A stretch of 64,000 nucleotides of DNA, taken from positions 21,514 to 85,513 of the forward strand of contig JAHQWJ010000136.1 of assembly GCA_029856125.1 (NCBI GenBank). Reading direction: 5' to 3'. Below the pieces are notes generated by a model. It ran no database searches. It was not told the DNA's origin and worked only from the letters and a program-made list of their open reading frames with translations. This document shows positions 1 through 64,000 of the stretch, piece after piece (positions within the stretch are counted from its first letter, which is position 1; every line of letters starts with the position of its first letter). This stretch comes from Promethearchaeia archaeon. Its GTDB lineage: Archaea > Asgardarchaeota > Lokiarchaeia > Sigyniarchaeales > SOKP01. A program made the position numbers and the translations under genes.

Positions 1-808
1 CAGGTTCTGGAGGCTTTGTTAGGTTACCAGAGATTTTTGTTCCAATTAAAGTAAAGTTATAATAGAATGAAGGGCTGAAGGTTTGAATTTGTTGCGTTAG
101 CGACAAATCATCGTTAGGGTTTTGTGTTAAATCCCATGTTTCTAATGTTAGAGAATACTCAAATATGAAGTAAAGCGAAAAATTGTGAAAAGTTGCTGAG
201 AAGAAATTCTGATAGTTGAACACAAAATAATTATTAGAATCAATCGTATAATCGGCTTCATTAAGTTCTTCGATAATAGGATCAGTATTATTTTTCACAA
301 GTACTTGATTAAGAACTCTCGGATATAAGAGGGGATTATAGATTAAATAACCCTCAGAATTTTCTATGGAGCTATTAAACTGAACACTAATAGATTCGTT
401 AATTAACACTGTTATCTTGTTCGATCTAGGGATAGAATCATCGAGATTATTGAATTGGGCGATTTCAGTAGTTTCGAGATATGTGGTTTCTAAATAGGAG
501 ATCTTTAACGCTCCAGAGCTTAAATCGTCTACGAGATTAGGGTATTTTTCTGATTGATTGAAAACACCTTCTTCGTCGAATGAAAATTGTGTAATAGTTA
601 TGTTCCCAAGTCCCTGTTCAGGAGTATTAATAATTGGAGAGTAGTCATCTTCCGAAAAGGAACTAAGTTCGGGAATTATAGGGTTATCATTATTTTCAAG
701 ATTTAATGAGCTGAAATTTGAAGATGGATCAATAAGAATCAACGAGATTATCGTGCTCATTAGTATTATAACAATTATAATAGATTTCCTATAATTACTG
801 CTCTTCAT
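1..808 (-). CDS. Secreted or membrane-anchored protein, 3' partial
   Basis: This reading frame is absent from the ORF track because it runs off the left edge without a stop. I translated the complement codon by codon from the ATG at 808 and found no stop for 269 codons. The N-terminus (MKSSNYRKSIIIVIILM...) is a basic stretch followed by about 20 hydrophobic residues, as in a signal peptide or anchor. The remainder is rich in Asn, Ser, Thr and aromatic residues, as in archaeal extracellular beta-rich proteins. I recognise no domain. It is divergent from the DHH nuclease gene across a 278-bp AT-rich gap. The function is unknown; an extracytoplasmic location is inferred only from the N-terminus. 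Confidence 0.6.
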   Translation of the reverse strand, partial: MKSSNYRKSIIIVIILMSTIISLILIDPSSNFSSLNLENNDNPIIPELSSFSEDDYSPIINTPEQGLGNITITQFSFDEEGVFNQSEKYPNLVDDLSSGALKISYLETTYLETTEIAQFNNLDDSIPRSNKITVLINESISVQFNSSIENSEGYLIYNPLLYPRVLNQVLVKNNTDPIIEELNEADYTIDSNNYFVFNYQNFFSATFHNFSLYFIFEYSLTLETWDLTQNPNDDLSLTQQIQTFSPSFYYNFTLIGTKISGNLTKPPEP

Positions 809-1086
809 CTTTATTTTAAATGTAAATTTTTTAATCAAAAAATTAAATAAAATTAATTAATTTTTCTTAGGATTTTAATTTTTACTTAAATTTCCGTGAA
901 TGTCTACTTATACGAATATTTATATTTATTGAATATATTTTTATATCATTCATAACGTCTTTAAAAGGCATATCTATTACCTTAAAACACATTATCAATA
1001 ATGAGGTAATTAAGAAGTTTAATACGACATATTAGTTTTTTCCAACTATAACAGATTAAACATATTATTGTCGAAAATCCTACTAA

Positions 1087-2487
1087 ATGATTTTTATGAG
1101 CCCAAAACCAGATCGTACTAAATTTTTAAAACACCTTAATACTGCTGTAGACTCTTTCGAGGATTATTCTCAAACTCATTATAATAATGCTATTGCAATT
1201 TCACATAATGATGCAGATGGGATTAGCAGCTTGCAAATTATTCAAAATTTGCTCCATAAAATGAAATTCAATTATGATTATTTCATCTATAATCGATCTG
1301 TTTCGTGGGGAAATTATTTAAATGGAATTTTACCAAAAACTCAAAACAGTAGAACCGCACTAATCTTTACTGATGTGGGTTCTAATCTAGCTGAATTAGT
1401 GCCTATTATTAAAAAGCGAAAAGAACATTTTTACATTCTTGATCACCATGAAGTCGATTGCGATTTAGCTTTAGAAGAACTTCCGGAAAATTTATTCTTT
1501 GTTAATCCTACGGTTTTTGGATTTGACGGTTTAGATCATGTATCGGGTGCTACTTTAGCTTATTTGTTCGCTAAAAAAATAAATGTATCGATTATAAAGC
1601 AAGGGTGGCTAGCCGTTATCGGAATTGCGGGAGACTCCTTACGATCCATGGAAAAACTCCAATCTTTTAACAAGGAAATTTATCAAGAAATATGCGATGA
1701 GGAACTTGTATTAGATAAGGAAGGTTTAATTCTCTTCGGAAGTATGCACGAATCTATAAAAAATGGTCTAAAGAATAGTATTTTGCCTTTTTTAATCGGA
1801 TATGGTGGTGAAGATGATCAAGCAATTAAAACCTTTTTAAGTAGCATAAGCATAAACCCCAATAAAAAAATTGTTGATTTAGAGAGGGATGAAATTCAAA
1901 AAATTCTTAAAAGTATAGATATAGATGTTGGCCATTATGCTTTATTACCTAAAAAGCAAGGTTTATTAAGATTCGCGTTTGAGCACGCGATACTGCTAAA
2001 CATCCTATCATTTAAAAATATTAGCGCTGCTATTTCGATCATAAACCAAAAATCTATTACGCGATACGCCAAAGAACTTTATAATGAATATATCAATACA
2101 CTGGTTAAAAATTTAAAAATATTAGCAAATGAATTACCTCGATACGAAACTAAAAGCTCTATTTTCATTGATGCCGGAAACGGTAAAATACCACCGAGCA
2201 ATTGGTCAGACACAGCAAGTTTTACTTCCGTTAACGGACTACTAAGACCCGATAAGATGTTATTTTTAGGTGGCCTCGAGAAGAAAACTCAAATGGTTAA
2301 ACTTAGTGTGAGGTGCTCTCGGCAATACTTAGAAAATGATCACATGGGTGTCAATGAAGTTATAAGTATGATTAAACAAAAACTTGGAGGAACGGGTGGT
2401 GGTCATAAATTAGCAGGAGGTATAAGATTATCTGTACCCTCATTTAAAATACTTAAGAAAAATGCTGACGATTTTATAGCATTTTAG
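1087..2487 (+). CDS. RecJ-like DHH/DHHA1 phosphoesterase (archaeal GAN-type nuclease)
   Basis: This 466-residue protein has the layout of archaeal RecJ-like single-strand nucleases. The first metal-binding motif is NDADG (around 41-45). TDVGSN follows near 95-100, and the signature LDHH is near 118-121. The C-terminal DHHA1 domain carries the glycine-rich GGTGGGHKLAGG substrate motif near 434-445. Family members are Mn-dependent 5'-3' exonucleases, and some archaeal homologues bind GINS at the replication fork. Oligoribonuclease or RNA-decay roles also occur in the family and cannot be excluded. It starts at the ATG at 1087; a second ATG lies three codons later. The DUF167 gene follows 18 nt downstream in the same direction, so the two are probably co-transcribed. 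Confidence 0.85.
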   Translation: MIFMSPKPDRTKFLKHLNTAVDSFEDYSQTHYNNAIAISHNDADGISSLQIIQNLLHKMKFNYDYFIYNRSVSWGNYLNGILPKTQNSRTALIFTDVGSNLAELVPIIKKRKEHFYILDHHEVDCDLALEELPENLFFVNPTVFGFDGLDHVSGATLAYLFAKKINVSIIKQGWLAVIGIAGDSLRSMEKLQSFNKEIYQEICDEELVLDKEGLILFGSMHESIKNGLKNSILPFLIGYGGEDDQAIKTFLSSISINPNKKIVDLERDEIQKILKSIDIDVGHYALLPKKQGLLRFAFEHAILLNILSFKNISAAISIINQKSITRYAKELYNEYINTLVKNLKILANELPRYETKSSIFIDAGNGKIPPSNWSDTASFTSVNGLLRPDKMLFLGGLEKKTQMVKLSVRCSRQYLENDHMGVNEVISMIKQKLGGTGGGHKLAGGIRLSVPSFKILKKNADDFIAF

Positions 2488-2505
2488 GTTTAATGAATCA
2501 TTATC

Positions 2506-2811
2506 ATGGTTTTTTTCGAAGATAGCCCAAACCGAACAATTAAATTAAAGATAAGAGTTAAAACAAACTCTAAAGTACAAAAAATATCATACAACCAATT
2601 TACAGATTCTTGGATTTCAATTAATTTAAAATCTAAGCCTGTAAAAAATAAGGCGAATAAAGAATTAATTAAATTACTAAGTAAAAAGCTAAGTATTGCG
2701 ACCAATCAGATTAAAATAATTGCGGGACCGAAAAATGCGAATAAAACGATTCAAATTAGATTTTATGAAGATATATCTAAACCAAAAATATTAGAAAAAT
2801 TAGCAAATTAA
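2506..2811 (+). CDS. DUF167 (YggU/UPF0235) family protein
   Basis: A 101-residue protein with the YggU/DUF167 pattern: a basic beta strand (IKLKIRVKTNSK), a central strand (WISINLKSKPVKNKANKELIKLLSKKL) and the closing IKIIAGPKNANKTIQI. The conserved KPVKNKAN and G-x-K-N-x-x-K-T motifs are clear. The family is widespread in all three domains and has no firmly established biochemical role. It lies directly downstream of the RecJ-like gene. Its stop codon abuts the stop of the convergent TFS gene, with no intervening base. Confidence 0.85.
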   Translation: MVFFEDSPNRTIKLKIRVKTNSKVQKISYNQFTDSWISINLKSKPVKNKANKELIKLLSKKLSIATNQIKIIAGPKNANKTIQIRFYEDISKPKILEKLAN

Positions 2812-3162
2812 TTAAGATCCAATTTTTATCATCTTTCCACACCTTAAACAGGTAATAAAGTGAGTCATACCCTCGTCAGCACTTCGAGTTTGTCTCGTTT
2901 CTAAGTGTGCTTTGTCGTAACCACATCGTCTGCATTTAAAATTTTTAATAGAACTTCTTAAATTTTCTTCCTTCCATTTCATTACTTCAGCAAGATTTGA
3001 GACTTCTTCCCTAATGGGTTGTTCAATTTTGGTTTTTAAGATATATGAATCAACATTTTCCTCCAAAAGAGGTTTGATGTAACCACATTTACATTTAAAC
3101 ACTTTCTGACCATTTGCTGTTGAGGGTAACATCATAGAGCCACATTCATCGCAAAATTGCAT
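2812..3162 (-). CDS. tfs: Transcription elongation factor TFS (TFIIS/RPB9-like)
   Basis: A 116-residue protein with two zinc ribbons. The N-terminal ribbon has C4, C7, C24 and C26; the second half is CxC rather than the usual CxxC. The C-terminal ribbon (C77, C80, C105, C108) contains the TFIIS hairpin QTRSADEGMTHF, with the acidic pair D96-E97 that reactivates backtracked RNA polymerase by stimulating transcript cleavage. The usual DEP tripeptide is DEG here. It starts with ATG. It is the last gene of a minus-strand series (RuBisCO, L22e, CitG-like, TFS), 73 nt after the CitG-like gene. Confidence 0.9.
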   Translation of the reverse strand: MQFCDECGSMMLPSTANGQKVFKCKCGYIKPLLEENVDSYILKTKIEQPIREEVSNLAEVMKWKEENLRSSIKNFKCRRCGYDKAHLETRQTRSADEGMTHFITCLRCGKMIKIGS

Positions 3163-3235
3163 TTTTCTGGTCGAGTTAAGAAATTTTATTATTTTTTAAA
3201 TAGTGTTTCAATAACAAAAATTTATCCTTCTAAAT

Positions 3236-4198
3236 CTAAAAATTCAAACCAAATAATAAAGCACAAAAAATTACACCCGCTAAAAGATCTGCGGTTGTAC
3301 CAGGATTTAGCTTTCCATTTCGTTTTTGAAGTTTTTTATCAAATTTAATTGTTGACTTTAATCCTTTTTTAGTAGAAATTCCTCCTTGTGAAATGATTTT
3401 TGAAGCCATTTCTGAAACTTCCACTGCTCCCGGTTTACCTACTTTGCGAATAATCAAGGTATCTAAATGACTAGATAGTAATTTCAGAAAAGTATTCACA
3501 ATTGTTTTATTTATGTTTCGATTGTCCTTAAAACTATCAAGAAAGTAAGGTAAACCCTCCTTTAAAACGATTTTAAACCCAGTAGCATACTCTCTGCTTA
3601 TTAAATCGTAATCTTGAGATTTTTTAAAAATTTCCTTAAGATTTATTTCATCTCGGATGATTTCTTTGTTAGCACTTGGATTATTAACATCATACTTATC
3701 AATTTGGCCTAATCCTCCTGGATTGCTAAGTTTAATAGCCTCATATAAATGCAATGTGTCATTAACTGTAGTATCTTCTATTATCTTGCTTAATATTGAC
3801 TCAAAATCTATAAGTCTATTTTTTTTTAACTTTATGCATATTGAAGCTGCAGACGAGAGGGGGGCTAAGATAAGAATATGCCCTAATATTACATTTCCTC
3901 CTGTTTGCCACTTCATCATTTCTATGACAGACTCTTTAAAAAATACACCTAATTCGATGTTACTAAACGATTGCTCATCATTATTAATAGAAGTATAAAC
4001 ATTTTTACAGAGTAATCTTAGATTAGGTTGAATGGCAGAAATTCCAGCTAAAAAGTGCTCAAAACTTGTGCCTTTAAAATTTTTCGTTCTGTGCACATTT
4101 CCTGGTTTTGGCCATCCAGAAAGTTCTAACAAACTCGAAAGGTTTATGCACCTTAGCAAATCATCGAGCGACTCGATAGCAATTTCTATACTAGACAC
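3236..4198 (-). CDS. CitG-like triphosphoribosyl-dephospho-CoA synthase family protein
   Basis: This 320-residue protein matches the CitG/MdcB superfamily. The N-terminal LLELSGWPKPGNVHR block is the family signature. It is followed by GGNVILGHILILAPL, GGLGQIDKYDVNNP, KVGKPGAVEVSEMA and the C-terminal NPGTTADLLAGVIFCALLFGL. Bacterial CitG makes the triphosphoribosyl-dephospho-CoA precursor of citrate lyase or malonate decarboxylase ACP. Archaea usually lack those enzymes, so the substrate of the archaeal branch is not established. It starts with GTG at 4198. It lies 48 nt downstream of the L22e gene. A cofactor-related transferase is the safest functional statement. Confidence 0.75.
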   Translation of the reverse strand: MSSIEIAIESLDDLLRCINLSSLLELSGWPKPGNVHRTKNFKGTSFEHFLAGISAIQPNLRLLCKNVYTSINNDEQSFSNIELGVFFKESVIEMMKWQTGGNVILGHILILAPLSSAASICIKLKKNRLIDFESILSKIIEDTTVNDTLHLYEAIKLSNPGGLGQIDKYDVNNPSANKEIIRDEINLKEIFKKSQDYDLISREYATGFKIVLKEGLPYFLDSFKDNRNINKTIVNTFLKLLSSHLDTLIIRKVGKPGAVEVSEMASKIISQGGISTKKGLKSTIKFDKKLQKRNGKLNPGTTADLLAGVIFCALLFGLNF

Positions 4199-4246
4199 GT
4201 TAGAAATATTTACTTTTAAAATTAATATAGGTTAGTTATAGATGAG

Positions 4247-4558
4247 TTAGTAATAGGTTAATTCTAAAGTTCTTTTCTCCTTAATTCGATAACCCTTAAT
4301 ATCAGAGCTATTATAAGAAATCGGTCTATATTTCTCTGTTAATTTTTTTCGATGCAGAAACTTCTTGATCCTTAATTTAATCACTCTATTTGACATTTTG
4401 CTTGGCACAGTCAATTCTATGCTGTTTCCACTTCGAGAAATTTCTATCTGTGGTAATTGTTCTTCGAGATACCTTAATAGATCCTCAATATATTGTTCCT
4501 TTTCGATTGATAAATCTTTTACGTCAATAGTTAATTCTTTAGTATTATCTTCACTCAA
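4247..4558 (-). CDS. rpl22e: Ribosomal protein L22e-like
   Basis: A 103-residue basic protein resembling eukaryotic large-subunit protein L22e. It has an acidic N-terminus, an ENEQYIxDLLRYLEE-like helix, a strand ending SIELTVPSKMSNRVIKLRIKKFLHRKKL, and a final segment YRPISYNSSDIKGYRIKEKRTLELTYY. The last part mirrors the L22e pattern of a strand-KKYLKK-helix followed by a tyrosine-rich strand. L22e is among the eukaryotic signature proteins reported for Lokiarchaeota. The start in the track is TTG at 4558, behind GAGTGATT; no ATG precedes it in frame. The assignment is by eye, with some chance of another small RNA-binding fold. Confidence 0.7.
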   Translation of the reverse strand: MSEDNTKELTIDVKDLSIEKEQYIEDLLRYLEEQLPQIEISRSGNSIELTVPSKMSNRVIKLRIKKFLHRKKLTEKYRPISYNSSDIKGYRIKEKRTLELTYY

Positions 4559-4653
4559 ATTCTAATCACTCTATATTATAATTAAAGACATTATTAATCT
4601 TTTTCCAATAATAATATAACAAAAACAAGAGTGAATAGATAATGTCAAGAAAA

Positions 4654-5928
4654 TTATATCGGTGTTTCTGCTCCCCACAGATCTAATGCTTGTTTTAATT
4701 CAGCATGAGTTTTAGCGTATTCTTTTACGCTAATGTTATCCATATAAGCATCAATTGCTTGCCTTAAGGCCTTCGCACCGCTTCGTGTACCACCGGGGTG
4801 ACCAAGCACACCTCCTCCGACTTGAACCGCAATATCCATTGATAAAAGCTCTATTAAACGATGAATTATTCCTGGATGTACTCCTCCGGAGCATACGCTT
4901 AAAACATTTTTCATTCCGTACCAATTCTGCTCTAAGACCTCTAAATCGGCCTTGTTAGAATTTTGAGCAATCTTCTTATAATTATTCAACACTTCTGTTT
5001 TATCACCTGCTAATTTTCCTAAACCTCCAATGTGGAGCTGATCTACGCCTTGCATTCTCGCTATTTCAGCAAGTACTTTCATGCTCATCCCGTGATTTGG
5101 ATTTCTATCAAATGCAGCATGAAACGCTCTATGAGCATGTATCGCTAAACCTAATTTTTCACATTCCTTTCTAACTGTTTGAACAGCCGCCCAACCAATA
5201 GTCAATATATCGATCATAACATATTCGTTGTTAAAATCTTTTACTAACTTCGCGCGACGCTTCATTTCGTCAACTTCAGAGGTAATATTTATTAAATAAC
5301 TTTTTCTTTCTCCTGTTTCATTTTCTGCTTTATCTCTCATTTTCATACTAAGGTCGAGCCTTTTTTCGAATCTATTAAACCTCTGATTCGATAAGTTTTC
5401 GTCGTCTTTTAATAGATCTACTCCTCCTGTCCAGATTTCGTACCCGTGTTGAGCGTGCTCCTCTGCATAATACCCTACTTTTGGTTTCGGAACAGTAGCT
5501 GTAATTGGTCTCTTCTTAACTTTAAGTAAATCCCTAATTCCCTTTATCCCATACTGAGGGCCTTTAAAGGAATTTAATATGTTTTTAGGCCACTTCACAT
5601 CGACTAACCTTAGACCATCTAAAGCTTTCATACCAAAAATATTTCCGGCAATAGAACTTAAAATTTGAGGCATATTTCCTTCCTCAAATAAATCGTTGGG
5701 ATATGCGATTTTAACATAACTATCATTTATATCATAAACTTTAGCACTTAAAGCTCGAATATGTTCAGGAATTTTAAGTGTCGTCCAAGTACCGTTACTG
5801 CTTTCAGCAGCAACCCTAATAGCTACTTTTTCAATTGAAAAACCGCTGGCAGGTTTAATTTTAAACAAACAAATTAGGTCTTCCTCATTTGGTTCATACG
5901 CTAAATCTAAAAAATCTTCATATTTAAT
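4654..5928 (-). CDS. rbcL: Form III RuBisCO large subunit
   Basis: This is a ribulose-1,5-bisphosphate carboxylase most like archaeal form IIIb. All main active-site motifs are visible: AESSNGTWTT, GNIFG, VPKPKVGY, GGVDLLKDDEN (carbamylated Lys plus Asp/Glu), HAHRAFHA, LHIGGLGKL (loop 6 Lys), SGGVHPG and QVGGGVLGHPGG. It should be catalytic, not a RuBisCO-like protein. The track starts at TTG 5868. Conserved N-terminal sequence (YEDFLDLAYEPNEEDLICLF) continues upstream to a stop at 5941-5943, with no ATG, GTG or TTG. I place the start at ATT 5928, six bases after the Shine-Dalgarno sequence GGTGAT (424 aa). Loop 6 looks two residues shorter than in Thermococcus. It follows R15P isomerase, implying the AMP salvage pathway. 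Confidence 0.93.
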   Translation of the reverse strand: MKYEDFLDLAYEPNEEDLICLFKIKPASGFSIEKVAIRVAAESSNGTWTTLKIPEHIRALSAKVYDINDSYVKIAYPNDLFEEGNMPQILSSIAGNIFGMKALDGLRLVDVKWPKNILNSFKGPQYGIKGIRDLLKVKKRPITATVPKPKVGYYAEEHAQHGYEIWTGGVDLLKDDENLSNQRFNRFEKRLDLSMKMRDKAENETGERKSYLINITSEVDEMKRRAKLVKDFNNEYVMIDILTIGWAAVQTVRKECEKLGLAIHAHRAFHAAFDRNPNHGMSMKVLAEIARMQGVDQLHIGGLGKLAGDKTEVLNNYKKIAQNSNKADLEVLEQNWYGMKNVLSVCSGGVHPGIIHRLIELLSMDIAVQVGGGVLGHPGGTRSGAKALRQAIDAYMDNISVKEYAKTHAELKQALDLWGAETPI

Positions 5929-5950
5929 TTCTAAATCACCTTAAACTTAT

Positions 5951-6901
5951 TTAAATCATATCTGGATATAACTTTGTAAAGTAATTATGCACATGGCTAC
6001 TCGCAAAAATTCCCGCCTCTGTAATTAAACCGTCTATGTACCTCCTACTTACAGTTTCAAAGGCAGGATTTAAAATTTCTAGACCTGCTGGTGGATTTTC
6101 CCATATCTCTGAAGTTTCTCGCATTTCAATTTTTTCAATGACGCCAAATGAAGTTTGAGGATTATATTTCAAAAGGGGAGTAGCAACATAAAACGGAACG
6201 TGTTCTTCGTGGGCTACTAGAGCTAATAATCTTGATCCTATTTTGTTTAAAACGGTTCCCTCGCTTGTAACGCTATCTGCTCCGATAATAATAAGATTAA
6301 CCTCGTAGTGATTTACAGCCCACCGCATAGCACTATCCACGACATGATAAACCTTTATTCCGACGTCTAATAACTCTTTCGCTGTTTGTCTTCCTTGAAG
6401 GCGAGGTTGGGTTTCGGTATTTATCACATTAAAGTGTTTACCTTGCTTTTTTGCTTCTAATAGGATACCTGTTACCACAGATGAGTGACAATGTGTCATA
6501 ATGAGATAACTATCATCTGATTCTACAAAAGGAATTCTTCTAGCTCCAATTTCAGCAATTTTTTTTTTAGAATTATGAATCATAGCTTGATATTTATTTT
6601 TATAGCGATTGATTAACTCCAAAAAGTGATCTTCCTTGAATTCGTGTTTAGGTTTTTTCAATCTATTTATTATGAAATTAAGTCCATTTCTCAACGCCGG
6701 CTCAGTTGGGCGTGCTTTAAACAGTATTTCCTTTGCCTCTTCTAATTTGTTTAAAAACTCTTCAGCAGTATTGTAATCCGCTAGCCTTTGGGCGTAACTA
6801 TTCAAAAAATCGATAGCACTTAGAGCTACATTTGTCGCTCCTTGTATTTCTAGCGATTTAATCTTTTCAGCATCTATTAATAATTGTTTAATTTCAATCA
6901 C
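5951..6901 (-). CDS. Ribose-1,5-bisphosphate isomerase (eIF2B-related, e2b2 type)
   Basis: A 316-residue member of the eIF2B/MtnA/R15P isomerase superfamily. It shows IQGATNVALSAIDFL at the N-terminus, THCHSSVV with the catalytic Cys, ETQPRLQGRQTAKEL, IIGADSVTSEGTVLNKIG with the catalytic Asp, and the C-terminal NPAFETVSRRYIDGLITEAG. In archaea this enzyme converts ribose-1,5-bisphosphate to ribulose-1,5-bisphosphate for RuBisCO. The RuBisCO gene directly downstream (22 nt after this stop) fixes that reading over eIF2B-alpha or methylthioribose-1-phosphate isomerase. The start is GTG at 6901 directly after an in-frame TAG. An alternative is ATT at 6892, spaced four bases from GGTGAT as in RuBisCO. 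Confidence 0.92.
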   Translation of the reverse strand: MIEIKQLLIDAEKIKSLEIQGATNVALSAIDFLNSYAQRLADYNTAEEFLNKLEEAKEILFKARPTEPALRNGLNFIINRLKKPKHEFKEDHFLELINRYKNKYQAMIHNSKKKIAEIGARRIPFVESDDSYLIMTHCHSSVVTGILLEAKKQGKHFNVINTETQPRLQGRQTAKELLDVGIKVYHVVDSAMRWAVNHYEVNLIIIGADSVTSEGTVLNKIGSRLLALVAHEEHVPFYVATPLLKYNPQTSFGVIEKIEMRETSEIWENPPAGLEILNPAFETVSRRYIDGLITEAGIFASSHVHNYFTKLYPDMI

Positions 6902-6949
6902 CTATTTTTTCTTAAGTAATATTAAAACAACCATGATTTTTCAGTGTAT

Positions 6950-7150
6950 TCATTCATTATTCGTATCACCTTCATGAGAATTATTATCTTCTTTATAATC
7001 TTCAGGATCGATTTCAATAAAAAGAGGACCAATATAATTACACGAGGGCGAAATACACTCAAACATATTTGGTGTTAACCAACCAGAAACATTTACGGCA
7101 TTTTTTAAGGTAGCATTCTTACATTTTGGACAAATTCTAATGCGTGCCAT
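6950..7150 (-). CDS. Small zinc-ribbon protein
   Basis: The track gives 85 residues from 7207, but the ATG at 7150 (MARIRICPKCKNA...) is the likely start, giving 66 residues. One zinc ribbon is visible: CPKC near residue 7, and C-x4-C in MFECISPSCNYIGPLFIEID. The GWLTPNMFEC...NYIGPLFIEID pattern recurs in small conserved archaeal zinc-ribbon proteins of unknown role. The C-terminal tail is acidic. It lies 48 nt upstream of the R15P isomerase gene on the same strand, so it may be the first gene of that operon. No function is claimed. Confidence 0.7.
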   Translation of the reverse strand: MARIRICPKCKNATLKNAVNVSGWLTPNMFECISPSCNYIGPLFIEIDPEDYKEDNNSHEGDTNNE

Positions 7151-7373
7151 TTTACTAATATTAATTAATTTATTTTGATTGTTTTTAGCATGATAAGGAA
7201 TAAGCAAAAATTAATCTTCTGCTCTCTCTCACCTAAAAATTGGAAGGTATATTCCATAATCATAAATAACATTTAGTCTCTTTCATTATTAATATAATAA
7301 ATTACCATTTAGTAGAAACGATTTAAAACTAAAATTCCTAATCTATATTTGAAAAACTGAATATTTTAAAAAA

Positions 7374-9206
7374 ATGAGTAAAATTGACCTAGAGCGAAAA
7401 AGTTTACCCAACGAGCCAGGCGTATATTTTTTTCTCAATAATAAAAAAACGATTATTTACATCGGGAAAGCCATAAATTTAAAGAAAAGGGTAAATCAGT
7501 ATTTTCTCAAAACAATTTATAACGATCCATTTTACGAAGAGAAAATTAAGGAACTCGTTAAAAATATTCATTCTATCAATTATATAGTTACAGAAAACGA
7601 AAAAGAAGCAAAAATACTCGAAAATATACAAATTAAGAAGCATCTACCGCGTTTTAATGTGGTAATGCGCGACTCAAAGACATATCCTTGGGTTGGCATC
7701 TTTTATTCTGAAAAATTTCCCCGAATCAGAATTATAAGGGGACCAGAAAAATACTCAAAAGAAAACCTATTTTTGGGCCCTTTCACTGATAAAAAGGAAA
7801 TCACAAGAATATTACGTGATTTACGCAAGATATTCCCTTATTGTTCTTGTATAAAAAGAGTTAAAATAAAAAAAAGACCGTGTCTATATTACCAATTGAA
7901 ATTATGTCCGGGACCTTGTATCGAAGCCATAACAGAAGAAGATTACACGCAGAATGTGAAGCAAATAGAATTGTTTCTCAAAGGACAAACAGATGAATTA
8001 AAAGAGCAGATTAACGAAAAGATGAGGTCTGCGGCTCTGGCACAAAATTACGAAATAGCTGGTTTTTGGAGAGATAAACTTCAAGCTATTGATAATTCTA
8101 CAACCTCTCAGAATGTTTTATTAGATCGTAAAGAAAATAAGGACGTTATAGGCTATTTTAGAGACAAAGATCAGAAATATATTGCAATGGTAATAATTCA
8201 CATTCGCGAAGGTAAGATCGCTAAAAAAAGCTCTTTTCCTGTGAATATAGAAGATAAAATCGTTCAAAAGAAAGATATTTTCCCTTTGATATTGGAACAA
8301 TTTTACCAAGACCTTACGCACGATTTACCCGATATCATAATAATTCCCGAGTTTTATGAAGGAGTTAATTTGTTTAAGGAAATCCTTAACGAACATAAAA
8401 CAGACCTAAAAATAAGGCTTCCCCTTGAAGAGGAATATGGTTTGCTTAGAATAGCTAATAAAAACGCAAAAGTAATAGTAGATCAAGAAATCCTAATGAA
8501 AGAGATTAAAAGAAAAGAAGAAAACAAAATTCACGAAGCTCTGGAAGAAGCTAAAGAGATTTTAAATTTGCCTAAAATACCTAGGATTATTGAAGGATTT
8601 GATATTTCAAATATTGAAGGAACAGATGCAACCGGATCTATGGTTTATTTTCTTGAAGGGCACCCATATAATAAATACTACCGACACTTCAAAATTCGCA
8701 CAAAATCGACTCCCGACGATGTAGCAATGATGAAAGAAGTTATAAAACGAAGGTACACAATGTTAATTGAGAACAATTTATCATTACCAGATTTAATTCT
8801 TGTTGATGGGGGAAAGGGGCAACTTAACGCGGGATATTCTGTTTTAAAAGAACTTGGTATTGAAGGCATTCCAATCATTGGATTAGCTAAAAAATTTGAA
8901 GAGATTTTTGTCCCTAACGAGAAGAATCCTATAATATTACCTAAAAATTCAAATCTCCTTAAAATCTTTCAAAGAGTTAGAGATGAGGCTCACCGCTTCG
9001 CTGTTAAACTTCATAAAAAGCAACGGGAGAAACGTGTGAAAAGATCGGTTTTAGATGACATTAAAGGGATAGGACCTGCGACTAGAAATAAACTACTTAA
9101 ACATTTTGGAAGTGTAGAAAATATCAAAAAGGCAGTTCCTGAAGCTATAGCTCAGGTAGTAGGGAAAAAATTAGCTGATACCATATTAAAAGAGTTAAGT
9201 AATTAG
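7374..9206 (+). CDS. uvrC: Excinuclease ABC subunit C (UvrC)
   Basis: A 610-residue full-length UvrC. The N-terminal GIY-YIG nuclease starts with LPNEPGVYFFLNNKKTIIYIGKAINLKKR (about 11-40). A cysteine group (YCSC...RPCLYYQLKLCPGPC, around 160-182) matches the reported UvrC Fe-S ligands. A UVR-type helical hairpin follows near 220. The RNase H-like second nuclease region contains GFDISNIEGTDATGSMV and LILVDGGKGQLNAG. The C-terminus is a helix-hairpin-helix (LDDIKGIGPATRNKLLKHFGS). UvrC makes both incisions in bacterial-type nucleotide excision repair. UvrA and UvrB are not in the window. Mesophilic archaea often carry this set, probably by transfer from bacteria. Confidence 0.97.
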   Translation: MSKIDLERKSLPNEPGVYFFLNNKKTIIYIGKAINLKKRVNQYFLKTIYNDPFYEEKIKELVKNIHSINYIVTENEKEAKILENIQIKKHLPRFNVVMRDSKTYPWVGIFYSEKFPRIRIIRGPEKYSKENLFLGPFTDKKEITRILRDLRKIFPYCSCIKRVKIKKRPCLYYQLKLCPGPCIEAITEEDYTQNVKQIELFLKGQTDELKEQINEKMRSAALAQNYEIAGFWRDKLQAIDNSTTSQNVLLDRKENKDVIGYFRDKDQKYIAMVIIHIREGKIAKKSSFPVNIEDKIVQKKDIFPLILEQFYQDLTHDLPDIIIIPEFYEGVNLFKEILNEHKTDLKIRLPLEEEYGLLRIANKNAKVIVDQEILMKEIKRKEENKIHEALEEAKEILNLPKIPRIIEGFDISNIEGTDATGSMVYFLEGHPYNKYYRHFKIRTKSTPDDVAMMKEVIKRRYTMLIENNLSLPDLILVDGGKGQLNAGYSVLKELGIEGIPIIGLAKKFEEIFVPNEKNPIILPKNSNLLKIFQRVRDEAHRFAVKLHKKQREKRVKRSVLDDIKGIGPATRNKLLKHFGSVENIKKAVPEAIAQVVGKKLADTILKELSN

Positions 9207-9213
9207 ATTCACC

Positions 9214-10641
9214 TTACATACTGTCGATCACTAGTGTCACAAGTTCAGCTGTTGCTTCGCAATAAACTCTAGCTAAAGAATCTCTTTTTGCTTCACTTAT
9301 AACCCTGATTACTGCCTCTGTATTTGACGGGTGGATTAGCACAAACCAATCTTTTCCTTTACCAAACCGTAGATCATTACCATATTGATTAACTTCTTCA
9401 CCTTCGCTAATCAATTCTTGTTTAACTTTAGATATAATTATTCTGACATCTTTAGAGTTTATTTTAATTCTTCTTCGATGGGAAAAGAACTTTGGAAGCC
9501 GAGCGACAAGTTTCGATAAAATTTCTCCTGTTTCAACCATGATTTCAATAATTTTAGCTGCTGCAAAAAGACCGTCCCTAGTATTGTTAAAATCGGGAAA
9601 TATAACTCCTCCACATGAACCTTCTCCGCCAAATATCGAAGATTTTGGTTGATCATGTAAGAGCTTATGCATTTTTTCAACCAAAAAAACCTCTCCGATT
9701 TGGGTTCTTATTACTTGTGCGTTATACTTCTCAGCTATAACTTCAAACATTAGCGAAGAAGCTAAATTTGTAACAAATATGAATTCTTTAGCTTCGCTAA
9801 GGTTATTCTTCAATAAATGTTCTGTTATAAGAGCTAATCCAATATCTTCAGGATAACAAACCCCATTTTCACCAATAATTGCTAATCGATCCGCATCAGA
9901 ATCGTGGGCGAAACCCACATCAAATTTACCTTGCCAGACTTCCATTATTATATCTTTAAGGTTTTTAGATACAGGTTCAATCTCTCTAGGAAAAGTATCG
10001 TTTACAAGTAGCTCGTTGTTGATAACTTTAACTTCACACCCCAGACCAGCAAGAATTTGGGGTGTAGCACATTTTCCTGCTCCTGCCCCCGTATCAAGGA
10101 CTACCCTAAGATTATTTTCTTTTTTTATTTTTTTTACATTTATATGGTTATAAAGTGCTTTGATGTAATTTGGAATAGGGTTAATGAATCTAACATTTTT
10201 CTTTATTGTCTTGTTATTCACGTTATAATTTCTGAAATTATCACTCTGTAAAGAAAGAGAAATTTTATCTAGATCATGATTATGCAAATAAGATATTGAA
10301 GATAATAGTTTTAGACCGTTCCATTCCGGTGAATTATGAGATCCTGTAATTATAATCCCGGTGGGTATGTTTAGTAGATTTTTTGTATGAATAATAATTG
10401 GCGTGGGACATATTCCTACATTGATTACTTCAAATCCCGTTGCAACTAATCCTTCAATTATTCCCCTTTCAATAACCTTACCACTTGGTCTTGTGTCCCG
10501 TCCTACGATAACTTCTCTATTTTCACTATCAGCCAGATTACCAAACGAAATAGCAATTTTCTTTGCGATTTCAAAGTTAAGATCTTTTCCATATATCCCT
10601 CGGATTCCGCTAAAAGTGAAAATTAAGTTGGACCCTCCCAT
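9214..10641 (-). CDS. Phosphomannomutase/phosphoglucosamine mutase family protein
   Basis: A 475-residue alpha-D-phosphohexomutase. It shows FSGIRGI at the N-terminus and GRDTRPSG. The phosphoserine loop reads TGSHNSPEWNGLKLL, where the usual SHNPP is SHNSP. The metal loop is DSDADR, the sugar-binding loop is GGEGSCGGVIF, and the C-terminal phosphate-binding motif is HPSNTEAVIRV. The family interconverts hexose-1- and hexose-6-phosphates (glucosamine, mannose or glucose), feeding nucleotide-sugar synthesis. The exact sugar cannot be told from the sequence. Start is ATG at 10641. It lies 23 nt after the ROK kinase gene on the same strand, suggesting a joint role in sugar phosphate metabolism. 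It is convergent with uvrC. Confidence 0.9.
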   Translation of the reverse strand: MGGSNLIFTFSGIRGIYGKDLNFEIAKKIAISFGNLADSENREVIVGRDTRPSGKVIERGIIEGLVATGFEVINVGICPTPIIIHTKNLLNIPTGIIITGSHNSPEWNGLKLLSSISYLHNHDLDKISLSLQSDNFRNYNVNNKTIKKNVRFINPIPNYIKALYNHINVKKIKKENNLRVVLDTGAGAGKCATPQILAGLGCEVKVINNELLVNDTFPREIEPVSKNLKDIIMEVWQGKFDVGFAHDSDADRLAIIGENGVCYPEDIGLALITEHLLKNNLSEAKEFIFVTNLASSLMFEVIAEKYNAQVIRTQIGEVFLVEKMHKLLHDQPKSSIFGGEGSCGGVIFPDFNNTRDGLFAAAKIIEIMVETGEILSKLVARLPKFFSHRRRIKINSKDVRIIISKVKQELISEGEEVNQYGNDLRFGKGKDWFVLIHPSNTEAVIRVISEAKRDSLARVYCEATAELVTLVIDSM

Positions 10642-10664
10642 GATTTATCGTGGATTGAAAACTT

Positions 10665-11672
10665 TTATAAGATTAATGGATTCCCTTCCAGTTTATATTT
10701 AACCAGCGTTAAAGCCCCCATTACTCCTATTTCGTCTATATTTTTGGTTACTTTAAGTTGAGGTGGGGTATTAATAGTATATAAGATAGGTTCTGTTTTG
10801 AATTGTTCAATCACGGGTGGTAGAATTAAATCACTATCTTTCATCATTGCTCCTCCAAAATATATAGAGGCACAATCATAAAAGTTGTTCACTAAACCAA
10901 CCCCTACCTTAGTATAAAAGACGCATTGATTGACTATACTCTTGGAAAATTTATCTCCTCCTCTTGCTGCTTGGAACAGTTCTTTTGCAGTGATCTTTGT
11001 TTCGTCGTTATCAACCATGAACATTAAAATTTTCGAACTGAAATTGGATGTTTTAATTGCTTCTAAAGCCCTGTTTCTAACTCCCGTACCGGAACTATAT
11101 ACTTCCCAACAACCAAACGCACCACAATTACATTGGAAGCTGCTCTGATGATTTACGATTCCATGTCCTATTTCTGCAGCATTACCATTCTTGCCGAGAA
11201 GCAGGTGACCGTTACAAATAGCTCCACCCCCAATTCCTGTTGACATCGTGATATAAACAATATTATCTTTTTCATCGTCGCTTGCTTCAAAATAATGAAT
11301 TGCTAAAACTGAAGCGTTACAATCGTTAATAAGATAAACAGGAACGCCCATAAATCTTTCTTGGATTGGATTTTTTAGTGGGATTTCCTTAAAACCCAAG
11401 TTCGCATTATTGAAAACTTCTCCGCTTTCGATATTTATCGGCCCAGCGGAAGCTAAACCAATTCCTAAGATTTGTTCCTTCTCAATATTATTATCAATCA
11501 GTAGTTCAGTTATTAAAGAGATTATTGCATTACTGATCGAATATTCATTTATCTTTGGAGTCTGAGTCGTCTTAATTATAAGTGTCTCTTTTTTTAAATC
11601 AATAGAACTTATACCGACTCGAATCCAAGTACCTCCAATATCCACACCAATAATAAATTCTTCTTTATTCAT
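10665..11672 (-). CDS. ROK family sugar kinase
   Basis: This ROK protein has the ATP-binding GVDIGGTWIRVGISS near its N-terminus, the catalytic-region NDCNASVLA, STGIGGGAICNGHLLLG, and the ROK zinc motif GHGIVNH...CNCGAFGCWEVYSSG. No DNA-binding domain precedes the kinase, so it is an enzyme (glucokinase, N-acetylglucosamine or N-acetylmannosamine kinase type), not a repressor. The track starts at 11705. The ATG at 11672 (MNKEEFIIGVDIGG), behind a GAAAGTGA sequence, is the better start (335 aa). It precedes the phosphohexomutase gene in the same direction, consistent with sequential phosphorylation and isomerisation of a sugar. Confidence 0.9.
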   Translation of the reverse strand: MNKEEFIIGVDIGGTWIRVGISSIDLKKETLIIKTTQTPKINEYSISNAIISLITELLIDNNIEKEQILGIGLASAGPINIESGEVFNNANLGFKEIPLKNPIQERFMGVPVYLINDCNASVLAIHYFEASDDEKDNIVYITMSTGIGGGAICNGHLLLGKNGNAAEIGHGIVNHQSSFQCNCGAFGCWEVYSSGTGVRNRALEAIKTSNFSSKILMFMVDNDETKITAKELFQAARGGDKFSKSIVNQCVFYTKVGVGLVNNFYDCASIYFGGAMMKDSDLILPPVIEQFKTEPILYTINTPPQLKVTKNIDEIGVMGALTLVKYKLEGNPLIL

Positions 11673-11708
11673 CGTCACTTTCCTTAGAAATATGAATATA
11701 ATCAAAAA

Positions 11709-12500
11709 CTAGTAATAATTAATCTCAATATTATCGTTATTAATTAGTTCTCTTAAAATTTTTACGATCTCCCTTTTTCTATTTTCATCAATTGCGTAAA
11801 CAAAGTATTCAGATGGTATTCTTGCGATTGAATAGAGTTGGACAATATTCGGATTAATTTTTTTTATTAGATAAGCTAATTGTTCAATATTTTCCTTGTT
11901 ATTATTAGAGGAAAAATTATCCCGATGAGATTTACTAATCAAGCTTTGAATAGCTAATTTCTTATTTGGCATTTCTTTTCTCAGTTTAACAAGAGAATTA
12001 GTTATAGTGTCGATATCTGGACAATTTTTGTGTGGTCTATTAGTTCTTCTTAAATCTTTATCAGTAGCAGCGTCTAATTTTGCCAACACAAAATCAAAAT
12101 GTTTCACTCTTTCCCTAACCTCTTCTAAATAAAGTGTACTTGAATTGGTAAAAAGGGTTATCAATGGTGGGTCTTTATCCCATTTCAATTCATTTCTAAC
12201 ATCAAAAGCTACTTTGTAGAAATCTAATAAACTATCGTTTAAGGTGGGTTCTCCATTATAGCCAAAAGTTATTGAGTCTAAATGAGGAACATATTTTAAG
12301 ATATCTTTAAGTTCTCTTCTAAACTTCAAAGACGGTGGAGCTTTAATTCTATCCTCTGGAGAGACTACTTGATAAGTTGGCCCTATTTCGCAATACACGC
12401 AATTATAAGTACATAACTTATAATTGGGTAAAATATCTACCCCTAAAGAGAGCCCTAATCTTCTTGAATTAAATGGACCATAAGTATATTCTCTTGTCAT
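11709..12500 (-). CDS. Radical SAM protein, COG0731-like
   Basis: A 263-residue radical SAM protein whose N-terminus, YGPFNSRRLGLSLGVDILPNYKLCTYNCVYC, is typical of the COG0731-like group (FGPVPSRRLGxSLG...). The CTYNCVYC cluster motif supplies the three Cys ligands of the SAM-cleaving 4Fe-4S cluster. A GEPTLN motif follows near residue 100. COG0731 includes wyosine-related enzymes, but this protein lacks any flavodoxin-like domain, and many relatives are uncharacterised. It lies 36 nt upstream of the ROK kinase ATG and 13 nt downstream of the hydrolase. It is probably co-transcribed with both. The substrate is unknown. Confidence 0.8.
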   Translation of the reverse strand: MTREYTYGPFNSRRLGLSLGVDILPNYKLCTYNCVYCEIGPTYQVVSPEDRIKAPPSLKFRRELKDILKYVPHLDSITFGYNGEPTLNDSLLDFYKVAFDVRNELKWDKDPPLITLFTNSSTLYLEEVRERVKHFDFVLAKLDAATDKDLRRTNRPHKNCPDIDTITNSLVKLRKEMPNKKLAIQSLISKSHRDNFSSNNNKENIEQLAYLIKKINPNIVQLYSIARIPSEYFVYAIDENRKREIVKILRELINNDNIEINYY

Positions 12501-12513
12501 ATTATCTTTATCG

Positions 12514-13272
12514 CTAAAAATGAGTAGAGATAAAATTCTCTATAGCTTGATTAACTTCGTTTGGTTTTTCTAGCATTACCATATGCCCAGCTTTGTTAAT
12601 TATGTGGAGTTCTGAATTTTTGATTTTATTGCGAAAAAATTCTGAGTATTTAACAGGAGTTAATTGGTCTTGCTTCCCTACGATAATTAAACATGGGACT
12701 TCGATTGAGTTTAGCTTGTTTAGAATGTCGAAACCATCGCAAATCTTAAAATCTTTGTAGGTGACATCAGCACTAATTTTAGATATTTCTTGAATATAGT
12801 GTTTTATCGTTTCTTTTGGAGTCGCTCTATAAAACGCTCCAGCTGGTAGAGAATCCATGAATTCTTGATAATTATTTTTTAAAGAATTAAGGATGAAAGG
12901 AGCTACCCTTAATTTTCCACCTGTGTTGCATAAAATCAGACCTGAAACTTCATTAGGATATGTGAAGTAGTATTGTTGAATAATTGCACCTCCTAAAGAA
13001 TGACCACATAAAATTACACCCTCATATTTTAATGCCTTAATTAGCTGGCGAACTACATCCACGTACAAATTGAGAGATAGATCTGAAAAACTATCTGATT
13101 TATCGTGAGAAGGTAAATCGAGAGCGATTAAATCATAATCAACATCTAACTTCACTTGATTTTTCCAAGTATATGAACTTCCTCCAGAACCATGTACAAA
13201 AATAATTGCTCTATTGCTTCCAGATTTTTTAATATTATAATAGATCTTCTTATCTTCAATTTTAAAATACAT
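12514..13272 (-). CDS. Alpha/beta-hydrolase
   Basis: A 252-residue alpha/beta-hydrolase fold protein. It has the oxyanion region FVHGSGGSSYTW, the nucleophile elbow GHSLGG (Ser), the acid-residue strand VGKQDQLTPV (Asp), and the C-terminal catalytic His in NKAGHMVMLEKPNEV. The order and spacing are those of small esterases, lipases and C-C bond hydrolases; the substrate cannot be inferred. The track starts at TTG 13287. The ATG at 13272 (MYFKIEDKKIYYNIK) is preferred. It is the first gene of a possible operon with the radical SAM and ROK genes. Confidence 0.88.
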   Translation of the reverse strand: MYFKIEDKKIYYNIKKSGSNRAIIFVHGSGGSSYTWKNQVKLDVDYDLIALDLPSHDKSDSFSDLSLNLYVDVVRQLIKALKYEGVILCGHSLGGAIIQQYYFTYPNEVSGLILCNTGGKLRVAPFILNSLKNNYQEFMDSLPAGAFYRATPKETIKHYIQEISKISADVTYKDFKICDGFDILNKLNSIEVPCLIIVGKQDQLTPVKYSEFFRNKIKNSELHIINKAGHMVMLEKPNEVNQAIENFISTHF

Positions 13273-13395
13273 CTTTACCAATCGCAATTAATAATATAAA
13301 TTTATTATAGAGAAAGAAGGAAACAATTTAGATTTATCAAATTAGTTATCTGTAATAAAAAAATGAGTATGAAAAAATGTTATGTAGAATTATTT

Positions 13396-15945
13396 TTAGA
13401 GCTCAATATCTCGATGCTGCATTTCAAGCAACCGTTTGTATTTTCCGTTCAATGCAAGTAAAGATTCGTGTGTTCCTTGTTCTATTATACCCTTTTTATC
13501 TGTGCCTAATACTATAATATTGTCCGCATTTTTGATAGTTGATAATCTATGAGCGATAATGATAGTAGTTCTTCCTTTTCGTGCTTTGTCTAGAGCGTCT
13601 TGGATGAGTGTTTCGGTGTATGGATCTACAGATGATGTTGCTTCATCTAAAATTAAAATTTTTGGGTCAGTAATTAACGCTCGAGCAAAAGCAATTAATT
13701 GACGTTGTCCAATCGAGATATTTGATGCGTTTTCTTTAAGTTTAGTATTATATTTCTTGTGTAAAGCTTCAATGAAATTATGCAAACCGAGAAATTTAGA
13801 AACTTCTATCATTTTTTTTTCTATCTCTGGAGTAGGGTTATCGAAAGAATAAAGTAAATTCTCACGAATAGTTCCGGAAAAAAGAAAAGCATCTTGAGGT
13901 ACCAAACCTATTATATTTCGAAGATCTTTCTTTGTGATTTCACGAATATCTACATCATCAATCAACACTTCTCCTTCGTTTATATCATAAAACCGGGAAA
14001 TTAATTTTGTGATTGTTGTTTTACCAGATCCTGTTTCACCAACAATGGCCATGGTTTTTCCTGAGGGAATTGTTAAATCTACATTTTCAAGGACGAAACC
14101 CGTAGATTGTTCATGTTGAATTATTTTCTTTTCTTCATCTATTGCATCTCTAACAATTTTGGGAATTTGTTCATATACTTCTTTACTAATTTTGGCGGTT
14201 GTTAGCATCCTAAGCATGGATTGAGGTGACATTTTTGGCATACCTCCCCCCATCATTCCACCACCTTCACCCATTCCGGCACCTGAAGATTGAATTGTAG
14301 CTTTGCTTCTCAAACTTTTTTCTAGAAATTTAGTCATTTGTAAGATTTCTTCAGGAGGTAGAGTAGGTAATATCGAATTATCTCCTTGATTAACTTTTAA
14401 ATCTGCTCGCTTAAAAGAAGTCTGCAAATCTGGATGATCATTTGCAAAATCCGTGCCTGGTACAGCGTATTTAAACTCAGCTAATATAGTATCAATTAGT
14501 TTTGGAGCATCAGAAGGTTTTTGGCTCATAAGACTCATAAATAATTTTTGTCTAATATTTTGAGGCATGAGTATGACATTTTTCATCATAAAAGAAGAAT
14601 AAGGCTCCGGAAGTGTCTTCATAAAATCCATAGCTCGTTTCATCATTTGTTGCATCATAGGATTATCTGGCATACCTGTCGGTATGGACATTTCAATTGA
14701 TCTCATTATTTTTGGATCTTTTTGAGGTGAGTCTGATCTTAAATTGTTTTCTTTACCATTTTCTAAGATATAACCAAAATTTACGGCATTAAACTCGATT
14801 TCTCCAATAACGTTTTCAATTCGTTTTGGATTTTCATTATCCGGAATTTCAGATTTCTCCTCCAATAAGGTGTATATTCTGTCACTTGCTGCTAAAGATG
14901 ATGCTATCATTTCTTGAATTTGCATTAACATCATAAAAGGTTTAAAAAATTGAGCTAGAATAGATATATAAGCGCTAAGCACTCCAACAGTAACAACTGT
15001 ACCAAATATCGTGACATTTCCTAGGATTACAAATCCTCCTGCAAACAAAATTCCAGCGGTAAGTATGCTGGTTACAAGGCCAATTAAAGGAAAGATCGTT
15101 GCCATGAACTTCCTAATTTTCAACATTGCATCGTAATTCTCAGTATTAGCTTCGTCAAACTCAGAGGATGCCTTTTTTTCCTGCCCGTATGCTTGGACCA
15201 CTTTAGCTCCCGCAATATTTTCTTGAATTGATGAAGTTACTTTGCCAATTGTTTTTCTGGATTCTTTAAAAAGCCCCATCGCTACCGTTCTAAATATATA
15301 AGTAAATATAAAAAAAACAGGGAATATAATTAGTGAGAGTAAAGCTAAGAATATATTGAGTAAAAACATAATACTCACAGTAAGGATTAAACTAATTACG
15401 CTCGTAATTACCATAACAAATTGGCCCCCAACCAATTGATTTAATAGAGTGACATCATTGGTTGTAATAGACATGATATCTCCTGATGATTTTTTGTCAA
15501 AATAACTTAGAGACATATCTTGAAGTTTATAGAAAAGGTCGTTCCTAATCTCGAATGTAATAGTTTGTGATATTTTTCCCATTCCGTAATTTGCAAAATA
15601 CGTCGTTATAGCCATAGCTACAAGAAGTGATAAGTAAAATGTTGACATAAAAACAATATAGATACTATCTTTAGCTACTATACCGTTGTCTATTATGTTT
15701 GCTGAAATAATAGGACTTATTGAAGTAACTAAAGTTCCGACTAATGATAAAACTATAAGAGTAATAAACTTCCATTTATAATTACCTAAATATGAAAATA
15801 ACCATTTCCATAATTCTCGTCGAGGATGTTCTAATTTAGAGTCGCCACTATCCATCATAAAACCTTTATGCATGCCACCACCGACCCTTGGTAGAATAAT
15901 TTCCTTCTCTTCTTCTTTTTTTTCCTTCTGATTGTTGTTATTCAT
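13396..15945 (-). CDS. ABC exporter subunit B with a 222-residue insertion in its nucleotide-binding domain
   Basis: A type IV ABC half-transporter: about six membrane segments (residues 60-330 of the track protein) and an ATPase domain with Walker A GETGSGKTT, Walker B ILILDEATSSVD with the catalytic Glu, and H-loop IIIAHR. The signature is degenerate (NISIGQ instead of LSGGQ). Between the A-loop tyrosine (NAVNFGY) and the next strand (GFVLENVDLTIPSG) lies about 222 residues rich in Met and Gly. The track starts at 15990. The ATG at 15945 (MNNNNQKEKK) overlaps the upstream subunit by 8 bp, behind AGAGGTATC. With that subunit it should form a heterodimeric exporter. Confidence 0.92.
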   Translation of the reverse strand: MNNNNQKEKKEEEKEIILPRVGGGMHKGFMMDSGDSKLEHPRRELWKWLFSYLGNYKWKFITLIVLSLVGTLVTSISPIISANIIDNGIVAKDSIYIVFMSTFYLSLLVAMAITTYFANYGMGKISQTITFEIRNDLFYKLQDMSLSYFDKKSSGDIMSITTNDVTLLNQLVGGQFVMVITSVISLILTVSIMFLLNIFLALLSLIIFPVFFIFTYIFRTVAMGLFKESRKTIGKVTSSIQENIAGAKVVQAYGQEKKASSEFDEANTENYDAMLKIRKFMATIFPLIGLVTSILTAGILFAGGFVILGNVTIFGTVVTVGVLSAYISILAQFFKPFMMLMQIQEMIASSLAASDRIYTLLEEKSEIPDNENPKRIENVIGEIEFNAVNFGYILENGKENNLRSDSPQKDPKIMRSIEMSIPTGMPDNPMMQQMMKRAMDFMKTLPEPYSSFMMKNVILMPQNIRQKLFMSLMSQKPSDAPKLIDTILAEFKYAVPGTDFANDHPDLQTSFKRADLKVNQGDNSILPTLPPEEILQMTKFLEKSLRSKATIQSSGAGMGEGGGMMGGGMPKMSPQSMLRMLTTAKISKEVYEQIPKIVRDAIDEEKKIIQHEQSTGFVLENVDLTIPSGKTMAIVGETGSGKTTITKLISRFYDINEGEVLIDDVDIREITKKDLRNIIGLVPQDAFLFSGTIRENLLYSFDNPTPEIEKKMIEVSKFLGLHNFIEALHKKYNTKLKENASNISIGQRQLIAFARALITDPKILILDEATSSVDPYTETLIQDALDKARKGRTTIIIAHRLSTIKNADNIIVLGTDKKGIIEQGTHESLLALNGKYKRLLEMQHRDIEL

Positions 15946-17680
15946 TAATGATACCTCTTTTCGATTTTTGTTTTTGAAATAGAGTTTCATATATTTGCTT
16001 GTATAAAACGTTAGAATTAATTAATTCTTCGTGATTCCCTAAACCTACTACACGGCCTCTATCTAAAATTAATATCAAATCCGCATTACGAATTGTGGAT
16101 ATACGTTGTGTTATTATAATAGTTGTTGTATTTTTCATTATTTTTGAAAGAGCTTCTTGGATTTTAAATTCAGTTTCAACATCAACTGAACTTGTAGAAT
16201 CGTCAAAAATCAATATCTTAGGTTTTACAATTAAGGCTCTTGCAATGGATAGGCGTTGTTTCTGTCCCCCTGATAACCGTGTCCCTCTTTCTCCTACAAT
16301 TGAGTCATATTGCTTCGGTAAAGTCATAATAAAATCATGGAGTTCAGCAATTTTAGCTGCTTCAACTATTTCTTCCTTTTTAGCATTCTCTCTACCATAA
16401 GCTATATTTTTTGCTATGCTCTTATTAAAAAGATAAGTCTCTTGGGAAACTATTCCAATACATCTTCTTAAATCCTTCAAAATATAATTACGGATATCAA
16501 TGCCATCAATTTTGATACTACCCTTGTTAATCTCGTAAAATCTTGGAATTAAATTTATGATTGTTGATTTTCCAGATCCTGTTGTCCCTAAAATGGCTAA
16601 TTTCTTACCCTCGGCTATTTTAAATGCAACATCTTTCAAAATTCTATGCTCAGATGTATAACCAAACGATACATTATCAAAAATTATTTCTCCCTTTACG
16701 GATTCTAGGGGGAGCGCATCTGGAAGATCTTCGATTTCAGGAGCAGAATCAAGTATCTCCCTAACCCGCGTTAAAGCAGCATCAGCTTGAACATAAGTTA
16801 ACATAATTTGCCCTAGCATCATTAAGGGAAAACCTAGAACTGCTATGTAAGATATTAAGGTTACAATTTCTTCTAATTGCATTCTTCCCTCAATATACCA
16901 CATTCCCCCTAAGAAAAATGTGATAACTGTCATAAATCCCATTACAACGTATATAACTGGCAAATAGAGTGAATTGTATTTTACAGATTGGACACTCGCG
17001 TTGTAGAATCTTCTATTGTTTGCTTGAAATTTCTTGTGTTCTTTATCTTGAGTACTAAACATTCTAACAACTTCAGCTCCTACAATGTTCTCTCTAATCG
17101 TATTAGTTAATTCACCAAAGCTACTACGAGTTTCTAAAAAAATAGGTTTTAATTTTTTCGCAATATAGTAAGATGTGACTAAAGATCCAAAAAAAGCTAT
17201 TATCAATATAATTGAAAGCTCTAAACTAAAAAGTAAAAATCCCACAACAACACCTACCATTTGTAGAATCGATTGTAAACCTAATGTCAAGCCCATCCCA
17301 AAAATCATTTGAGTTTCTTCAATGTCGCTTGTAGCTCTTGATATCAATTGACCCGTTTCAGTCTTATCAAAAAATGAAAATGATTGTCTATAGATTGCAT
17401 TACTAATATCTGTTCGTAAATAGTAAATAGCTCGAGCAGATACTTCTGCACCTCTAAGTCTGGCAGCACGATTGGAAAAGTACACACATATTGCGAATAA
17501 GATAACTATCAAAAAATTCAGTAATAAATCAGTAGCGTTCGTTAACGCTCCAACCATTCTCCCTATAAATACGGGCGTAAAAGTGTAAAAAATCGTAGTT
17601 AGTATAAGATATACAAATTGAAAAATGAAATTTTTTCTCGATTTTGCCCAATATTTTATTATCATACGAAATGAATTCAT
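15938..17680 (-). CDS. ABC exporter subunit A (degenerate ATP site)
   Basis: A 580-residue half-transporter with six predicted membrane helices (about 15-300) and an ATPase domain: Walker A GTTGSGKST and a full signature LSGGQKQR. Walker B is ILIFDDSTSSVD, with Asp in place of the catalytic Glu, and the H-loop is ITQR, with Gln in place of His. These losses pair with the defective signature in subunit B, so one of the two composite ATP sites should be non-hydrolytic. That is the pattern of TM287/288- or BmrCD-type heterodimeric exporters. The start overlaps neither neighbour and sits 7 nt after the regulator gene. The substrate is unknown; drug or lipid export is typical. Confidence 0.93.
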   Translation of the reverse strand: MNSFRMIIKYWAKSRKNFIFQFVYLILTTIFYTFTPVFIGRMVGALTNATDLLLNFLIVILFAICVYFSNRAARLRGAEVSARAIYYLRTDISNAIYRQSFSFFDKTETGQLISRATSDIEETQMIFGMGLTLGLQSILQMVGVVVGFLLFSLELSIILIIAFFGSLVTSYYIAKKLKPIFLETRSSFGELTNTIRENIVGAEVVRMFSTQDKEHKKFQANNRRFYNASVQSVKYNSLYLPVIYVVMGFMTVITFFLGGMWYIEGRMQLEEIVTLISYIAVLGFPLMMLGQIMLTYVQADAALTRVREILDSAPEIEDLPDALPLESVKGEIIFDNVSFGYTSEHRILKDVAFKIAEGKKLAILGTTGSGKSTIINLIPRFYEINKGSIKIDGIDIRNYILKDLRRCIGIVSQETYLFNKSIAKNIAYGRENAKKEEIVEAAKIAELHDFIMTLPKQYDSIVGERGTRLSGGQKQRLSIARALIVKPKILIFDDSTSSVDVETEFKIQEALSKIMKNTTTIIITQRISTIRNADLILILDRGRVVGLGNHEELINSNVLYKQIYETLFQKQKSKRGIINE

Positions 17681-17687
17681 AATTTCA

Positions 17688-18227
17688 CTAAACCTCTGAT
17701 TTCAGATCTTTTAATTTTTGTAATTTTGCTTTTTCCTTTCTTATTTTTCCCAATATACCGTTCACATCCTTTTCCATAGAGCTTAGAATATATAATTTTT
17801 CTTCTATAGGAATATTTTTTTGCATTACATACTCCACTGGACTAGACCATATACAAAAAGTCGCTTCTTTTAGAAATTTCTCATGATCAATTTCTATACC
17901 CCTTTCTGGAAATCTATGCTTAATAAATTCAAAAATCTTTCCAGTTTTTTGACGAAGTTCTATTAATTTGCTTTCACCTTTATCGGTCAGAAAATATAGG
18001 TGTTTAGGTCTTCCAGTATCTTTACTTACATCATCTTTTATTGATAAAAAACCTTCTTCTGCTAATATCTTCATCATTCGGTAAACCTTCGAATGTGGTA
18101 TATTTCCAAATTTCTTCAAATCGTAGTAAGTTAAACCTTCTTGAAAATCTTTGACTGTATTGAATAGAAAAACCGTTTTTAAGTCCTCTGAGAATTCTAT
18201 GAAAAATTTAAATTCTTTTGGCCACAT
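17688..18227 (-). CDS. PadR-like winged-helix transcriptional regulator
   Basis: A 179-residue protein with an N-terminal winged helix. The region GLTYYDLKKFGNIPHSKVYRMMKILAEEGFLS contains the recognition helix, and DTGRPKHLYFLTDKG is a typical PadR/MarR wing. The rest is helical and may dimerise. It is the first gene of an operon with the two ABC exporter subunits (7 nt before subunit A). This is the usual arrangement for a local repressor that senses the exported compound. Two dyads of the form TTTCA-N3-TGAAA lie just upstream of the gene and are the likely operators. PadR versus another winged-helix family is not certain. Confidence 0.8.
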   Translation of the reverse strand: MWPKEFKFFIEFSEDLKTVFLFNTVKDFQEGLTYYDLKKFGNIPHSKVYRMMKILAEEGFLSIKDDVSKDTGRPKHLYFLTDKGESKLIELRQKTGKIFEFIKHRFPERGIEIDHEKFLKEATFCIWSSPVEYVMQKNIPIEEKLYILSSMEKDVNGILGKIRKEKAKLQKLKDLKSEV

Positions 18228-18259
18228 TTTTGTAGAAAAGTAATTAATGAGAAAGTTTT

Positions 18260-18323
18260 TTTCAAAATGAAATATTATGAAAACTGAAATATTCTTTAAT
18301 ATATAATTTTTTTCATTTTGAAA
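18260..18323. promoter_or_regulatory. Two operator-like dyads between the regulator and DUF362 genes
   Basis: TTTCAAAATGAAA (18260-18272) and TTTCATTTTGAAA (18311-18323) are both perfect TTTCA-N3-TGAAA inverted repeats. Both are followed by TATTA. Their centres are 51 bp apart, close to five helical turns. They lie between the divergent winged-helix regulator gene and the DUF362 gene. A dimeric repressor binding both sites is the simple reading; no binding data exist. Confidence 0.5.
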
Positions 18324-18397
18324 TATTACTATTTTTATGAAATCCTTTTATAATTAATCTCGATTATTTATATTAAAATTATAATTAAACGATTAAA

Positions 18398-19726
18398 ATG
18401 ACCGAAGTTTTTATATCAGATACAAAAATGGGTGTTAGTAAGGCTGTAAATGAAATCTTTTCAAACTTAATGCGAACTGGACCAATCTTAAAAAGCTCAA
18501 AAGAAGTCTATATTAAGGTAAATGGAATTGATTCTAAGAAACACGCATACACATCGCCCGAAGTACTTAAAGAGGTAATAAAATATCTTGGAGATAAAGG
18601 TGCCAAGATTTATGTAATGGAGAATTCTACTCAAGCTAACATGACTCGAATTGTATTCGCAATCACTGGCTTTAAAGATGTATGTGATGAAACTGGCGCA
18701 AATATAATATACTTAGACGAAGAGGATACGGAAATTTTTGAATTTAAAGGGAAACCTTCTGTAAAAGATAAATCGAAGGGATATAACCTAAAAACTTTTA
18801 GATTGCCTAAAACCATCATTAAAATCATGAAAAATAGGGATTCAATCACTTATATAAATCTTCCTAAACTTAAAACTCATTCAATGGCAGGAGTAACGCT
18901 TGGAATAAAAAATCAATGGGGATTTCCCCAGCATGCTGATCGTGGAAAAGATCATAACTATAACCTACATTCAAAATTAGTAGATGTGTATGAATATATT
19001 AAACCAGACATAACGATTATTGATGGAATTGAGGGCACAATTCATGGGCATTACCCTCCTACAGCGTGGGAGGATCGACTAGTTAAACATTTTAACATTT
19101 TAATAGGTGGAAGAGACACCTTAGCTGTAGATGTCGTTGGAGCAAGGATCTTTGGTTTAACCTTAGACGATGTCCCTCACCTTAAAATAGCTAACAAGAG
19201 AGGATTGGGAGAAGGGGATTTAAGTAAAATTCAAGTAATTGGTAAAAATTTAGAAGAATTTACAGAGAAATACCAATGGGATTTACTACAAGAGTTCCCT
19301 GAGAATGTTATGATTGTGAAGGGCACTGAATTATTATGTAGAGAGGGTTGCCAAAACAATCCCTTAGCTACTTTACAAGTATTTGCTTATGATCATAAAA
19401 AGAAATTCAAAGGAGGATGGTTTTTAGTCATGGGCAAAGGACACGACGAAAATCTTGTAGAAATTTTGAAGGAAAAAGGTTTTGTCAAAGGTTTAGTAGC
19501 AGGATATTGTGCTATTGATGAGGTGGGTGAACAACTTCGGAACGAATTCGGGAAACGTAAAGTTTTTTTTTCTGGTGATTGCAATAATTTAGCTGACACA
19601 GTAAAAGCAATTCTCAAATTATCAAAAATGACCGTTTTTGATTTAGTATCACTTTCCACCGAAGAATTAATGTCCCTTATTGATAGTGCTAAGGAACACG
19701 GCAGTACCGCTTTAGTTCCATTGTAA
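18398..19726 (+). CDS. DUF362 domain protein
   Basis: A 442-residue protein of the DUF362 group. Typical blocks are VYIKVNGIDSKKHAYTSPEVLKEVIKYL, GAKIYVMENST, INLPKLKTHSMAGVTLGIKNQWGF, and IIDGIEGTIHGHYPP. The C-terminal part has CREGCQNNP and a GDCNNLAD segment. DUF362 proteins occur with and without ferredoxin domains; this one has no full 4Fe-4S motif. Their biochemical role is not settled. It starts with ATG about 25 bp after a TATA-like ATTTATATTAAAA, so the transcript may have a very short leader. It shares its upstream region with the exporter regulator. Confidence 0.8.
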   Translation: MTEVFISDTKMGVSKAVNEIFSNLMRTGPILKSSKEVYIKVNGIDSKKHAYTSPEVLKEVIKYLGDKGAKIYVMENSTQANMTRIVFAITGFKDVCDETGANIIYLDEEDTEIFEFKGKPSVKDKSKGYNLKTFRLPKTIIKIMKNRDSITYINLPKLKTHSMAGVTLGIKNQWGFPQHADRGKDHNYNLHSKLVDVYEYIKPDITIIDGIEGTIHGHYPPTAWEDRLVKHFNILIGGRDTLAVDVVGARIFGLTLDDVPHLKIANKRGLGEGDLSKIQVIGKNLEEFTEKYQWDLLQEFPENVMIVKGTELLCREGCQNNPLATLQVFAYDHKKKFKGGWFLVMGKGHDENLVEILKEKGFVKGLVAGYCAIDEVGEQLRNEFGKRKVFFSGDCNNLADTVKAILKLSKMTVFDLVSLSTEELMSLIDSAKEHGSTALVPL

Positions 19727-19829
19727 TAATAAAATTAAAACATTTTTTTATTTCTTCTTCTTAAAAAATTTACATTTTTGTAAAAGAAAAATAATGTTTT
19801 ATTAATAAGATGGTTCAATAAATTTAATA

Positions 19830-20573
19830 ATGGATTTTGAATCAAAATATTTTGATATAAGACAATTCCTCTCTATTTCTGAGCTAGAATTTAACTTGGA
19901 TAAAAAGATTGATGAATATTTTAATTCAGATAGTCTTAAGATGGAAATTTTAAGTAAGATAACCCAATTTATCTATTATTTTTCAATTTTTAAGAATATC
20001 AAACCTTTTATGAATTCTGTATATTATTGCATAGAAACTACTTTAGATCTTGGAGTTGAATCCGTAAGTGATTTTAAAGAGCTTCTAGTAAAAAATGCCT
20101 TGATGAAATTTGTTCAGGAATATATTGATTACGCTCAATTAACACAAAAAAGACAAGTATTAAATCTTTTATCAGATTCATTTGAGAAACTTCAAATTCA
20201 GCCTTTAATTATTAATTTAGGGTTACTTCTTAAGCCTATGTATCAAGATAAGGATTATCTTGATAGAGCAAATAAGAATAAGGATGTAAAAATCTCTTAT
20301 TCCCTTCTTAATGAGATTGAAATTAAAATTAAAACCATTATTGATGATTGGTTGAAGGCTCAAGCTATTGCATTAAACAATCAGGATGAAATTAAAAAAG
20401 AATTGGGAAAAAAATATGAGGATTTAGCGAGTAATTTTAAAATTATTAAAGGCTCTGATATATACAAAAAACTTTTCAGGGAAATAATGGAAATGCTCTC
20501 AATGAGACTTACTATGATTAGTTTAACGGAATCGATATCGGACGATTCATTTGAACCTATCCCAATAAAATAA
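19830..20573 (+). CDS. Helical protein of unknown function
   Basis: A 247-residue protein that I do not recognise. It has no signal peptide, membrane segment or catalytic motif. Composition and hydrophobic spacing suggest an all-helical soluble protein. The C-terminus is acidic and ends SDDSFEPIPIK. It starts with ATG and follows the DUF362 gene after about 100 nt. It precedes the gene for the 35-residue-repeat protein by 169 nt in the same direction, so the two may act together, but that is inference from order only. Confidence 0.65.
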   Translation: MDFESKYFDIRQFLSISELEFNLDKKIDEYFNSDSLKMEILSKITQFIYYFSIFKNIKPFMNSVYYCIETTLDLGVESVSDFKELLVKNALMKFVQEYIDYAQLTQKRQVLNLLSDSFEKLQIQPLIINLGLLLKPMYQDKDYLDRANKNKDVKISYSLLNEIEIKIKTIIDDWLKAQAIALNNQDEIKKELGKKYEDLASNFKIIKGSDIYKKLFREIMEMLSMRLTMISLTESISDDSFEPIPIK

Positions 20574-20742
20574 ATACCTAACTTAAAGTTCTGATTGTTG
20601 TTCCATTCCATAATTCTATGTTTTTAAAAATTGGAATAATTTGAACATTTAAGATATTGAAATCTATTAAATCGTAGATAAGTAAATTATTAAATACAAA
20701 TTTTGATATTATATTTAAAAAAAACAATAATTTACTCCTAGT

Positions 20743-22224
20743 GTGAGAAAATTGGAAGAAAACGATAAACCTTTAACCCCCGAAGAAATAGAGAAACAGA
20801 AAAAGATTGTAGATGACCTATACAGAAAAGAAAAAGAAGATAGAGAAGATTACTTCAAGAGCTTCGAGGAAGAACGAAAAATTGCTTTTGAAGAGAGCAA
20901 AAATCTTATATCCTCATTAATATCAGAGAAAAGCTTCATGAGAGAAAAAAAAAGAGAACAAGATTTAATAAGAATGGAGATCAAACCTGAAATCGAAAAA
21001 GCAAGTGAAGCGATTGAAAAATCCATAAGTGAAAAAGCTTTTTTGAGAGAGAAACACAGAGAAGAAGATCATATAAGGATCGATCTAAAACTGGATATTA
21101 GAGGGGTAGGTGAAGCAATAAGTAAGACTGTTGACGATAAAGCTTTTTTAATTGAAAAAAGGAGAGAATCTGATGAACACAGAATGAAGATCAAACCTAA
21201 CATTGAACATACAGGAGAGGTAATCAGTAAAAATATTGACGAAAAAGCTTTTTTAATAGAAAAAAAGAAAGAGAGCGCTTCGGTATTGCTAGATTTAAAA
21301 CCGGACACGCAAACTGCAAGCAATGCAATTAGTAAATCCATAGAGGAGAAGTCTTTTTTAAGAGAAAAACAAAGAGAAAGCGATTTCAGTAGGATGCAGA
21401 TCAAACCAGATTTTCTGAAAACGGGTGAAGCAATAAGCAAAACCATTGCTGAAAAAGCTTTTAGAATTGAGAAAAGAAAAGAGATCGAACAGAAAAAAAT
21501 AGAAATACATCCAGATATTGAAGGCAAAGGAGAGGCAATAAAGGCAACTATTAACGAAAAAGCATTTCGGATTGATATGGAAAAAGATAAAGAACGAAAA
21601 ATAAAAGATATGAAACCAGACACAACCAAAGCCGGAGAATCTATAGCCCAATCTATTGGAACAAAAGCTTTTCTACGCGAAACGCATAGAGAAAAGGATT
21701 TTGAGAGAATAGATTTGAAACCAGATTTCTTAAAAACTGGAAATGCAATTAGCACTACAGTAGCTGAAAAAGCTTTTAGAATGGAAAAAAGTCGCGAAAT
21801 TGACGAAAAAAAAAGTGAACTAAAACCTGATATAAAAAAAACCGCAGAATTAATTAGCAAATCTATAGAAGAAAAAGCTTTTTTAAGAGAAAAGCACAGA
21901 ATTGAGGATTCTAAACGAATGGAAATAAAACCAGACATAACAAAAGCGAGCCAAGCTATTAAATCTTCAATTGACGATAAGGCGTTTAGAATTGAGAAGC
22001 AAAAAGAGATGAACCAGAAAAGAATGGAATTAAAACCAGACTTTGAGAAATCTAGCGACGCTATTCAAAAAACAATTGGGGAGAAAGCATTTATTATCGA
22101 AAAACAAAAAACACGCGATTCAGAACTAATAGAACTTAACCCAGATATTAAAGGTATTGGTTCATTAATCGAAGGAAAGATTGAAAAAATTGAACAGAAG
22201 AAAAAAGACGAGAATACTACTTAA
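20743..22224 (+). CDS. Protein of twelve 35-residue tandem repeats
   Basis: A 493-residue, highly charged protein. After 55 N-terminal residues come twelve back-to-back repeats of exactly 35 residues (about 56-475), then an 18-residue tail. The consensus is roughly I-S-K-[ST]-I-x-E-K-A-F-L-R-E-K-x-R-E-x-D-x-x-R-M-E-[IL]-K-P-D-I-x-K-x-G-E-A. Every spacing is conserved, and the invariant-like KAF, EK and KPD positions stand out. The pattern suggests a long helix of about 25 residues, a KPD turn and a short linker. I know no named family with this unit. The start is GTG at 20743. No signal or membrane segment is present. It may be a filament or scaffold. Confidence 0.85.
   Translation: MRKLEENDKPLTPEEIEKQKKIVDDLYRKEKEDREDYFKSFEEERKIAFEESKNLISSLISEKSFMREKKREQDLIRMEIKPEIEKASEAIEKSISEKAFLREKHREEDHIRIDLKLDIRGVGEAISKTVDDKAFLIEKRRESDEHRMKIKPNIEHTGEVISKNIDEKAFLIEKKKESASVLLDLKPDTQTASNAISKSIEEKSFLREKQRESDFSRMQIKPDFLKTGEAISKTIAEKAFRIEKRKEIEQKKIEIHPDIEGKGEAIKATINEKAFRIDMEKDKERKIKDMKPDTTKAGESIAQSIGTKAFLRETHREKDFERIDLKPDFLKTGNAISTTVAEKAFRMEKSREIDEKKSELKPDIKKTAELISKSIEEKAFLREKHRIEDSKRMEIKPDITKASQAIKSSIDDKAFRIEKQKEMNQKRMELKPDFEKSSDAIQKTIGEKAFIIEKQKTRDSELIELNPDIKGIGSLIEGKIEKIEQKKKDENTT
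20908..22167 (+). repeat. Twelve 105-bp coding repeats
   Basis: The nucleotide counterpart of the 35-residue repeats: twelve units of 105 bp with no length variation. Codons differ between units although the protein pattern is kept, so the repeats are old and under selection rather than a recent slippage product. AAAGCTTTTTTA-like blocks recur at the KAFL positions. Confidence 0.85.
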
Positions 22225-22255
22225 AGGTTGAAATCTTCTTTACTCTTATCTAAAG

Positions 22256-22759
22256 CTATAATTGGACATCAAATTTGAATAAAGTATTTAAATTCATATT
22301 TTCTAATCTTTTTTTATATTGTAGAATTGAAGGGTCTACATTTCCATTAAAGTTCCTTATTGCAGATTCGAACCTATAGTAAAAATCTTCCATAATTTGA
22401 TGTAAAATTACTCTCTCTACTTGTAAATTGGTTTTTTTCGAAATCGCAATCACTGATAATCTCCCTCTCCTCTCGTATAAAATTCGACTCTCTTTAAAAT
22501 TCACTTCTTGAATCTCATCGTTCATTGATTCAGGTTTAATCTCACTTATAAAAAGATTAAGAGCGTTAAGAAACCCACTTATCAAATCTTCATGAGAAGA
22601 AAATTTAGCGTTGCGCGTATATTTTTTGCTAAGCAGTAATGAACCACTTATATTGTCTAAGAAGTAAATCGCGTGAAAACGATTATCGTCTGAATTAAAT
22701 CTATCGATATTAAATCCATACGTTTTTTCTGAATTTCTGTTAATCCATTTGTACGACAT
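22256..22759 (-). CDS. Longin/roadblock-like domain protein
   Basis: A 167-residue protein with an alternating beta/alpha pattern. AIYFLDNISGSLLLSKKY suggests two strands, followed by a helix HEDLISGFLNALNLFISEI. Then comes a strand region ESRILYERRGRLSVIAISKK and a helix ERVILHQIMEDFYYRFE. This order resembles the longin/roadblock-type folds that Asgard archaea carry in many copies and that serve GTPases and trafficking in eukaryotes. The assignment is from pattern, not a match to one family. It is convergent with the repeat-protein gene (31 nt between stops). Confidence 0.5.
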   Translation of the reverse strand: MSYKWINRNSEKTYGFNIDRFNSDDNRFHAIYFLDNISGSLLLSKKYTRNAKFSSHEDLISGFLNALNLFISEIKPESMNDEIQEVNFKESRILYERRGRLSVIAISKKTNLQVERVILHQIMEDFYYRFESAIRNFNGNVDPSILQYKKRLENMNLNTLFKFDVQL

Positions 22760-22935
22760 CTTTCCACTACTTTCTAACCTAAAACTATTCCTACTAAAAA
22801 ATGAAAACGATTACGATTTAAAATGTAAATATTATCTTAGTGACATCTATATACTTTTCAAAAAAAAACTAAAAATTTAAAATAAAATCATTTTATTATT
22901 AGACATATACTCTTCTTATCACATTTTAAATTTTG

Positions 22936-23406
22936 ATGAACATGGGTGTAAATAACAACTACGGAAAACAAAAAAATAAAATTTCTATTGGAAAAATCTT
23001 ATCAAGAGAAGATTTCAAATCCACTATCTTTCCAGAAGAAGTTAAAGTGGAAGTAAACGAAGCTCCTTATTACTTGTTAATTTTCATTTCTCGCGAAGAT
23101 TCAATAAAAATTAGCTGCTTTCCTACTAATACATATGATATAAAAAAAATTCTAATTAAGTTGATTGAGTTCTCACCTGATCTAGTGAAGGGAATATCGA
23201 CCATACTTAATGATCTTCACTTAAGTAAAGACATCCTCCATACTACGGGAATTTGTTATGAGCTAGAAAATTGCTTCTATGAAACCTATCTGTTAGGAGA
23301 TACTCTAAAATCGGGGACCATATCTGTAGACGCTATAAAGGAAAAATTCCTCGCAATTGAGAAAATTGTCAATGTCTCAATAGAAGATATTCCGATCCAT
23401 AATTAA
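22936..23406 (+). CDS. Small protein of unknown function
   Basis: A 156-residue protein, unrecognised. Its middle (KVEVNEAPYYLLIFISREDSIKISCFP) looks like paired beta strands. A helix rich in Ile and Leu follows (DIKKILIKLIEFSPDLVKGISTILNDL), then more strands. A regulatory alpha/beta fold is possible. The track begins with TTG at 22933; the ATG at 22936 is preferred. The RING-like mini-gene starts only 3 nt after its stop, which strongly suggests coupled translation. Confidence 0.6.
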   Translation: MNMGVNNNYGKQKNKISIGKILSREDFKSTIFPEEVKVEVNEAPYYLLIFISREDSIKISCFPTNTYDIKKILIKLIEFSPDLVKGISTILNDLHLSKDILHTTGICYELENCFYETYLLGDTLKSGTISVDAIKEKFLAIEKIVNVSIEDIPIHN

Positions 23407-23409
23407 TAA

Positions 23410-23628
23410 ATGTCTCATAAAATGAGCGATAAAAAAATACCCCCTCCCCCAACACTACCGCCCTCTTTTACCGTATCAGATAATTTATGTCTGTTTCATA
23501 AAGGCGATTTGTCAGAAGAAATTTATACTTGTCCTAAGTGTAAAACTAAATATTGCCTAGAATGCGCAAAAAAAGCTCAGGCTGATAGGAAATCGTGTAT
23601 TAAATGTAAACAGATTGTTTTATTATAG
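23410..23628 (+). CDS. RING/B-box-like zinc-finger mini-protein
   Basis: A 72-residue protein with a proline-rich start (KIPPPPTLPPS) and a compact set of eight possible zinc ligands: C-x2-H, then CPKC, CLEC and CIKC with short spacing. The paired C/H pattern matches a two-zinc cross-brace such as RING, B-box or FYVE-like fingers. Asgard archaea encode ubiquitin-system genes, so an E3-like or adaptor role is conceivable, but no E1, E2 or ubiquitin gene is in the window. It follows the previous gene by 3 nt and overlaps the end of the convergent membrane-protein gene by 6 bp. Confidence 0.65.
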   Translation: MSHKMSDKKIPPPPTLPPSFTVSDNLCLFHKGDLSEEIYTCPKCKTKYCLECAKKAQADRKSCIKCKQIVLL

Positions 23629-24057
23629 TTTTTTTATATGCCCCTCCTCAAGTGAACCAGCTCTTATTGAACTTAAACTACGCCACGTCTTCCAAAAAAT
23701 TAACCATAATATTATAAAAATAAATACAGTTGTAGCGAAAGTGTAACCTCCAATAAATAGGTCCACAATAAGTAAAAAGGGAATCCCCGCAATCGCAAAT
23801 CCTATCAAATAACCATACCCCCAATACCTGTTAACTAAGGCTATTATTATACCAGGAATCATCGTCGTGAATATGATTGAAAGAAACGCTAAAACTTCAA
23901 TTGAGCGAGGAGCATCTTGTATATACGTCATATTTACCCAAGATGCTACAAAACCAATTATTACGAACAATAAAGTCCAAATATTTATCCTTAAATCTTT
24001 CTCGGCCTTATCTCGATCGTTTTGATTTGACTCTGCTTTTTTCTGCAACAATGTCAC
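23623..24057 (-). CDS. Four-helix membrane protein
   Basis: A 144-residue protein with a short polar, charged N-terminus and four hydrophobic segments: LLFVIIGFVASWV, VLAFLSIIFTTMIPGIIIALV, GYLIGFAIAGIPFLLIVDLFI and TTVFIFIILWLIF. A basic C-terminal tail follows. No family is recognised. The start is GTG at 24057. It is convergent with the RING-like gene. Confidence 0.6.
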   Translation of the reverse strand: MTLLQKKAESNQNDRDKAEKDLRINIWTLLFVIIGFVASWVNMTYIQDAPRSIEVLAFLSIIFTTMIPGIIIALVNRYWGYGYLIGFAIAGIPFLLIVDLFIGGYTFATTVFIFIILWLIFWKTWRSLSSIRAGSLEEGHIKKL

Positions 24058-24363
24058 TTCTTACCGAACAATTAAAAAAAAATAAATTCTTTTAAGTTGC
24101 TAAAGATAATTCTCATTATAAAAAATAATTGACGATTAACTAATAGGAAATTAGGAAAATTTTGTTTAGAAAAGTGTAGAGTTCATTACATTCCGACAAA
24201 AGTTTCAAAATATTGACAATTCTTTTAAATAAGACGAAAGATATTAGTATAATAAGATAAAAATTTATATGTGTAAAACATATAATTATCGTTGAAGATA
24301 GAAGTTTATACATAACACAAAACAAATCTAAAAAAAATAAAATAGGGATTTACATAAAACCAT

Positions 24364-24479
24364 GACTCCTGCCCCGCCCTGGATTTTTGTCTTTTGGTAG
24401 TGTGGTAATACACACTCATTTCGCCCTCCTCCCCCTATTTTATTTCTGACCTTATTATTAGGTCTTGGTGGCAGGAGTC
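24364..24479. ncRNA. Candidate structured RNA or inverted-repeat element, 116 bp
   Basis: In an 865-bp stretch with no convincing protein gene, a GC-rich island is closed by a perfect 10-bp inverted repeat: GACTCCTGCC (24364-24373) and GGCAGGAGTC (24470-24479). Inside are two further hairpins: AGTGTG/CACACT (24399-24404 with 24411-24416) and GACCT/AGGTC (24448-24452 with 24460-24464). Between them is an unpaired C-rich tract, CCCTCCTCCCCC. An A-rich TATA-like sequence lies about 25-30 bp upstream on the plus strand, and CCCTTTATTA follows. It lacks tRNA, 5S, SRP and RNase P landmarks. A small inverted-repeat mobile remnant is the alternative. The strand is undecided. Confidence 0.5.
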
Positions 24480-24922
24480 TCCCTTTATTATATTAGAAAA
24501 AAGAAAAAAATGATATAATTATTAATTTATTTTTCTATTGTTGAAAATGAAATATAAAGTTTACACTGAAATTAACCGGTAAATTCTTATTATTACCAGT
24601 AGTTCCCAAATAAAAACCTATTTCATAACAAGTTGTAGAAATAATTGGGTCGGGAGAACCATTATTCCGTTTCGTTTTCCAAAATTTCTCTTTACATTTG
24701 AATTTAGATTTTGTTTTTTTTATGTGTTGCTAAACTAGAAAATTTTGAGTTGGAAAAAGTAGAAGAAACTTATTGGCTTTTAGTTGTAAAGCAATCCTTT
24801 TTTATTAGATAATACTTAAAATACTATTAATTTTCTTATAAAATTAAAATAGAATGTTGTTTTAATTAAACAAATTGTTAATTAAACAAAATGATTCTTA
24901 AAAATTAACGAAATTGATACTT
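24480..24922. other. Intergenic stretch with no recognised gene
   Basis: This is the remainder of the long gap upstream of the Tes-like gene. It is very AT-rich. On the minus strand an open frame of about 60 codons without a usable start (ending near 24541) reads NGSPDPIISTTCYEIGFYLG, which could be a decayed gene fragment. Evidence is too weak to call. The part just before 24923 presumably holds the promoter of the radical SAM gene. Confidence 0.3.
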
Positions 24923-26623
24923 ATGACAGAAGAAATTATAAGACGGACAACGAGTATTTGCCCAGAATGCTTACAAACCATTCCAGCGGAGATCTATGTT
25001 GATCCAAAAACTAACTGGGTCATGATGAGAAAAGATTGTAAAGAACACGGACATTTTAAAGACAAGCTTTCCATCGATCCAGATGAATACAAATGGGGCG
25101 AAACGTTCACAGACGACATAGGATCTACAGTTGATAACTCTACTAAACCTGAATATGTTAGTTCAGGATTAAAGGAGTGTGATGAAGGCTGTCCATACGA
25201 TTGTGGCCTCTGTGAAAATCATAAAAGCGCACCTAATATATGCCTAATCGACATTACAAATCGCTGTAATTTAACCTGCCCAATTTGTTTTGCTAACGCA
25301 AGCGCAAAAGGGTATGTTGTAGAGCCTACAATCGAACAAATTTTCCAAATAATGGAACACTTCAGGTCTATGAAACCTGTTGCAGCAGTTATGCTCCAAA
25401 TATCTGGGGGAGAACCTACAATTAGAGATGATCTTCCAGACATCATCCGGGAAGGAAAAAGACTCGGTTTCTCTGAAGTTATGGTTACAACTAACGGTAT
25501 AAGGTTCGCCAAATCTATTGACTTTTTACAAAAGTGCAAAGACGCGGGAATGGACGCCATCTACTTACAATTTGATGCAACGGACGATCCTGAAGCCTGG
25601 AAAAAGGTTCGTGGCGTAAATCTATGGCCTTTAAAGAAACGCGTTATTGAAAACTGTCGAAAAATTGGATATTTTGGTTTAATGTTAGTTCCTGTAATCG
25701 CCAGAGGTGTTAACGACCACGAAATCGGAAACATTTTAGACTTTGCTAAGGATAATAGCGATGTGATTTCTGGAGTAGTTTTCCAACCTGTCTCACTTTG
25801 TGGGAGGATAAGTTTTGAAGAATTGATGGATTTGAGGTACACTACTTCAGATCTCAAGGTGGCAATAAATAAACACACAAATAATGCTATTAGAAAATTC
25901 TATCCCATCGCAACTACAGCAAAAATGACCCGCTTATTAGCTTGGTTCGATAATATGCCCGAATTTGGTATGACGAGCCATAAAGATTGTGGATTTGCTA
26001 CAATTATTATCGTTAACGATAAAGACGAATGGGAATCCCTCGATGATTATTTTGATTCAGAAGGACTAATTAAATGGTCAAATAAAGTTTATGACATGGT
26101 TCAAAAAAAAGAAATCCCGAAACCCACTGGGTTCTTAAAAGGTATAAACTTGGAAGATTTCGGAGCCGTAGCTAGTACTATTGGGAAATTTATAGACGAG
26201 ATGACTGATTTAGGATATCGGCAAATGATGAAAGCTTATTATTTTGCCGGAGGAATTAAGTTCGTAAAACATCCAGAAAAAGTCTTAACAAGTAAAACCT
26301 ACCAAAGCTTTGCTAGAATTATAGCATCTCCTAACTTAGCAAGCGCCGCGAACTTCTTGCACAACAAGAACCTTATGATTTCGGCGATGCATTTTCAAGA
26401 CGCATACAACTTCGATTTAGACAGAGTTTGTAGATGTTTAGTTCATTACGGCGTAGTAGATCCTGATGACAACTCAAAGACACTCGAAATACCATTCTGT
26501 GCTATGAATACGCTACATCGGGAAAGAATTGAGCTTGCAAACGCCATTAAAGGCGAGGAAGCTAAAAAAGCTGAAGTTATCCAAGCTGAAATTAAAGAGC
26601 TTTTAGAAACCGTAAAAGAATAA
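24923..26623 (+). CDS. Tes-like radical SAM enzyme (candidate tetraether lipid synthase)
   Basis: A 566-residue radical SAM protein. The N-terminal part has CPECLQTIPAEIYVD, a KDCKEHGHFKD zinc or cluster motif, and CDEGCPYDCGLCENHKSAPN. The core motif CNLTCPICFANAS supplies the SAM cluster. SGGEPTIRDDLPDII, VTTNGIRFAKS and a C-terminal CRCLVHYGVVDPD...IPFCAMN follow. This layout is that of the COG1964/MJ0619 group. That group includes the tetraether synthase Tes, which joins two archaeol molecules by C-C coupling to form GDGT. Other members are uncharacterised, so the substrate is a family inference. The track starts at TTG 24914; ATG at 24923 is preferred. Confidence 0.75.
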   Translation: MTEEIIRRTTSICPECLQTIPAEIYVDPKTNWVMMRKDCKEHGHFKDKLSIDPDEYKWGETFTDDIGSTVDNSTKPEYVSSGLKECDEGCPYDCGLCENHKSAPNICLIDITNRCNLTCPICFANASAKGYVVEPTIEQIFQIMEHFRSMKPVAAVMLQISGGEPTIRDDLPDIIREGKRLGFSEVMVTTNGIRFAKSIDFLQKCKDAGMDAIYLQFDATDDPEAWKKVRGVNLWPLKKRVIENCRKIGYFGLMLVPVIARGVNDHEIGNILDFAKDNSDVISGVVFQPVSLCGRISFEELMDLRYTTSDLKVAINKHTNNAIRKFYPIATTAKMTRLLAWFDNMPEFGMTSHKDCGFATIIIVNDKDEWESLDDYFDSEGLIKWSNKVYDMVQKKEIPKPTGFLKGINLEDFGAVASTIGKFIDEMTDLGYRQMMKAYYFAGGIKFVKHPEKVLTSKTYQSFARIIASPNLASAANFLHNKNLMISAMHFQDAYNFDLDRVCRCLVHYGVVDPDDNSKTLEIPFCAMNTLHRERIELANAIKGEEAKKAEVIQAEIKELLETVKE

Positions 26624-26768
26624 TCATTTTTTAAAATTTTAATATTGTTTTATTACTTATTTTTTCTTCATTTTTAAGAAATTAAAGATTGCTTACTAAC
26701 AAATAATATATAAATTTAGACTCTTATTTATTAGATATATATAAAGTAGTAGTTATTATTCGGAATTT

Positions 26769-27356
26769 ATGGAACGCAATACGGATATAATAGGAGAATA
26801 TCGGGGAACAGTCAAAAACAGAGTGTTAACTGCGTTATTGCAGTCCTATATGGATAACTTAGATTACGATGGGATGAAATCGATTTTAAAAGAAGCAGGG
26901 CTGTTAGAATTAAAAGATATACGAGAAGTAGATCCCGAGGGAGAAATCGACTTTTTTTCGTTTAAAAAGATAATTTCTGCTCAAAATTGTTTGCTGTACG
27001 ATTCAACTGATTTATTATCGGAAATTGGGAGAAAATTCTCATTTTATTTGTTCCCTTTTGGAAAAGTTTTTGAAGAGATTGTCGAAGAGATAAATAAAAT
27101 GGTTGTTGCTGATTGGCATGTTAAGATTGTGGAAAATAGAGCTGAATCCGTCATTATTCGGGTTGACAAATGCATTTTTTGTTCGGAAATCGGAGTTTCC
27201 TGCGAGCTTTTTAAGAGTTTTTTAATTCATTCGTTAGAAAAAAGTTTACCCTCTGATTATCGTGTCGTTTCATACGAAACGAAAGAAAATATTAATAATC
27301 CTAATCATAATTCTTTCATTTTGAAATTACGAATTGAGAAAACATTTATATCTTAA
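26769..27356 (+). CDS. V4R/TRAPP-fold-like protein
   Basis: A 195-residue protein. The N-terminal helices (GEYRGTVKNRVLTALLQSYMDNLDYDGMKSILKEAGL) and the middle LLYDSTDLLSEIGRKFSFYLFPFG look like the V4R/HNOB/Bet3 class. A strand IIRVDKCIFCSEIGVSCELFKSFLIHSLE is followed by a final strand FILKLRIE, and this part also fits. V4R domains bind small ligands in bacteria and archaea. The related Bet3 subunits of eukaryotic TRAPP help activate Rab GTPases. A Rab-like GTPase gene follows 90 nt downstream in the same direction. The family assignment is tentative; the classic V4R Cys pattern is only partly present. Confidence 0.5.
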   Translation: MERNTDIIGEYRGTVKNRVLTALLQSYMDNLDYDGMKSILKEAGLLELKDIREVDPEGEIDFFSFKKIISAQNCLLYDSTDLLSEIGRKFSFYLFPFGKVFEEIVEEINKMVVADWHVKIVENRAESVIIRVDKCIFCSEIGVSCELFKSFLIHSLEKSLPSDYRVVSYETKENINNPNHNSFILKLRIEKTFIS

Positions 27357-27446
27357 AATAACGAAAGCTTAAATATATCAAAAATCAAAATACTTTTTGT
27401 TATTATTAATTCAATTCTAAAAATCATAACTTAATTAGTATTAAAA

Positions 27447-28010
27447 TTGCCAGCAGAAGAATTTTCCAACGAAGCTAAGGAATATGTATTCAAGATTACA
27501 ATTCTCGGACAAAGTGCCGTGGGTAAAACTTCATTAATTAATCAATTTGTGGAAGGTTCGTTTCAAGAAGACTATAAACCAACACTTGGCGCAAATATAA
27601 TCCGTAAGGATGTGAACATAGATGAAGTCAACGCTAAAGTTCGATTAATAATGTGGGACTTAGCGGGTCAAGAGAAGTACAATGTAATCCGAAGCATGTA
27701 CTTCCAAGGGTGTGTTGGGAGTTTACTCGTGTATGATGTCACTCGTCACGAGAGCTTTGCTGCGATTGAATCTAAATGGCTTAAAGATTTCAAAAACTAT
27801 GTGAAAAAAGAGGGCGCTTACATTTTAATCGGCAATAAAATCGATCTAAACGAACAGCGAGTAGTTAGTAAAGAAGAGGGAGAAAAATTAGCTAAACAAA
27901 TCGGTGCAAGTGTTTTTATTGAAACCAGTGCTAAATTAGGAAAAAATGTTGAAGAAGCCTTTAAAAGTTTAGTATACCAAATTTTACGAAATTATGGAGA
28001 AAAAATATAA
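27447..28010 (+). CDS. Rab/Ras-like small GTPase
   Basis: A 187-residue GTPase with all five G motifs: P-loop GQSAVGKTS (21-29), switch I Thr45 in PTLGAN, WDLAGQE (70-76) with the catalytic Gln, NKID (130-133) and ETSAK (159-163). This is the Rab/Ras-like branch that is expanded in Asgard archaea. No C-terminal Cys for prenylation is present, so membrane attachment, if any, needs a partner. The only usable start is TTG at 27447, since an in-frame stop lies five codons upstream. It follows the V4R-like gene by 90 nt. Confidence 0.93.
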   Translation: MPAEEFSNEAKEYVFKITILGQSAVGKTSLINQFVEGSFQEDYKPTLGANIIRKDVNIDEVNAKVRLIMWDLAGQEKYNVIRSMYFQGCVGSLLVYDVTRHESFAAIESKWLKDFKNYVKKEGAYILIGNKIDLNEQRVVSKEEGEKLAKQIGASVFIETSAKLGKNVEEAFKSLVYQILRNYGEKI

Positions 28011-28094
28011 AGAAGCCTAATTAAATAAGAAATCTCCAATTCAATCTCTTTTAAATTACTAATCATTATTATAATTATAAATTATTTTTATTAA

Positions 28095-29255
28095 ATGGTA
28101 AAAATGAAAGAATTATCAAACATAATAAGAAATGCCCCAAAATCAAAAATCCGTGAACTTTTTGACCTTGCCGCTGGACGATCTGATGTAATAAGCTTAG
28201 GAATCGGGCAACCGGATTTTTCCACTCCTCAAGCTGCAATAAAAGGAAATATCAATGCACTAAATGAGAATATCACATATTATGCTCCTACGAAAGGTAT
28301 TCCCGAATTATTGCAGCGACTTGAAAGCAAATTAAAATCCGTAAATAACATTAAAACAGCATGGAAAGATAATCTTATTGTTACAAACGGAGGCTCTCAA
28401 GCTCTTAGTCTTGCTTTTGCCTCTATTTTTAATTCTGGAGATGAAATTATAATTTCCTCTCCAAATTTTATTTCTTATTTCTATTTAAGTGCATTTTTTG
28501 GTTTACGAGTGATTGAAATCGAGAGGAAAAACGACTTTAGTCCTGATATTACCAAAATAAAAAATTCAATTACTGCTAAAACTAAAGCGATTTTAATTAA
28601 CTCACCTAATAATCCAACTGGATATTCATTAACTACAAATGAATTACAGGAAATCGTTGAAATCGTTAAAACTCATGACTTATATTTAATTTCTGATGAA
28701 GTGTACGAAAATTACCTCTATGACAATTCCAAACATACGAGTCCAGCTTCGTTAAAAGATATGTTTGAACGGACTATCACTATAAACGCGATGTCAAAAC
28801 TGTATTCTGCTACGGGATTTAGATTAGGGTATGTAGCTGCTAATAAGGATATAATAGATACTATGGAAAAATATCACCAATATACCGTAGCAGGCACAAA
28901 CCATGCAGCTCAATATGGTTTTTTAGAGGCTTTAAAGATAGATATTAGTTTTTTTGACGAAATTTTAAAGAGTTTTGATGAAAGACGTTTATTAGCTTTT
29001 AATCGATTGAGCGAAATGGGATTCGAAGTCGTTAAACCAAAAGGAGCCTTTTATGTTATGCCGAAAATCAACGAGTTTGGCTTAACTGGCGCTGAATTTT
29101 CGAGAAGAATAATGAAAGAACAAGCAGTCGCAATAGTTCCAGGTAATATTTTTGGATCTTACTCAGAATATATGTTAAGAATGTCTTATGCAACGAAATT
29201 AGAAAAGCTCGAAGAAGCGATGGATAGAATCGAAAAATTTGTTAAAACTTTATAA
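28095..29255 (+). CDS. PLP-dependent class I/II aminotransferase
   Basis: A 386-residue fold-type I aminotransferase of the aspartate aminotransferase group. Visible are the N-terminal SLGIGQPDF, the YAPTKGIPELL segment, TNGGSQALSLAF, the SPNNPTGYSLT motif, ISDEVYENYLYD, and the PLP lysine in NAMSKLYSATGFRLGYV. The C-terminal arginine region is YMLRMSYATKLEKLEEAM. Substrate specificity (aspartate, aromatic or alanine) cannot be fixed. It starts with ATG at 28095, 84 nt after the GTPase gene, and is convergent with the M20 hydrolase gene. Confidence 0.92.
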   Translation: MVKMKELSNIIRNAPKSKIRELFDLAAGRSDVISLGIGQPDFSTPQAAIKGNINALNENITYYAPTKGIPELLQRLESKLKSVNNIKTAWKDNLIVTNGGSQALSLAFASIFNSGDEIIISSPNFISYFYLSAFFGLRVIEIERKNDFSPDITKIKNSITAKTKAILINSPNNPTGYSLTTNELQEIVEIVKTHDLYLISDEVYENYLYDNSKHTSPASLKDMFERTITINAMSKLYSATGFRLGYVAANKDIIDTMEKYHQYTVAGTNHAAQYGFLEALKIDISFFDEILKSFDERRLLAFNRLSEMGFEVVKPKGAFYVMPKINEFGLTGAEFSRRIMKEQAVAIVPGNIFGSYSEYMLRMSYATKLEKLEEAMDRIEKFVKTL

Positions 29256-29266
29256 TTATTAAATTT

Positions 29267-30403
29267 CTAAGCCGTTTCTTTGTTGTATGTTTGTAGGAGA
29301 GCGTTTGTTAAATACTCCGTTGCTTGAAATACTTGTTTTAATTCAACAAATTCGTCTATTTTATGAATATTGCTTGGATCTCCGGGGCCAAATATTACAA
29401 AAGGGACTGGCTTTTTGGGTTGAACAAGGACTGCAGTATCAGAAGCATAAGGTAATCCTATTATTTTAGACTTATTAATTTTCAATAAATTTTGAATAAA
29501 GGTGTGATTTAAATCAGTTTGAAGCGCTGGCAAACTGTGAGATACTTTTGTCTCCAGGGTGCATGGAGAAATCTGTATATTTTTCAAATTTCTCCTTAGT
29601 TTTTCTACATCTTGCTCAGGTATTAATCTATAATCAGCTGTTAGAGTAGTCTTATCAGGAACAATATTGATAGCATTACCCCCTTTAATTTTCCCTATAT
29701 TCAATGTAGATTTACCTAAGACCTTGTTTTCTTTTTCATCTAAGCAACTATAAAGAAGTGGAATTAATTTTAATGCGCCTTCAATGGAATTTATCCCTAA
29801 ATTTGGTGTAGATGAATGAGCAGATTTCCCCTGAATCTCTAAATTTATCCATAATAATCCCTTTTCAGCTATTCCTACATTCATATTTGTGGGTTCGCCA
29901 ACAATTAACAATATCGCATTTTTCATTATTCCTTTTCTGAAACATGTATAAGCACCAGTCATACCAGCTTCTTCATCAGCACTTCCAAGAAATACGAAAG
30001 TGTATTCATCCAACAACTGAAATTCTTCTTTTAGATTCAACATCGTTCCAATTAACATTGTTAAACCTGCTTTCATATCACTTGAACCTCGACCATACAA
30101 CTTTCCATCAACGATTTCTGCAGAAAACGGTGGATATTTCCATTTATTATGATCTCCAGCGGGTACAACATCAAAATGTCCTGATAAGATAATCTTTTTC
30201 TCTCCTGAGCCAATTGTGCTAATAAGGTTTTTAAGTTCAACGTTTTTTTTCTTAAATGGGATAATTTCGTTATGAAATCCCTCTTCTTCTTTGAACACTT
30301 CGGAAATTAAGTATTTAATAATGTGATCTGTTTTTCCAGGGGGATTTTCCGTTGGTATTTGGACTAAATTTTTTAGGATGGTTGTTAGATCGAGTTTTGA
30401 CAT
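29267..30403 (-). CDS. M20 family metallohydrolase (ArgE/DapE-like)
   Basis: A 378-residue M20 dipeptidase/deacylase. Metal and catalytic motifs are GHFDVVPAG, GRGSSDMKAGL (Asp bridging ligand), GSADEEAGMTGA (catalytic Glu pair) and VGEPTN. The dimerisation-domain histidine lies in SAHSSTPNLGINSIEG. The C-terminal metal His is in FGPGDPSNIHKIDEF. Members include acetylornithine deacetylase, succinyl-diaminopimelate desuccinylase and related peptidases; the exact substrate is open. It starts with ATG. It is convergent with the aminotransferase gene, with 11 nt between the stops. Confidence 0.9.
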   Translation of the reverse strand: MSKLDLTTILKNLVQIPTENPPGKTDHIIKYLISEVFKEEEGFHNEIIPFKKKNVELKNLISTIGSGEKKIILSGHFDVVPAGDHNKWKYPPFSAEIVDGKLYGRGSSDMKAGLTMLIGTMLNLKEEFQLLDEYTFVFLGSADEEAGMTGAYTCFRKGIMKNAILLIVGEPTNMNVGIAEKGLLWINLEIQGKSAHSSTPNLGINSIEGALKLIPLLYSCLDEKENKVLGKSTLNIGKIKGGNAINIVPDKTTLTADYRLIPEQDVEKLRRNLKNIQISPCTLETKVSHSLPALQTDLNHTFIQNLLKINKSKIIGLPYASDTAVLVQPKKPVPFVIFGPGDPSNIHKIDEFVELKQVFQATEYLTNALLQTYNKETA

Positions 30404-30697
30404 GGTTTTTTCATGCGATGATTTTCTTATATCATAACCTACACATAATCCACTTCAAATGGAGTTTTCGGCAACACTTCCGCCCCTCCCAATTAATCCT
30501 AATTTCATTCATTTTTAACTCCACAAAAATAGTATTTTCTTTTTAGTTTTCTGCTTATTATTTAATTTCATTATTTTAAAATTGTTATGATTTAGTTTAA
30601 ATACTAATATAAGTATAAAAAAAGAATTGCTTGTAGCTTATAAAAAATAAAAAGTACAATTGAAAAATAGAAATTGCTAGAAATTCTTTCTACTTTC

Positions 30698-32977
30698 TTA
30701 TTGATACAAGTTGGAATCGCTATCTTTTACTTTTTGGTCCTGAGCGAGTTGTTTTGCTAAATTTTCGTACTTATCAATAGTTTCTTTTTGTAGTGTTGAT
30801 CCTACTTTTGTAAGCGCTTCCTCAAAATGATGTAATTCAACAAAGTCAAAATCTTCCATCTTTTCTCTTATTGCTTGCATGCCTGCTTCTCTGCACAAAT
30901 TTTCTAGATCTGCTCCACTGTAGTCTTCTGTCATTAATGCTATGTTTTTCAAAGAAATACCTTCTTTAAGTGGCATATTTTTTGTATGAACTTCTAAAAT
31001 CTTAATTCTTCCTTCATAATCTGGAGCAACTACATATAGTAGTTTATCGATTCTTCCGGGTCGTAGTAGCGCAGGATCAACCAAATCAGGACGGTTAGTA
31101 CTAGCTATAATGACGATCCCGCTATTACTCTCGATCCCATCCATTTCAGTTAATAATTGGGTTATTACGGTGTCATAAACAGCTGATCCTTTCCATCCTC
31201 CTCGGCTGGTGGTAAGTGCTTCAATTTCATCAAAATATATAATGGAAGGGGCTAGTTCTCTGGCTTTTGCGAATATGCTCCTTATATTTTTTTCAGATTC
31301 ACCAACCCATTTTGACATTAGTTCTGGACCTTTAACAGTTATAACATTCGATTGCGTTTCGCTCGCTACAGCTTCTGCTAATAGTGTTTTTCCACAACCA
31401 GGAGGACCAAAAAGAAGAATACCCCCAACAGAACGAATTCCCGCCTTCTTGAACAGCTTTGGATGTTTTAACGGCCATTCAACAGCTTCCTTTAACTCTT
31501 GTTTTATTTCATCCAATCCACCAACATCATCCCATGAAACCTCGGGAATTTCTGTAAGATACTCTCTTAAGGCAGATGGTTTTATTTCTTTTAATGCTTT
31601 TAGAAAATTGTCATCTTTAACAAATAATTTTTGAATAGTCTCATTCGGTACCGGTTCGTCAATATTAATTTCAGGTAAAATATCTCTAATAGCATCCATA
31701 GCGGCTTCTCGAACGAAAGCCATAATATCTGCTCCAACAAAACCGTGAGTAATTTCAGAATAGTAATCAATATCCACATCAGCTTCCATTGGCATTCCCC
31801 GCGTGTGAATTTTAAAAATTTCATTCCTCCCTTTTTTATCCGGAATTCTAAATCTTATTTCAGTATCAAACCGTCCTGGCCTTCGTAAGGCAGGATCAAT
31901 CGCATCAATTCGATTTGTAGCACCGATAACTATTACACCTTCTCTACCCTTCATCCCGTCAAGCAGAGTAAGTAGCTGAGATACAACCCGTCTTTCAACT
32001 TCTCCTGTAACTTCACTTCTTTTAGGGGCGATCGCATCGAGCTCATCTATAAATATTATTGCAGGTGCGTTACTTTCAGCTCGATCAAAAAAACCTTTTA
32101 AATTCCTCTCGCTATCTCCGTAGAATTTACTCATAATTTCAGGTCCATTTATTATGAAAAAATAAGCGTCCGCCTCTTGAGAAACAGCTTTAGCCATTAA
32201 AGTTTTTCCCGTACCAGGAGGACCATAAAAGAGAACTCCTTTTGGAGGTTCAATATTCAATCTCTGAAATAATTCAGGATGTCTGATAGGTAATTCCACC
32301 ACTTCTCTGATCCTTTGAATTTGGTCAGTTAAACCTCCAACATCGTCATATGTAATAATTTCACCCGAAATATTAAGTAATGCTATCTTTTTATTTATTT
32401 TTATCCTTGTGTCTCGTGTAAATCTAACAACCTCATTATTAGGTTTGGTATTTAAGACAATTAATCTTAATGGTCCTAAGGTTGGTCTTTTTGTACTCCC
32501 TCCCATATTAAACATTTTCATAAATCCATTCATAGGGTTATTGTTTTGATCAGTTCTAATTATAGCTCCAGGAACATCAATAATATCTCCAGCCACAAGA
32601 GGTTTATCAATCAATTTCCCTTTTATTAAGTCAGCTTGTTTTTTAATATCGTAAATTGCCTTAGTTGGGGCAAGTTCTATTTCTCTAGCTGGTGAAGCAA
32701 GTGTGGGTTGTATTGTTATGAATTCTCCAATAGTAGATCCTAAATTTTTTCTTTGAATTCCATCTATTCTAATAATTCCTTCTCCTTTGTCAGCAAAACT
32801 CGCTACAACAATACCCGCAGTTTTCTTCTTGCCAATTAATTCTACAATATCACCAGTAGATAATCCCAGATTATCCAATACAGTCTGATCTATATAGCAT
32901 AAACTTCTTCCACTACGGCTTGGTTCTAATCTTTCTACTCTTAATTTTGCTGTTCTTTTTACGCTTTCTTTACTCAT
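30698..32977 (-). CDS. cdc48: Cdc48/VAT-type AAA ATPase (p97-like)
   Basis: A 759-residue double-AAA unfoldase. The N-domain (LRVERLEPSRSGRSLCYIDQ...) has the double-psi barrel. D1 has GPPGTGKTLMAKAV, FIDELDAIAPKR and RRPGRFDTEIRF. D2 has GPPGCGKTLLAEAV, IYFDEIEALTTSRGG and LLRPGRIDKLLYV. A stretch with GFMKMFNMGGSTKRP lies between the N-domain and D1. It unfolds proteins, normally for the proteasome, or remodels complexes. The track starts at TTG 32986; ATG at 32977 (MSKESVKRTAK) is preferred. The 294-bp gap downstream, up to the M20 gene start, holds nothing recognised. Confidence 0.96.
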   Translation of the reverse strand: MSKESVKRTAKLRVERLEPSRSGRSLCYIDQTVLDNLGLSTGDIVELIGKKKTAGIVVASFADKGEGIIRIDGIQRKNLGSTIGEFITIQPTLASPAREIELAPTKAIYDIKKQADLIKGKLIDKPLVAGDIIDVPGAIIRTDQNNNPMNGFMKMFNMGGSTKRPTLGPLRLIVLNTKPNNEVVRFTRDTRIKINKKIALLNISGEIITYDDVGGLTDQIQRIREVVELPIRHPELFQRLNIEPPKGVLFYGPPGTGKTLMAKAVSQEADAYFFIINGPEIMSKFYGDSERNLKGFFDRAESNAPAIIFIDELDAIAPKRSEVTGEVERRVVSQLLTLLDGMKGREGVIVIGATNRIDAIDPALRRPGRFDTEIRFRIPDKKGRNEIFKIHTRGMPMEADVDIDYYSEITHGFVGADIMAFVREAAMDAIRDILPEINIDEPVPNETIQKLFVKDDNFLKALKEIKPSALREYLTEIPEVSWDDVGGLDEIKQELKEAVEWPLKHPKLFKKAGIRSVGGILLFGPPGCGKTLLAEAVASETQSNVITVKGPELMSKWVGESEKNIRSIFAKARELAPSIIYFDEIEALTTSRGGWKGSAVYDTVITQLLTEMDGIESNSGIVIIASTNRPDLVDPALLRPGRIDKLLYVVAPDYEGRIKILEVHTKNMPLKEGISLKNIALMTEDYSGADLENLCREAGMQAIREKMEDFDFVELHHFEEALTKVGSTLQKETIDKYENLAKQLAQDQKVKDSDSNLYQ

Positions 32978-33158
32978 TTTTTTCAAATTCTTTTTCTTTT
33001 CTACTCTAAAAGAAATAATGATACTTTATTTTCTTTTGCTTTATTTATTATAATGAGTCAGATTATCTCATTTTATGGATTCTAAGAGTTGTAGCTCATT
33101 AAATATTGTTTAAAAACCATATTTGAAGGTTTCAATGCTTTTACGGAAATTAAAAACT

Positions 33159-33944
33159 TTAGCCTTTTAGCTTCTTGTCTAAAAATAATTTAAAATCTAC
33201 TAATATTTTTTTAATATCAAACTCTTCATCTGATCTACTTTTTATAAATGCTTTCCTATATTCCAAAATTGCTTTTTTTGAAACATGATATTTTGGATTT
33301 TTTAATAGTTCGCCAACAAATTTACGCGTAATTAAATCTAACTCTTCCCGAATTGAAGTGGAATGTTTATATTGTAATGGTTCTTTAATTTCTTTTCGCT
33401 CTTGAAGATTTAAAGCTATTTTGTTGCTTAATATCTTTATAAATTGAATTTCATCCTTAGTTTGGGTAATATCGAAAGTTTCGAATGGTGTATCCCATTT
33501 ATATTTATCAAAGTTGTCGAATTTATTGTAAATATTTTTAATAACTTTGTTAGGTATAGATTTTCCTCTTTCTTTATTCCTTTTAATACAAAGTTTAAGT
33601 GGTGTTGAGATATGTATAATATAGAATTTAATGTTTAAACTATCGGCAATTAATTTTAAATCGTGACGCATGCTTGAATAGTAATTTAAGTCGTCATTGA
33701 TAACAATATATCCCTTTTTAAGGTGCATTCTTACTGACTGTATGTTTTTTTCTCGTATTTGGGGCTCATTTTTAAAATCAAAACTGGTTGGAAAAGCCTC
33801 GTCTCTTATTATGTCGGGATCGATAATTTCTACTTTATTTTGAAAATCTGACTCCAATTTTTCCTTTAGTTTAAATGCAAAAGTAGTTTTTCCCGATGCT
33901 GGTAATCCTACTAGAATAATTAGAAAGTTTGATTTACTGTTCAA
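33159..33944 (-). CDS. pstK: L-seryl-tRNA(Sec) kinase (PSTK)-like
   Basis: A 261-residue P-loop kinase with Walker A GLPASGKTT. The PSTK-type block VINDDLNYYSSMRHDLKLIAD is followed by CIKRNKERGKSIPNKVIKNIYNKFDNFDKYKWDTP, which carries the RNxxR motif. PSTK phosphorylates Ser-tRNA(Sec) before conversion to selenocysteine in archaea and eukaryotes. A selenocysteine system has been reported in Lokiarchaeota. The related Kti12 family shares the fold, so some doubt remains. The start is TTG at 33944, overlapping the end of the GIY-YIG gene by 11 bp. No selenoprotein was found here. Confidence 0.75.
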   Translation of the reverse strand: MNSKSNFLIILVGLPASGKTTFAFKLKEKLESDFQNKVEIIDPDIIRDEAFPTSFDFKNEPQIREKNIQSVRMHLKKGYIVINDDLNYYSSMRHDLKLIADSLNIKFYIIHISTPLKLCIKRNKERGKSIPNKVIKNIYNKFDNFDKYKWDTPFETFDITQTKDEIQFIKILSNKIALNLQERKEIKEPLQYKHSTSIREELDLITRKFVGELLKNPKYHVSKKAILEYRKAFIKSRSDEEFDIKKILVDFKLFLDKKLKG

Positions 33945-34218
33945 CTAGATCATCTTCATTAAAAGTTCTTATAAGCTGAAATTTTTGTTTTCTCGTAAAA
34001 GTTTTGATTTCTAATTCTCTTTTCATAGCCATTCCTCTTTCTCCAAAAGTTTCAAAATACTTAAGTCTTATACTCTTTTTACCTCGACAAAATTTAGCGC
34101 CGGTCCCCTTTTTGTGTTCTTCTAATCTTCTTTGCAGATTATTAGTATACCCCGTGTAGAATCTCTTTTTATTATTCTTCGCAATCGTTTCTAAAATATA
34201 CACATAATAAAGGGACAT
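33934..34218 (-). CDS. GIY-YIG domain protein
   Basis: A stand-alone GIY-YIG domain: YYVYILETIAKNNKKRFYTGYTNNLQRRLEEHKKGTG is the first half (Y-V-Y and F-Y-T-G-Y-T, catalytic Arg in NLQRRLEEH). RLKYFETFGERGMAMKRELEIKTFTRKQK completes the fold. It is close to the YhbQ/UPF0213 type and to the catalytic domain of Slx1. The ATG at 34218 (MSLYYVYI) is preferred to 34251, giving 94 residues. It overlaps the PSTK-like gene by 11 bp, so they share a transcript. Nuclease activity is likely but the substrate is not known. Confidence 0.85.
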   Translation of the reverse strand: MSLYYVYILETIAKNNKKRFYTGYTNNLQRRLEEHKKGTGAKFCRGKKSIRLKYFETFGERGMAMKRELEIKTFTRKQKFQLIRTFNEDDLVEQ

Positions 34219-34439
34219 AGCAGAATCACTATTTGTAAGATAATTTTTCAACTATTTATTTTTTTTGGCAAAACTATCGCATTTTTTCCATATTAAAAGA
34301 AAATCTAAATATCCACATTGCATATTTTGTTATTACCAAATTAATCTACTAAAAATTAAATTTATTAATAAGAACTTTTATAATTTTTAATGGAAGTGTT
34401 AAGTTTTTTAGGTGAGTTACTTTTCCTCTAGGTATTTGT

Positions 34440-35057
34440 TTGATTAAGTGGGATGTTGTTCTTGGTGGAAATATATACATGAAGTTTCCGGAACATTTAG
34501 AGATTCTGGATAATGTAGTGCAACAAATCCAAATTTCACACAATTTTATTGAATCCTACATTACTATTGAAGAAAAAAATTGGAACTCAATTTCCTACTA
34601 TAACGAAAATAGGGAAATAATCATCGTATTAGTATTAGATAAGTACGATGACGGTTCAGATTACACTGTTATATTAGATGAATTTAAAAGAGAGCTCGAG
34701 TTAGAACTAAGCGAAACTGAGCTTAAAAACCACTTGGAAAGAATCTATAACTTATCTTTAAATGTGTTTAGAACTCGAGATGAAGTAATAGGGAAATTAA
34801 GCAATCAAGTCGCTCAACTAAAAACTATGGAATACGACTTGAAAAAACGGTTTGAGAAGATCGCTAGAGCAGACCATCTTAAAGTAAAAAGCAAAATCCA
34901 ATTCTTGTTAGCTGTAAATAACGAAATGAAGCATAAAGACCTATATAAAGTGATTGACACTAGCAAAAATTGGTTAGATAAGGTCTTAGAAACTCTTAAA
35001 AAGAACAAGATAATTGGATATAATGAAACAAAGGATACATATTACCTTATTATTTGA
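34440..35057 (+). CDS. Longin/roadblock-like protein with C-terminal helix-turn-helix
   Basis: A 205-residue protein. The N-terminus (IKWDVVLGGNIYMKFPE) has the strand-turn-strand look of longin-type proteins in Asgard genomes (pattern WDxxLG...P). An alternating alpha/beta region and a coiled helix follow to about 140. The C-terminus (DHLKVKSKIQFLLAVNNEMKHKDLYKVIDTSKNWLDKVLETLKKNKIIGY) looks like a winged helix. I do not know a named family. The track start is TTG at 34440. The open frame extends eight codons upstream to a TGA without ATG, so the start is uncertain. Confidence 0.5.
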   Translation: MIKWDVVLGGNIYMKFPEHLEILDNVVQQIQISHNFIESYITIEEKNWNSISYYNENREIIIVLVLDKYDDGSDYTVILDEFKRELELELSETELKNHLERIYNLSLNVFRTRDEVIGKLSNQVAQLKTMEYDLKKRFEKIARADHLKVKSKIQFLLAVNNEMKHKDLYKVIDTSKNWLDKVLETLKKNKIIGYNETKDTYYLII

Positions 35058-35161
35058 ATATCTTGAATGGCAGTTTTATAAAGAATTACATTATTAAAAT
35101 TGTTATTATTTTTAGTATTATTAATTTATAATTATAATTTTTAATAGTAGCTGAATTGATA

Positions 35162-36295
35162 ATGAACATTTCAGAAGAAGAACAGCAAGAAGTTCTAAAA
35201 GTAATGAAATCTCAGATGCTAACACTATTACATGGTGAGTTTGTCAGGAAATTCGAAGAGGAATTCGCTCGTTATATTGGTGTAAAGCATGCTATAGCAG
35301 TCAATACTGGTACAGCAGCACTTCACATGTCTATTGCAGCGTTAAATATTGGTCCAGGAGATGAGGTTATTGTCCCTCCTTTTACATTTATCGCGAGTGC
35401 AAGTTCAATACTACACAATAATGCCATACCTATTTTTGCAGATATTGACGATAAATCTTATACCTTAGATCCCAATTCTGTAAGGAATAAAATTACTGAG
35501 AAAACCAAAGCAATTATACCAGTTCATTTAGCCGGAATTAGTGCTGATATGAGCGAACTTATGGATATTGCAGGCGATAGTGGAATACATGTAATTGAGG
35601 ATGCCGCACAATCTATTGGAACGCGATGTAATAATAAAAAAGTTGGTTCTATAGGGCATCTCGGTTGTTTTAGCTTCTACCCCTCTAAGAATATAACTAC
35701 GGGAGAAGGTGGGATGGTCACTACTAATGATGACGAATTAGCTGAACAATGTCGATTACTCAGACATCACGGCGAACCAGAATGGTATGTGTACAATAGA
35801 TTAGGATATAACTATAGGATGACGGAAATTCAAGCCGCGATTGGGAGAGTCCAACTAAAGAAAATAGAATCTTTTATCAGTGTTAGGAACAAGAATGCCA
35901 AATATCTCTCAAAAGCAACTTCCAATTTGAAAGGTATTACTCCTCCTTTTGTTCCTGAATATTGTGAACCCGCGTTTAATTATTGGATTGGAAGGTTAGA
36001 TCCTGATGTCTTAGGAATTACAAAAACTCAATTCCTAGAAAGAGTTCCAAGGAGTAAAGTTCTATATCCAAAACCTCTTTATAAAACAAAGTTATTCCAA
36101 AAAAAAAAAGCGTACTCAAAAGGATGTCCTTGGTCGTGCCCTTTCTATGATAAAGAAATAAATTATAATGATATTTATTTACCAATAGTAGAGAAAGCAA
36201 CTCAAGAAATATTTGCTTTAGATATCCATCCAGAAATATCTAAGGAATCCCTTGATGAAAACATCAAAATTATGAAAAAAATTTCAGAAAATTAA
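35162..36295 (+). CDS. DegT/DnrJ/EryC1/StrS family aminotransferase
   Basis: A 377-residue PLP enzyme of the sugar aminotransferase family. It shows FARYIGVKHAIAVNTGTAALHMSIAALNIGPGDEVIVPPFTF, EDAAQSIG, the PLP lysine in FSFYPSKNITTGEGGMV, and NYRMTEIQAAIG. These enzymes transfer an amino group to keto-sugars on nucleotide diphosphates for surface glycans. Relatives that act on other ketones (such as AHBA synthase) share the fold. The ATG at 35162 is preferred to the track start 35156. A second DegT protein lies at 48971. Confidence 0.9.
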   Translation: MNISEEEQQEVLKVMKSQMLTLLHGEFVRKFEEEFARYIGVKHAIAVNTGTAALHMSIAALNIGPGDEVIVPPFTFIASASSILHNNAIPIFADIDDKSYTLDPNSVRNKITEKTKAIIPVHLAGISADMSELMDIAGDSGIHVIEDAAQSIGTRCNNKKVGSIGHLGCFSFYPSKNITTGEGGMVTTNDDELAEQCRLLRHHGEPEWYVYNRLGYNYRMTEIQAAIGRVQLKKIESFISVRNKNAKYLSKATSNLKGITPPFVPEYCEPAFNYWIGRLDPDVLGITKTQFLERVPRSKVLYPKPLYKTKLFQKKKAYSKGCPWSCPFYDKEINYNDIYLPIVEKATQEIFALDIHPEISKESLDENIKIMKKISEN

Positions 36296-36374
36296 CAATA
36301 AAATTCTTTTTTTTTATGAAGATATTACAGGGATATTATTACAGATGATAAATAATATTTCGATATTATAGATT

Positions 36375-36728
36375 ATGTCATTGTTTTTAAAGAGGAATAA
36401 ATTTCTCCAAATATTCCACAATATCAGCAATAGTAAGATTAGACACAGAGGACCATTAATTTTAAGATTGTACGGACTGTTAAATGAGTTAGACTTCTCA
36501 AACGAAAATCGGTTCATTCTTTGTAACTTTATCGACCAAAATAGTGAGCTTTTCAGTTTAAGTAGAGATATTTACGAGATTAATAATGATGTATCTTTAA
36601 AACAATTGTTTCTATTCGCTTATAGTAAAGCTAGGATCAACAACCTTATACCAAATCTTTATTCTGAATATATTAATTCCATAAATGCTATATCTCAAAA
36701 AATAGATACTCAATCAGATCTATCTTAA
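36375..36728 (+). CDS. Small protein of unknown function
   Basis: A 117-residue, probably helical protein: basic N-terminus (LFLKRNKFLQIFHNISNSKIRHRG), then amphipathic helices. I recognise no motif. It starts with ATG and lies 126 nt upstream of a Rab-like GTPase gene in the same direction, so it may be a GTPase partner. This rests on position only. Confidence 0.45.
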   Translation: MSLFLKRNKFLQIFHNISNSKIRHRGPLILRLYGLLNELDFSNENRFILCNFIDQNSELFSLSRDIYEINNDVSLKQLFLFAYSKARINNLIPNLYSEYINSINAISQKIDTQSDLS

Positions 36729-36854
36729 ATCTCATTTATAGATTTAAAAATATCAATTAAATATAATTATAGGTCCTAAAATTAAGACACAATTATTAAA
36801 AATGATAATTATTATTATGAATGTAATACAAGTTAATTGTTAAACTGAACAATC

Positions 36855-37379
36855 ATGAGTATCGAAGCGAATTATATTGTGAAGATATGTTTACTCGGAG
36901 AAGCTAATGTTGGTAAAACTTCATTAGTGTATAGATTTATCGAAAATAAATTTAGAGGAAATTACAAATCTACCCTTGGGGTAAACCTTTTAAAGAAAGA
37001 TATGAAAATTGAAGGATATGGGGATGTCTCTGCACAAATCTGGGATTTGGGAGGTCAAGAAAGTTTCAAAAGTCTTCGCAAGTTGTATTTAGAAGGTGCT
37101 AATGGGGCATTAATTATATACGACTGCAATAAAAGAAGTTCTTTTGAAAAACTTTACGACTGGATTCAAGATTTCAAGGATGCTAGGGGAGACGAACCTC
37201 TGCTTTTAATTGGAAATAAAAATGATTTAACTGATAATATTAAAATAGAAGAAAGTGAAGCTTTGGAACTAGCGAAAAGCTTTAACATGGAATTTATATC
37301 CACATCTGCAAAAACAGGTGCTAATGTCGAAGAAGCCTTTTTAAAGGTTTTAAAGACAATTCTTGATAAGAGTTTATAG
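36855..37379 (+). CDS. Rab/Ras-like small GTPase
   Basis: A 174-residue GTPase with P-loop GEANVGKTS (15-23), Thr40 in STLGVN, WDLGGQE (63-69), NKND (121-124) and TSAKTG (150-155). All catalytic positions, including the switch II Gln, are intact. There is no prenylation Cys at the C-terminus. It is shorter at the N-terminus than the GTPase at 27447. It starts with ATG. The TBP genes follow after a 181-nt gap that carries their promoter. Confidence 0.94.
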   Translation: MSIEANYIVKICLLGEANVGKTSLVYRFIENKFRGNYKSTLGVNLLKKDMKIEGYGDVSAQIWDLGGQESFKSLRKLYLEGANGALIIYDCNKRSSFEKLYDWIQDFKDARGDEPLLLIGNKNDLTDNIKIEESEALELAKSFNMEFISTSAKTGANVEEAFLKVLKTILDKSL

Positions 37380-37500
37380 CATACGCCTTTTAGTTTATGT
37401 ATCAATAAATTTCGTCATTATTTTTAATAAAAAATCGCTAAATTCTATAGCTATTTATAAATGCCTTTATAAATAAAAAATCATTTATAAAGAAATACCC

Positions 37501-37560
37501 TTTTTTAAGAATTTAATTTTCTTAATTAGTCAATATCATATTTATTAAGTTTGATGTAAG
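37501..37560 (+). promoter_or_regulatory. Duplicated upstream region of the TBP genes (copy 1)
   Basis: About 54 bp before the TBP1 ATG align with the 54 bp before the TBP2 ATG (38263-38316). Both begin AAGAA[AT]TTAA, contain TAATTAG and end TTTA-TAAGTTTGATGTA. AT-rich TATA-like sequences lie inside. Shared promoter elements and so shared regulation are likely. The exact TATA box was not fixed. Confidence 0.5.
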
Positions 37561-38232
37561 ATGGCAAAAAAAGTTAAACGAGTTGAGGAAGAAGTCGAGG
37601 AAGAAAAAACCCATGACGAGGCAAGCGAAATCGAAAAAAGGGAAGGTTTAGATTATAAAATTGAGAATGTAGTTGCAACTGTCGTCGTTGAAATCACAGA
37701 AAAGATCGATTTAAATATAATTGCCCGCAAACACGCAGATGTTGAATATAACCCCGAAAGATTTCCTGGTTTAGTTATGAGAATTGAGAAACCGAAGGCA
37801 ACTATCTTAATTTTTTCGACTGGCAAAATGGTGGTTACGGGTTTAAGAAAAGCAACTGAAGCCGGACGAGTAGTAGAGAAAGTAGTAAAAAATATTCGAA
37901 AAGCAGGGATAATAGTATCTAATCCCGAAATTACGATTCAAAATATTGTAGCTAGTGGAGATTTACACACTAATATAGATTTAAATATGGCAGCTATCGT
38001 TATGGAATACGCTATGTATGAGCCAGAAGTATTTCCCGGTTTGATCTATAGAATGCAAGAACCTAAAACGGTTTTCTTAATTTTCAGCACGGGTAGGATA
38101 GTTTGTACAGGAGCAAAGAAGAAAGAAATAGTTAAAGAAGCAGTGAAGAAATTAAATAAGGAAGTACGCGATTTAGGCGTAGCGAAAAAGGACTTAGGAA
38201 ATCCCGATTACCAAGATATTACTTTTATTTAA
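37561..38232 (+). CDS. tbp: TATA-binding protein, copy 1
   Basis: A 223-residue TBP. A 29-residue acidic and basic tail (KKVKRVEEEVEEEKTHDE) precedes the saddle, which consists of the usual two repeats. Repeat 1 has NPERFPGLVMRIEKPKATILIFSTGKMVVTG. Repeat 2 has EPEVFPGLIYRMQEPKTVFLIFSTGRIVCTG. Both carry the intercalating aromatic residues. It recruits TFB and RNA polymerase to TATA boxes. It lies 84 nt before a second TBP gene. The two upstream regions are also similar, ending in AAGTTTGATGTA just before the ATG, so the duplication included the promoter. Confidence 0.97.
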   Translation: MAKKVKRVEEEVEEEKTHDEASEIEKREGLDYKIENVVATVVVEITEKIDLNIIARKHADVEYNPERFPGLVMRIEKPKATILIFSTGKMVVTGLRKATEAGRVVEKVVKNIRKAGIIVSNPEITIQNIVASGDLHTNIDLNMAAIVMEYAMYEPEVFPGLIYRMQEPKTVFLIFSTGRIVCTGAKKKEIVKEAVKKLNKEVRDLGVAKKDLGNPDYQDITFI

Positions 38233-38316
38233 CCACATATATAAAAAAAACCCATTCTAAAAAGAAATTAAATTTCATAATTAGCATAAAATTTTATTTA
38301 CTAAGTTTGATGTAGC

Positions 38317-38973
38317 ATGACAGAAGAAAAGGAAGAAGTAATCGAAGAAGAAGAAATCGAAGAAGATGAAATCAAAGCCGAGGAAGGTTTAGATTACAAA
38401 ATTGAGAATGTAGTTGCGACTGTCGTCGTTGAAATCACAGAAAAAATCGATTTAAATATAATTGCCCGCAAACACACAGATGTTGAATATAATCCCGAAA
38501 GATTTCCAGGATTAGTTATGAGAATTCTAAAACCAAAAGCAACTATCTTAATTTTCTCGACGGGAAAGATGGTAGTTACCGGTATGCGTAAAGCTTCAGA
38601 AGCTGATAGGGTTGTGGAGAAAGTGTTAAAGAATATTCGAAAAGCAGGGATAAAAGTATCCAATCCCGAGATTACGATTCAAAATATTGTAGCTAGTGGA
38701 GATTTACACACTAATATTGATTTAAATATGGCAGCTATCGTTATGGAATACGCTATGTATGAGCCAGAAGTATTTCCCGGTTTGATCTATAGAATGCAAG
38801 AACCTAAAACGGTTTTCTTAATTTTCAGCACGGGTAGGATAGTTTGTACAGGAGCAAAGAAGAAAGAAATAGTTAAAGAAGCAGTTAAGAAATTGAATAA
38901 GGAAGTACGCGATTTAGGTGTAGCGAAAAAGGACTTAGGAAATCCCGACTACCAAGATATTACTTTTATTTAA
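38317..38973 (+). CDS. tbp: TATA-binding protein, copy 2
   Basis: A 218-residue TBP. It is identical to copy 1 from SNPEITIQNIV to the end, and differs at a handful of positions in repeat 1 (for example MRILKPKA against MRIEKPKA, and MRKASEADR against LRKATEAGR). The acidic N-terminal tail (EEKEEVIEEEEIEEDE) is different and more acidic. At DNA level the second halves share an unbroken identical run of about 165 nt, against more scattered change upstream. Both copies keep all DNA-contact motifs and look functional, so they may differ in tail-mediated partners or promoter strength. Confidence 0.97.
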   Translation: MTEEKEEVIEEEEIEEDEIKAEEGLDYKIENVVATVVVEITEKIDLNIIARKHTDVEYNPERFPGLVMRILKPKATILIFSTGKMVVTGMRKASEADRVVEKVLKNIRKAGIKVSNPEITIQNIVASGDLHTNIDLNMAAIVMEYAMYEPEVFPGLIYRMQEPKTVFLIFSTGRIVCTGAKKKEIVKEAVKKLNKEVRDLGVAKKDLGNPDYQDITFI

Positions 38974-39157
38974 TAACTTTTATTTTTTTTAAGGATACTC
39001 GCTTTTTTTAAAGTTGTAATGGATATAATTCTAATTCTATCAATATTTTAATCCAGATAAAGATTATAAATACTCTTATTACTTAATTGCTAAGCCTATC
39101 TATTTTTTAAAACACCTAATTCGGATTGGAAATTATTGAAAGATAAGGGCCTGAAAA

Positions 39158-39637
39158 TTAGTCTTTTTGAAACACAATCATAAATTCACAATGATCTTTA
39201 CCTGATTGTAAGCTACAATCTACCTCTTGTGCAAAACAATGATTATTTGTCATTTTTTCAACGAGTCCAGCTAATAAGCCTGCTTCGAATGAACAAAAGC
39301 TTCCTTCTGTTCTTATACCTTTATTAATGAGATCCTTTATTGAAGAATGCCCTTTAAGTTTTAATTGCACAATTTCTTCGGTACTTTCTGTAATCTCGAC
39401 ATCGCCTAGGTTAAATTCAAAGATTTTTTCTTTTAAGGCATTAGGGATATTTTTTACATCATCAATTTGTTTAACTTTTAGAATTGTTCCTAATTCGTGG
39501 CCTAAATAGTAGAAAATAGCTTCTAACTGATGACCTAGAGCTAACAAAGCTCCTACTTTCATATCTCCAATCTCTTTTCCACCTTTCAAATGTTTCCTCA
39601 TTTGGACTAAAATTTTTGAAAGCAATTGTCTATCCAT
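39158..39637 (-). CDS. V4R domain protein
   Basis: A 159-residue protein that is almost all V4R domain. The typical block is the Cys-Phe-glycine-rich turn SFCSFEAGLLAGLVEKMTNNHCFAQEVDCSLQSGKDHCEFMIVF, with C at the strand ends as in the CxFxxGLLAGLxE...C...G...C family pattern. V4R domains bind small hydrophobic or heme-like ligands, and their fold is shared with the Bet3 subunits of TRAPP. It is the third gene of an operon with a small GTPase (40005) and a thioredoxin-like protein (39671), with 33-37 nt gaps. Confidence 0.85.
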   Translation of the reverse strand: MDRQLLSKILVQMRKHLKGGKEIGDMKVGALLALGHQLEAIFYYLGHELGTILKVKQIDDVKNIPNALKEKIFEFNLGDVEITESTEEIVQLKLKGHSSIKDLINKGIRTEGSFCSFEAGLLAGLVEKMTNNHCFAQEVDCSLQSGKDHCEFMIVFQKD

Positions 39638-39670
39638 TTTTTTATTCTCACTCTCTTTCTTTAATTTGTA

Positions 39671-39967
39671 TTATTCAATTTTTACGGAGCTTATAAATCC
39701 ATAGAGTATAGCGTCAATAATATCTTCCTCTTGGATATTTACAGATAACCTCCTATCTGCCACAATAATTGTTGGTAACGAAGTAATCTTATATTCATTG
39801 GTTAATTGGTAATTTTTTCCTACATCAATTTTTTCTATATACAATTTTTTTCCAAACATAGAAATATTTATTCTCTTTAACATCTGCTCAATTGGGAGGC
39901 ACGGGCCGCAATGGGAAGAAGAAAAAAATAAAATTTTCGGATAACCTTGCTGAAACTCTTCTAACAT
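39671..39967 (-). CDS. Thioredoxin-like protein with CGPC
   Basis: A 98-residue thioredoxin fold: ILFFSSSHCGPCLPIEQML holds the CGPC active site, a conserved IDVGKNYQLTNEYKITSLPTIIVADRR follows, and the cis-Pro is in SLPT. It is shorter than the usual thioredoxin (about 105) and lacks the Trp before CGPC. It should exchange disulfides in the cytoplasm. It sits between the small GTPase gene (37 nt upstream) and the V4R gene. The start is ATG behind AGGTGATGT. Confidence 0.9.
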   Translation of the reverse strand: MLEEFQQGYPKILFFSSSHCGPCLPIEQMLKRINISMFGKKLYIEKIDVGKNYQLTNEYKITSLPTIIVADRRLSVNIQEEDIIDAILYGFISSVKIE

Positions 39968-40004
39968 ACATCACCTATATGTGCCTAAAAATCCTTTTTC
40001 TAAT

Positions 40005-40550
40005 TTATTGATCCTTGTATTTTTCATAAAGGTCTTTAATTATCGCTTGAAACGCTTCATATACACCGTTCCCCGTTTTTGCGCTGGTATTGTAGTATCC
40101 AAGAAAATCTCTTTTATCAACAATCTCTTCTACTTTACTCTTATTTAGTTCGTCATTAACTAAATCGATTTTATTTCCAAATAATACGATTGGAATATTT
40201 CCACAATATTTCTTAATATCTTCATGCCATTCTGAAATATGCTTAAAACTGTTATCAATTTCTTTTGGAGCATGAGAAAAAACTATAATTGCGGCTTTGC
40301 TACCCTTGTAAAAAGTAGGTCTCATGAATGAGAACTCAGCTTGACCAGCAATGTCCCAAAAAAATAATTTCACTGCGCTATTTCCTATTTTTTCATCATA
40401 TTTAGAGAATTGTGCTCCTAATGTCTTGATGTACTCTTTCTTAAAACTCCCTTTAGTATATTTTTTTATTAAGGATGTTTTACCTACACCACCATCTCCA
40501 ATTACAGTTATTTTGAAAACGAAATCTTTCCTCTCATCCCTTTCACTCAT
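40005..40550 (-). CDS. Rab-like small GTPase
   Basis: A 181-residue GTPase: P-loop GDGGVGKTS (18-26), Thr43 in KTLGAQ, WDIAGQ (65-70) with catalytic Gln but Ala in place of the next Glu, NKID (126-129) and NTSAKTG. It is the first gene of a three-gene operon with thioredoxin-like and V4R proteins. It lacks a C-terminal Cys. It starts with ATG and is divergent from pncC. Confidence 0.94.
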   Translation of the reverse strand: MSERDERKDFVFKITVIGDGGVGKTSLIKKYTKGSFKKEYIKTLGAQFSKYDEKIGNSAVKLFFWDIAGQAEFSFMRPTFYKGSKAAIIVFSHAPKEIDNSFKHISEWHEDIKKYCGNIPIVLFGNKIDLVNDELNKSKVEEIVDKRDFLGYYNTSAKTGNGVYEAFQAIIKDLYEKYKDQ

Positions 40551-40732
40551 AAAATCACATTATAGTTCTAACTTGAATGTCTTTGTAATTTCTTTTACTT
40601 CTTAAGAATATAAATTATAAATAGTCTTTTTTATTTATATTGCTTTTTATTATTAAATGAATTCCTATAAATTGTCCAAAATTTTAAAATATTAACCAGA
40701 TAAAATATTAATTAAAATGTGATAGATTACTA

Positions 40733-41209
40733 ATGGATTTCTTAGAAAAAATCAAAGACATTATTACTAAATTTACAACTAGAGAAATTACCTTAGCTAT
40801 TGCTGAATCTTGTACAGGAGGGTATATTTCGAATATGTTTACCAATATATCTGGCGCTTCTAAAGTTTTTGAGAGGGGAATAATATGTTATAGTAATGCA
40901 TCTAAAGTTGCACTATTGAATATTGATCCTGAAAGCATAAATCAGCATGGAGCCGTATCGGAAACGGTAGCAAAGCAATTGGCGAATAATATTAGAGTCC
41001 TCTCCAATGTCGACATAGGAATTGGGATTACTGGTATCGCAGGACCTACGGGTGGCACGCCTGAGAAACCTGTGGGGATAGCCTATATAGGGATTTCAAC
41101 TATCGATGAAATCTTCGTGGAGAAACATCATTTTGATGTAGATCGGGTAACTTTTAAGGTTAAAATATTAGAAAAAATCCTTTTACTTTTACAGAATTTC
41201 ATGAAATAA
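40733..41209 (+). CDS. pncC: Nicotinamide-nucleotide amidase (CinA C-terminal domain type)
   Basis: A 158-residue stand-alone CinA-C/PncC domain: LAIAESCTGGYISNMFTNISGASKVFERGIICYSNASK (catalytic Ser in AESCTGG), HGAVSETVAKQLANN and IGITGIAGPTGGTPEKPVGIAYIGI. The enzyme hydrolyses nicotinamide mononucleotide to nicotinate mononucleotide in pyridine-nucleotide salvage. No N-terminal molybdopterin-binding-like CinA domain is present. It starts with ATG at 40733. Confidence 0.93.
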   Translation: MDFLEKIKDIITKFTTREITLAIAESCTGGYISNMFTNISGASKVFERGIICYSNASKVALLNIDPESINQHGAVSETVAKQLANNIRVLSNVDIGIGITGIAGPTGGTPEKPVGIAYIGISTIDEIFVEKHHFDVDRVTFKVKILEKILLLLQNFMK

Positions 41210-41350
41210 CTCATCGATACTCGTTCTATCTTCTTATTATTGTATAAAATGAAGTATTTTTCGTGAACAAAACCTTTTTCTTTAAATATCGAAAACCTAA
41301 AAATAATGTATGTCTATTCTGGTTAGAAACAAAGTGTGAAGGTCCTTTCG

Positions 41351-42589
41351 ATGAATGTGAAAAAGACTTATGGAATATTTTTCTTAGTATATTTTACTTG
41401 GGGAGTATTTGAAGCGTATTTTGGTTTATACCTTCCGTTGTATTATTACGAGATTTTAGCTGTTAATCGAAACAATTTAGCATTCACCCAATTTTTTGGG
41501 TATCTTTCGTTAATAATAACGCCCCTTATTGCCTATGTTTTTGATGCACATATAGAATCTGAACGAAATCATAAAATCTTTGTATATCTCTTCGCTATTT
41601 TGCTATGTTCGTGCTTCTCAATTTTTCTTATAAATAAAAACATCCTATTATTGTATGGAATTTTTTTGGCAGTATATTTTCTTTGCAGGATGTTTATTGG
41701 CACAATTATGAGTAAGATTTACCTCACACTTAGCGTGGAATCGCCAAAAATTAAACACCCTATGATATTAATTATAAACGGAGCAAAAGGCGTTAGTTTT
41801 CTTATAATATCTTTATTTTTCGATTCTATTATTAAAAACGTCTACTCTTTACCGCAATGGGAATTGTTCTTCATGATCGGTTGGATATTGACGCTACCAT
41901 TGCTCTCTGTAGTTCTGTTTTTGAGAAATTACACCATATTCAGCGATCAAAGTTCACCAAATAGAAATAACGATATTGAAAGTAAAAATAGTAAAAAAAA
42001 GAACCAGAAAAGGGTTTTTTGTTTTGCAATTTTCTTATACATCGCTTTCTTTTTAGCGTCCTCAGATTTATTCTTTTTATCGTTAATTAGTTCGTGGGTT
42101 TTAACAAGATATAATGAGTTTTCGTTACGAATTTTCTTTAACTTCTATTATGTGATAACGATATGTTCTCTTCTTGGGTATTACTTTGCTTCAAAAATCG
42201 CTAAAAGGATAAGCAATATGCTACTTTTCTTTGTTTCTTGTTGCTTCTATTTATTTTTCATTATTCTCTTACCGCTCTCAAATTTCCCAATTTTTTTAGT
42301 GATTCAATGTGGTCTTGCATTTACAGGTTATATTGCTAATTATTTTTACATATCTATCGCTCAAACGATTTCAGTGAACGCGCGATATAAAACTGTTGTG
42401 TATCAGCTATTATTAATGTCCCAATCAATCGCAAGAATTGTTTTCACTCCCATAGGAACATCGTTATCTGCTTTTATCAGCGTGGAAAGCTTAATTTTTT
42501 TCTCTTCAATCTTATTTGCCCTTTCTTGCGGAATTCAGTTAATTCTCGTGTTGGTAAATAAAATCAAGCACTTTAAAGAATTTAGGTAA
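41351..42589 (+). CDS. MFS-like 12-helix membrane transporter
   Basis: A 412-residue integral membrane protein with about twelve hydrophobic segments, for example YGIFFLVYFTWGVFEAYFGLYLPLYYYEIL and LILILFVISCCFYLFFIILLPL-type helices. A basic loop in the middle (NNDIESKNSKKKNQKR, about residue 215) splits the two halves, as in the major facilitator superfamily. The N-terminal G-x-F-x-x-Y pattern also fits that family. The substrate is unknown. The track begins at GTG 41336; ATG at 41351 (MNVKKTYG) is preferred. Confidence 0.75.
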   Translation: MNVKKTYGIFFLVYFTWGVFEAYFGLYLPLYYYEILAVNRNNLAFTQFFGYLSLIITPLIAYVFDAHIESERNHKIFVYLFAILLCSCFSIFLINKNILLLYGIFLAVYFLCRMFIGTIMSKIYLTLSVESPKIKHPMILIINGAKGVSFLIISLFFDSIIKNVYSLPQWELFFMIGWILTLPLLSVVLFLRNYTIFSDQSSPNRNNDIESKNSKKKNQKRVFCFAIFLYIAFFLASSDLFFLSLISSWVLTRYNEFSLRIFFNFYYVITICSLLGYYFASKIAKRISNMLLFFVSCCFYLFFIILLPLSNFPIFLVIQCGLAFTGYIANYFYISIAQTISVNARYKTVVYQLLLMSQSIARIVFTPIGTSLSAFISVESLIFFSSILFALSCGIQLILVLVNKIKHFKEFR

Positions 42590-42693
42590 TCGTTTTTTTC
42601 TTTTACTGAATATATGATGTGCATTACTTGGTTTCATTAAGCCAAACACAATGTCCTTTAATACTAGAAAACTTGATCAAAGACTAAATGTTT

Positions 42694-42881
42694 GCATCCT
42701 TCTTACAAAAAAAAGAAAAATAAGGTTTTCCCTATTAGAGTTATGCGATAACTCCAAATACGGGAGAACAATTTTCGATATAACTATTCCAGTAAACATT
42801 CGCATCCTCCTTACAAAAAAAGAAAAATGCGGTTTTCCCGTTTAGAGTTATGAAATAACTCCAAAAACGGGAGAACAATTT
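42694..42881 (+). repeat. Tandem direct repeat (2 x about 80 bp), each with a long hairpin
   Basis: Copies start at 42694 and 42802 (108 bp apart) and share GCATCCTYCTTAC, an A-rich run, then a hairpin. In copy 2 GTTTTCCCGTTT pairs with AAACGGGAGAAC (12 bp, one G-T), and inside it GAGTTAT pairs with ATAACTC around GAA. In copy 1 the arm CCCTATT pairs with AATACGGG instead. The sequence has changed while pairing is kept, which argues for selected structure. It sits in a 733-bp gap between convergent genes. The 64-residue ORF over it is a shadow. Terminator, RNA element or remnant of a mobile repeat are open options. Confidence 0.7.
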
Positions 42882-43322
42882 AGGGAATTGTATCACAATT
42901 TGCTGGCATTTTAGCATTACCTCAACAAAAATATTGTTATAGTAAACTTGCGACGAATAAAATCGTTCTTAATACTAATAACGATTCTATAAACCTTTTC
43001 TATAACAACTCTATTTCAGAAACTTTATATTTAAACGCAAAGAAAAGAAAATGAGATATATGAGTAGTTTAAATAGTTAAAAAAAAAAGGAAGCAAGTAT
43101 AAAACTTGAAAATTAACAACATTACAAAAATTTATTCTAAATTTTCAAAGATGTTAAATGAGAAAGCTAAATGTTGATTTTTTACTCGATAATCCAGTAG
43201 AAAGATTGGTAGAAAACATCGATTCTTTTTTTAATGAATTACTTCAAGAAATTAAATCGTATCTCAATTTAGAACAAATTAATTTGAATTGATATATCCA
43301 TTAAGGACGAACAGAAGATTGA
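42882..43322. other. Intergenic stretch downstream of the tandem hairpins
   Basis: AT-rich DNA between the repeat and the M29 aminopeptidase stop. The only open frame is a 44-codon plus-strand ORF (43158-43292, MRKLNVDFLLDN...) with no homology I can name. No RNA signature was seen. Confidence 0.3.
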
Positions 43323-44507
43323 TTATAAAACTAATTTGCCTTTTTCCATTATTTGTTTTTTTGTTCCATTTTTGTATTCTACCGTAATATTAGCCTGCGG
43401 AGCCGTAACAAAATCCCAATGCAGTTGAGAAACTGAAGTGCCTCCCATCATTTTATTTGAACCAAACGCTAAATGTACGCTTCCATTGATCTTCTCGTCC
43501 GTTAATATATAGCCTATTGCTCTTGTTATTTCCGGATTGCACCCGATTCCTAATTCAGCAACATTATATGTCCGTATTTCAGGCAAATCGTTGTCCCTGT
43601 CTATCTTTTCACTATGTTTAAAAGTGTTAATTAAATCATTCAGGTTCTCATCAGCAGTAACCTCATCAATTAATAATTGTCCATTCTTAAATTTCAGATG
43701 TACATTTTTAATAATTTTATTACTAAGTCTATCTCTAGTTAAGGGACAAAAAAGAGTTCCTTCTCCCATTTTTTCGTGTGGAGGAAAGAACACCTCACCG
43801 GCGGGTAGGTTTCCCCCCAATAAACCTAAAGCGATCTGATCGTCTGTTAATAAACCGTCATCTTGAATTCCAGCACGATCTTGGATATTTACCCAAAATT
43901 CAGTTCCTAAATCATCTCTAACATAAACATTTTTTGCATTTTTAAAATTCTCACTTAATTTCACCGTAATTTCATTCATCGTCTCTTGAGGGATGCTTAT
44001 TCCACTAACAATGAATTTTTCTAATAATTCATACTCAATACCATAATATTTGGCAGCTTTCTTTGATGGCCACCCAGCATAGCACCATTTTTTACCAGGT
44101 GCGTATTCTTTTTTCATACCATAAAGAACATCCTTTATGGGTGCGAGGTATTTTATTTTTGCATTCAATTTATTTCTCGGTGCTCTGCTACGAACTCCAG
44201 GATCTTCATCTGTTTCAATTACTATATATGCATCAATATTCTCAATCAATTTTAAATAATGAAGAGGTGTAACCTCCAAAATTTCACTACTAATGCTGGA
44301 GTCTTGGAAAACAGCTTCCTTGTAGTCATCGCTAGTGGATGTGATTACAGGAATCCCATCATTTCTATAGACCTCTAATGCAATTTCTTCTAATAAGTCT
44401 TGAGCGTAAACTCCTCCTCTTATTAATACATTTTCGCCCTTCTTCTGAATATTTATAGCATTAACGATGTTTTTAGCGCACAATTTAATTTTCTCTTTAT
44501 CAACCAT
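43323..44507 (-). CDS. M29 family aminopeptidase
   Basis: A 394-residue metallopeptidase of the thermophilic aminopeptidase (AmpS/AmpT) type. Metal-ligand blocks of this family are visible: GGNLPAGEVFFPP, NVAELGIGCNPEI, GSVHLAFGSNKMMGG and QLHWDFV. It should remove N-terminal residues from peptides using two divalent metals. The track begins at 44561. The ATG at 44507 (MVDKEKIKLCAKNIV) is the likely start, because the added N-terminus is not family-like. It lies alone on the minus strand and is divergent from the longin-like gene. Confidence 0.9.
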   Translation of the reverse strand: MVDKEKIKLCAKNIVNAINIQKKGENVLIRGGVYAQDLLEEIALEVYRNDGIPVITSTSDDYKEAVFQDSSISSEILEVTPLHYLKLIENIDAYIVIETDEDPGVRSRAPRNKLNAKIKYLAPIKDVLYGMKKEYAPGKKWCYAGWPSKKAAKYYGIEYELLEKFIVSGISIPQETMNEITVKLSENFKNAKNVYVRDDLGTEFWVNIQDRAGIQDDGLLTDDQIALGLLGGNLPAGEVFFPPHEKMGEGTLFCPLTRDRLSNKIIKNVHLKFKNGQLLIDEVTADENLNDLINTFKHSEKIDRDNDLPEIRTYNVAELGIGCNPEITRAIGYILTDEKINGSVHLAFGSNKMMGGTSVSQLHWDFVTAPQANITVEYKNGTKKQIMEKGKLVL

Positions 44508-44744
44508 ATTTGAATATATTTTCGTTCTAATATTAATTTTAAACTTCCTAAAAAATACCAAAATAATATTTTTAGTTTTCTTCTTTATTCTCTATCATTA
44601 CTAATGATAAGCTTAAAACAAGAAAAAATATCTATAACAGCATTAGATTTATTACAAAGAATTGTTTTAAATAAAATATCTAGAGGTGTATATTCTTAAT
44701 GACACCAAAACCCATTGCGCATTAACAAAATTTATTGTAGAATT

Positions 44745-45209
44745 ATGGTAATTCGAGAAGTAGGTTTATTATTTAGGGGTTTTACTTTAGTAAAGAAAAG
44801 TTACCATAAAACTACCTTAGGAAAAATAGATTCTGATTTAAGAAGTGGTTTGCTCACCGCTCTCTTAAATTTTGCTGAAACCGCATTTTCTACGGGGTCT
44901 GTTGAATACTTTCAAGGCAATAGATTTACAATCGCTTTCATAAACGCAAAGATCTTAGCAGATGACAGCGTTGAACCTGAATTATTAATCTCTTATGCTA
45001 TTATAGATAAACAAAAAAGGATTGATAAATATGTGAATAAATTAGTCAATCCGCTATTAATTAAGGTTGTGGAGAATTTTAAAGCACAGTACGAAGGTAA
45101 AAATCTATCTGAAGTATCTCAGTTCAAAATTTTTAAAAAAACCCTAGATATTATTTTCGGATCGAATACCAAAAAAGTTGATCAGAAGCTAGATGGTTTG
45201 TTTTATTAG
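44745..45209 (+). CDS. Longin-like domain protein
   Basis: A 154-residue protein starting MVIREVGLLFRGFTLVKKSYH. It continues with a helix-strand core DSDLRSGLLTALLNFAETAFSTGSVEYFQGNRFTIAFINAKI, then ELLISYAIIDKQKRIDKYVNKLVNPLLIKVVENFKAQYEG. The order of two strands, a helix (LRSGLLTALLNFAE), two strands and a final helix is that of longin-type folds. These are abundant in Asgard genomes and in eukaryotic trafficking GTPase regulators. The ATG at 44745 is preferred to 44715. It is convergent with the deoxyhypusine synthase gene. The exact role is unknown. Confidence 0.55.
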   Translation: MVIREVGLLFRGFTLVKKSYHKTTLGKIDSDLRSGLLTALLNFAETAFSTGSVEYFQGNRFTIAFINAKILADDSVEPELLISYAIIDKQKRIDKYVNKLVNPLLIKVVENFKAQYEGKNLSEVSQFKIFKKTLDIIFGSNTKKVDQKLDGLFY

Positions 45210-45243
45210 ATGTAATCGATATTTTTGAAGTAAAGAATCAATT

Positions 45244-46188
45244 TTATAATAAGCTTTTCTTTAAAAACCATAACATTATAGGTAGAGCGATAGTTGCGTC
45301 TGAAATAATCGTAGAAAATTTTGCGTTTTGATTTATCTTTCCCCAAGAAATTGCTTCATGTAAAGTCGCTCCACTAAGACCACCCTGTTCTGGTCGATCC
45401 ATTGTTATCTGAATCGCATATTGAGCAGAGTTTGGGCAGAATTGAAGCGATTGCAGAATAAAATTTTTAGGCACCCCCCCGCCAACAATGCAAACGCCTG
45501 CATGTTTTGCATCCCAAGCCAAGTTAACCATAGTAAGCATGTCTTTAAAGTGATTAAGGTTTAAATTTTGATGGTGGAAACCTAGTTGAAGTGCTAAACC
45601 GGAGTCAGTAAATGCAGGACAAAAAATTGGAACGTTTTTTTCTGCACAAATTTTTAAAATGGAGTTATTATCTGGGGGTAGATTATCGCCAAGGTACTTT
45701 AAAAAAGAACTAACCGACATATCATTATTAGGAATTTTCAGCTGGGATAGAAAATCTTCGATACCCTCGTAAACTTTATTTGGTAAGTATACGTCGTAGA
45801 TTCTATTAAGAGCTTGGTCGTGCAACTCAGAATCACTAACATCTTTAACGTTTAGTTCTCCTTGCAAATGGTGAAAACCAAGAGTTTCAGCTATATCGTG
45901 AGTCAAGGAAGCACCTGTAGTAACAAGTATATCAATGTAACCCGCTTCTATAAAATCGTGAATAACTTTCTGCATCCCTGCTGGTACTATTGCCCCAGCA
46001 AGTCCAAAGAATTTAACGCAATCTTCATTTCTAATCATTTCCTTATAAATTTCGCACGCAACAGCTAATCTCTTTGCGTTAAATCCGGTGTTTCCTAAAG
46101 ATTGAATAAATGTAGTGATGTCTACATTCTCGTCTACATTAATTTGCTCTACTTCTTTCAGTTTCTTTTTCAATTCATCAGCTGGCAT
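45244..46188 (-). CDS. dys: Deoxyhypusine synthase
   Basis: A 314-residue deoxyhypusine synthase: FFGLAGAIVPAGMQKVIHDFIE, VTTGASLTHDIAETLG, CPAFTDSGLALQLGFHH, the catalytic lysine in GGGVPKNFILQ and SGATLHEAISWGKI. The enzyme uses NAD and spermidine to modify one lysine of translation factor aIF5A. It starts at ATG 46188 (the track starts at TTG 46197) behind GGAGTTGA, and overlaps the agmatinase stop by 11 bp, so the two are translationally coupled. Together they link polyamine synthesis with its main use. Confidence 0.95.
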   Translation of the reverse strand: MPADELKKKLKEVEQINVDENVDITTFIQSLGNTGFNAKRLAVACEIYKEMIRNEDCVKFFGLAGAIVPAGMQKVIHDFIEAGYIDILVTTGASLTHDIAETLGFHHLQGELNVKDVSDSELHDQALNRIYDVYLPNKVYEGIEDFLSQLKIPNNDMSVSSFLKYLGDNLPPDNNSILKICAEKNVPIFCPAFTDSGLALQLGFHHQNLNLNHFKDMLTMVNLAWDAKHAGVCIVGGGVPKNFILQSLQFCPNSAQYAIQITMDRPEQGGLSGATLHEAISWGKINQNAKFSTIISDATIALPIMLWFLKKSLL

Positions 46189-47101
46189 TTTCTTCAACTC
46201 CTTTGTTGCTTAAAATAAAATACATTAATTCTATTATTATTTTTGCTGCCACATTTAATGTTATATTGTTGGGTAAATCTAAGCAAGGTGAAACTTCAAC
46301 GATATCAAAACCAATTATATTGATATTTTTTGCGACTTTTCTGAGGATTTTCCATACTTCACGATAAGTAAAACCTCCAGGAATAGCATAACCTGTTCCC
46401 GGTGCAATAGATGGATCAAATGCATCTATATCAATCGAAATATATAAGTCCTTTATATCAGATTTTTCAAAAAATTCAATAATCTTCTCTGTGAATAAAT
46501 TTACACCTATATCATGAAGCACATAAGCGTTAAAATAGGTAATTTCGTTAGTTTTTGCGATTTTTAATTCAGGAATATCAATATCCCTTGTTCCTATAAT
46601 TAATAAGTTTTTATTTGAGATAAACTTTAGACTATGGATGAGGTGGGAAACAGTTGCATGAGAATAGGCGCTTTCCTGATATGTTCCGTACAAATCGAGA
46701 TGAGCATCTAAGATAAGGACTCCTAACTTCTTGGGATTTCTAATAGAGTCTCCTATTGCCTTTATAACGGGATAAGTACAAAAATGATCACCTCCAATCA
46801 TTACTGGAATTATATCCCTTTTTTTATCAAATAATGATTTAACAAAATCATTAATTTTTAGGATATTCGTTTCAATATTATTGGTATCAATCAAAACATT
46901 TCCAGCGTCTACAAACTTTAACTTTGGTATTTCAAATCCCAATTCTGTTGTTAAAGCTAAGTTTTCTGAAATTCTCCGTATTTTTTGAGGTGATTTGGAA
47001 GAATTTGTGCTTTCAATTGAAGTTAAATCGTCCCAAGGAATTCCAAAAAATACAAAGTTCGTATCATTTTCAATGATCTCACCAGAATCAAAAAAATTCA
47101 C
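46178..47101 (-). CDS. speB: Agmatinase (ureohydrolase family)
   Basis: A 307-residue ureohydrolase with the manganese ligands in MIGGDH, LDAHLDLYG and YISIDIDAFDPSIAPGTG, followed by PGGFTYREVWKIL. Agmatinase (agmatine to putrescine plus urea) is favoured over arginase by its length and by its coupling to deoxyhypusine synthase. Archaea make polyamines through agmatine. Other archaeal ureohydrolases exist, so the substrate is a strong but indirect inference. The start is GTG at 47101 behind AGAGGTATAAACA. The argS gene ends 24 nt upstream. Confidence 0.88.
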   Translation of the reverse strand: MNFFDSGEIIENDTNFVFFGIPWDDLTSIESTNSSKSPQKIRRISENLALTTELGFEIPKLKFVDAGNVLIDTNNIETNILKINDFVKSLFDKKRDIIPVMIGGDHFCTYPVIKAIGDSIRNPKKLGVLILDAHLDLYGTYQESAYSHATVSHLIHSLKFISNKNLLIIGTRDIDIPELKIAKTNEITYFNAYVLHDIGVNLFTEKIIEFFEKSDIKDLYISIDIDAFDPSIAPGTGYAIPGGFTYREVWKILRKVAKNINIIGFDIVEVSPCLDLPNNITLNVAAKIIIELMYFILSNKGVEENAS

Positions 47102-47125
47102 TGTTTATACCTCTTTCTTAATAAA

Positions 47126-48841
47126 TTACATTTGGTCCAAAACTTCTATACCCAAGATTTGTAAACCAATCTTGATTACGATTTGAACGCATTTAATTAA
47201 TAATAATCTCGCTTTTTCTAATTCCTCATCACTTGATAATACCTGACAGGAAGAATAAAACGAATTGAACGCCTGGCACAAGGTTAAAAGATATTGAGGA
47301 ATTTGGTGAATAGAATAATTTTTTCTAACCGAGTTCAATATTTCGGGGAAGTAGTTAAGTTGCTTAACCAAAGTTAGCTCCTTTTCGTGGTTAATTAAAT
47401 CCCATTTTATGTTTAAATTGATTGCTTTTTTCGATTTAGTTATGATCGATTCAATTCTAGCATAACAATACTGAATGTAAGGACCAGTCTCGCCTTCAAA
47501 TGAGATGCTCTCTTTAGGGTTGAAAACAAAATCAGATTTAGGATTAAATTTAAGAATAAAAAAAGCCAATGCGGCCATTCCGATTGCGGTAGCTCTTTTC
47601 TTTTTTAATTTTTCTGAAAGTTCAGGATATCTTTTATTTACTTCCTTATAAGCTAAAGATTGCATTTTCTCGATGATATTATCGGCATCAACTATAGTTC
47701 CTTCCCTACTTTTCATTTTTCCTTCAGGTAAATAAACCATACCATACGATAAATGAAATTTATCTTCTTTAAAACCTATCATGTCTAAAACAGTAAATAA
47801 CTGCTTGAAATAGAGGTCCTGTTCGTTTGCAACTACATATATAGATTTGTCATAATCGAAGTCTTCCTTTTTTTGATAAGCTAAGTAGATATCCTGGGTT
47901 ATATATAGTGAAGTTCCGTCTTTCCTCATAAGGACCTTATCTGGCAAATTAAATTTTTCTTTCAGATGAGCAATAATCGCTCCGTTATCAGTCTTATGAA
48001 AAATACCACTCTCCAAACCCTCTAAAACCTTTTCTTTACCCATCCAATATATCTCAGACTCAAAATATTCTTTATCGAACGATATTTTTAGTGATTTGTA
48101 AGTTTCTTTAAACCCCTCGAGTGCCCAAAAATTCATTTTCTTCCAGAGCTCTCGAGTTTCAGCATCGTCTTCTTCCCATAATCTTAAAAGATCGTATACT
48201 TCTTCTATTATTTTAGTATTTTTCTTTTCCATTTCATTATATTTAACGTAGAACGCCCCAACGAAGTGATCGGATTTGATATCCGGTTCCTTGTTATTAC
48301 CCCAGTTTTTGTAAGCATACATAGACTTACATATATGGATGCCTCTATCGTTGTTTAAGTTGACATCGAAAACAATATCACCTTTATATTTTAAAAATTT
48401 CGAAAGAGTCCTGCCCAACAACATATTTCGAATGTGTCCGAAATGGAGTGGTTTATTTGTATTTGGTGCGGGGTATTCTATTACTATTTTTGATGATTTT
48501 CTCTGATCTATACCAATCTCTTCATAAATTCTCCCATATTTTTCTTTTAGTGTAAAAATCTGCTCAAGAAGTGGTTGAGGTTTTATTTTAAAATTGAGGT
48601 AAGGACCATTTGCTTCTATGACTTCTAAATATTCTGGTAATTCTAACTTTTCTTCTAGTTCCTTGGAAATTAAGTTTGGTGATTTTTTCTTAACTTTAGC
48701 AAGTTGGAAACATGGAAATGCGTAACTATAATTTAAATCTTGAGGGGGTATTTCAATGAGATCTTTGATCTCTTGCTGCGTAAAGTTGGGGAGATAATTG
48801 CTTAAATACTCGGCAATTGTATTCTTATCGATTATAATCAT
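47126..48841 (-). CDS. argS: Arginyl-tRNA synthetase
   Basis: A 571-residue class I synthetase. The N-terminal Add-1-like domain is followed by IEYPAPNTNKPLHFGHIRNMLLG, which has the HIGH-type motif HFGH. Catalytic-domain blocks LRKDGTSLYITQDIYLA, VVANEQDLYFKQL and the KMSKS-equivalent GKMKSREGTIV follow. The C-terminal DALR anticodon-binding domain has GPYIQYCYARIESI. It charges tRNA(Arg). It starts with ATG and is the first gene of an operon with agmatinase and deoxyhypusine synthase. It is divergent from the DegT gene at 48971. Confidence 0.98.
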   Translation of the reverse strand: MIIIDKNTIAEYLSNYLPNFTQQEIKDLIEIPPQDLNYSYAFPCFQLAKVKKKSPNLISKELEEKLELPEYLEVIEANGPYLNFKIKPQPLLEQIFTLKEKYGRIYEEIGIDQRKSSKIVIEYPAPNTNKPLHFGHIRNMLLGRTLSKFLKYKGDIVFDVNLNNDRGIHICKSMYAYKNWGNNKEPDIKSDHFVGAFYVKYNEMEKKNTKIIEEVYDLLRLWEEDDAETRELWKKMNFWALEGFKETYKSLKISFDKEYFESEIYWMGKEKVLEGLESGIFHKTDNGAIIAHLKEKFNLPDKVLMRKDGTSLYITQDIYLAYQKKEDFDYDKSIYVVANEQDLYFKQLFTVLDMIGFKEDKFHLSYGMVYLPEGKMKSREGTIVDADNIIEKMQSLAYKEVNKRYPELSEKLKKKRATAIGMAALAFFILKFNPKSDFVFNPKESISFEGETGPYIQYCYARIESIITKSKKAINLNIKWDLINHEKELTLVKQLNYFPEILNSVRKNYSIHQIPQYLLTLCQAFNSFYSSCQVLSSDEELEKARLLLIKCVQIVIKIGLQILGIEVLDQM

Positions 48842-48970
48842 TTTTTTTGGTTTAAGAGTATCATAAAATTCTAATTATTGCTGATTGTAACTTTTATCTG
48901 TTTTGTTAAATATATTTAGTTTAACTCATAAAATTTATGATAGTGAATTATTAAGACGGTTGATTTATTC

Positions 48971-50197
48971 ATGTCATTCAAACAAGAAGCTAGAAAATTT
49001 TATCCTAAATGGCCTATCTACAATGAAAAAGAGATAAACGCATTGACTGAAGTTATTAAATCTGGAGAATGGTGGTGTGGTGCTCCTGGTGCTCACCAAG
49101 GTAATAATGTTTGGGCTTTTCAAGAAGAATTTGCTCAGCTTCAAGGATCAAAATATTGCGTTGCAGTGTGTAATGGAACTGTTGCAATAGAAGCAGCTCT
49201 CATGGCATTAGATGTAGGATTAGGTGATGAGATAATTGTTTCTGATTACACTTTTGTAGCATCTGCATCTGCAGTTATAGCAACAAACGCCGTTCCCATA
49301 TTTTGTGACATAAATCCCAATACTCTCGTAATGGATGTGTATAAAGTTGAAGAACTTATAACTGAAAGAACTAAAGCAATTGTTCCAGTACATTTAGGGG
49401 GTAACCCGGTTAAGATGGACCACCTTATGGAGTTGGCATTGAAATATGATTTAAAGGTTGTCGAAGATTGTGCCCACGCTCATGGTTCAGATTTTAAAGA
49501 AAAAAAAGTAGGAAATTGGGGCGATGCCGGTACATTTAGCTTTCAAGCTTCAAAAGTTATAACAAGTGGAGAAGGGGGTGCTATCATATGTAATAATGGT
49601 GATCTAGCTAATGAAATTTATTCTTACATTGATTGTGGTAGGAAGAAAAACGAGTATTTCTATAAACACTTCTCTTATGGTACTAATTATAGGATGACAG
49701 AATATCAAGCAGCAATATTAAGAACTCAAATAAAAAAGTTCCCAGAGCAGCATAAACTTAGAAATCGGAATGCAAAATATCTTATGAGCGAACTCAATAA
49801 AATAGATGGGATAAAAACTATGGAACCTACGCTGGGTACGACTAACCTTGGTTGGTATGTTTTCCCCATAGTTTTTGATCCTGAGAAGTTCGGGGATCTC
49901 ACTAAATCAAAGTTTTATAATTTATTGAATGACACAGGCATACCTACTGACGATTGCTACCCTCCATTACATAGTTTAAATTGTTTTAAACATACTAATT
50001 TAAAAAAAGGTATTGATTATTCTAAAGCTAATTGGGGAGGAGAAAAAAGCAATGATGTACATTTTCCAATTGTTTCTGATGTTTATTCAAGAAGTATTGA
50101 ATTCCCTCAAGAAATGCTATTAGCTTCTAAGGAAAAACTGGATGATGTTATAGAATTTATAAAGTCTTTAAAGAATACTAACCTTAGTCAAGATTAA
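48971..50197 (+). CDS. DegT/DnrJ/EryC1/StrS family aminotransferase
   Basis: A 408-residue PLP enzyme: SGEWWCGAPGAHQGNNVWAFQEEFAQLQGSKYCVAVCNGTVAIEAALMALDVGLGDEIIVSDYTFVA at the start, EDCAHAHGSDF, PLP lysine in FSFQASKVITSGEGGAII, and NYRMTEYQAAIL. It probably aminates a keto-sugar or cyclitol. It is longer and clearly different from the DegT gene at 35162. Its stop overlaps by 4 bp the stop of a convergent Gfo/Idh/MocA gene, and such oxidoreductases often supply the keto-sugar substrate. Confidence 0.9.
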   Translation: MSFKQEARKFYPKWPIYNEKEINALTEVIKSGEWWCGAPGAHQGNNVWAFQEEFAQLQGSKYCVAVCNGTVAIEAALMALDVGLGDEIIVSDYTFVASASAVIATNAVPIFCDINPNTLVMDVYKVEELITERTKAIVPVHLGGNPVKMDHLMELALKYDLKVVEDCAHAHGSDFKEKKVGNWGDAGTFSFQASKVITSGEGGAIICNNGDLANEIYSYIDCGRKKNEYFYKHFSYGTNYRMTEYQAAILRTQIKKFPEQHKLRNRNAKYLMSELNKIDGIKTMEPTLGTTNLGWYVFPIVFDPEKFGDLTKSKFYNLLNDTGIPTDDCYPPLHSLNCFKHTNLKKGIDYSKANWGGEKSNDVHFPIVSDVYSRSIEFPQEMLLASKEKLDDVIEFIKSLKNTNLSQD

Positions 50198-51237
50198 ACT
50201 ACTTCTTCTATTTTCTTAGTCTTAGCACTTTTGTACATCGCCTCAACGATATTCAATATTTTATAACCATAAACGCTATCAGTAAGTGGTTTCTTATTAC
50301 TTAGAATGCAGTCAATAAAGTGAGTTATCTCTTGAGGATAACCAAAAGACCAAGCCTCAGTAGGAACGGGAAACGTCCATCCTTTCGTAGTTTCAGCTTT
50401 TTCTACAGCATATCCATACCCGTTTTTACTATACACGCTCACTAAATCAGAAAAAGTTGGAGCGACTTTAATTTGACCTTCGGTGCCAAATAGTTCAAAG
50501 CGCATGTCATAACCTCCTGGTGCTGTCCAAGATTCTTCGATTACTATTTGCGCATCGTTTTCAAAATAAAGAATTCCTACAGCGTTGTCTTCTACTTCAC
50601 AAGTTCCAAAAATCCCTCGATCGCTTTGTATTGTCCTGGTTTGGCAATACACTTCGCTAACTTCACATCCAAGATACCAAACTAAACAAGCAATATCGTG
50701 AATTCCTAAGTCTAATAACGCACCACCTCCGGATTCCTCCAACTTATAAAACCATCGAGAATGTGGTCCCGAATGTTGTTCTTTACCACGACCCATATAT
50801 ATTGTTCCTAAAGCGCCTTCCTTTATAATTTCTTTAACCTTACTAAATGAAGGAGCGTACATGTTGTTTTCACAATAAAAAATCTTCCGGTTTGAAGCTT
50901 TTTCTACATCTAACATTTCGCCTGCTTCTTTAATGTTTCTAGCCAATGGTTTTTCTACGAGTGCATGCTTTCCTGAGCGCAAGATATTACAGGTTACTTC
51001 TTTATGCAAATTATTTGGGACGCAGACAGAAACAGCGTCGCATTCTAATTTTAATAGGTCTTTATAATCAGTAAAGTAGCTATTGATAATATTATATTTT
51101 TTCATTAAATTATTGGCTTCATCTTTATTATTTGACGCTATTCCCACAATTTCTACATTTGGTAATGAGGAATACGAATAGCAATGATGGTCAGCAATAA
51201 AACCCGACCCAATAATGCCTACTTTAATCTTATTCAT
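50194..51237 (-). CDS. Gfo/Idh/MocA family oxidoreductase
   Basis: A 347-residue NAD(P)-dependent dehydrogenase with Rossmann motif GIIGSGFIADHH, strand-turn VEIVGIASNN and the family signature ALVEKPLARN. The substrate domain carries YMGRGKEQHSGPHSRWFYKLEESGGGALLDLGIHDIACL, where GGALLDLGIHD gives the catalytic His. It oxidises sugars or cyclitols. The start is ATG. The stop overlaps the stop of the DegT gene by 4 bp on the other strand. A surface-sugar pathway is plausible but unproven. Confidence 0.92.
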   Translation of the reverse strand: MNKIKVGIIGSGFIADHHCYSYSSLPNVEIVGIASNNKDEANNLMKKYNIINSYFTDYKDLLKLECDAVSVCVPNNLHKEVTCNILRSGKHALVEKPLARNIKEAGEMLDVEKASNRKIFYCENNMYAPSFSKVKEIIKEGALGTIYMGRGKEQHSGPHSRWFYKLEESGGGALLDLGIHDIACLVWYLGCEVSEVYCQTRTIQSDRGIFGTCEVEDNAVGILYFENDAQIVIEESWTAPGGYDMRFELFGTEGQIKVAPTFSDLVSVYSKNGYGYAVEKAETTKGWTFPVPTEAWSFGYPQEITHFIDCILSNKKPLTDSVYGYKILNIVEAMYKSAKTKKIEEVV

Positions 51238-51306
51238 TTTAATCCTCGCTTAATAATTCTAATTAATAATAATTTAGGTTTTTAACTTTATAATTGTAGT
51301 TGGATT

Positions 51307-52416
51307 TTATTTCCAGAAGTCCGAAGAAGAACTAAACCTTTTAATTTTGGAGAAAGGACAAGCAGCAATACAATTCCCACAATCACCTGAATTTTCGATC
51401 CAAAATTCGAAGCATTTTTCTACATCGACGTAGTATTTTTTAACACATGAATTGTTAGAAATCGTAGCTGGTTCAAAAGTGGGATCTTTTTCTTTGGTAA
51501 TTGCGTCGTTTTCGCAAGCTTCAGCGCATTTGTAGCAAGTTTTACAGAAATTCTGAACTTTTTTAATAAAATCTAAGTTCAGTTCATCAGCTATTAATGG
51601 CATATCCGTAAAAACTTTACAAATTCTAACTCTTGGACCATATTCTGGTGTGAGCAACAATCCATTTCTACCTAATGCTCCTAAACCTGCGTCAATTGCT
51701 AGAGGTATACTGAGTGCAGTGTCGTTACCACACTGGATCGCTCGATATCCTAAATTTCTGATAAATTCTCCTAAACAGGCGATCGTAAAAGCCATTTTTG
51801 AATAACCTACAGCTGAAGCAGCTGAAGCTGGTTGGGCAGGGGCAGTAGAAATTGCAATTTGGTCCATTTCGATAGCCATAACAATGACTTTATTTATCCC
51901 CTCTGGCAAGTTAATGGGACTTTCTAATATAGAATTAGACGCTTCACCCTTTCTGATCCTTTCTTTTGAATCTGCTTCGCTGGTTAATGTAGGTCTTACA
52001 AAACCGGTTTTATATATCCATCTCTCGTTAACATCTGCAATACCCACTAGTGATGCTCCATAAAATTTTGCCGCTTTTTTAGTCTTTTCAGTAAAAATTT
52101 TTAAGTCTTTAACAGGATATTTTTCTCTCATCCAGTCTACTCCGTATCCTATATCAGTTAATTCTTCTCTATGCCAACTAAAAGCTAAAGGAAAATTTTC
52201 GTAAACAGTCCATCCTGCTGCAACTAGCGCAAAATCAATCCGAGAATATCCATCCTTTCCCGAATTAATATGACTGTCTATATTATACTCGAACATTTTC
52301 CCATAAGTAGGTAGCGATTTATCCCATAATCTTCTATAAAGCACGTTATACTTCTGCTCGAAGCGACTGTAAGAATTTTCGTCAATTTCGTAGGGAAAGA
52401 TTTTTTTGGTTTGCAT
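51307..52416 (-). CDS. Reductive dehalogenase-like Fe-S protein (RdhA family)
   Basis: A 369-residue protein with the RdhA/QueG-type C-terminal half. GYSKMAFTIACLGEFIRNLGYRAIQCGNDTALSIPLAIDAGLGALGRNGLLLTPEYGPRVRICKVFTDMPL marks the corrinoid-binding region. Two 4Fe-4S motifs follow: CKTCYKCAEAC, and C-x14-C-x2-C-x3-CPF. The closing CVKKYYVDVEKCFEFWIENSGDCGNCIAACPFSK is family-like. It has no twin-arginine signal, so it should be cytoplasmic. RdhA-like genes have been reported in Lokiarchaeota. True dehalogenation is not proven. The ATG at 52416 is preferred to 52434. Confidence 0.8.
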   Translation of the reverse strand: MQTKKIFPYEIDENSYSRFEQKYNVLYRRLWDKSLPTYGKMFEYNIDSHINSGKDGYSRIDFALVAAGWTVYENFPLAFSWHREELTDIGYGVDWMREKYPVKDLKIFTEKTKKAAKFYGASLVGIADVNERWIYKTGFVRPTLTSEADSKERIRKGEASNSILESPINLPEGINKVIVMAIEMDQIAISTAPAQPASAASAVGYSKMAFTIACLGEFIRNLGYRAIQCGNDTALSIPLAIDAGLGALGRNGLLLTPEYGPRVRICKVFTDMPLIADELNLDFIKKVQNFCKTCYKCAEACENDAITKEKDPTFEPATISNNSCVKKYYVDVEKCFEFWIENSGDCGNCIAACPFSKIKRFSSSSDFWK

Positions 52417-52551
52417 CTCAATCCTTTTTCTCAATTAAATTCTTTTTTTACTACTCTTTTAAAAGAGTTCAGCCTATTAAATATTATTTTAGGGCATGAA
52501 ATATAAAACTTTAAGAAGAAATTTATAAGGAAAAGTTTCATCATTTCCACT

Positions 52552-52845
52552 ATGCCAATATTTATTCTTGCAACTAAACTTCAAAACCCTAATTTAGTAA
52601 TAGATCGTAAAGAACACGGTGAAAAATTCTTAAAATTAGTTAAAGAAAAAGTTCCGAATGTTAAATGGATTGCACATTACGCAATATTGGGACCATATGA
52701 TTTTATAGATATTTTCGAAGCTGATAACGAACACGAAGCGGCGAAAGTTTCTTTACTTTCCCGAACTGTAGGGGCTGATTTTGCTGAAAGCTGGACTGCT
52801 ATTAAATACACAGAATTTCTTAAATTAGTGGAAGATTTAGAGTAA
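52552..52845 (+). CDS. GYD domain protein
   Basis: A 97-residue single-domain protein with the GYD-family alpha/beta dimeric ferredoxin-like pattern: FILATKL, a helix VIDRKEHGEKFLKLVKE, VKWIAHYAILGPYDFIDIFEADNEHEAAKVSLLSRTVGADFAESWTAI. The GPYDF motif gives the family its name. Function is unknown for the family. It starts with ATG and is the first of a three-gene run (GYD, Lin0512, Tag) divergent from the RdhA-like gene. Confidence 0.9.
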   Translation: MPIFILATKLQNPNLVIDRKEHGEKFLKLVKEKVPNVKWIAHYAILGPYDFIDIFEADNEHEAAKVSLLSRTVGADFAESWTAIKYTEFLKLVEDLE

Positions 52846-52863
52846 AAGAAGTGTTGTTCACTA

Positions 52864-53232
52864 ATGAAGAGGTTTATAGTGCAAATAGGATCAGGAGTAG
52901 ATCAACACGGACATAATGATGATTGCACTAATGCCGCAATAAAGGCGGTTAAAAACGCAATCTCAACTAACTGTCTTACTGGTTTATTGGAGATTTGTGG
53001 TTTAAAAGAACCAAATGATCTTCAAAAAATGGTCGTACATGTGAAGATTGGAGCACCTTATCCCGAAAATGTTAAAAGAGAAAAAGTTTTAGAAGCTATT
53101 CCATTTGGTTCCAAATCAATTGAGATAGAAAAAGGAGGATTAGTTGCGGCAGGGATAATGATTAAAGAATTAGGAGATACAACTAATAAAATAATTGTCT
53201 GTAATGCGGCTGTAACTGTATCGATCTTATAA
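52864..53232 (+). CDS. Lin0512 family protein
   Basis: A 122-residue protein that matches the Lin0512 family: MKRFIVQIGSGVDQHGHNDDCTNAAIKAVKNAISTNCLTGLLEI at the start, VHVKIGAPYPENV, AIPFGSKSIEIEKGGLVAAGI and the final strand IIVCNAAVTVSI. The family is a small fold of unknown role with conserved His and Asp. It follows the GYD gene by 18 nt, in the same direction. Confidence 0.9.
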   Translation: MKRFIVQIGSGVDQHGHNDDCTNAAIKAVKNAISTNCLTGLLEICGLKEPNDLQKMVVHVKIGAPYPENVKREKVLEAIPFGSKSIEIEKGGLVAAGIMIKELGDTTNKIIVCNAAVTVSIL

Positions 53233-53269
53233 AAAGAGAAATAAGGACAATATATGGGGAAACAATATT

Positions 53270-53842
53270 ATGGTGAAGAGATGTAAATGGGCAGATTACA
53301 ATGACTTAATGAAGGCATATCACGATAAAGAATGGGGGACACCTGAGCATGATGAGAAAAATCTCTACGAACTCTTGATTTTGGAAGGAATGCAAGCTGG
53401 TTTAAGCTGGAACACAGTGCTTCAAAAACGAAACAATTTTAGAAAAGCTTTTGATAATTTTGACTACACTAAAATTGTAAGATACAAAGAAAATAAAATC
53501 AAGGAATTGATGCAAAACAAGGGAATAATTCGAAATCGATTAAAAATTCAATCCGTAATCACAAACGCTAAATCTTTTATTAACGTTCAAGAAGAATTTG
53601 GTTCATTTAATAAATATATATGGAATTTTGTGGATAATATACCAGTTCATAATTCTTGGAAAAATTTAGAAGATTTACCTCCAAACACTGAACTTTCTAA
53701 TAGAATTAGCAAAGATATGAAAAAAAGAGGATTTAAATTTATTGGAACGACTATTATATACTCCTTTTTACAAGCCATTGGAGTTATAAACGATCACACG
53801 ATTGATTGTTTTCGATATAAAGAATTATTTAATTCGCTTTAG
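53270..53842 (+). CDS. tag: DNA-3-methyladenine glycosylase I
   Basis: A 190-residue Tag protein with the HhH-like core GMQAGLSWNTVLQKRNNFRKAF (substrate pocket). All four zinc ligands sit at expected positions: C5, H18 (YHDKEWG), H176 and C180 (NDHTIDCF). Tag removes 3-methyladenine from alkylated DNA. The start is ATG at 53270, 37 nt after the Lin0512 gene; other genes of base excision repair are not in the window. It is convergent with the GHL-type gene (2 nt between stops). Confidence 0.95.
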   Translation: MVKRCKWADYNDLMKAYHDKEWGTPEHDEKNLYELLILEGMQAGLSWNTVLQKRNNFRKAFDNFDYTKIVRYKENKIKELMQNKGIIRNRLKIQSVITNAKSFINVQEEFGSFNKYIWNFVDNIPVHNSWKNLEDLPPNTELSNRISKDMKKRGFKFIGTTIIYSFLQAIGVINDHTIDCFRYKELFNSL

Positions 53843-53844
53843 AT

Positions 53845-55146
53845 TTAAGTTAAATTCTCTAAGCCAATCTCTTCTTCTGCATATTTTTTTAAGGCAAGCC
53901 ACTGGTCATCGGTAGTTCCAAAATATTTAAAAACGGAAATACCTAAACCAAAATCAAAACCTCTCATTTGTTTCAGCATTTCAATAGCGTTACATTCAAC
54001 AGAATTTGTAACCGCTAATATTGGACTTTTAAATTCGTGTATTCGTTTTTTCATGTTCCTTATAAAATACCAATAGAAAAAATTGCCGAGCTTACCCCAA
54101 TACCACCCATCATCCCGAGTTCCCATCAAATAAGGATATTCCATAGGTGAGGAGACGTCTAAAATTGAAGAGAGTTTCGTCCAATCTTGACCTAAGCGTT
54201 TCCGAGTAAACATCTTTTTAGGCCCGGGAAGACAAAACCATCCAGAAGTACAATCTTTAGTGGTCTTTTTTATGACTGATTGAAGCTTTTGGGCGTATTC
54301 TGCTATCGTGTCTGACTTAAAATCGTACCATTCAGAGCTTTTAATAATTTTAGCCTTAGTTCCATGGTTTTTTCTAAACTTATCTAAACAACGATCACAA
54401 CAGCACAAATCCTTGAATGCGCCGTCATATCTAATATAATCAGCAAAAAATCCGCTTATAGAATATTGGTTTACTACTTCTCTTACTAGTTTTAAAAGAT
54501 AATCAACATGTTTGCTATTAGGGCACATAAAACTAGTAGTAGGAATAAAACCTTTTCCTCTAGCTCCCCTTACTTTTCCCCTTTTTTCATCAATCTTTTC
54601 AGTGAGAAAGGGTACTTTCTTTTTATAATCTTTAAATGACACACCCTCAGGCAAATCAATTCTCATCTCGCCCTCGTTGTGGGTCGATATTTCCCCTTTC
54701 TTGTAGTAAATTCCGGATTTTTTGCCCGTTGTCCCATGGATACTAACACGCTCAGGGTGGATAACACCTTGGTAAGCATCATTCATACTTGTGAACGAAA
54801 CCATTATTCTTATATTTCTATCTTTACCCACATCACAGAATTCCCCTAAAATATCTCTATTGATGGGATTCCATCCAATTTTCGTATCCCACATGCACGC
54901 TCCATCGGTGTCTTTAATAACAAGTCCAAAGACATTAAAATGGCTCTCCTCTAATTTATCCATAACTTCCTTTACATTCAATTCTTTCTCAGTATATTCG
55001 TAATCTAACTTTCTAAATCCTTGTGAACCTCTTACCGGCATTAATGCCATTGCATAAATTTTATTTGCCTTAAAAGCAGATTTTAATGCTGTTATTTTTT
55101 CTGGATCGGTTTTATAATAATCTGACCAATTAATTGCGCCTTTCAT
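53845..55146 (-). CDS. GHL-type TIM-barrel protein (putative glycoside hydrolase)
   Basis: A 433-residue protein resembling the hypothetical glycosyl hydrolase (GHL/DUF4015-like) TIM barrels. It has VMDKLEESHFNVFGLVIKDTDG, GRDRNIRIMVSFTSMNDA-like strands, and ISGFFADYIRYDGAFKDLCCCDRCLDKFRKNHG with the typical IRYD and CxRCxxxFRK segments. Later segments include SPMEYPYLMG and FGLGISVFKYFG. Family members may cleave polysaccharides, but activity is mostly untested. It has no signal peptide. The four Cys near residue 255 may bind a metal. It starts with ATG. Confidence 0.65.
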   Translation of the reverse strand: MKGAINWSDYYKTDPEKITALKSAFKANKIYAMALMPVRGSQGFRKLDYEYTEKELNVKEVMDKLEESHFNVFGLVIKDTDGACMWDTKIGWNPINRDILGEFCDVGKDRNIRIMVSFTSMNDAYQGVIHPERVSIHGTTGKKSGIYYKKGEISTHNEGEMRIDLPEGVSFKDYKKKVPFLTEKIDEKRGKVRGARGKGFIPTTSFMCPNSKHVDYLLKLVREVVNQYSISGFFADYIRYDGAFKDLCCCDRCLDKFRKNHGTKAKIIKSSEWYDFKSDTIAEYAQKLQSVIKKTTKDCTSGWFCLPGPKKMFTRKRLGQDWTKLSSILDVSSPMEYPYLMGTRDDGWYWGKLGNFFYWYFIRNMKKRIHEFKSPILAVTNSVECNAIEMLKQMRGFDFGLGISVFKYFGTTDDQWLALKKYAEEEIGLENLT

Positions 55147-55432
55147 CTTATCTCAATACTAATTAACTCTCTATTTTTCCAATTAATATCTTGAAGAACT
55201 ACAAAAAATAGATAATTTTACTCTTCAATTTCGATAATTATTTAAAACAATTCTTTTAGTAAATTTTTAAGGTTATTAGAATTTTTAATAATACAATCAT
55301 TTAAACATTTATATATACTAGAACGATTATTTATAATTGAAATCAAATTAAAATATATACTTGTCACATTAATTTAATATAGAAGACAAAACAATCAAGA
55401 ATGATACTTTATTAGGAGAAAAATGAACAAAA

Positions 55433-55963
55433 ATGTACGACGCTACCTTTAAAATAATAATTTTCGGAGACGCAGGTTGTGGGAAAACAACACTAACTCA
55501 AAGATTTTTAACGAATTTATTTGTATCAGATCAAACGATGACGATCGGAGTAGACTTTGAAGTAAAAAGCCTAGAAGTTGACGAACAAAAAGTAAAGTTA
55601 CAAATTTGGGATTTTGGAGGGGAGGAAAGATTTAGGTTTTTACTCCCTACGTACGTGAGAGGTGCTCGTGGCGGTCTGTTCTTATATGATATAACTAATT
55701 TTTCCTCAATTGCTCACATTGATGATTGGCTTAGCGTTATAAGAAAAGAAATAAGAGTTGAAGATATATTTCCCATTATAGCTGTTGGAGGAAAGGCAGA
55801 TTTAGTAGAAAGCAGAGAAGTCTCATCTGCAGAAGGTATTAAAATTGCGAAATCAAGAAAAGTGAACGGCTTTATTGAAACAAGCTCTAAAACGGGAGAA
55901 AATGTAGAAAAAACCTTTGAAGCATTAACGAGTTTAATGCTTAAAGATGTAAATAGAGTTTAA
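55433..55963 (+). CDS. Small GTPase with unusual G3 and G4 motifs
   Basis: A 176-residue GTPase: P-loop GDAGCGKTT (12-20), Thr37 in TMTIGVDF, G3 motif WDFGGEE (59-65), with Glu where the catalytic Gln normally is, and G4 motif VGGKADL (119-124), with Gly-Lys-Ala-Asp in place of Asn-Lys-x-Asp. ETSSKTG closes the G5 site. Hydrolysis may be slow or aided by a partner. An upstream ATG (55423) with AGGAG before it opens a short overlapping frame of nine codons; deleting one A of the AAAAA run would fuse it in frame (MNKMYDATFK). Confidence 0.9.
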   Translation: MYDATFKIIIFGDAGCGKTTLTQRFLTNLFVSDQTMTIGVDFEVKSLEVDEQKVKLQIWDFGGEERFRFLLPTYVRGARGGLFLYDITNFSSIAHIDDWLSVIRKEIRVEDIFPIIAVGGKADLVESREVSSAEGIKIAKSRKVNGFIETSSKTGENVEKTFEALTSLMLKDVNRV

Positions 55964-56027
55964 ATAATCAAACTCTATTATATTAAATCATTTGTTTTCA
56001 AAAGAAGCACTGTTTCTTAAAAAAATG

Positions 56028-56894
56028 TTATCTATTTATGATTTCAGTAATTTTTTCAGGTACTCTTGTAGTAATCCTCCGATTCAACACCATCGTTTGG
56101 TACTCCATGTCCTTTCTATATTGGTTCGCATACGAAATTAACTGCTCGATTATATCAATTTCTTTCTCAGCATCACTAATAAAATACCCTCCAAAACTGT
56201 GTATTTCAGCATAGTTCTTCTTAAGAATTTCCTGAAGCTCACCGGGTAACACATCGGTTCTATCTTTTAATGCTGAATTTATGGCATCAAGCAAACTTTT
56301 ATATCTTTCTTGTTTGCCGAACTGACATACTACGCATTTCGAGCTTCTATTTTTAAGAATATAAAGTATTATAATGCCAATTAGGTATCTAAAAGATTCG
56401 ACTACTTCATTAAATATACCTTTTTTCATGTATTTCTTCACGATAATTTCTGCAATTGAATATAAACTTGAGAAATATATGGCTCTGGAAAAATAAGCAG
56501 GGTCAACACAGAACAATCGTGTAAACCAAAATGGGCTAATTTCGTGAGGTGGATCTTCGTGAAAGATATAGTATACTAATCTTCCGTCTCGTTCTTTGTA
56601 TAGCGTCGTTTCTCTTTTGAGGATGTTTAAATAGGTTGAAATAGTGGAACGAGCGATATCTTTAAAAAATTTCTTATATTCTAATTCTACCTCATGTGTA
56701 GTGACTTTTTTTTTACCCTCGAGAAAAAATTTAAGCATGATACCTAAAATTCGATTCTCGTGAAGTCTCCCCGTTTTTATCTGTTGTTGCTCGTTCTCGT
56801 CTTCCCTAATGTTATAAATATCAATTAATTCAGGAGCGATTTCGTGAATTATTTTTTCTAATATGTAAACATTTAATTCAGTAATTTCTAACAA
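56028..56894 (-). CDS. Winged-helix regulator upstream of acyl-CoA synthetase genes
   Basis: A 288-residue protein. The N-terminal part has an HTH-like helix set (ILGIMLKFFLEGKKKVTTHEVELEYKKFFKDIARSTISTYLNILKRETTLYKERDGRLVYYIF), with the recognition helix at STISTYLNILKRE and a wing. The C-terminal half is helical, with SKCVVCQFGKQERYKSLL. I know no exact family. The start in the track is TTG, directly after an in-frame TGA and a GAGGA; ATT at 56885 would give better spacing. It is on the same strand as two acyl-CoA synthetase genes, and may control them. Confidence 0.65.
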   Translation of the reverse strand: MLEITELNVYILEKIIHEIAPELIDIYNIREDENEQQQIKTGRLHENRILGIMLKFFLEGKKKVTTHEVELEYKKFFKDIARSTISTYLNILKRETTLYKERDGRLVYYIFHEDPPHEISPFWFTRLFCVDPAYFSRAIYFSSLYSIAEIIVKKYMKKGIFNEVVESFRYLIGIIILYILKNRSSKCVVCQFGKQERYKSLLDAINSALKDRTDVLPGELQEILKKNYAEIHSFGGYFISDAEKEIDIIEQLISYANQYRKDMEYQTMVLNRRITTRVPEKITEIINR

Positions 56895-57101
56895 TCCTCA
56901 AAATTGATTTTTTTTCTAAATTATTAAAAAAAATGTAAACTTTTAATAATATTTATTCTAGTTAACTAGAATATTGTATGCAACATATAAAACTCCTATA
57001 AAAATGGAAAATTTAGTAATTTTTACATAATCATATTAAAAAATTAAAAAATATAAAAAAAATAAAAGAATTCTAGTTTTTTACGACTTCTATCTTGACG
57101 G

Positions 57102-58931
57102 TTATTGACCGTATTTTTCTTTCCAGATTGGATCGTTGATTTGTAATATCCTACGCTGAACTTTACCAAGGATATTTTTAGGAACTTCCGTGATAAACTC
57201 GATTTTTGCTGGACACTTCCATTTCGTTAAGTTTTCTTGCGTCCAAGTAATCAATTCCTCTTCAGTAATCTTACCGATGTATTCAGGTTTCAATTCAACC
57301 CAAGCTTTTGTGATTTCGCCGACTTTTCCTGCGGGATCAGGTAGACCAGAAACTGCTGCTTCAGACACTGCTTCGTGCTTCATTAACATCGATTCCACCT
57401 CTTTTGGAAAAACCGAATGTCCTGCTACTTTAATCAGTTGCTTTTTTCTGTCTCTGATCTCAATAGTTCCATCTTCATTCATAAAACCAATGTCTCCAGT
57501 TAAGAGCCATAATTTTCCTTTATATGTTTTAATAGTGTCGCTGGTTTCTTCAGGTTGATTGAGGTATTCGTACATAATTTGAGGACCGTGTACACAAATT
57601 TCACCAGTGTGTTCTTCTCCAAATTTAGTATCGTCCGGATTGCCTAAACAAATAGGTCCATCGTCAAAATTATCCGTTGGCCATATTCCCCATTCAGTGC
57701 CTGGGACGGGTAATCCTATAACTCCTATTGGACTTTCACTAAAAAGATTGCCTGCGCTAACAAGAGGCGAAGTTTCTGTTAATCCGTAACCTTCAACTAT
57801 ATTACCTCCTGTGTTATTTACAAAAGCATCTCGTACCGGTCGGTGTAGAGGTCCAGCTCCTGACGCACATAATTTTAATTTACCCATCACTCCCGGATAT
57901 TTCCCTTTGACATTTGGAAAATCGGCTAATCGCTTAAACAAAATTTCAGCACCGGCATACACTAATCCTTCTGGGGCTGGTAATTTTTCAATGTGTTCTA
58001 ATAGTTCTTCTGTGGGTGGAGGGGTTGGGAACATCATTATCCATCCTCCAAATGCGATAGTTGCGTTCATAACTATTGTATGAGCAAAACTGTGAAAAAA
58101 TGGAAGTACCCCAATATTTCCTATTCCTGGTTTTTCACCACCAAGCCAATATTTGGACTGATCCGCATTAGAAACTGCATTAAAATGAGTCAATACAGCC
58201 GCTTTTGGTACTCCTGTTGTTCCACCGGTCATTATATATGTAACTGGGTGCGTTTTGACATCGAATTTAACTTCCGGAACGTTTGGTTTAGTGTTTAATA
58301 AATCCATAAATTTAACTGCGCCGGGGACATTTACTTTTCCCTTAGGAATGATTCCTAGTTTCTTTCCTAATGCACGTTTAATACCTAAACCGTGTGCTAA
58401 ATCAGCAAGATTAGTATAGATGACTTTTTCAACGGTACTTTTTCCCAGAATCCCTCCAATATAAGGTAAATTTTTCTTTATTCTAGATTTGCTTTTCTCG
58501 TCAAAGAAGGCATCGTAAGCAATTAAGTATTTAGCGTTAGTTACATCTAATTGGTGCAATATCTCTAGTGGTTTATATGTTGGATTAATTCCCGAAGCGA
58601 TTGCTCCTATTCTTGTTATTGCAAAATAAGAAACTACATATTGAATACAATTTCCCATAAGTATAGCTACAACCTCGCCTTTTTTAACGCCTAGGTCGTG
58701 AAGCGCTGTTGCAAGGCTTAAAACATAATCGTGGAATTGACGATATGTAACCCATGTCTCCAAAAACCAGATAAAATTCTGCTCGCTATATTTTTCCACT
58801 TGAGCGTCTAAAAATTGATTTATCGTTTTTTCTTCGAATGTAACATTCTTTGGAACGTTATCCGGCCACCACTTTTTGAACCATATTTTATTTTCATTTA
58901 CTTGATAAGTATCTTCTTTTATAATAGGTAT
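57102..58931 (-). CDS. AMP-forming acyl-CoA synthetase, copy 1
   Basis: A long-chain-type acyl-CoA synthetase: TYIMTGGTTGVPKAAVLTHFN (P-loop), EGYGLTETSPLVSAG, WLLTGDIGFMNEDGTIEIRDRKKQLIKVAGHSVFPKEVE and the catalytic lysine in GKVQRR. The track begins at GTG 58799. Homology to the sister gene continues upstream (KIWFKKWWPDNVPKNVTFEEKTINQFLDAQ) to a TGA at 58938-58940, without any ATG, GTG or TTG. The start is probably ATA 58931 or ATT 58925, about 11-17 nt after the expected transcription start. This adds 42-44 residues. The product activates a fatty or other acid to its CoA ester. Confidence 0.92.
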   Translation of the reverse strand: MPIIKEDTYQVNENKIWFKKWWPDNVPKNVTFEEKTINQFLDAQVEKYSEQNFIWFLETWVTYRQFHDYVLSLATALHDLGVKKGEVVAILMGNCIQYVVSYFAITRIGAIASGINPTYKPLEILHQLDVTNAKYLIAYDAFFDEKSKSRIKKNLPYIGGILGKSTVEKVIYTNLADLAHGLGIKRALGKKLGIIPKGKVNVPGAVKFMDLLNTKPNVPEVKFDVKTHPVTYIMTGGTTGVPKAAVLTHFNAVSNADQSKYWLGGEKPGIGNIGVLPFFHSFAHTIVMNATIAFGGWIMMFPTPPPTEELLEHIEKLPAPEGLVYAGAEILFKRLADFPNVKGKYPGVMGKLKLCASGAGPLHRPVRDAFVNNTGGNIVEGYGLTETSPLVSAGNLFSESPIGVIGLPVPGTEWGIWPTDNFDDGPICLGNPDDTKFGEEHTGEICVHGPQIMYEYLNQPEETSDTIKTYKGKLWLLTGDIGFMNEDGTIEIRDRKKQLIKVAGHSVFPKEVESMLMKHEAVSEAAVSGLPDPAGKVGEITKAWVELKPEYIGKITEEELITWTQENLTKWKCPAKIEFITEVPKNILGKVQRRILQINDPIWKEKYGQ

Positions 58932-59126
58932 TTTTACTCACTCTCGTTGTTATCTAAATTGGTTTAAATATATGAATGCATCATTGTATATTATTTTCGT
59001 TGTTATAGAAATTAAAAAATATTTTACCTACTACACTAAAAAGCAAGAATTTTCTTACTAAAGTAGTTCAGAAACATATTTTAAAATGAAAAGGTTCAAA
59101 CTGTAACGAAGTTGAGAAAGTTGTTT

Positions 59127-60917
59127 TTATTCTCCATATTTTTCTTTCCAGATAGGATCGTTGATTTGAAGCTCTCTTCGTTGTATTTTCCCAATAATAT
59201 TTTTTGGTAACTCTCCAATTATTGCTATGTGGTGAGGAACTTTATAATGAGCCATATTTTCTAAAGCCCATTCTTTAATTGATCGTGGAGATAAATCAGA
59301 ATCATCCCTTATCGAAACCCATGCTTTTATAATTTCTCCGTATTCATCGTTTGGCAAACCCGAAACCGCCACTTCTAAGATATCGGGGTGTTTCATTAGA
59401 AGTTCTTCTACTTCTATTGGAAAAACCGAAAATCCCTTAAACTTTATGATTTGTTTTTTACGATCTCTTATTTCAATTGTCCCATCCTCGTTCATAAAGC
59501 CGATATCTCCTGTTAAAAGCCAAATTTTCCCTTCATATTGAAGTAAGGTATTAGCAGTCTCTTCAGGATGATCTAAATAACATTTCATTATTTGAGGACC
59601 GTAAACACATATTTCTCCCGTATTTTCAACTCCAAAATTAGAATCACCGGGATTTCCCAAACAAATCGGTCCTTTCGAGAAATCTTCCGCATGGAAAATA
59701 CCCCATTCAGTTCCCGGAAAAGGCATACCTATTACTCCTACCGGGCTTTCACCAAATAAATTACCTGCACTTACTGCGGGACTTGCTTCACTTAATCCAT
59801 ATCCTTCTACAATTCGTCCTCCCGTGTTTTTAACGAAGGCGACCCGTACTTGTTTATGTAAAGGGCCCGCACTAGAAATGCACAATTTTAATTTTCCCAT
59901 TACTCCTGGATATCTTCTATTCAAATGTTTTAATTCAGCAAGCTTTATAAACAGAATTTCTGCTCCCGCGTATATCAAACCTTCTGAACATGGTAGCTTC
60001 TCTATTAGTTCACATAGCTCGTCTTGAGATGGTGGTGATGGGAAAAGCATCATCCACCCTCCTACTACAATAGAAGTGTTCATGATAATAGTGTGAGCGA
60101 AACTATGGAATAATGGGAGAATGCCTATATTTCCTATACCTGGCATCTCCCCTCCTAACCACAGCTTGCATTGTTCTGCATTCGATACGACATTGAAATG
60201 GGTTAATACTGCAGCTTTCGGTAAACCTGTAGATCCTCCCGTCATAATATATGTAGCAGCATCATTTTTTACGTCAATACTTTCATTTATATCGGCATCT
60301 CTTGGTTCAGTTTTCATCAGATCTTTGAATTTAATCGCCCCTTCGCAATTACATTTTCCGGTTGGAATTTTTTTTAAGAACTTTCCAAGAAGTTTCTTAG
60401 TTCCAAACATCTGAACTAAATCAACGAGGTTAGTGTAAACTACAATTTCAATATCGGTATTTCCAATTATGGGACTGATGTAAGGTTCATATAATGCGTC
60501 TAACACGATTAACATTTTAGGTTTTACAATATCTATTTGATGTAGTATTTCCATAGGCTGATATGTTGGATTCACACCACTAGCAATTGCTCCGATCCGC
60601 GTAATAGCATAATAAGACACGATATATTGAATGCAATTTGGTAGATGGATCGCAACAACATCCCCCTTTTTGATTCCCAAATCAACTAAGGCTGTAGCAA
60701 ACCTTTTTACGTAATTTTGAAATTGCTTATAAGTTACCCAAGTATCGAGAAACCAGATTAGATTGTGATCTGGATACTTCTCAACTTGGGCATCTAACAT
60801 CTCATTTAAAGATTTTTCTTCAAACTCTACATTGTATGGCACATTTTTTGGCCACCACGTTTGAAACCAGCGCTTATTCTCGTCAATTTGGTATGATTTA
60901 TTTGTGCTAGTACACAT
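59127..60917 (-). CDS. AMP-forming acyl-CoA synthetase, copy 2
   Basis: A 596-residue paralogue of the gene at 57102 with the same motifs: YIMTGGSTGLPKAAVLTHFN, EGYGLSEASPAVSAG, LLTGDIGFMNEDGTIEIRDRKKQIIKFKGFSVFPIEVEELL, and the catalytic lysine in GKIQRREL. It starts with ATG at 60917 (MCTSTNKSYQIDENKRWF) and keeps the N-terminal domain that copy 1 also shows. The two probably arose by tandem duplication and may differ in acid substrate. The 195-bp gap between the two holds the promoter of copy 1. Confidence 0.94.
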   Translation of the reverse strand: MCTSTNKSYQIDENKRWFQTWWPKNVPYNVEFEEKSLNEMLDAQVEKYPDHNLIWFLDTWVTYKQFQNYVKRFATALVDLGIKKGDVVAIHLPNCIQYIVSYYAITRIGAIASGVNPTYQPMEILHQIDIVKPKMLIVLDALYEPYISPIIGNTDIEIVVYTNLVDLVQMFGTKKLLGKFLKKIPTGKCNCEGAIKFKDLMKTEPRDADINESIDVKNDAATYIMTGGSTGLPKAAVLTHFNVVSNAEQCKLWLGGEMPGIGNIGILPLFHSFAHTIIMNTSIVVGGWMMLFPSPPSQDELCELIEKLPCSEGLIYAGAEILFIKLAELKHLNRRYPGVMGKLKLCISSAGPLHKQVRVAFVKNTGGRIVEGYGLSEASPAVSAGNLFGESPVGVIGMPFPGTEWGIFHAEDFSKGPICLGNPGDSNFGVENTGEICVYGPQIMKCYLDHPEETANTLLQYEGKIWLLTGDIGFMNEDGTIEIRDRKKQIIKFKGFSVFPIEVEELLMKHPDILEVAVSGLPNDEYGEIIKAWVSIRDDSDLSPRSIKEWALENMAHYKVPHHIAIIGELPKNIIGKIQRRELQINDPIWKEKYGE

Positions 60918-61064
60918 ATCGTATCTTACCCTTTTTTTTTCTAATAATAATTTGATAAGATCAGTTTGATAACTCTGAATTTAAAACTATCCTTCACGAT
61001 ATTAAAGCCAGAAAAATAAAAAGATAAAAATAAAAAAAAGAGTGTTATTTAATTTGATTGAGAC

Positions 61065-63215
61065 CTAAAATCTCGAATCTTTACGCCTTTTAATTAAAAT
61101 GGTAGCAACACCAAGCAAACCTACACCAGCAACCAAGAGAATTAACGCCCAGAATCCTGTGGCTTCGAATACCATGAACACGCTGAATACAGGATCGTGC
61201 CAAATTCCATTTCCATCTTCGAATTCTGGGAAACAGACAGCGTAGACCATCACGCTGAAAGTTACATTTAAGCCAATATCAGCAGCAAAAGTATCTACTT
61301 CACCTGGGGTCCCTTCATATGTTTGATGTGCGTCTTTTTCAGCTTCGAACAAAGCAACTGGAAGTGTACTCGTAGATGCTGGTGCGTAATTATCTCCCTC
61401 ATTTAGTCCATACGAATAATCAGGTCCCGCAATGTCTACAAAATCGAGTTTATCTCTTATGTTACGAGGTAAGTAATTACCAATCTTAAGTGAGCGAGTA
61501 GTCTCGTCGTAATCGTCTGCGGGATCTAATCTTGCGCTTGGGTCGTCTCCAATTGTTGCGATTTTAAGGTGGAAGTGTAACACCGTTGATACGTAAATTA
61601 TAGCGAGATCTAATCCAGCAATAGGACTAGTTGCACCCAGAAGACCATTCCAAGGAGCAAAAAACTGATCTAACTTAACAGCACCGTGCAAAACAGGCAC
61701 AGTACCACCGTCAGTTGTTGCTAAACTTATCTCTTTTGGTTCGAAAGTAAATCCAAAGTGAACATAGGCAAGTGATTCTTCAGTAGCTCCTAAGTAAGAG
61801 TCTAAATCAACTCCTACTGGGACTGGGGTCAAGGTAGCTTGGTCTAAAGTTAATCCCCAAGAAACTTTACCGCCATCTCGAGCAGGTAAGCCATAGTCGA
61901 AATCATCTACATTACCCAAGATTAATCGATGGGTAAGTTCTGATCCACGGGGAACTTCAATTGGTCTGCCATCTACCAAAACTGGCGTGTCAGTTCCAGA
62001 TTCGTTAACTTGTACGTAATTAGCTGAAAGTTTACCATCTGGGGGTGTAATTCCACCATCAGGACTGGTATCATTGTATAAGAAAGCTCCGGTTAAGTGA
62101 TGAGTGAATAAGAAAAATTCTATATCCAATCCTTGAAAAATTGAGGCAATATTAACAGGCGCTCCCCCCGTACCACCGAGTAGACTTAAAATTTCACCAA
62201 CATCTATATGAATTTCAAAATTCTTTATCCATAGTTGGAATAGATCAAAAGTAAAGGAAGTGAACGCTTTCTCGAGAAGAGAAACATCGTCAGTTTCCGT
62301 TAATAACCATTCCATATAACTGTCTTTCTTTACTTTAGCAGATTCATTCCATTGAGCAAGTACAGCTGGTCCACCCGGTATATTTTCAATCAATTCATCG
62401 CCGAGTCCAATAAGCCAATCACTTCCAGTAACTTTCCAGGTCTTTGTTATGGAATAACCTAGGCTCGTACTAATTTCTAATTTTTGCCATGTAATTGGAT
62501 TTAATACAAATAATTCTTCACCAGTAAAAATGTCGTTAATATGTATCAAGAACCAAGTAATAAGTTCGACCCCTTTTTGAATAAGCTCTTCTGGAATACC
62601 ACCAATACTCGATGTGACAGGAGTTTCGGTGCTTGAAGTTGAAGGACTCATCATGTAAGGTTCAAGTTCAGTAAAGAAATTGATGATTCGTTTCACTGCA
62701 TTTACAAAAGACCCATCTTTATCCCAAATAATTAAAGTGACTCCGGCCCCTACGGTTAAATTGAAATCGTACATTCCTTGCGTTTCAACTTCACAGTAAG
62801 CATAACCATACGTACTATGATTTTCTAAGCCTTCATAATATTCGTATGGGACCATATAATAATCTGTCCTTGGGAACATATTAAAATCTTTAGTGTCATT
62901 AAAAGTTCTTTCTTGAGTTGCGCTTATGGCATAAACTCCGGGTAATATCTCTTTACCGCTAAAGTTAGTTAAAGTTTGCATAAACAACATTTCAAAAACG
63001 GTTGCTAAAACATTGCCCCCGGCACCTAACCCCCTAAACATCATTCCAAATATGCTTCCAAAACCCCCGATAAGAGCGGTTGGGTCTGTTACTCCAATTT
63101 GGTCGTAAGTATAATCGTTGTCGTAATCGTAGCCAGCTACCATCATAGGTGTGGCCGTAAAAGAAGCTACTACTAATGCTATAACCATTAAGCCTTTAGT
63201 GCTTACTTTTTTCAT
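61065..63215 (-). CDS. Large surface protein with signal peptide and C-terminal anchor
   Basis: A 716-residue protein. The N-terminus MKKVSTKGLMVIALVVASFTATPMMVAG is a clear signal peptide. The C-terminus has one membrane segment (FWALILLVAGVGLLGVATILI) followed by the basic tail KRRKDSRF, so the bulk should lie outside the cell. The body is acidic and rich in Gly, Pro, Thr and Asp. Repeated VNxS/T-type sequons (for example NDTKDFN, NLTVGAG) could be glycosylated. I know no family. Its size and single C-terminal anchor fit an S-layer-like or surface receptor protein; this is inference. Confidence 0.7.
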   Translation of the reverse strand: MKKVSTKGLMVIALVVASFTATPMMVAGYDYDNDYTYDQIGVTDPTALIGGFGSIFGMMFRGLGAGGNVLATVFEMLFMQTLTNFSGKEILPGVYAISATQERTFNDTKDFNMFPRTDYYMVPYEYYEGLENHSTYGYAYCEVETQGMYDFNLTVGAGVTLIIWDKDGSFVNAVKRIINFFTELEPYMMSPSTSSTETPVTSSIGGIPEELIQKGVELITWFLIHINDIFTGEELFVLNPITWQKLEISTSLGYSITKTWKVTGSDWLIGLGDELIENIPGGPAVLAQWNESAKVKKDSYMEWLLTETDDVSLLEKAFTSFTFDLFQLWIKNFEIHIDVGEILSLLGGTGGAPVNIASIFQGLDIEFFLFTHHLTGAFLYNDTSPDGGITPPDGKLSANYVQVNESGTDTPVLVDGRPIEVPRGSELTHRLILGNVDDFDYGLPARDGGKVSWGLTLDQATLTPVPVGVDLDSYLGATEESLAYVHFGFTFEPKEISLATTDGGTVPVLHGAVKLDQFFAPWNGLLGATSPIAGLDLAIIYVSTVLHFHLKIATIGDDPSARLDPADDYDETTRSLKIGNYLPRNIRDKLDFVDIAGPDYSYGLNEGDNYAPASTSTLPVALFEAEKDAHQTYEGTPGEVDTFAADIGLNVTFSVMVYAVCFPEFEDGNGIWHDPVFSVFMVFEATGFWALILLVAGVGLLGVATILIKRRKDSRF

Positions 63216-63527
63216 TATTTATAATCACATTTTTTTTTTTTAAATTTTGGTACTTAGAATAAGAATATACTTTTTGTTTTTAATTGTTTATATTCTAATT
63301 CAATAGAAAATTTAAAATTAAGAATTTGAGTATTACTAGCTATTCTTTTTACGGCATCATAGAATATTTCGGTTAAATTAATTCTTAATTTTTATATTTT
63401 CTTTAATTAAATACATGGTTAATTTAAGCAGATACTCAAATTTATTGTCCTTAATAATTTCTCTACAATCAATAATTAAACGGAGTAAAAAGCAAGATAA
63501 ATTGAAAGTAGATGTTATTTTTAAAAT
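63216..63527. other. Intergenic stretch, nothing recognised
   Basis: This AT-rich gap of about 312 bp lies between the surface protein start and the partial membrane-protein stop. It should hold the surface-gene promoter near 63230-63260, and a T-run is present. I see no RNA, repeat or small gene. Confidence 0.4.
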
Positions 63528-64000
63528 TTAATCTTCTAATGTAATGAATGTGTAAAATAACACGAATATGTATAATATCGCTGAAATCACTAAACTCCAT
63601 ACCCTCAAAAATTCTGAGATTTCGTCACTTGTTAAAATCACATTTGAACCAATAAACACCGCTGCGATTAAATAACCTAAAAAGTAGCTTTTAAAGCTTC
63701 CGTATTTTGACCTACCCCTTATAAGATTAATGAGGTAAGTAAAGATTACGATTACTAAACCCGCAGTGTAGATCAATTCAACAATGGGATAGTTATTTAG
63801 ATCCAAAAACAAAAAAAATCCGAAAAGAAATACCACTAAAACCTTCACATTTGCAAAACTCTTTTTTTGAGTGGTATCTGTAAACAATTGCTCGTATTCG
63901 CTAATACCTGAATTGGAAAACAAAATAATAAGGGAGCCGATTGATAAGGCTGTGAATAAGGAATAAGATATTTTAAATAGATAATCAATAAGGTAGAGCC
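63528..64000 (-). CDS. Membrane protein, 5' partial
   Basis: The track begins at TTG 63923, but reading on upstream the frame stays open to the window edge (…SLFTALSIGSLIILFSNSGISEYEQLF), so this is the 3' part of a longer gene. About five hydrophobic segments are visible, such as VLVVFLFGFFLFLDL, IVELIYTAGLVIVIFTYLI, YFLGYLIAAVFIGSNVIL and LVISAILYIFVLFYTFI. No family is recognised. The upstream addition is itself hydrophobic. Confidence 0.6.
   Translation of the reverse strand, partial: LYLIDYLFKISYSLFTALSIGSLIILFSNSGISEYEQLFTDTTQKKSFANVKVLVVFLFGFFLFLDLNNYPIVELIYTAGLVIVIFTYLINLIRGRSKYGSFKSYFLGYLIAAVFIGSNVILTSDEISEFLRVWSLVISAILYIFVLFYTFITLED

Follow-up and report, generated by a model that had tools for sequence, protein, structure and literature searches.

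At which codon does the translation of a gene begin when its conserved N-terminus lies upstream of the first conventional start codon in its frame? Common gene callers accept only ATG, GTG and TTG. The RuBisCO gene considered here lies in a stretch of 64,000 nucleotides of contig JAHQWJ010000136.1 (the window), from the genome of a Promethearchaeia archaeon of the Lokiarchaeia (G000), and the initial annotation had proposed that it starts at AUU. Archaeal start codons named in a review are only AUG, GUG and UUG (PMC7531240), and the literature searched, outside which subscription papers and preprints mostly remained, yielded no archaeal gene described as starting at AUU or AUA.

Reading frame and start column of the RuBisCO gene

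The features of the RuBisCO locus are:

4654..5928, minus strand: coding sequence of the predicted form III RuBisCO, 424 aa when begun at the ATT; TIGR03326 match and orthologues 81-95% identical over residues 1-424
5926..5928, minus strand: proposed RuBisCO ATT start codon; the same column holds ATT (four genomes), ATG (one) or TTG (two)
5935..5941, minus strand: Shine-Dalgarno sequence AGGTGAT, 6 nt before the ATT; exact complement of the genome's own 16S 3' tail, TGAT invariant in the seven orthologues
5941..5943, minus strand: in-frame TAA closing the frame upstream; in the orthologues an in-frame stop precedes the start column by 1 to 7 codons

On the minus strand the frame reads TAA(5943-5941) GGT GAT TTA GAA ATT(5928-5926) AAA TAT GAA GAT TTT TTA GAT TTA, and this reading confirms that ATG, GTG and TTG are absent between the TAA at 5943 and the TTG at 5868, as had been claimed. 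That TTG, the first NTG in the frame, sits inside the conserved N-terminus, and the claim that this N-terminus is encoded upstream of it is borne out by the TIGR03326 match and by orthologue conservation. The predicted protein scores 614.7 bits against TIGR03326, the form III RuBisCO equivalog (cut-off 497.45), with profile positions 1-426 of 426 falling on residues 5-418, and solved form III chains align to the ATT reading from residue 3. Because profile position 1 is found at residue 5, a start at ATT leaves the N-terminus complete, whereas a start at TTG 5868 loses a conserved stretch (after the Met, the residues KYEDFLDLAYEPNEEDL). Judged by these matches, the window gene is a full-length form III RuBisCO; its carboxylase activity is inferred. 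The same genome encodes a second protein of the RuBisCO superfamily, 36% identical (G000:C90:6978-7991, L002), and most relatives carry both.

The ATT at 5928 was also correctly placed six bases after GGTGAT (5940-5935), a motif that extends to AGGTGAT. The 16S rRNA of the same genome ends in ...CTGCGGCTGGATCACCTCCTATTTTT, with the anti-Shine-Dalgarno tail GGATCACCTCCT (also given as GGATCACCTCCTATTTTT). This tail is complementary to AGGTGAT over all seven bases, so that the Shine-Dalgarno sequence (SD) is a perfect seven-base one.

RuBisCO orthologues with at least 81% identity are present in 7 of the 65 genomes of the family, the window's own included. ATT occupies the start column in the window, in G013 (JAGXNS, 95% protein identity), in G017 (JAGXNP, 92%) and in G008 (JABXKD, 87-88%); ATG is found in G007 (JAHQWP), the only ATG species, where the SD context is the weaker AGATGAT; and TTG is found in G006 (RDOA) and in G019 (RDOE, 81%). 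An in-frame TGA directly precedes the TTG of G019, and consequently fixes the column. AAA TAT GAA GA(T/C) follows in all seven orthologues. Coding conservation begins at the ATT or at the next codon: the codons preceding the ATT in G008 differ from those of the window, and GGT GAT TTA GAA is not conserved in the divergent relatives (87% and 81%). A lone ATT could arise by chance in AT-rich DNA, but its presence in four genomes at precisely the same orthologous start column is beyond chance.

A 72% identical RuBisCO (L038, contig JAUWZX010000001.1, labelled Parvarchaeota) has ATG at the corresponding place. This protein, on a contig labelled DPANN, is closer than the copies in most Lokiarchaeal genomes of the same genus (about 50%), which suggests gene transfer or a mislabelled bin.

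Alternative accounts of the RuBisCO start

Single-base errors are known in metagenome bins and ATT is one base from ATG, so that an assembly or base-calling error might hide a true ATG, or a missing base might bring an ATG into frame; a one-base error was the alternative offered in the initial annotation. However, the identical ATT is present in three further genomes (G013, G017 and G008) that belong to two or more distinct submissions (JAGXN and JABXKD records), the upstream DNA differs in G008, and ATG or TTG stands at the same column elsewhere, which rules this explanation out for practical purposes. It is very improbable that the protein starts at TTG 5868 and is 20 residues shorter: this is the first canonical start codon in the frame, but its use would remove the first positions of the form III model together with residues that every orthologue conserves, and in some orthologues the upstream column is itself ATG or TTG. 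Furthermore, the SD has no role in a start at TTG 5868, and the next NTG lies elsewhere in G008.

Two other possibilities lie close to the ATT itself. An out-of-frame ATG at 5921-5919 (ATG AAG ATT TTT TAG) is followed by a run of six U, directly after which its frame stops, and a one-base slip back on this run could restore the RuBisCO frame. We give this very little credence, since the ATG merely results from the conserved Lys-Tyr-Glu codons and is seen as well where an orthologue starts at a good ATG or TTG, the run is broken in G006 (GAC TTT TTA), and slippage would replace the conserved Tyr-Glu-Asp. Initiation at GAT, TTA or GAA, between the TAA and the ATT, would be compatible with the open frame, and UUA is one base from UUG, but these codons lie within the SD or right next to it, they align with no NTG, and the 87% and 81% relatives do not conserve them; a start there is very improbable. 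Fusion with the upstream gene, or readthrough from it, was rejected: frames and spacer lengths differ, and TGA directly precedes the start in one orthologue.

The alignment of orthologues, with ATT (four genomes), ATG (one) or TTG (two) at one and the same column, thus supports the proposal that the RuBisCO gene starts at AUU. The case for this start is strong, although it is made without N-terminal protein evidence or any other protein data, and all the genomes are metagenome bins.

Probable near-cognate starts and Shine-Dalgarno sequences in the lineage

The initial annotation treated the AUU as an isolated oddity. In this respect it has to be revised, because near-cognate starts are many in the lineage and include that of the next gene upstream, whose end is 22 nt from the RuBisCO ATT:

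5951..6892, minus strand: R15P isomerase/eIF2B-family gene, from its likely ATT start; PF01008 221 bits, TIGR00511 232 bits, below the cut-off of 314.1
6890..6892, minus strand: likely start codon of the isomerase-like gene, an ATT shared by six of seven genomes; alternative GTG at 6899-6901
6897..6903, minus strand: Shine-Dalgarno sequence AGGTGAT, 4 nt before the isomerase-like ATT

The score lies below the cut-off of the R15P isomerase equivalog TIGR00511, and the protein passes only the broader TIGR00524 (194.2 vs 185.85) and PF01008; it can be called isomerase-like on PF01008 and gene context alone. The conserved N-terminus of this protein, IKQLLKDAEKIKSLEIQGA, has ATT as its first codon in up to six of the seven genomes, G019 having ATG instead. 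In G008 and G007 the codon immediately before the ATT is TAA and there is no NTG upstream, so that the start cannot be further upstream there. The window, G013 and G017 have a GTG three codons upstream that overlaps the SD and is still a possible start.

For a wider survey, genes from the window and from further parts of G000 were aligned with those of five congeners, and antisense frames and over-extensions were removed. In 12 orthologue groups of the genus, one genome or more has AUU, AUA, CUG, ACG or GUC at the start column. Gene names without a family search rest on our reading of the translations.

RuBisCO: ATT
Isomerase-like gene: ATT
Acyl-CoA synthetase (AMP-binding; PF00501 and PF13193), 57102..58931, minus strand, from its likely ATA start at 58929..58931: ATA in G000, G013, G017 and G008, ATG in G006; GTGA precedes the ATA by 6 nt, an in-frame TGA lies 3 codons before it, and the first NTG after it is 44 codons away
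NEKDFQ gene: ATG (three genomes), ATT (two), CTG (one)
Aldehyde-oxidoreductase-like gene: ATT/ATG
18389 gene: ATT in G019, ATG in four
SDR-like gene: CTG/GTG/ATG
62937 gene: ACG/ATG
Pop5-like gene: GTC (two genomes), ATA (two), ATG (G019)
31949 gene: CTG/TTG
CinA-like gene: ATA/ATG
22466 gene: ATA in G019, TTG in five

Two further candidates came from a scan of G000 for strong SDs that uses no homologues. One is a TatD-family gene that reads (I/M)LIDVHCHI from an ATT directly after TAA, 5 nt from GGTGAT (TIGR00010 position 1 is at residue 2, with a score under the model's cut-off); the other is a metallo-beta-lactamase-like gene with ATA directly after TAA. A second genus of the family has an ABC ATPase with ATT in four species, the next NTG lying 28-52 codons downstream, and another gene with ATA versus TTG. 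Near-cognate starts were assigned in G000 to 7 of about 160 tested genes, roughly 4%, a small sample with no non-Asgard control. The survey covers one genus and a small part of another, all as metagenome bins. Many of the automated flags were false (they marked open frames on the antisense strand, over-extended N-termini, genes split by UGA and a split aIF2-gamma), and these were removed by hand or by counts of substitutions by codon position.

The presence of an SD varied with the strength of the codon. By hand count under a strict rule (SD of 5 nt or more, 4-8 nt before the codon), 22 of 29 near-cognate gene-by-genome cells carried an SD, against 1 of 19 AUG cells of the same 12 groups; under a looser rule (4 nt or more, 3-9 nt before the codon) the near-cognate figure was 27 of 29. 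When all conserved starts were counted, the rates were 4/189 for ATG, 2/41 for TTG and 4/16 for GTG, with a random background of 2.1%; the rate at conserved AUG starts is equal to background. Strong SDs 5-7 nt before an in-frame codon numbered 36, versus 10, 1 and 5 in three control patterns, and the commonest codons behind them were TTG (7), ATT (6), AAT (4), ATA (4), CTG (3) and ATG (only 2). The homologue-free G000 set alone, which is noisier, gave 19 sites (TTG 3, ATT 2, ATA 2, CTG 1 and others). Cells within one group are not independent, and consequently no probability is given. Furthermore, the column search was blind to the SD, but the SD was weighed when true and false starts were told apart by eye, and this inflates the contrast by an unknown amount. 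The trade-off between weak codon and SD agrees in direction with the remark in a review that SDs are not prevalent in an annotated Lokiarchaeal genome (PMC7531240).

Taken together, there is good support for near-cognate initiation across the lineage in these archaea, within the limits of a small sample and of predictions that lack protein data. A more general proposition is that Lokiarchaeia routinely start at AUU, AUA, CUG, ACG and perhaps GUC and UUU, given a strong SD, in about 4% of genes, and that SDs mainly serve weak starts while AUG does without; we hold the arguments for and against it to be evenly balanced.

Two other genes of the window have unsettled starts. At 34416-35057 on the plus strand, AGGTGA lies 6 nt before a TTT, and FPLG(I/V)C(L)IKW is conserved from the TTT onward in six genomes with mostly third-position changes; the start is either UUU or a TTG nine residues in. 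At 56028-56897 on the minus strand, G006 and G019 have no NTG at the gene start, only ATT or ATC after GAGGAT or GGGAGGATC, and the other genomes have TTG three codons upstream.

Interruptions of another kind were also seen. The aIF2-gamma gene at G000:C136:18992, about 2.5 kb before the window start (L070, also L198; further loci L195, L196, L197 and L199), has a hairpin-like insertion of 29-30 nt that splits the P-loop GHVDHG|KTT and brings in a stop or a change of frame. G000, G013, G008 and G006 have the insertion, whereas G017 and G019 lack it; of 24 genomes of the genus, 7 contain a single copy of the insert motif, which is also found in L194 and L200. It is possibly a tiny archaeal intron, yet it folds no better than shuffled sequences and has no clear bulge-helix-bulge. 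At G000:C84:32854-33894 on the minus strand (L073 region), 73 codons of coding conservation directly follow an in-frame TGA that is present in four genomes, without NTG or SD, and this could be a protein with UGA read-through (Sec) or a split gene. Several conserved frames of Hdr-like genes in a second Lokiarchaeal genus (L174-L193) are split by in-frame TGA, for example in GECDYETGN and SLCTEPGAEF; these are probably selenocysteine codons.

Proposed mechanism and known systems

We consider it highly probable that RuBisCO is translated from the AUU at 5928 by SD-dependent initiation, as one case of a wider Lokiarchaeal near-cognate habit. AGGUGAU would pair with the 16S tail and position the 30S subunit with AUU in the P site, where initiator Met-tRNA (anticodon CAU), whose use is inferred, would pair on two of three bases and the mismatch would be tolerated. 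The protein would then begin Met-Lys-Tyr-Glu-Asp-Phe. While the sequence, the conserved column, the SD and the absence of NTG are observed, it is by inference that the strong SD would offset the weak codon, with output probably below the AUG level, and that translation may depend partly on ribosomes leaving the gene 22 nt upstream. More widely, AUU, AUA, CUG and probably ACG and GUC would serve as starts when an SD is present. There is no evidence of a regulatory role for the AUU.

The use of SD/anti-SD pairing and the presence of an encoded SUI1-domain protein are shared with archaeal SD-dependent initiation (PMC7531240; PMC6237735). Archaeal aIF1 has been reported to disfavour non-canonical starts and to make mRNA with an SD bind the 30S subunit more strongly (PMC6237735). 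Given the SUI1 protein encoded in this genome, aIF1 appears to be present; this discrimination counts against near-cognate initiation.

In Escherichia coli, infC and pcnB are the two AUU-initiated genes of the species (PMC9410913). As here, AUU stands behind an SD in a normal chromosomal gene and weak initiation is expected; unlike here, the system is bacterial, with IF3 proofreading, two genes per genome and autoregulation of infC, whereas the present case involves archaeal machinery (aIF1, aIF2) and several percent of the sampled genes. The best-tested analogue is provided by Staphylococcus aureus cvfC1 (AUU) and ccpN, which with infC has AUA; reporters gave about 10% of AUG expression (PMC13009471). 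There too a conserved AUU or AUA start has an extended SD aiding the weak codon, and a metabolic regulator is among the genes; however, those are a handful of bacterial genes whose starts have been shown experimentally, while the RuBisCO case rests on sequence comparison. Three features of SD-assisted AUU initiation are present in the RuBisCO sequence, namely the lack of a canonical start at the conserved N-terminus, a conserved column that holds canonical starts in orthologues, and an SD complementary to the 16S tail at 6 nt; the protein N-terminus and a reduced output are inferred.

Form III RuBisCO and R15P isomerase occur together in the pentose bisphosphate (AMP) pathway of Thermococcales. 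The present locus resembles it in that a full-length form III protein adjoins an eIF2B-family isomerase-like gene, and differs from it in that both genes begin, on our reading, at AUU and the isomerase falls below the TIGR00511 cut-off.

The best reading of these results is that gene callers miss these SD-dependent near-cognate starts, although protein-level proof is lacking. If this is true, the N-termini of Asgard proteins, central metabolic enzymes included, would be systematically wrong in annotation. Furthermore, the stringency of start-codon selection in the closest archaeal relatives of eukaryotes would bear on the origin of eukaryotic scanning and near-cognate initiation.
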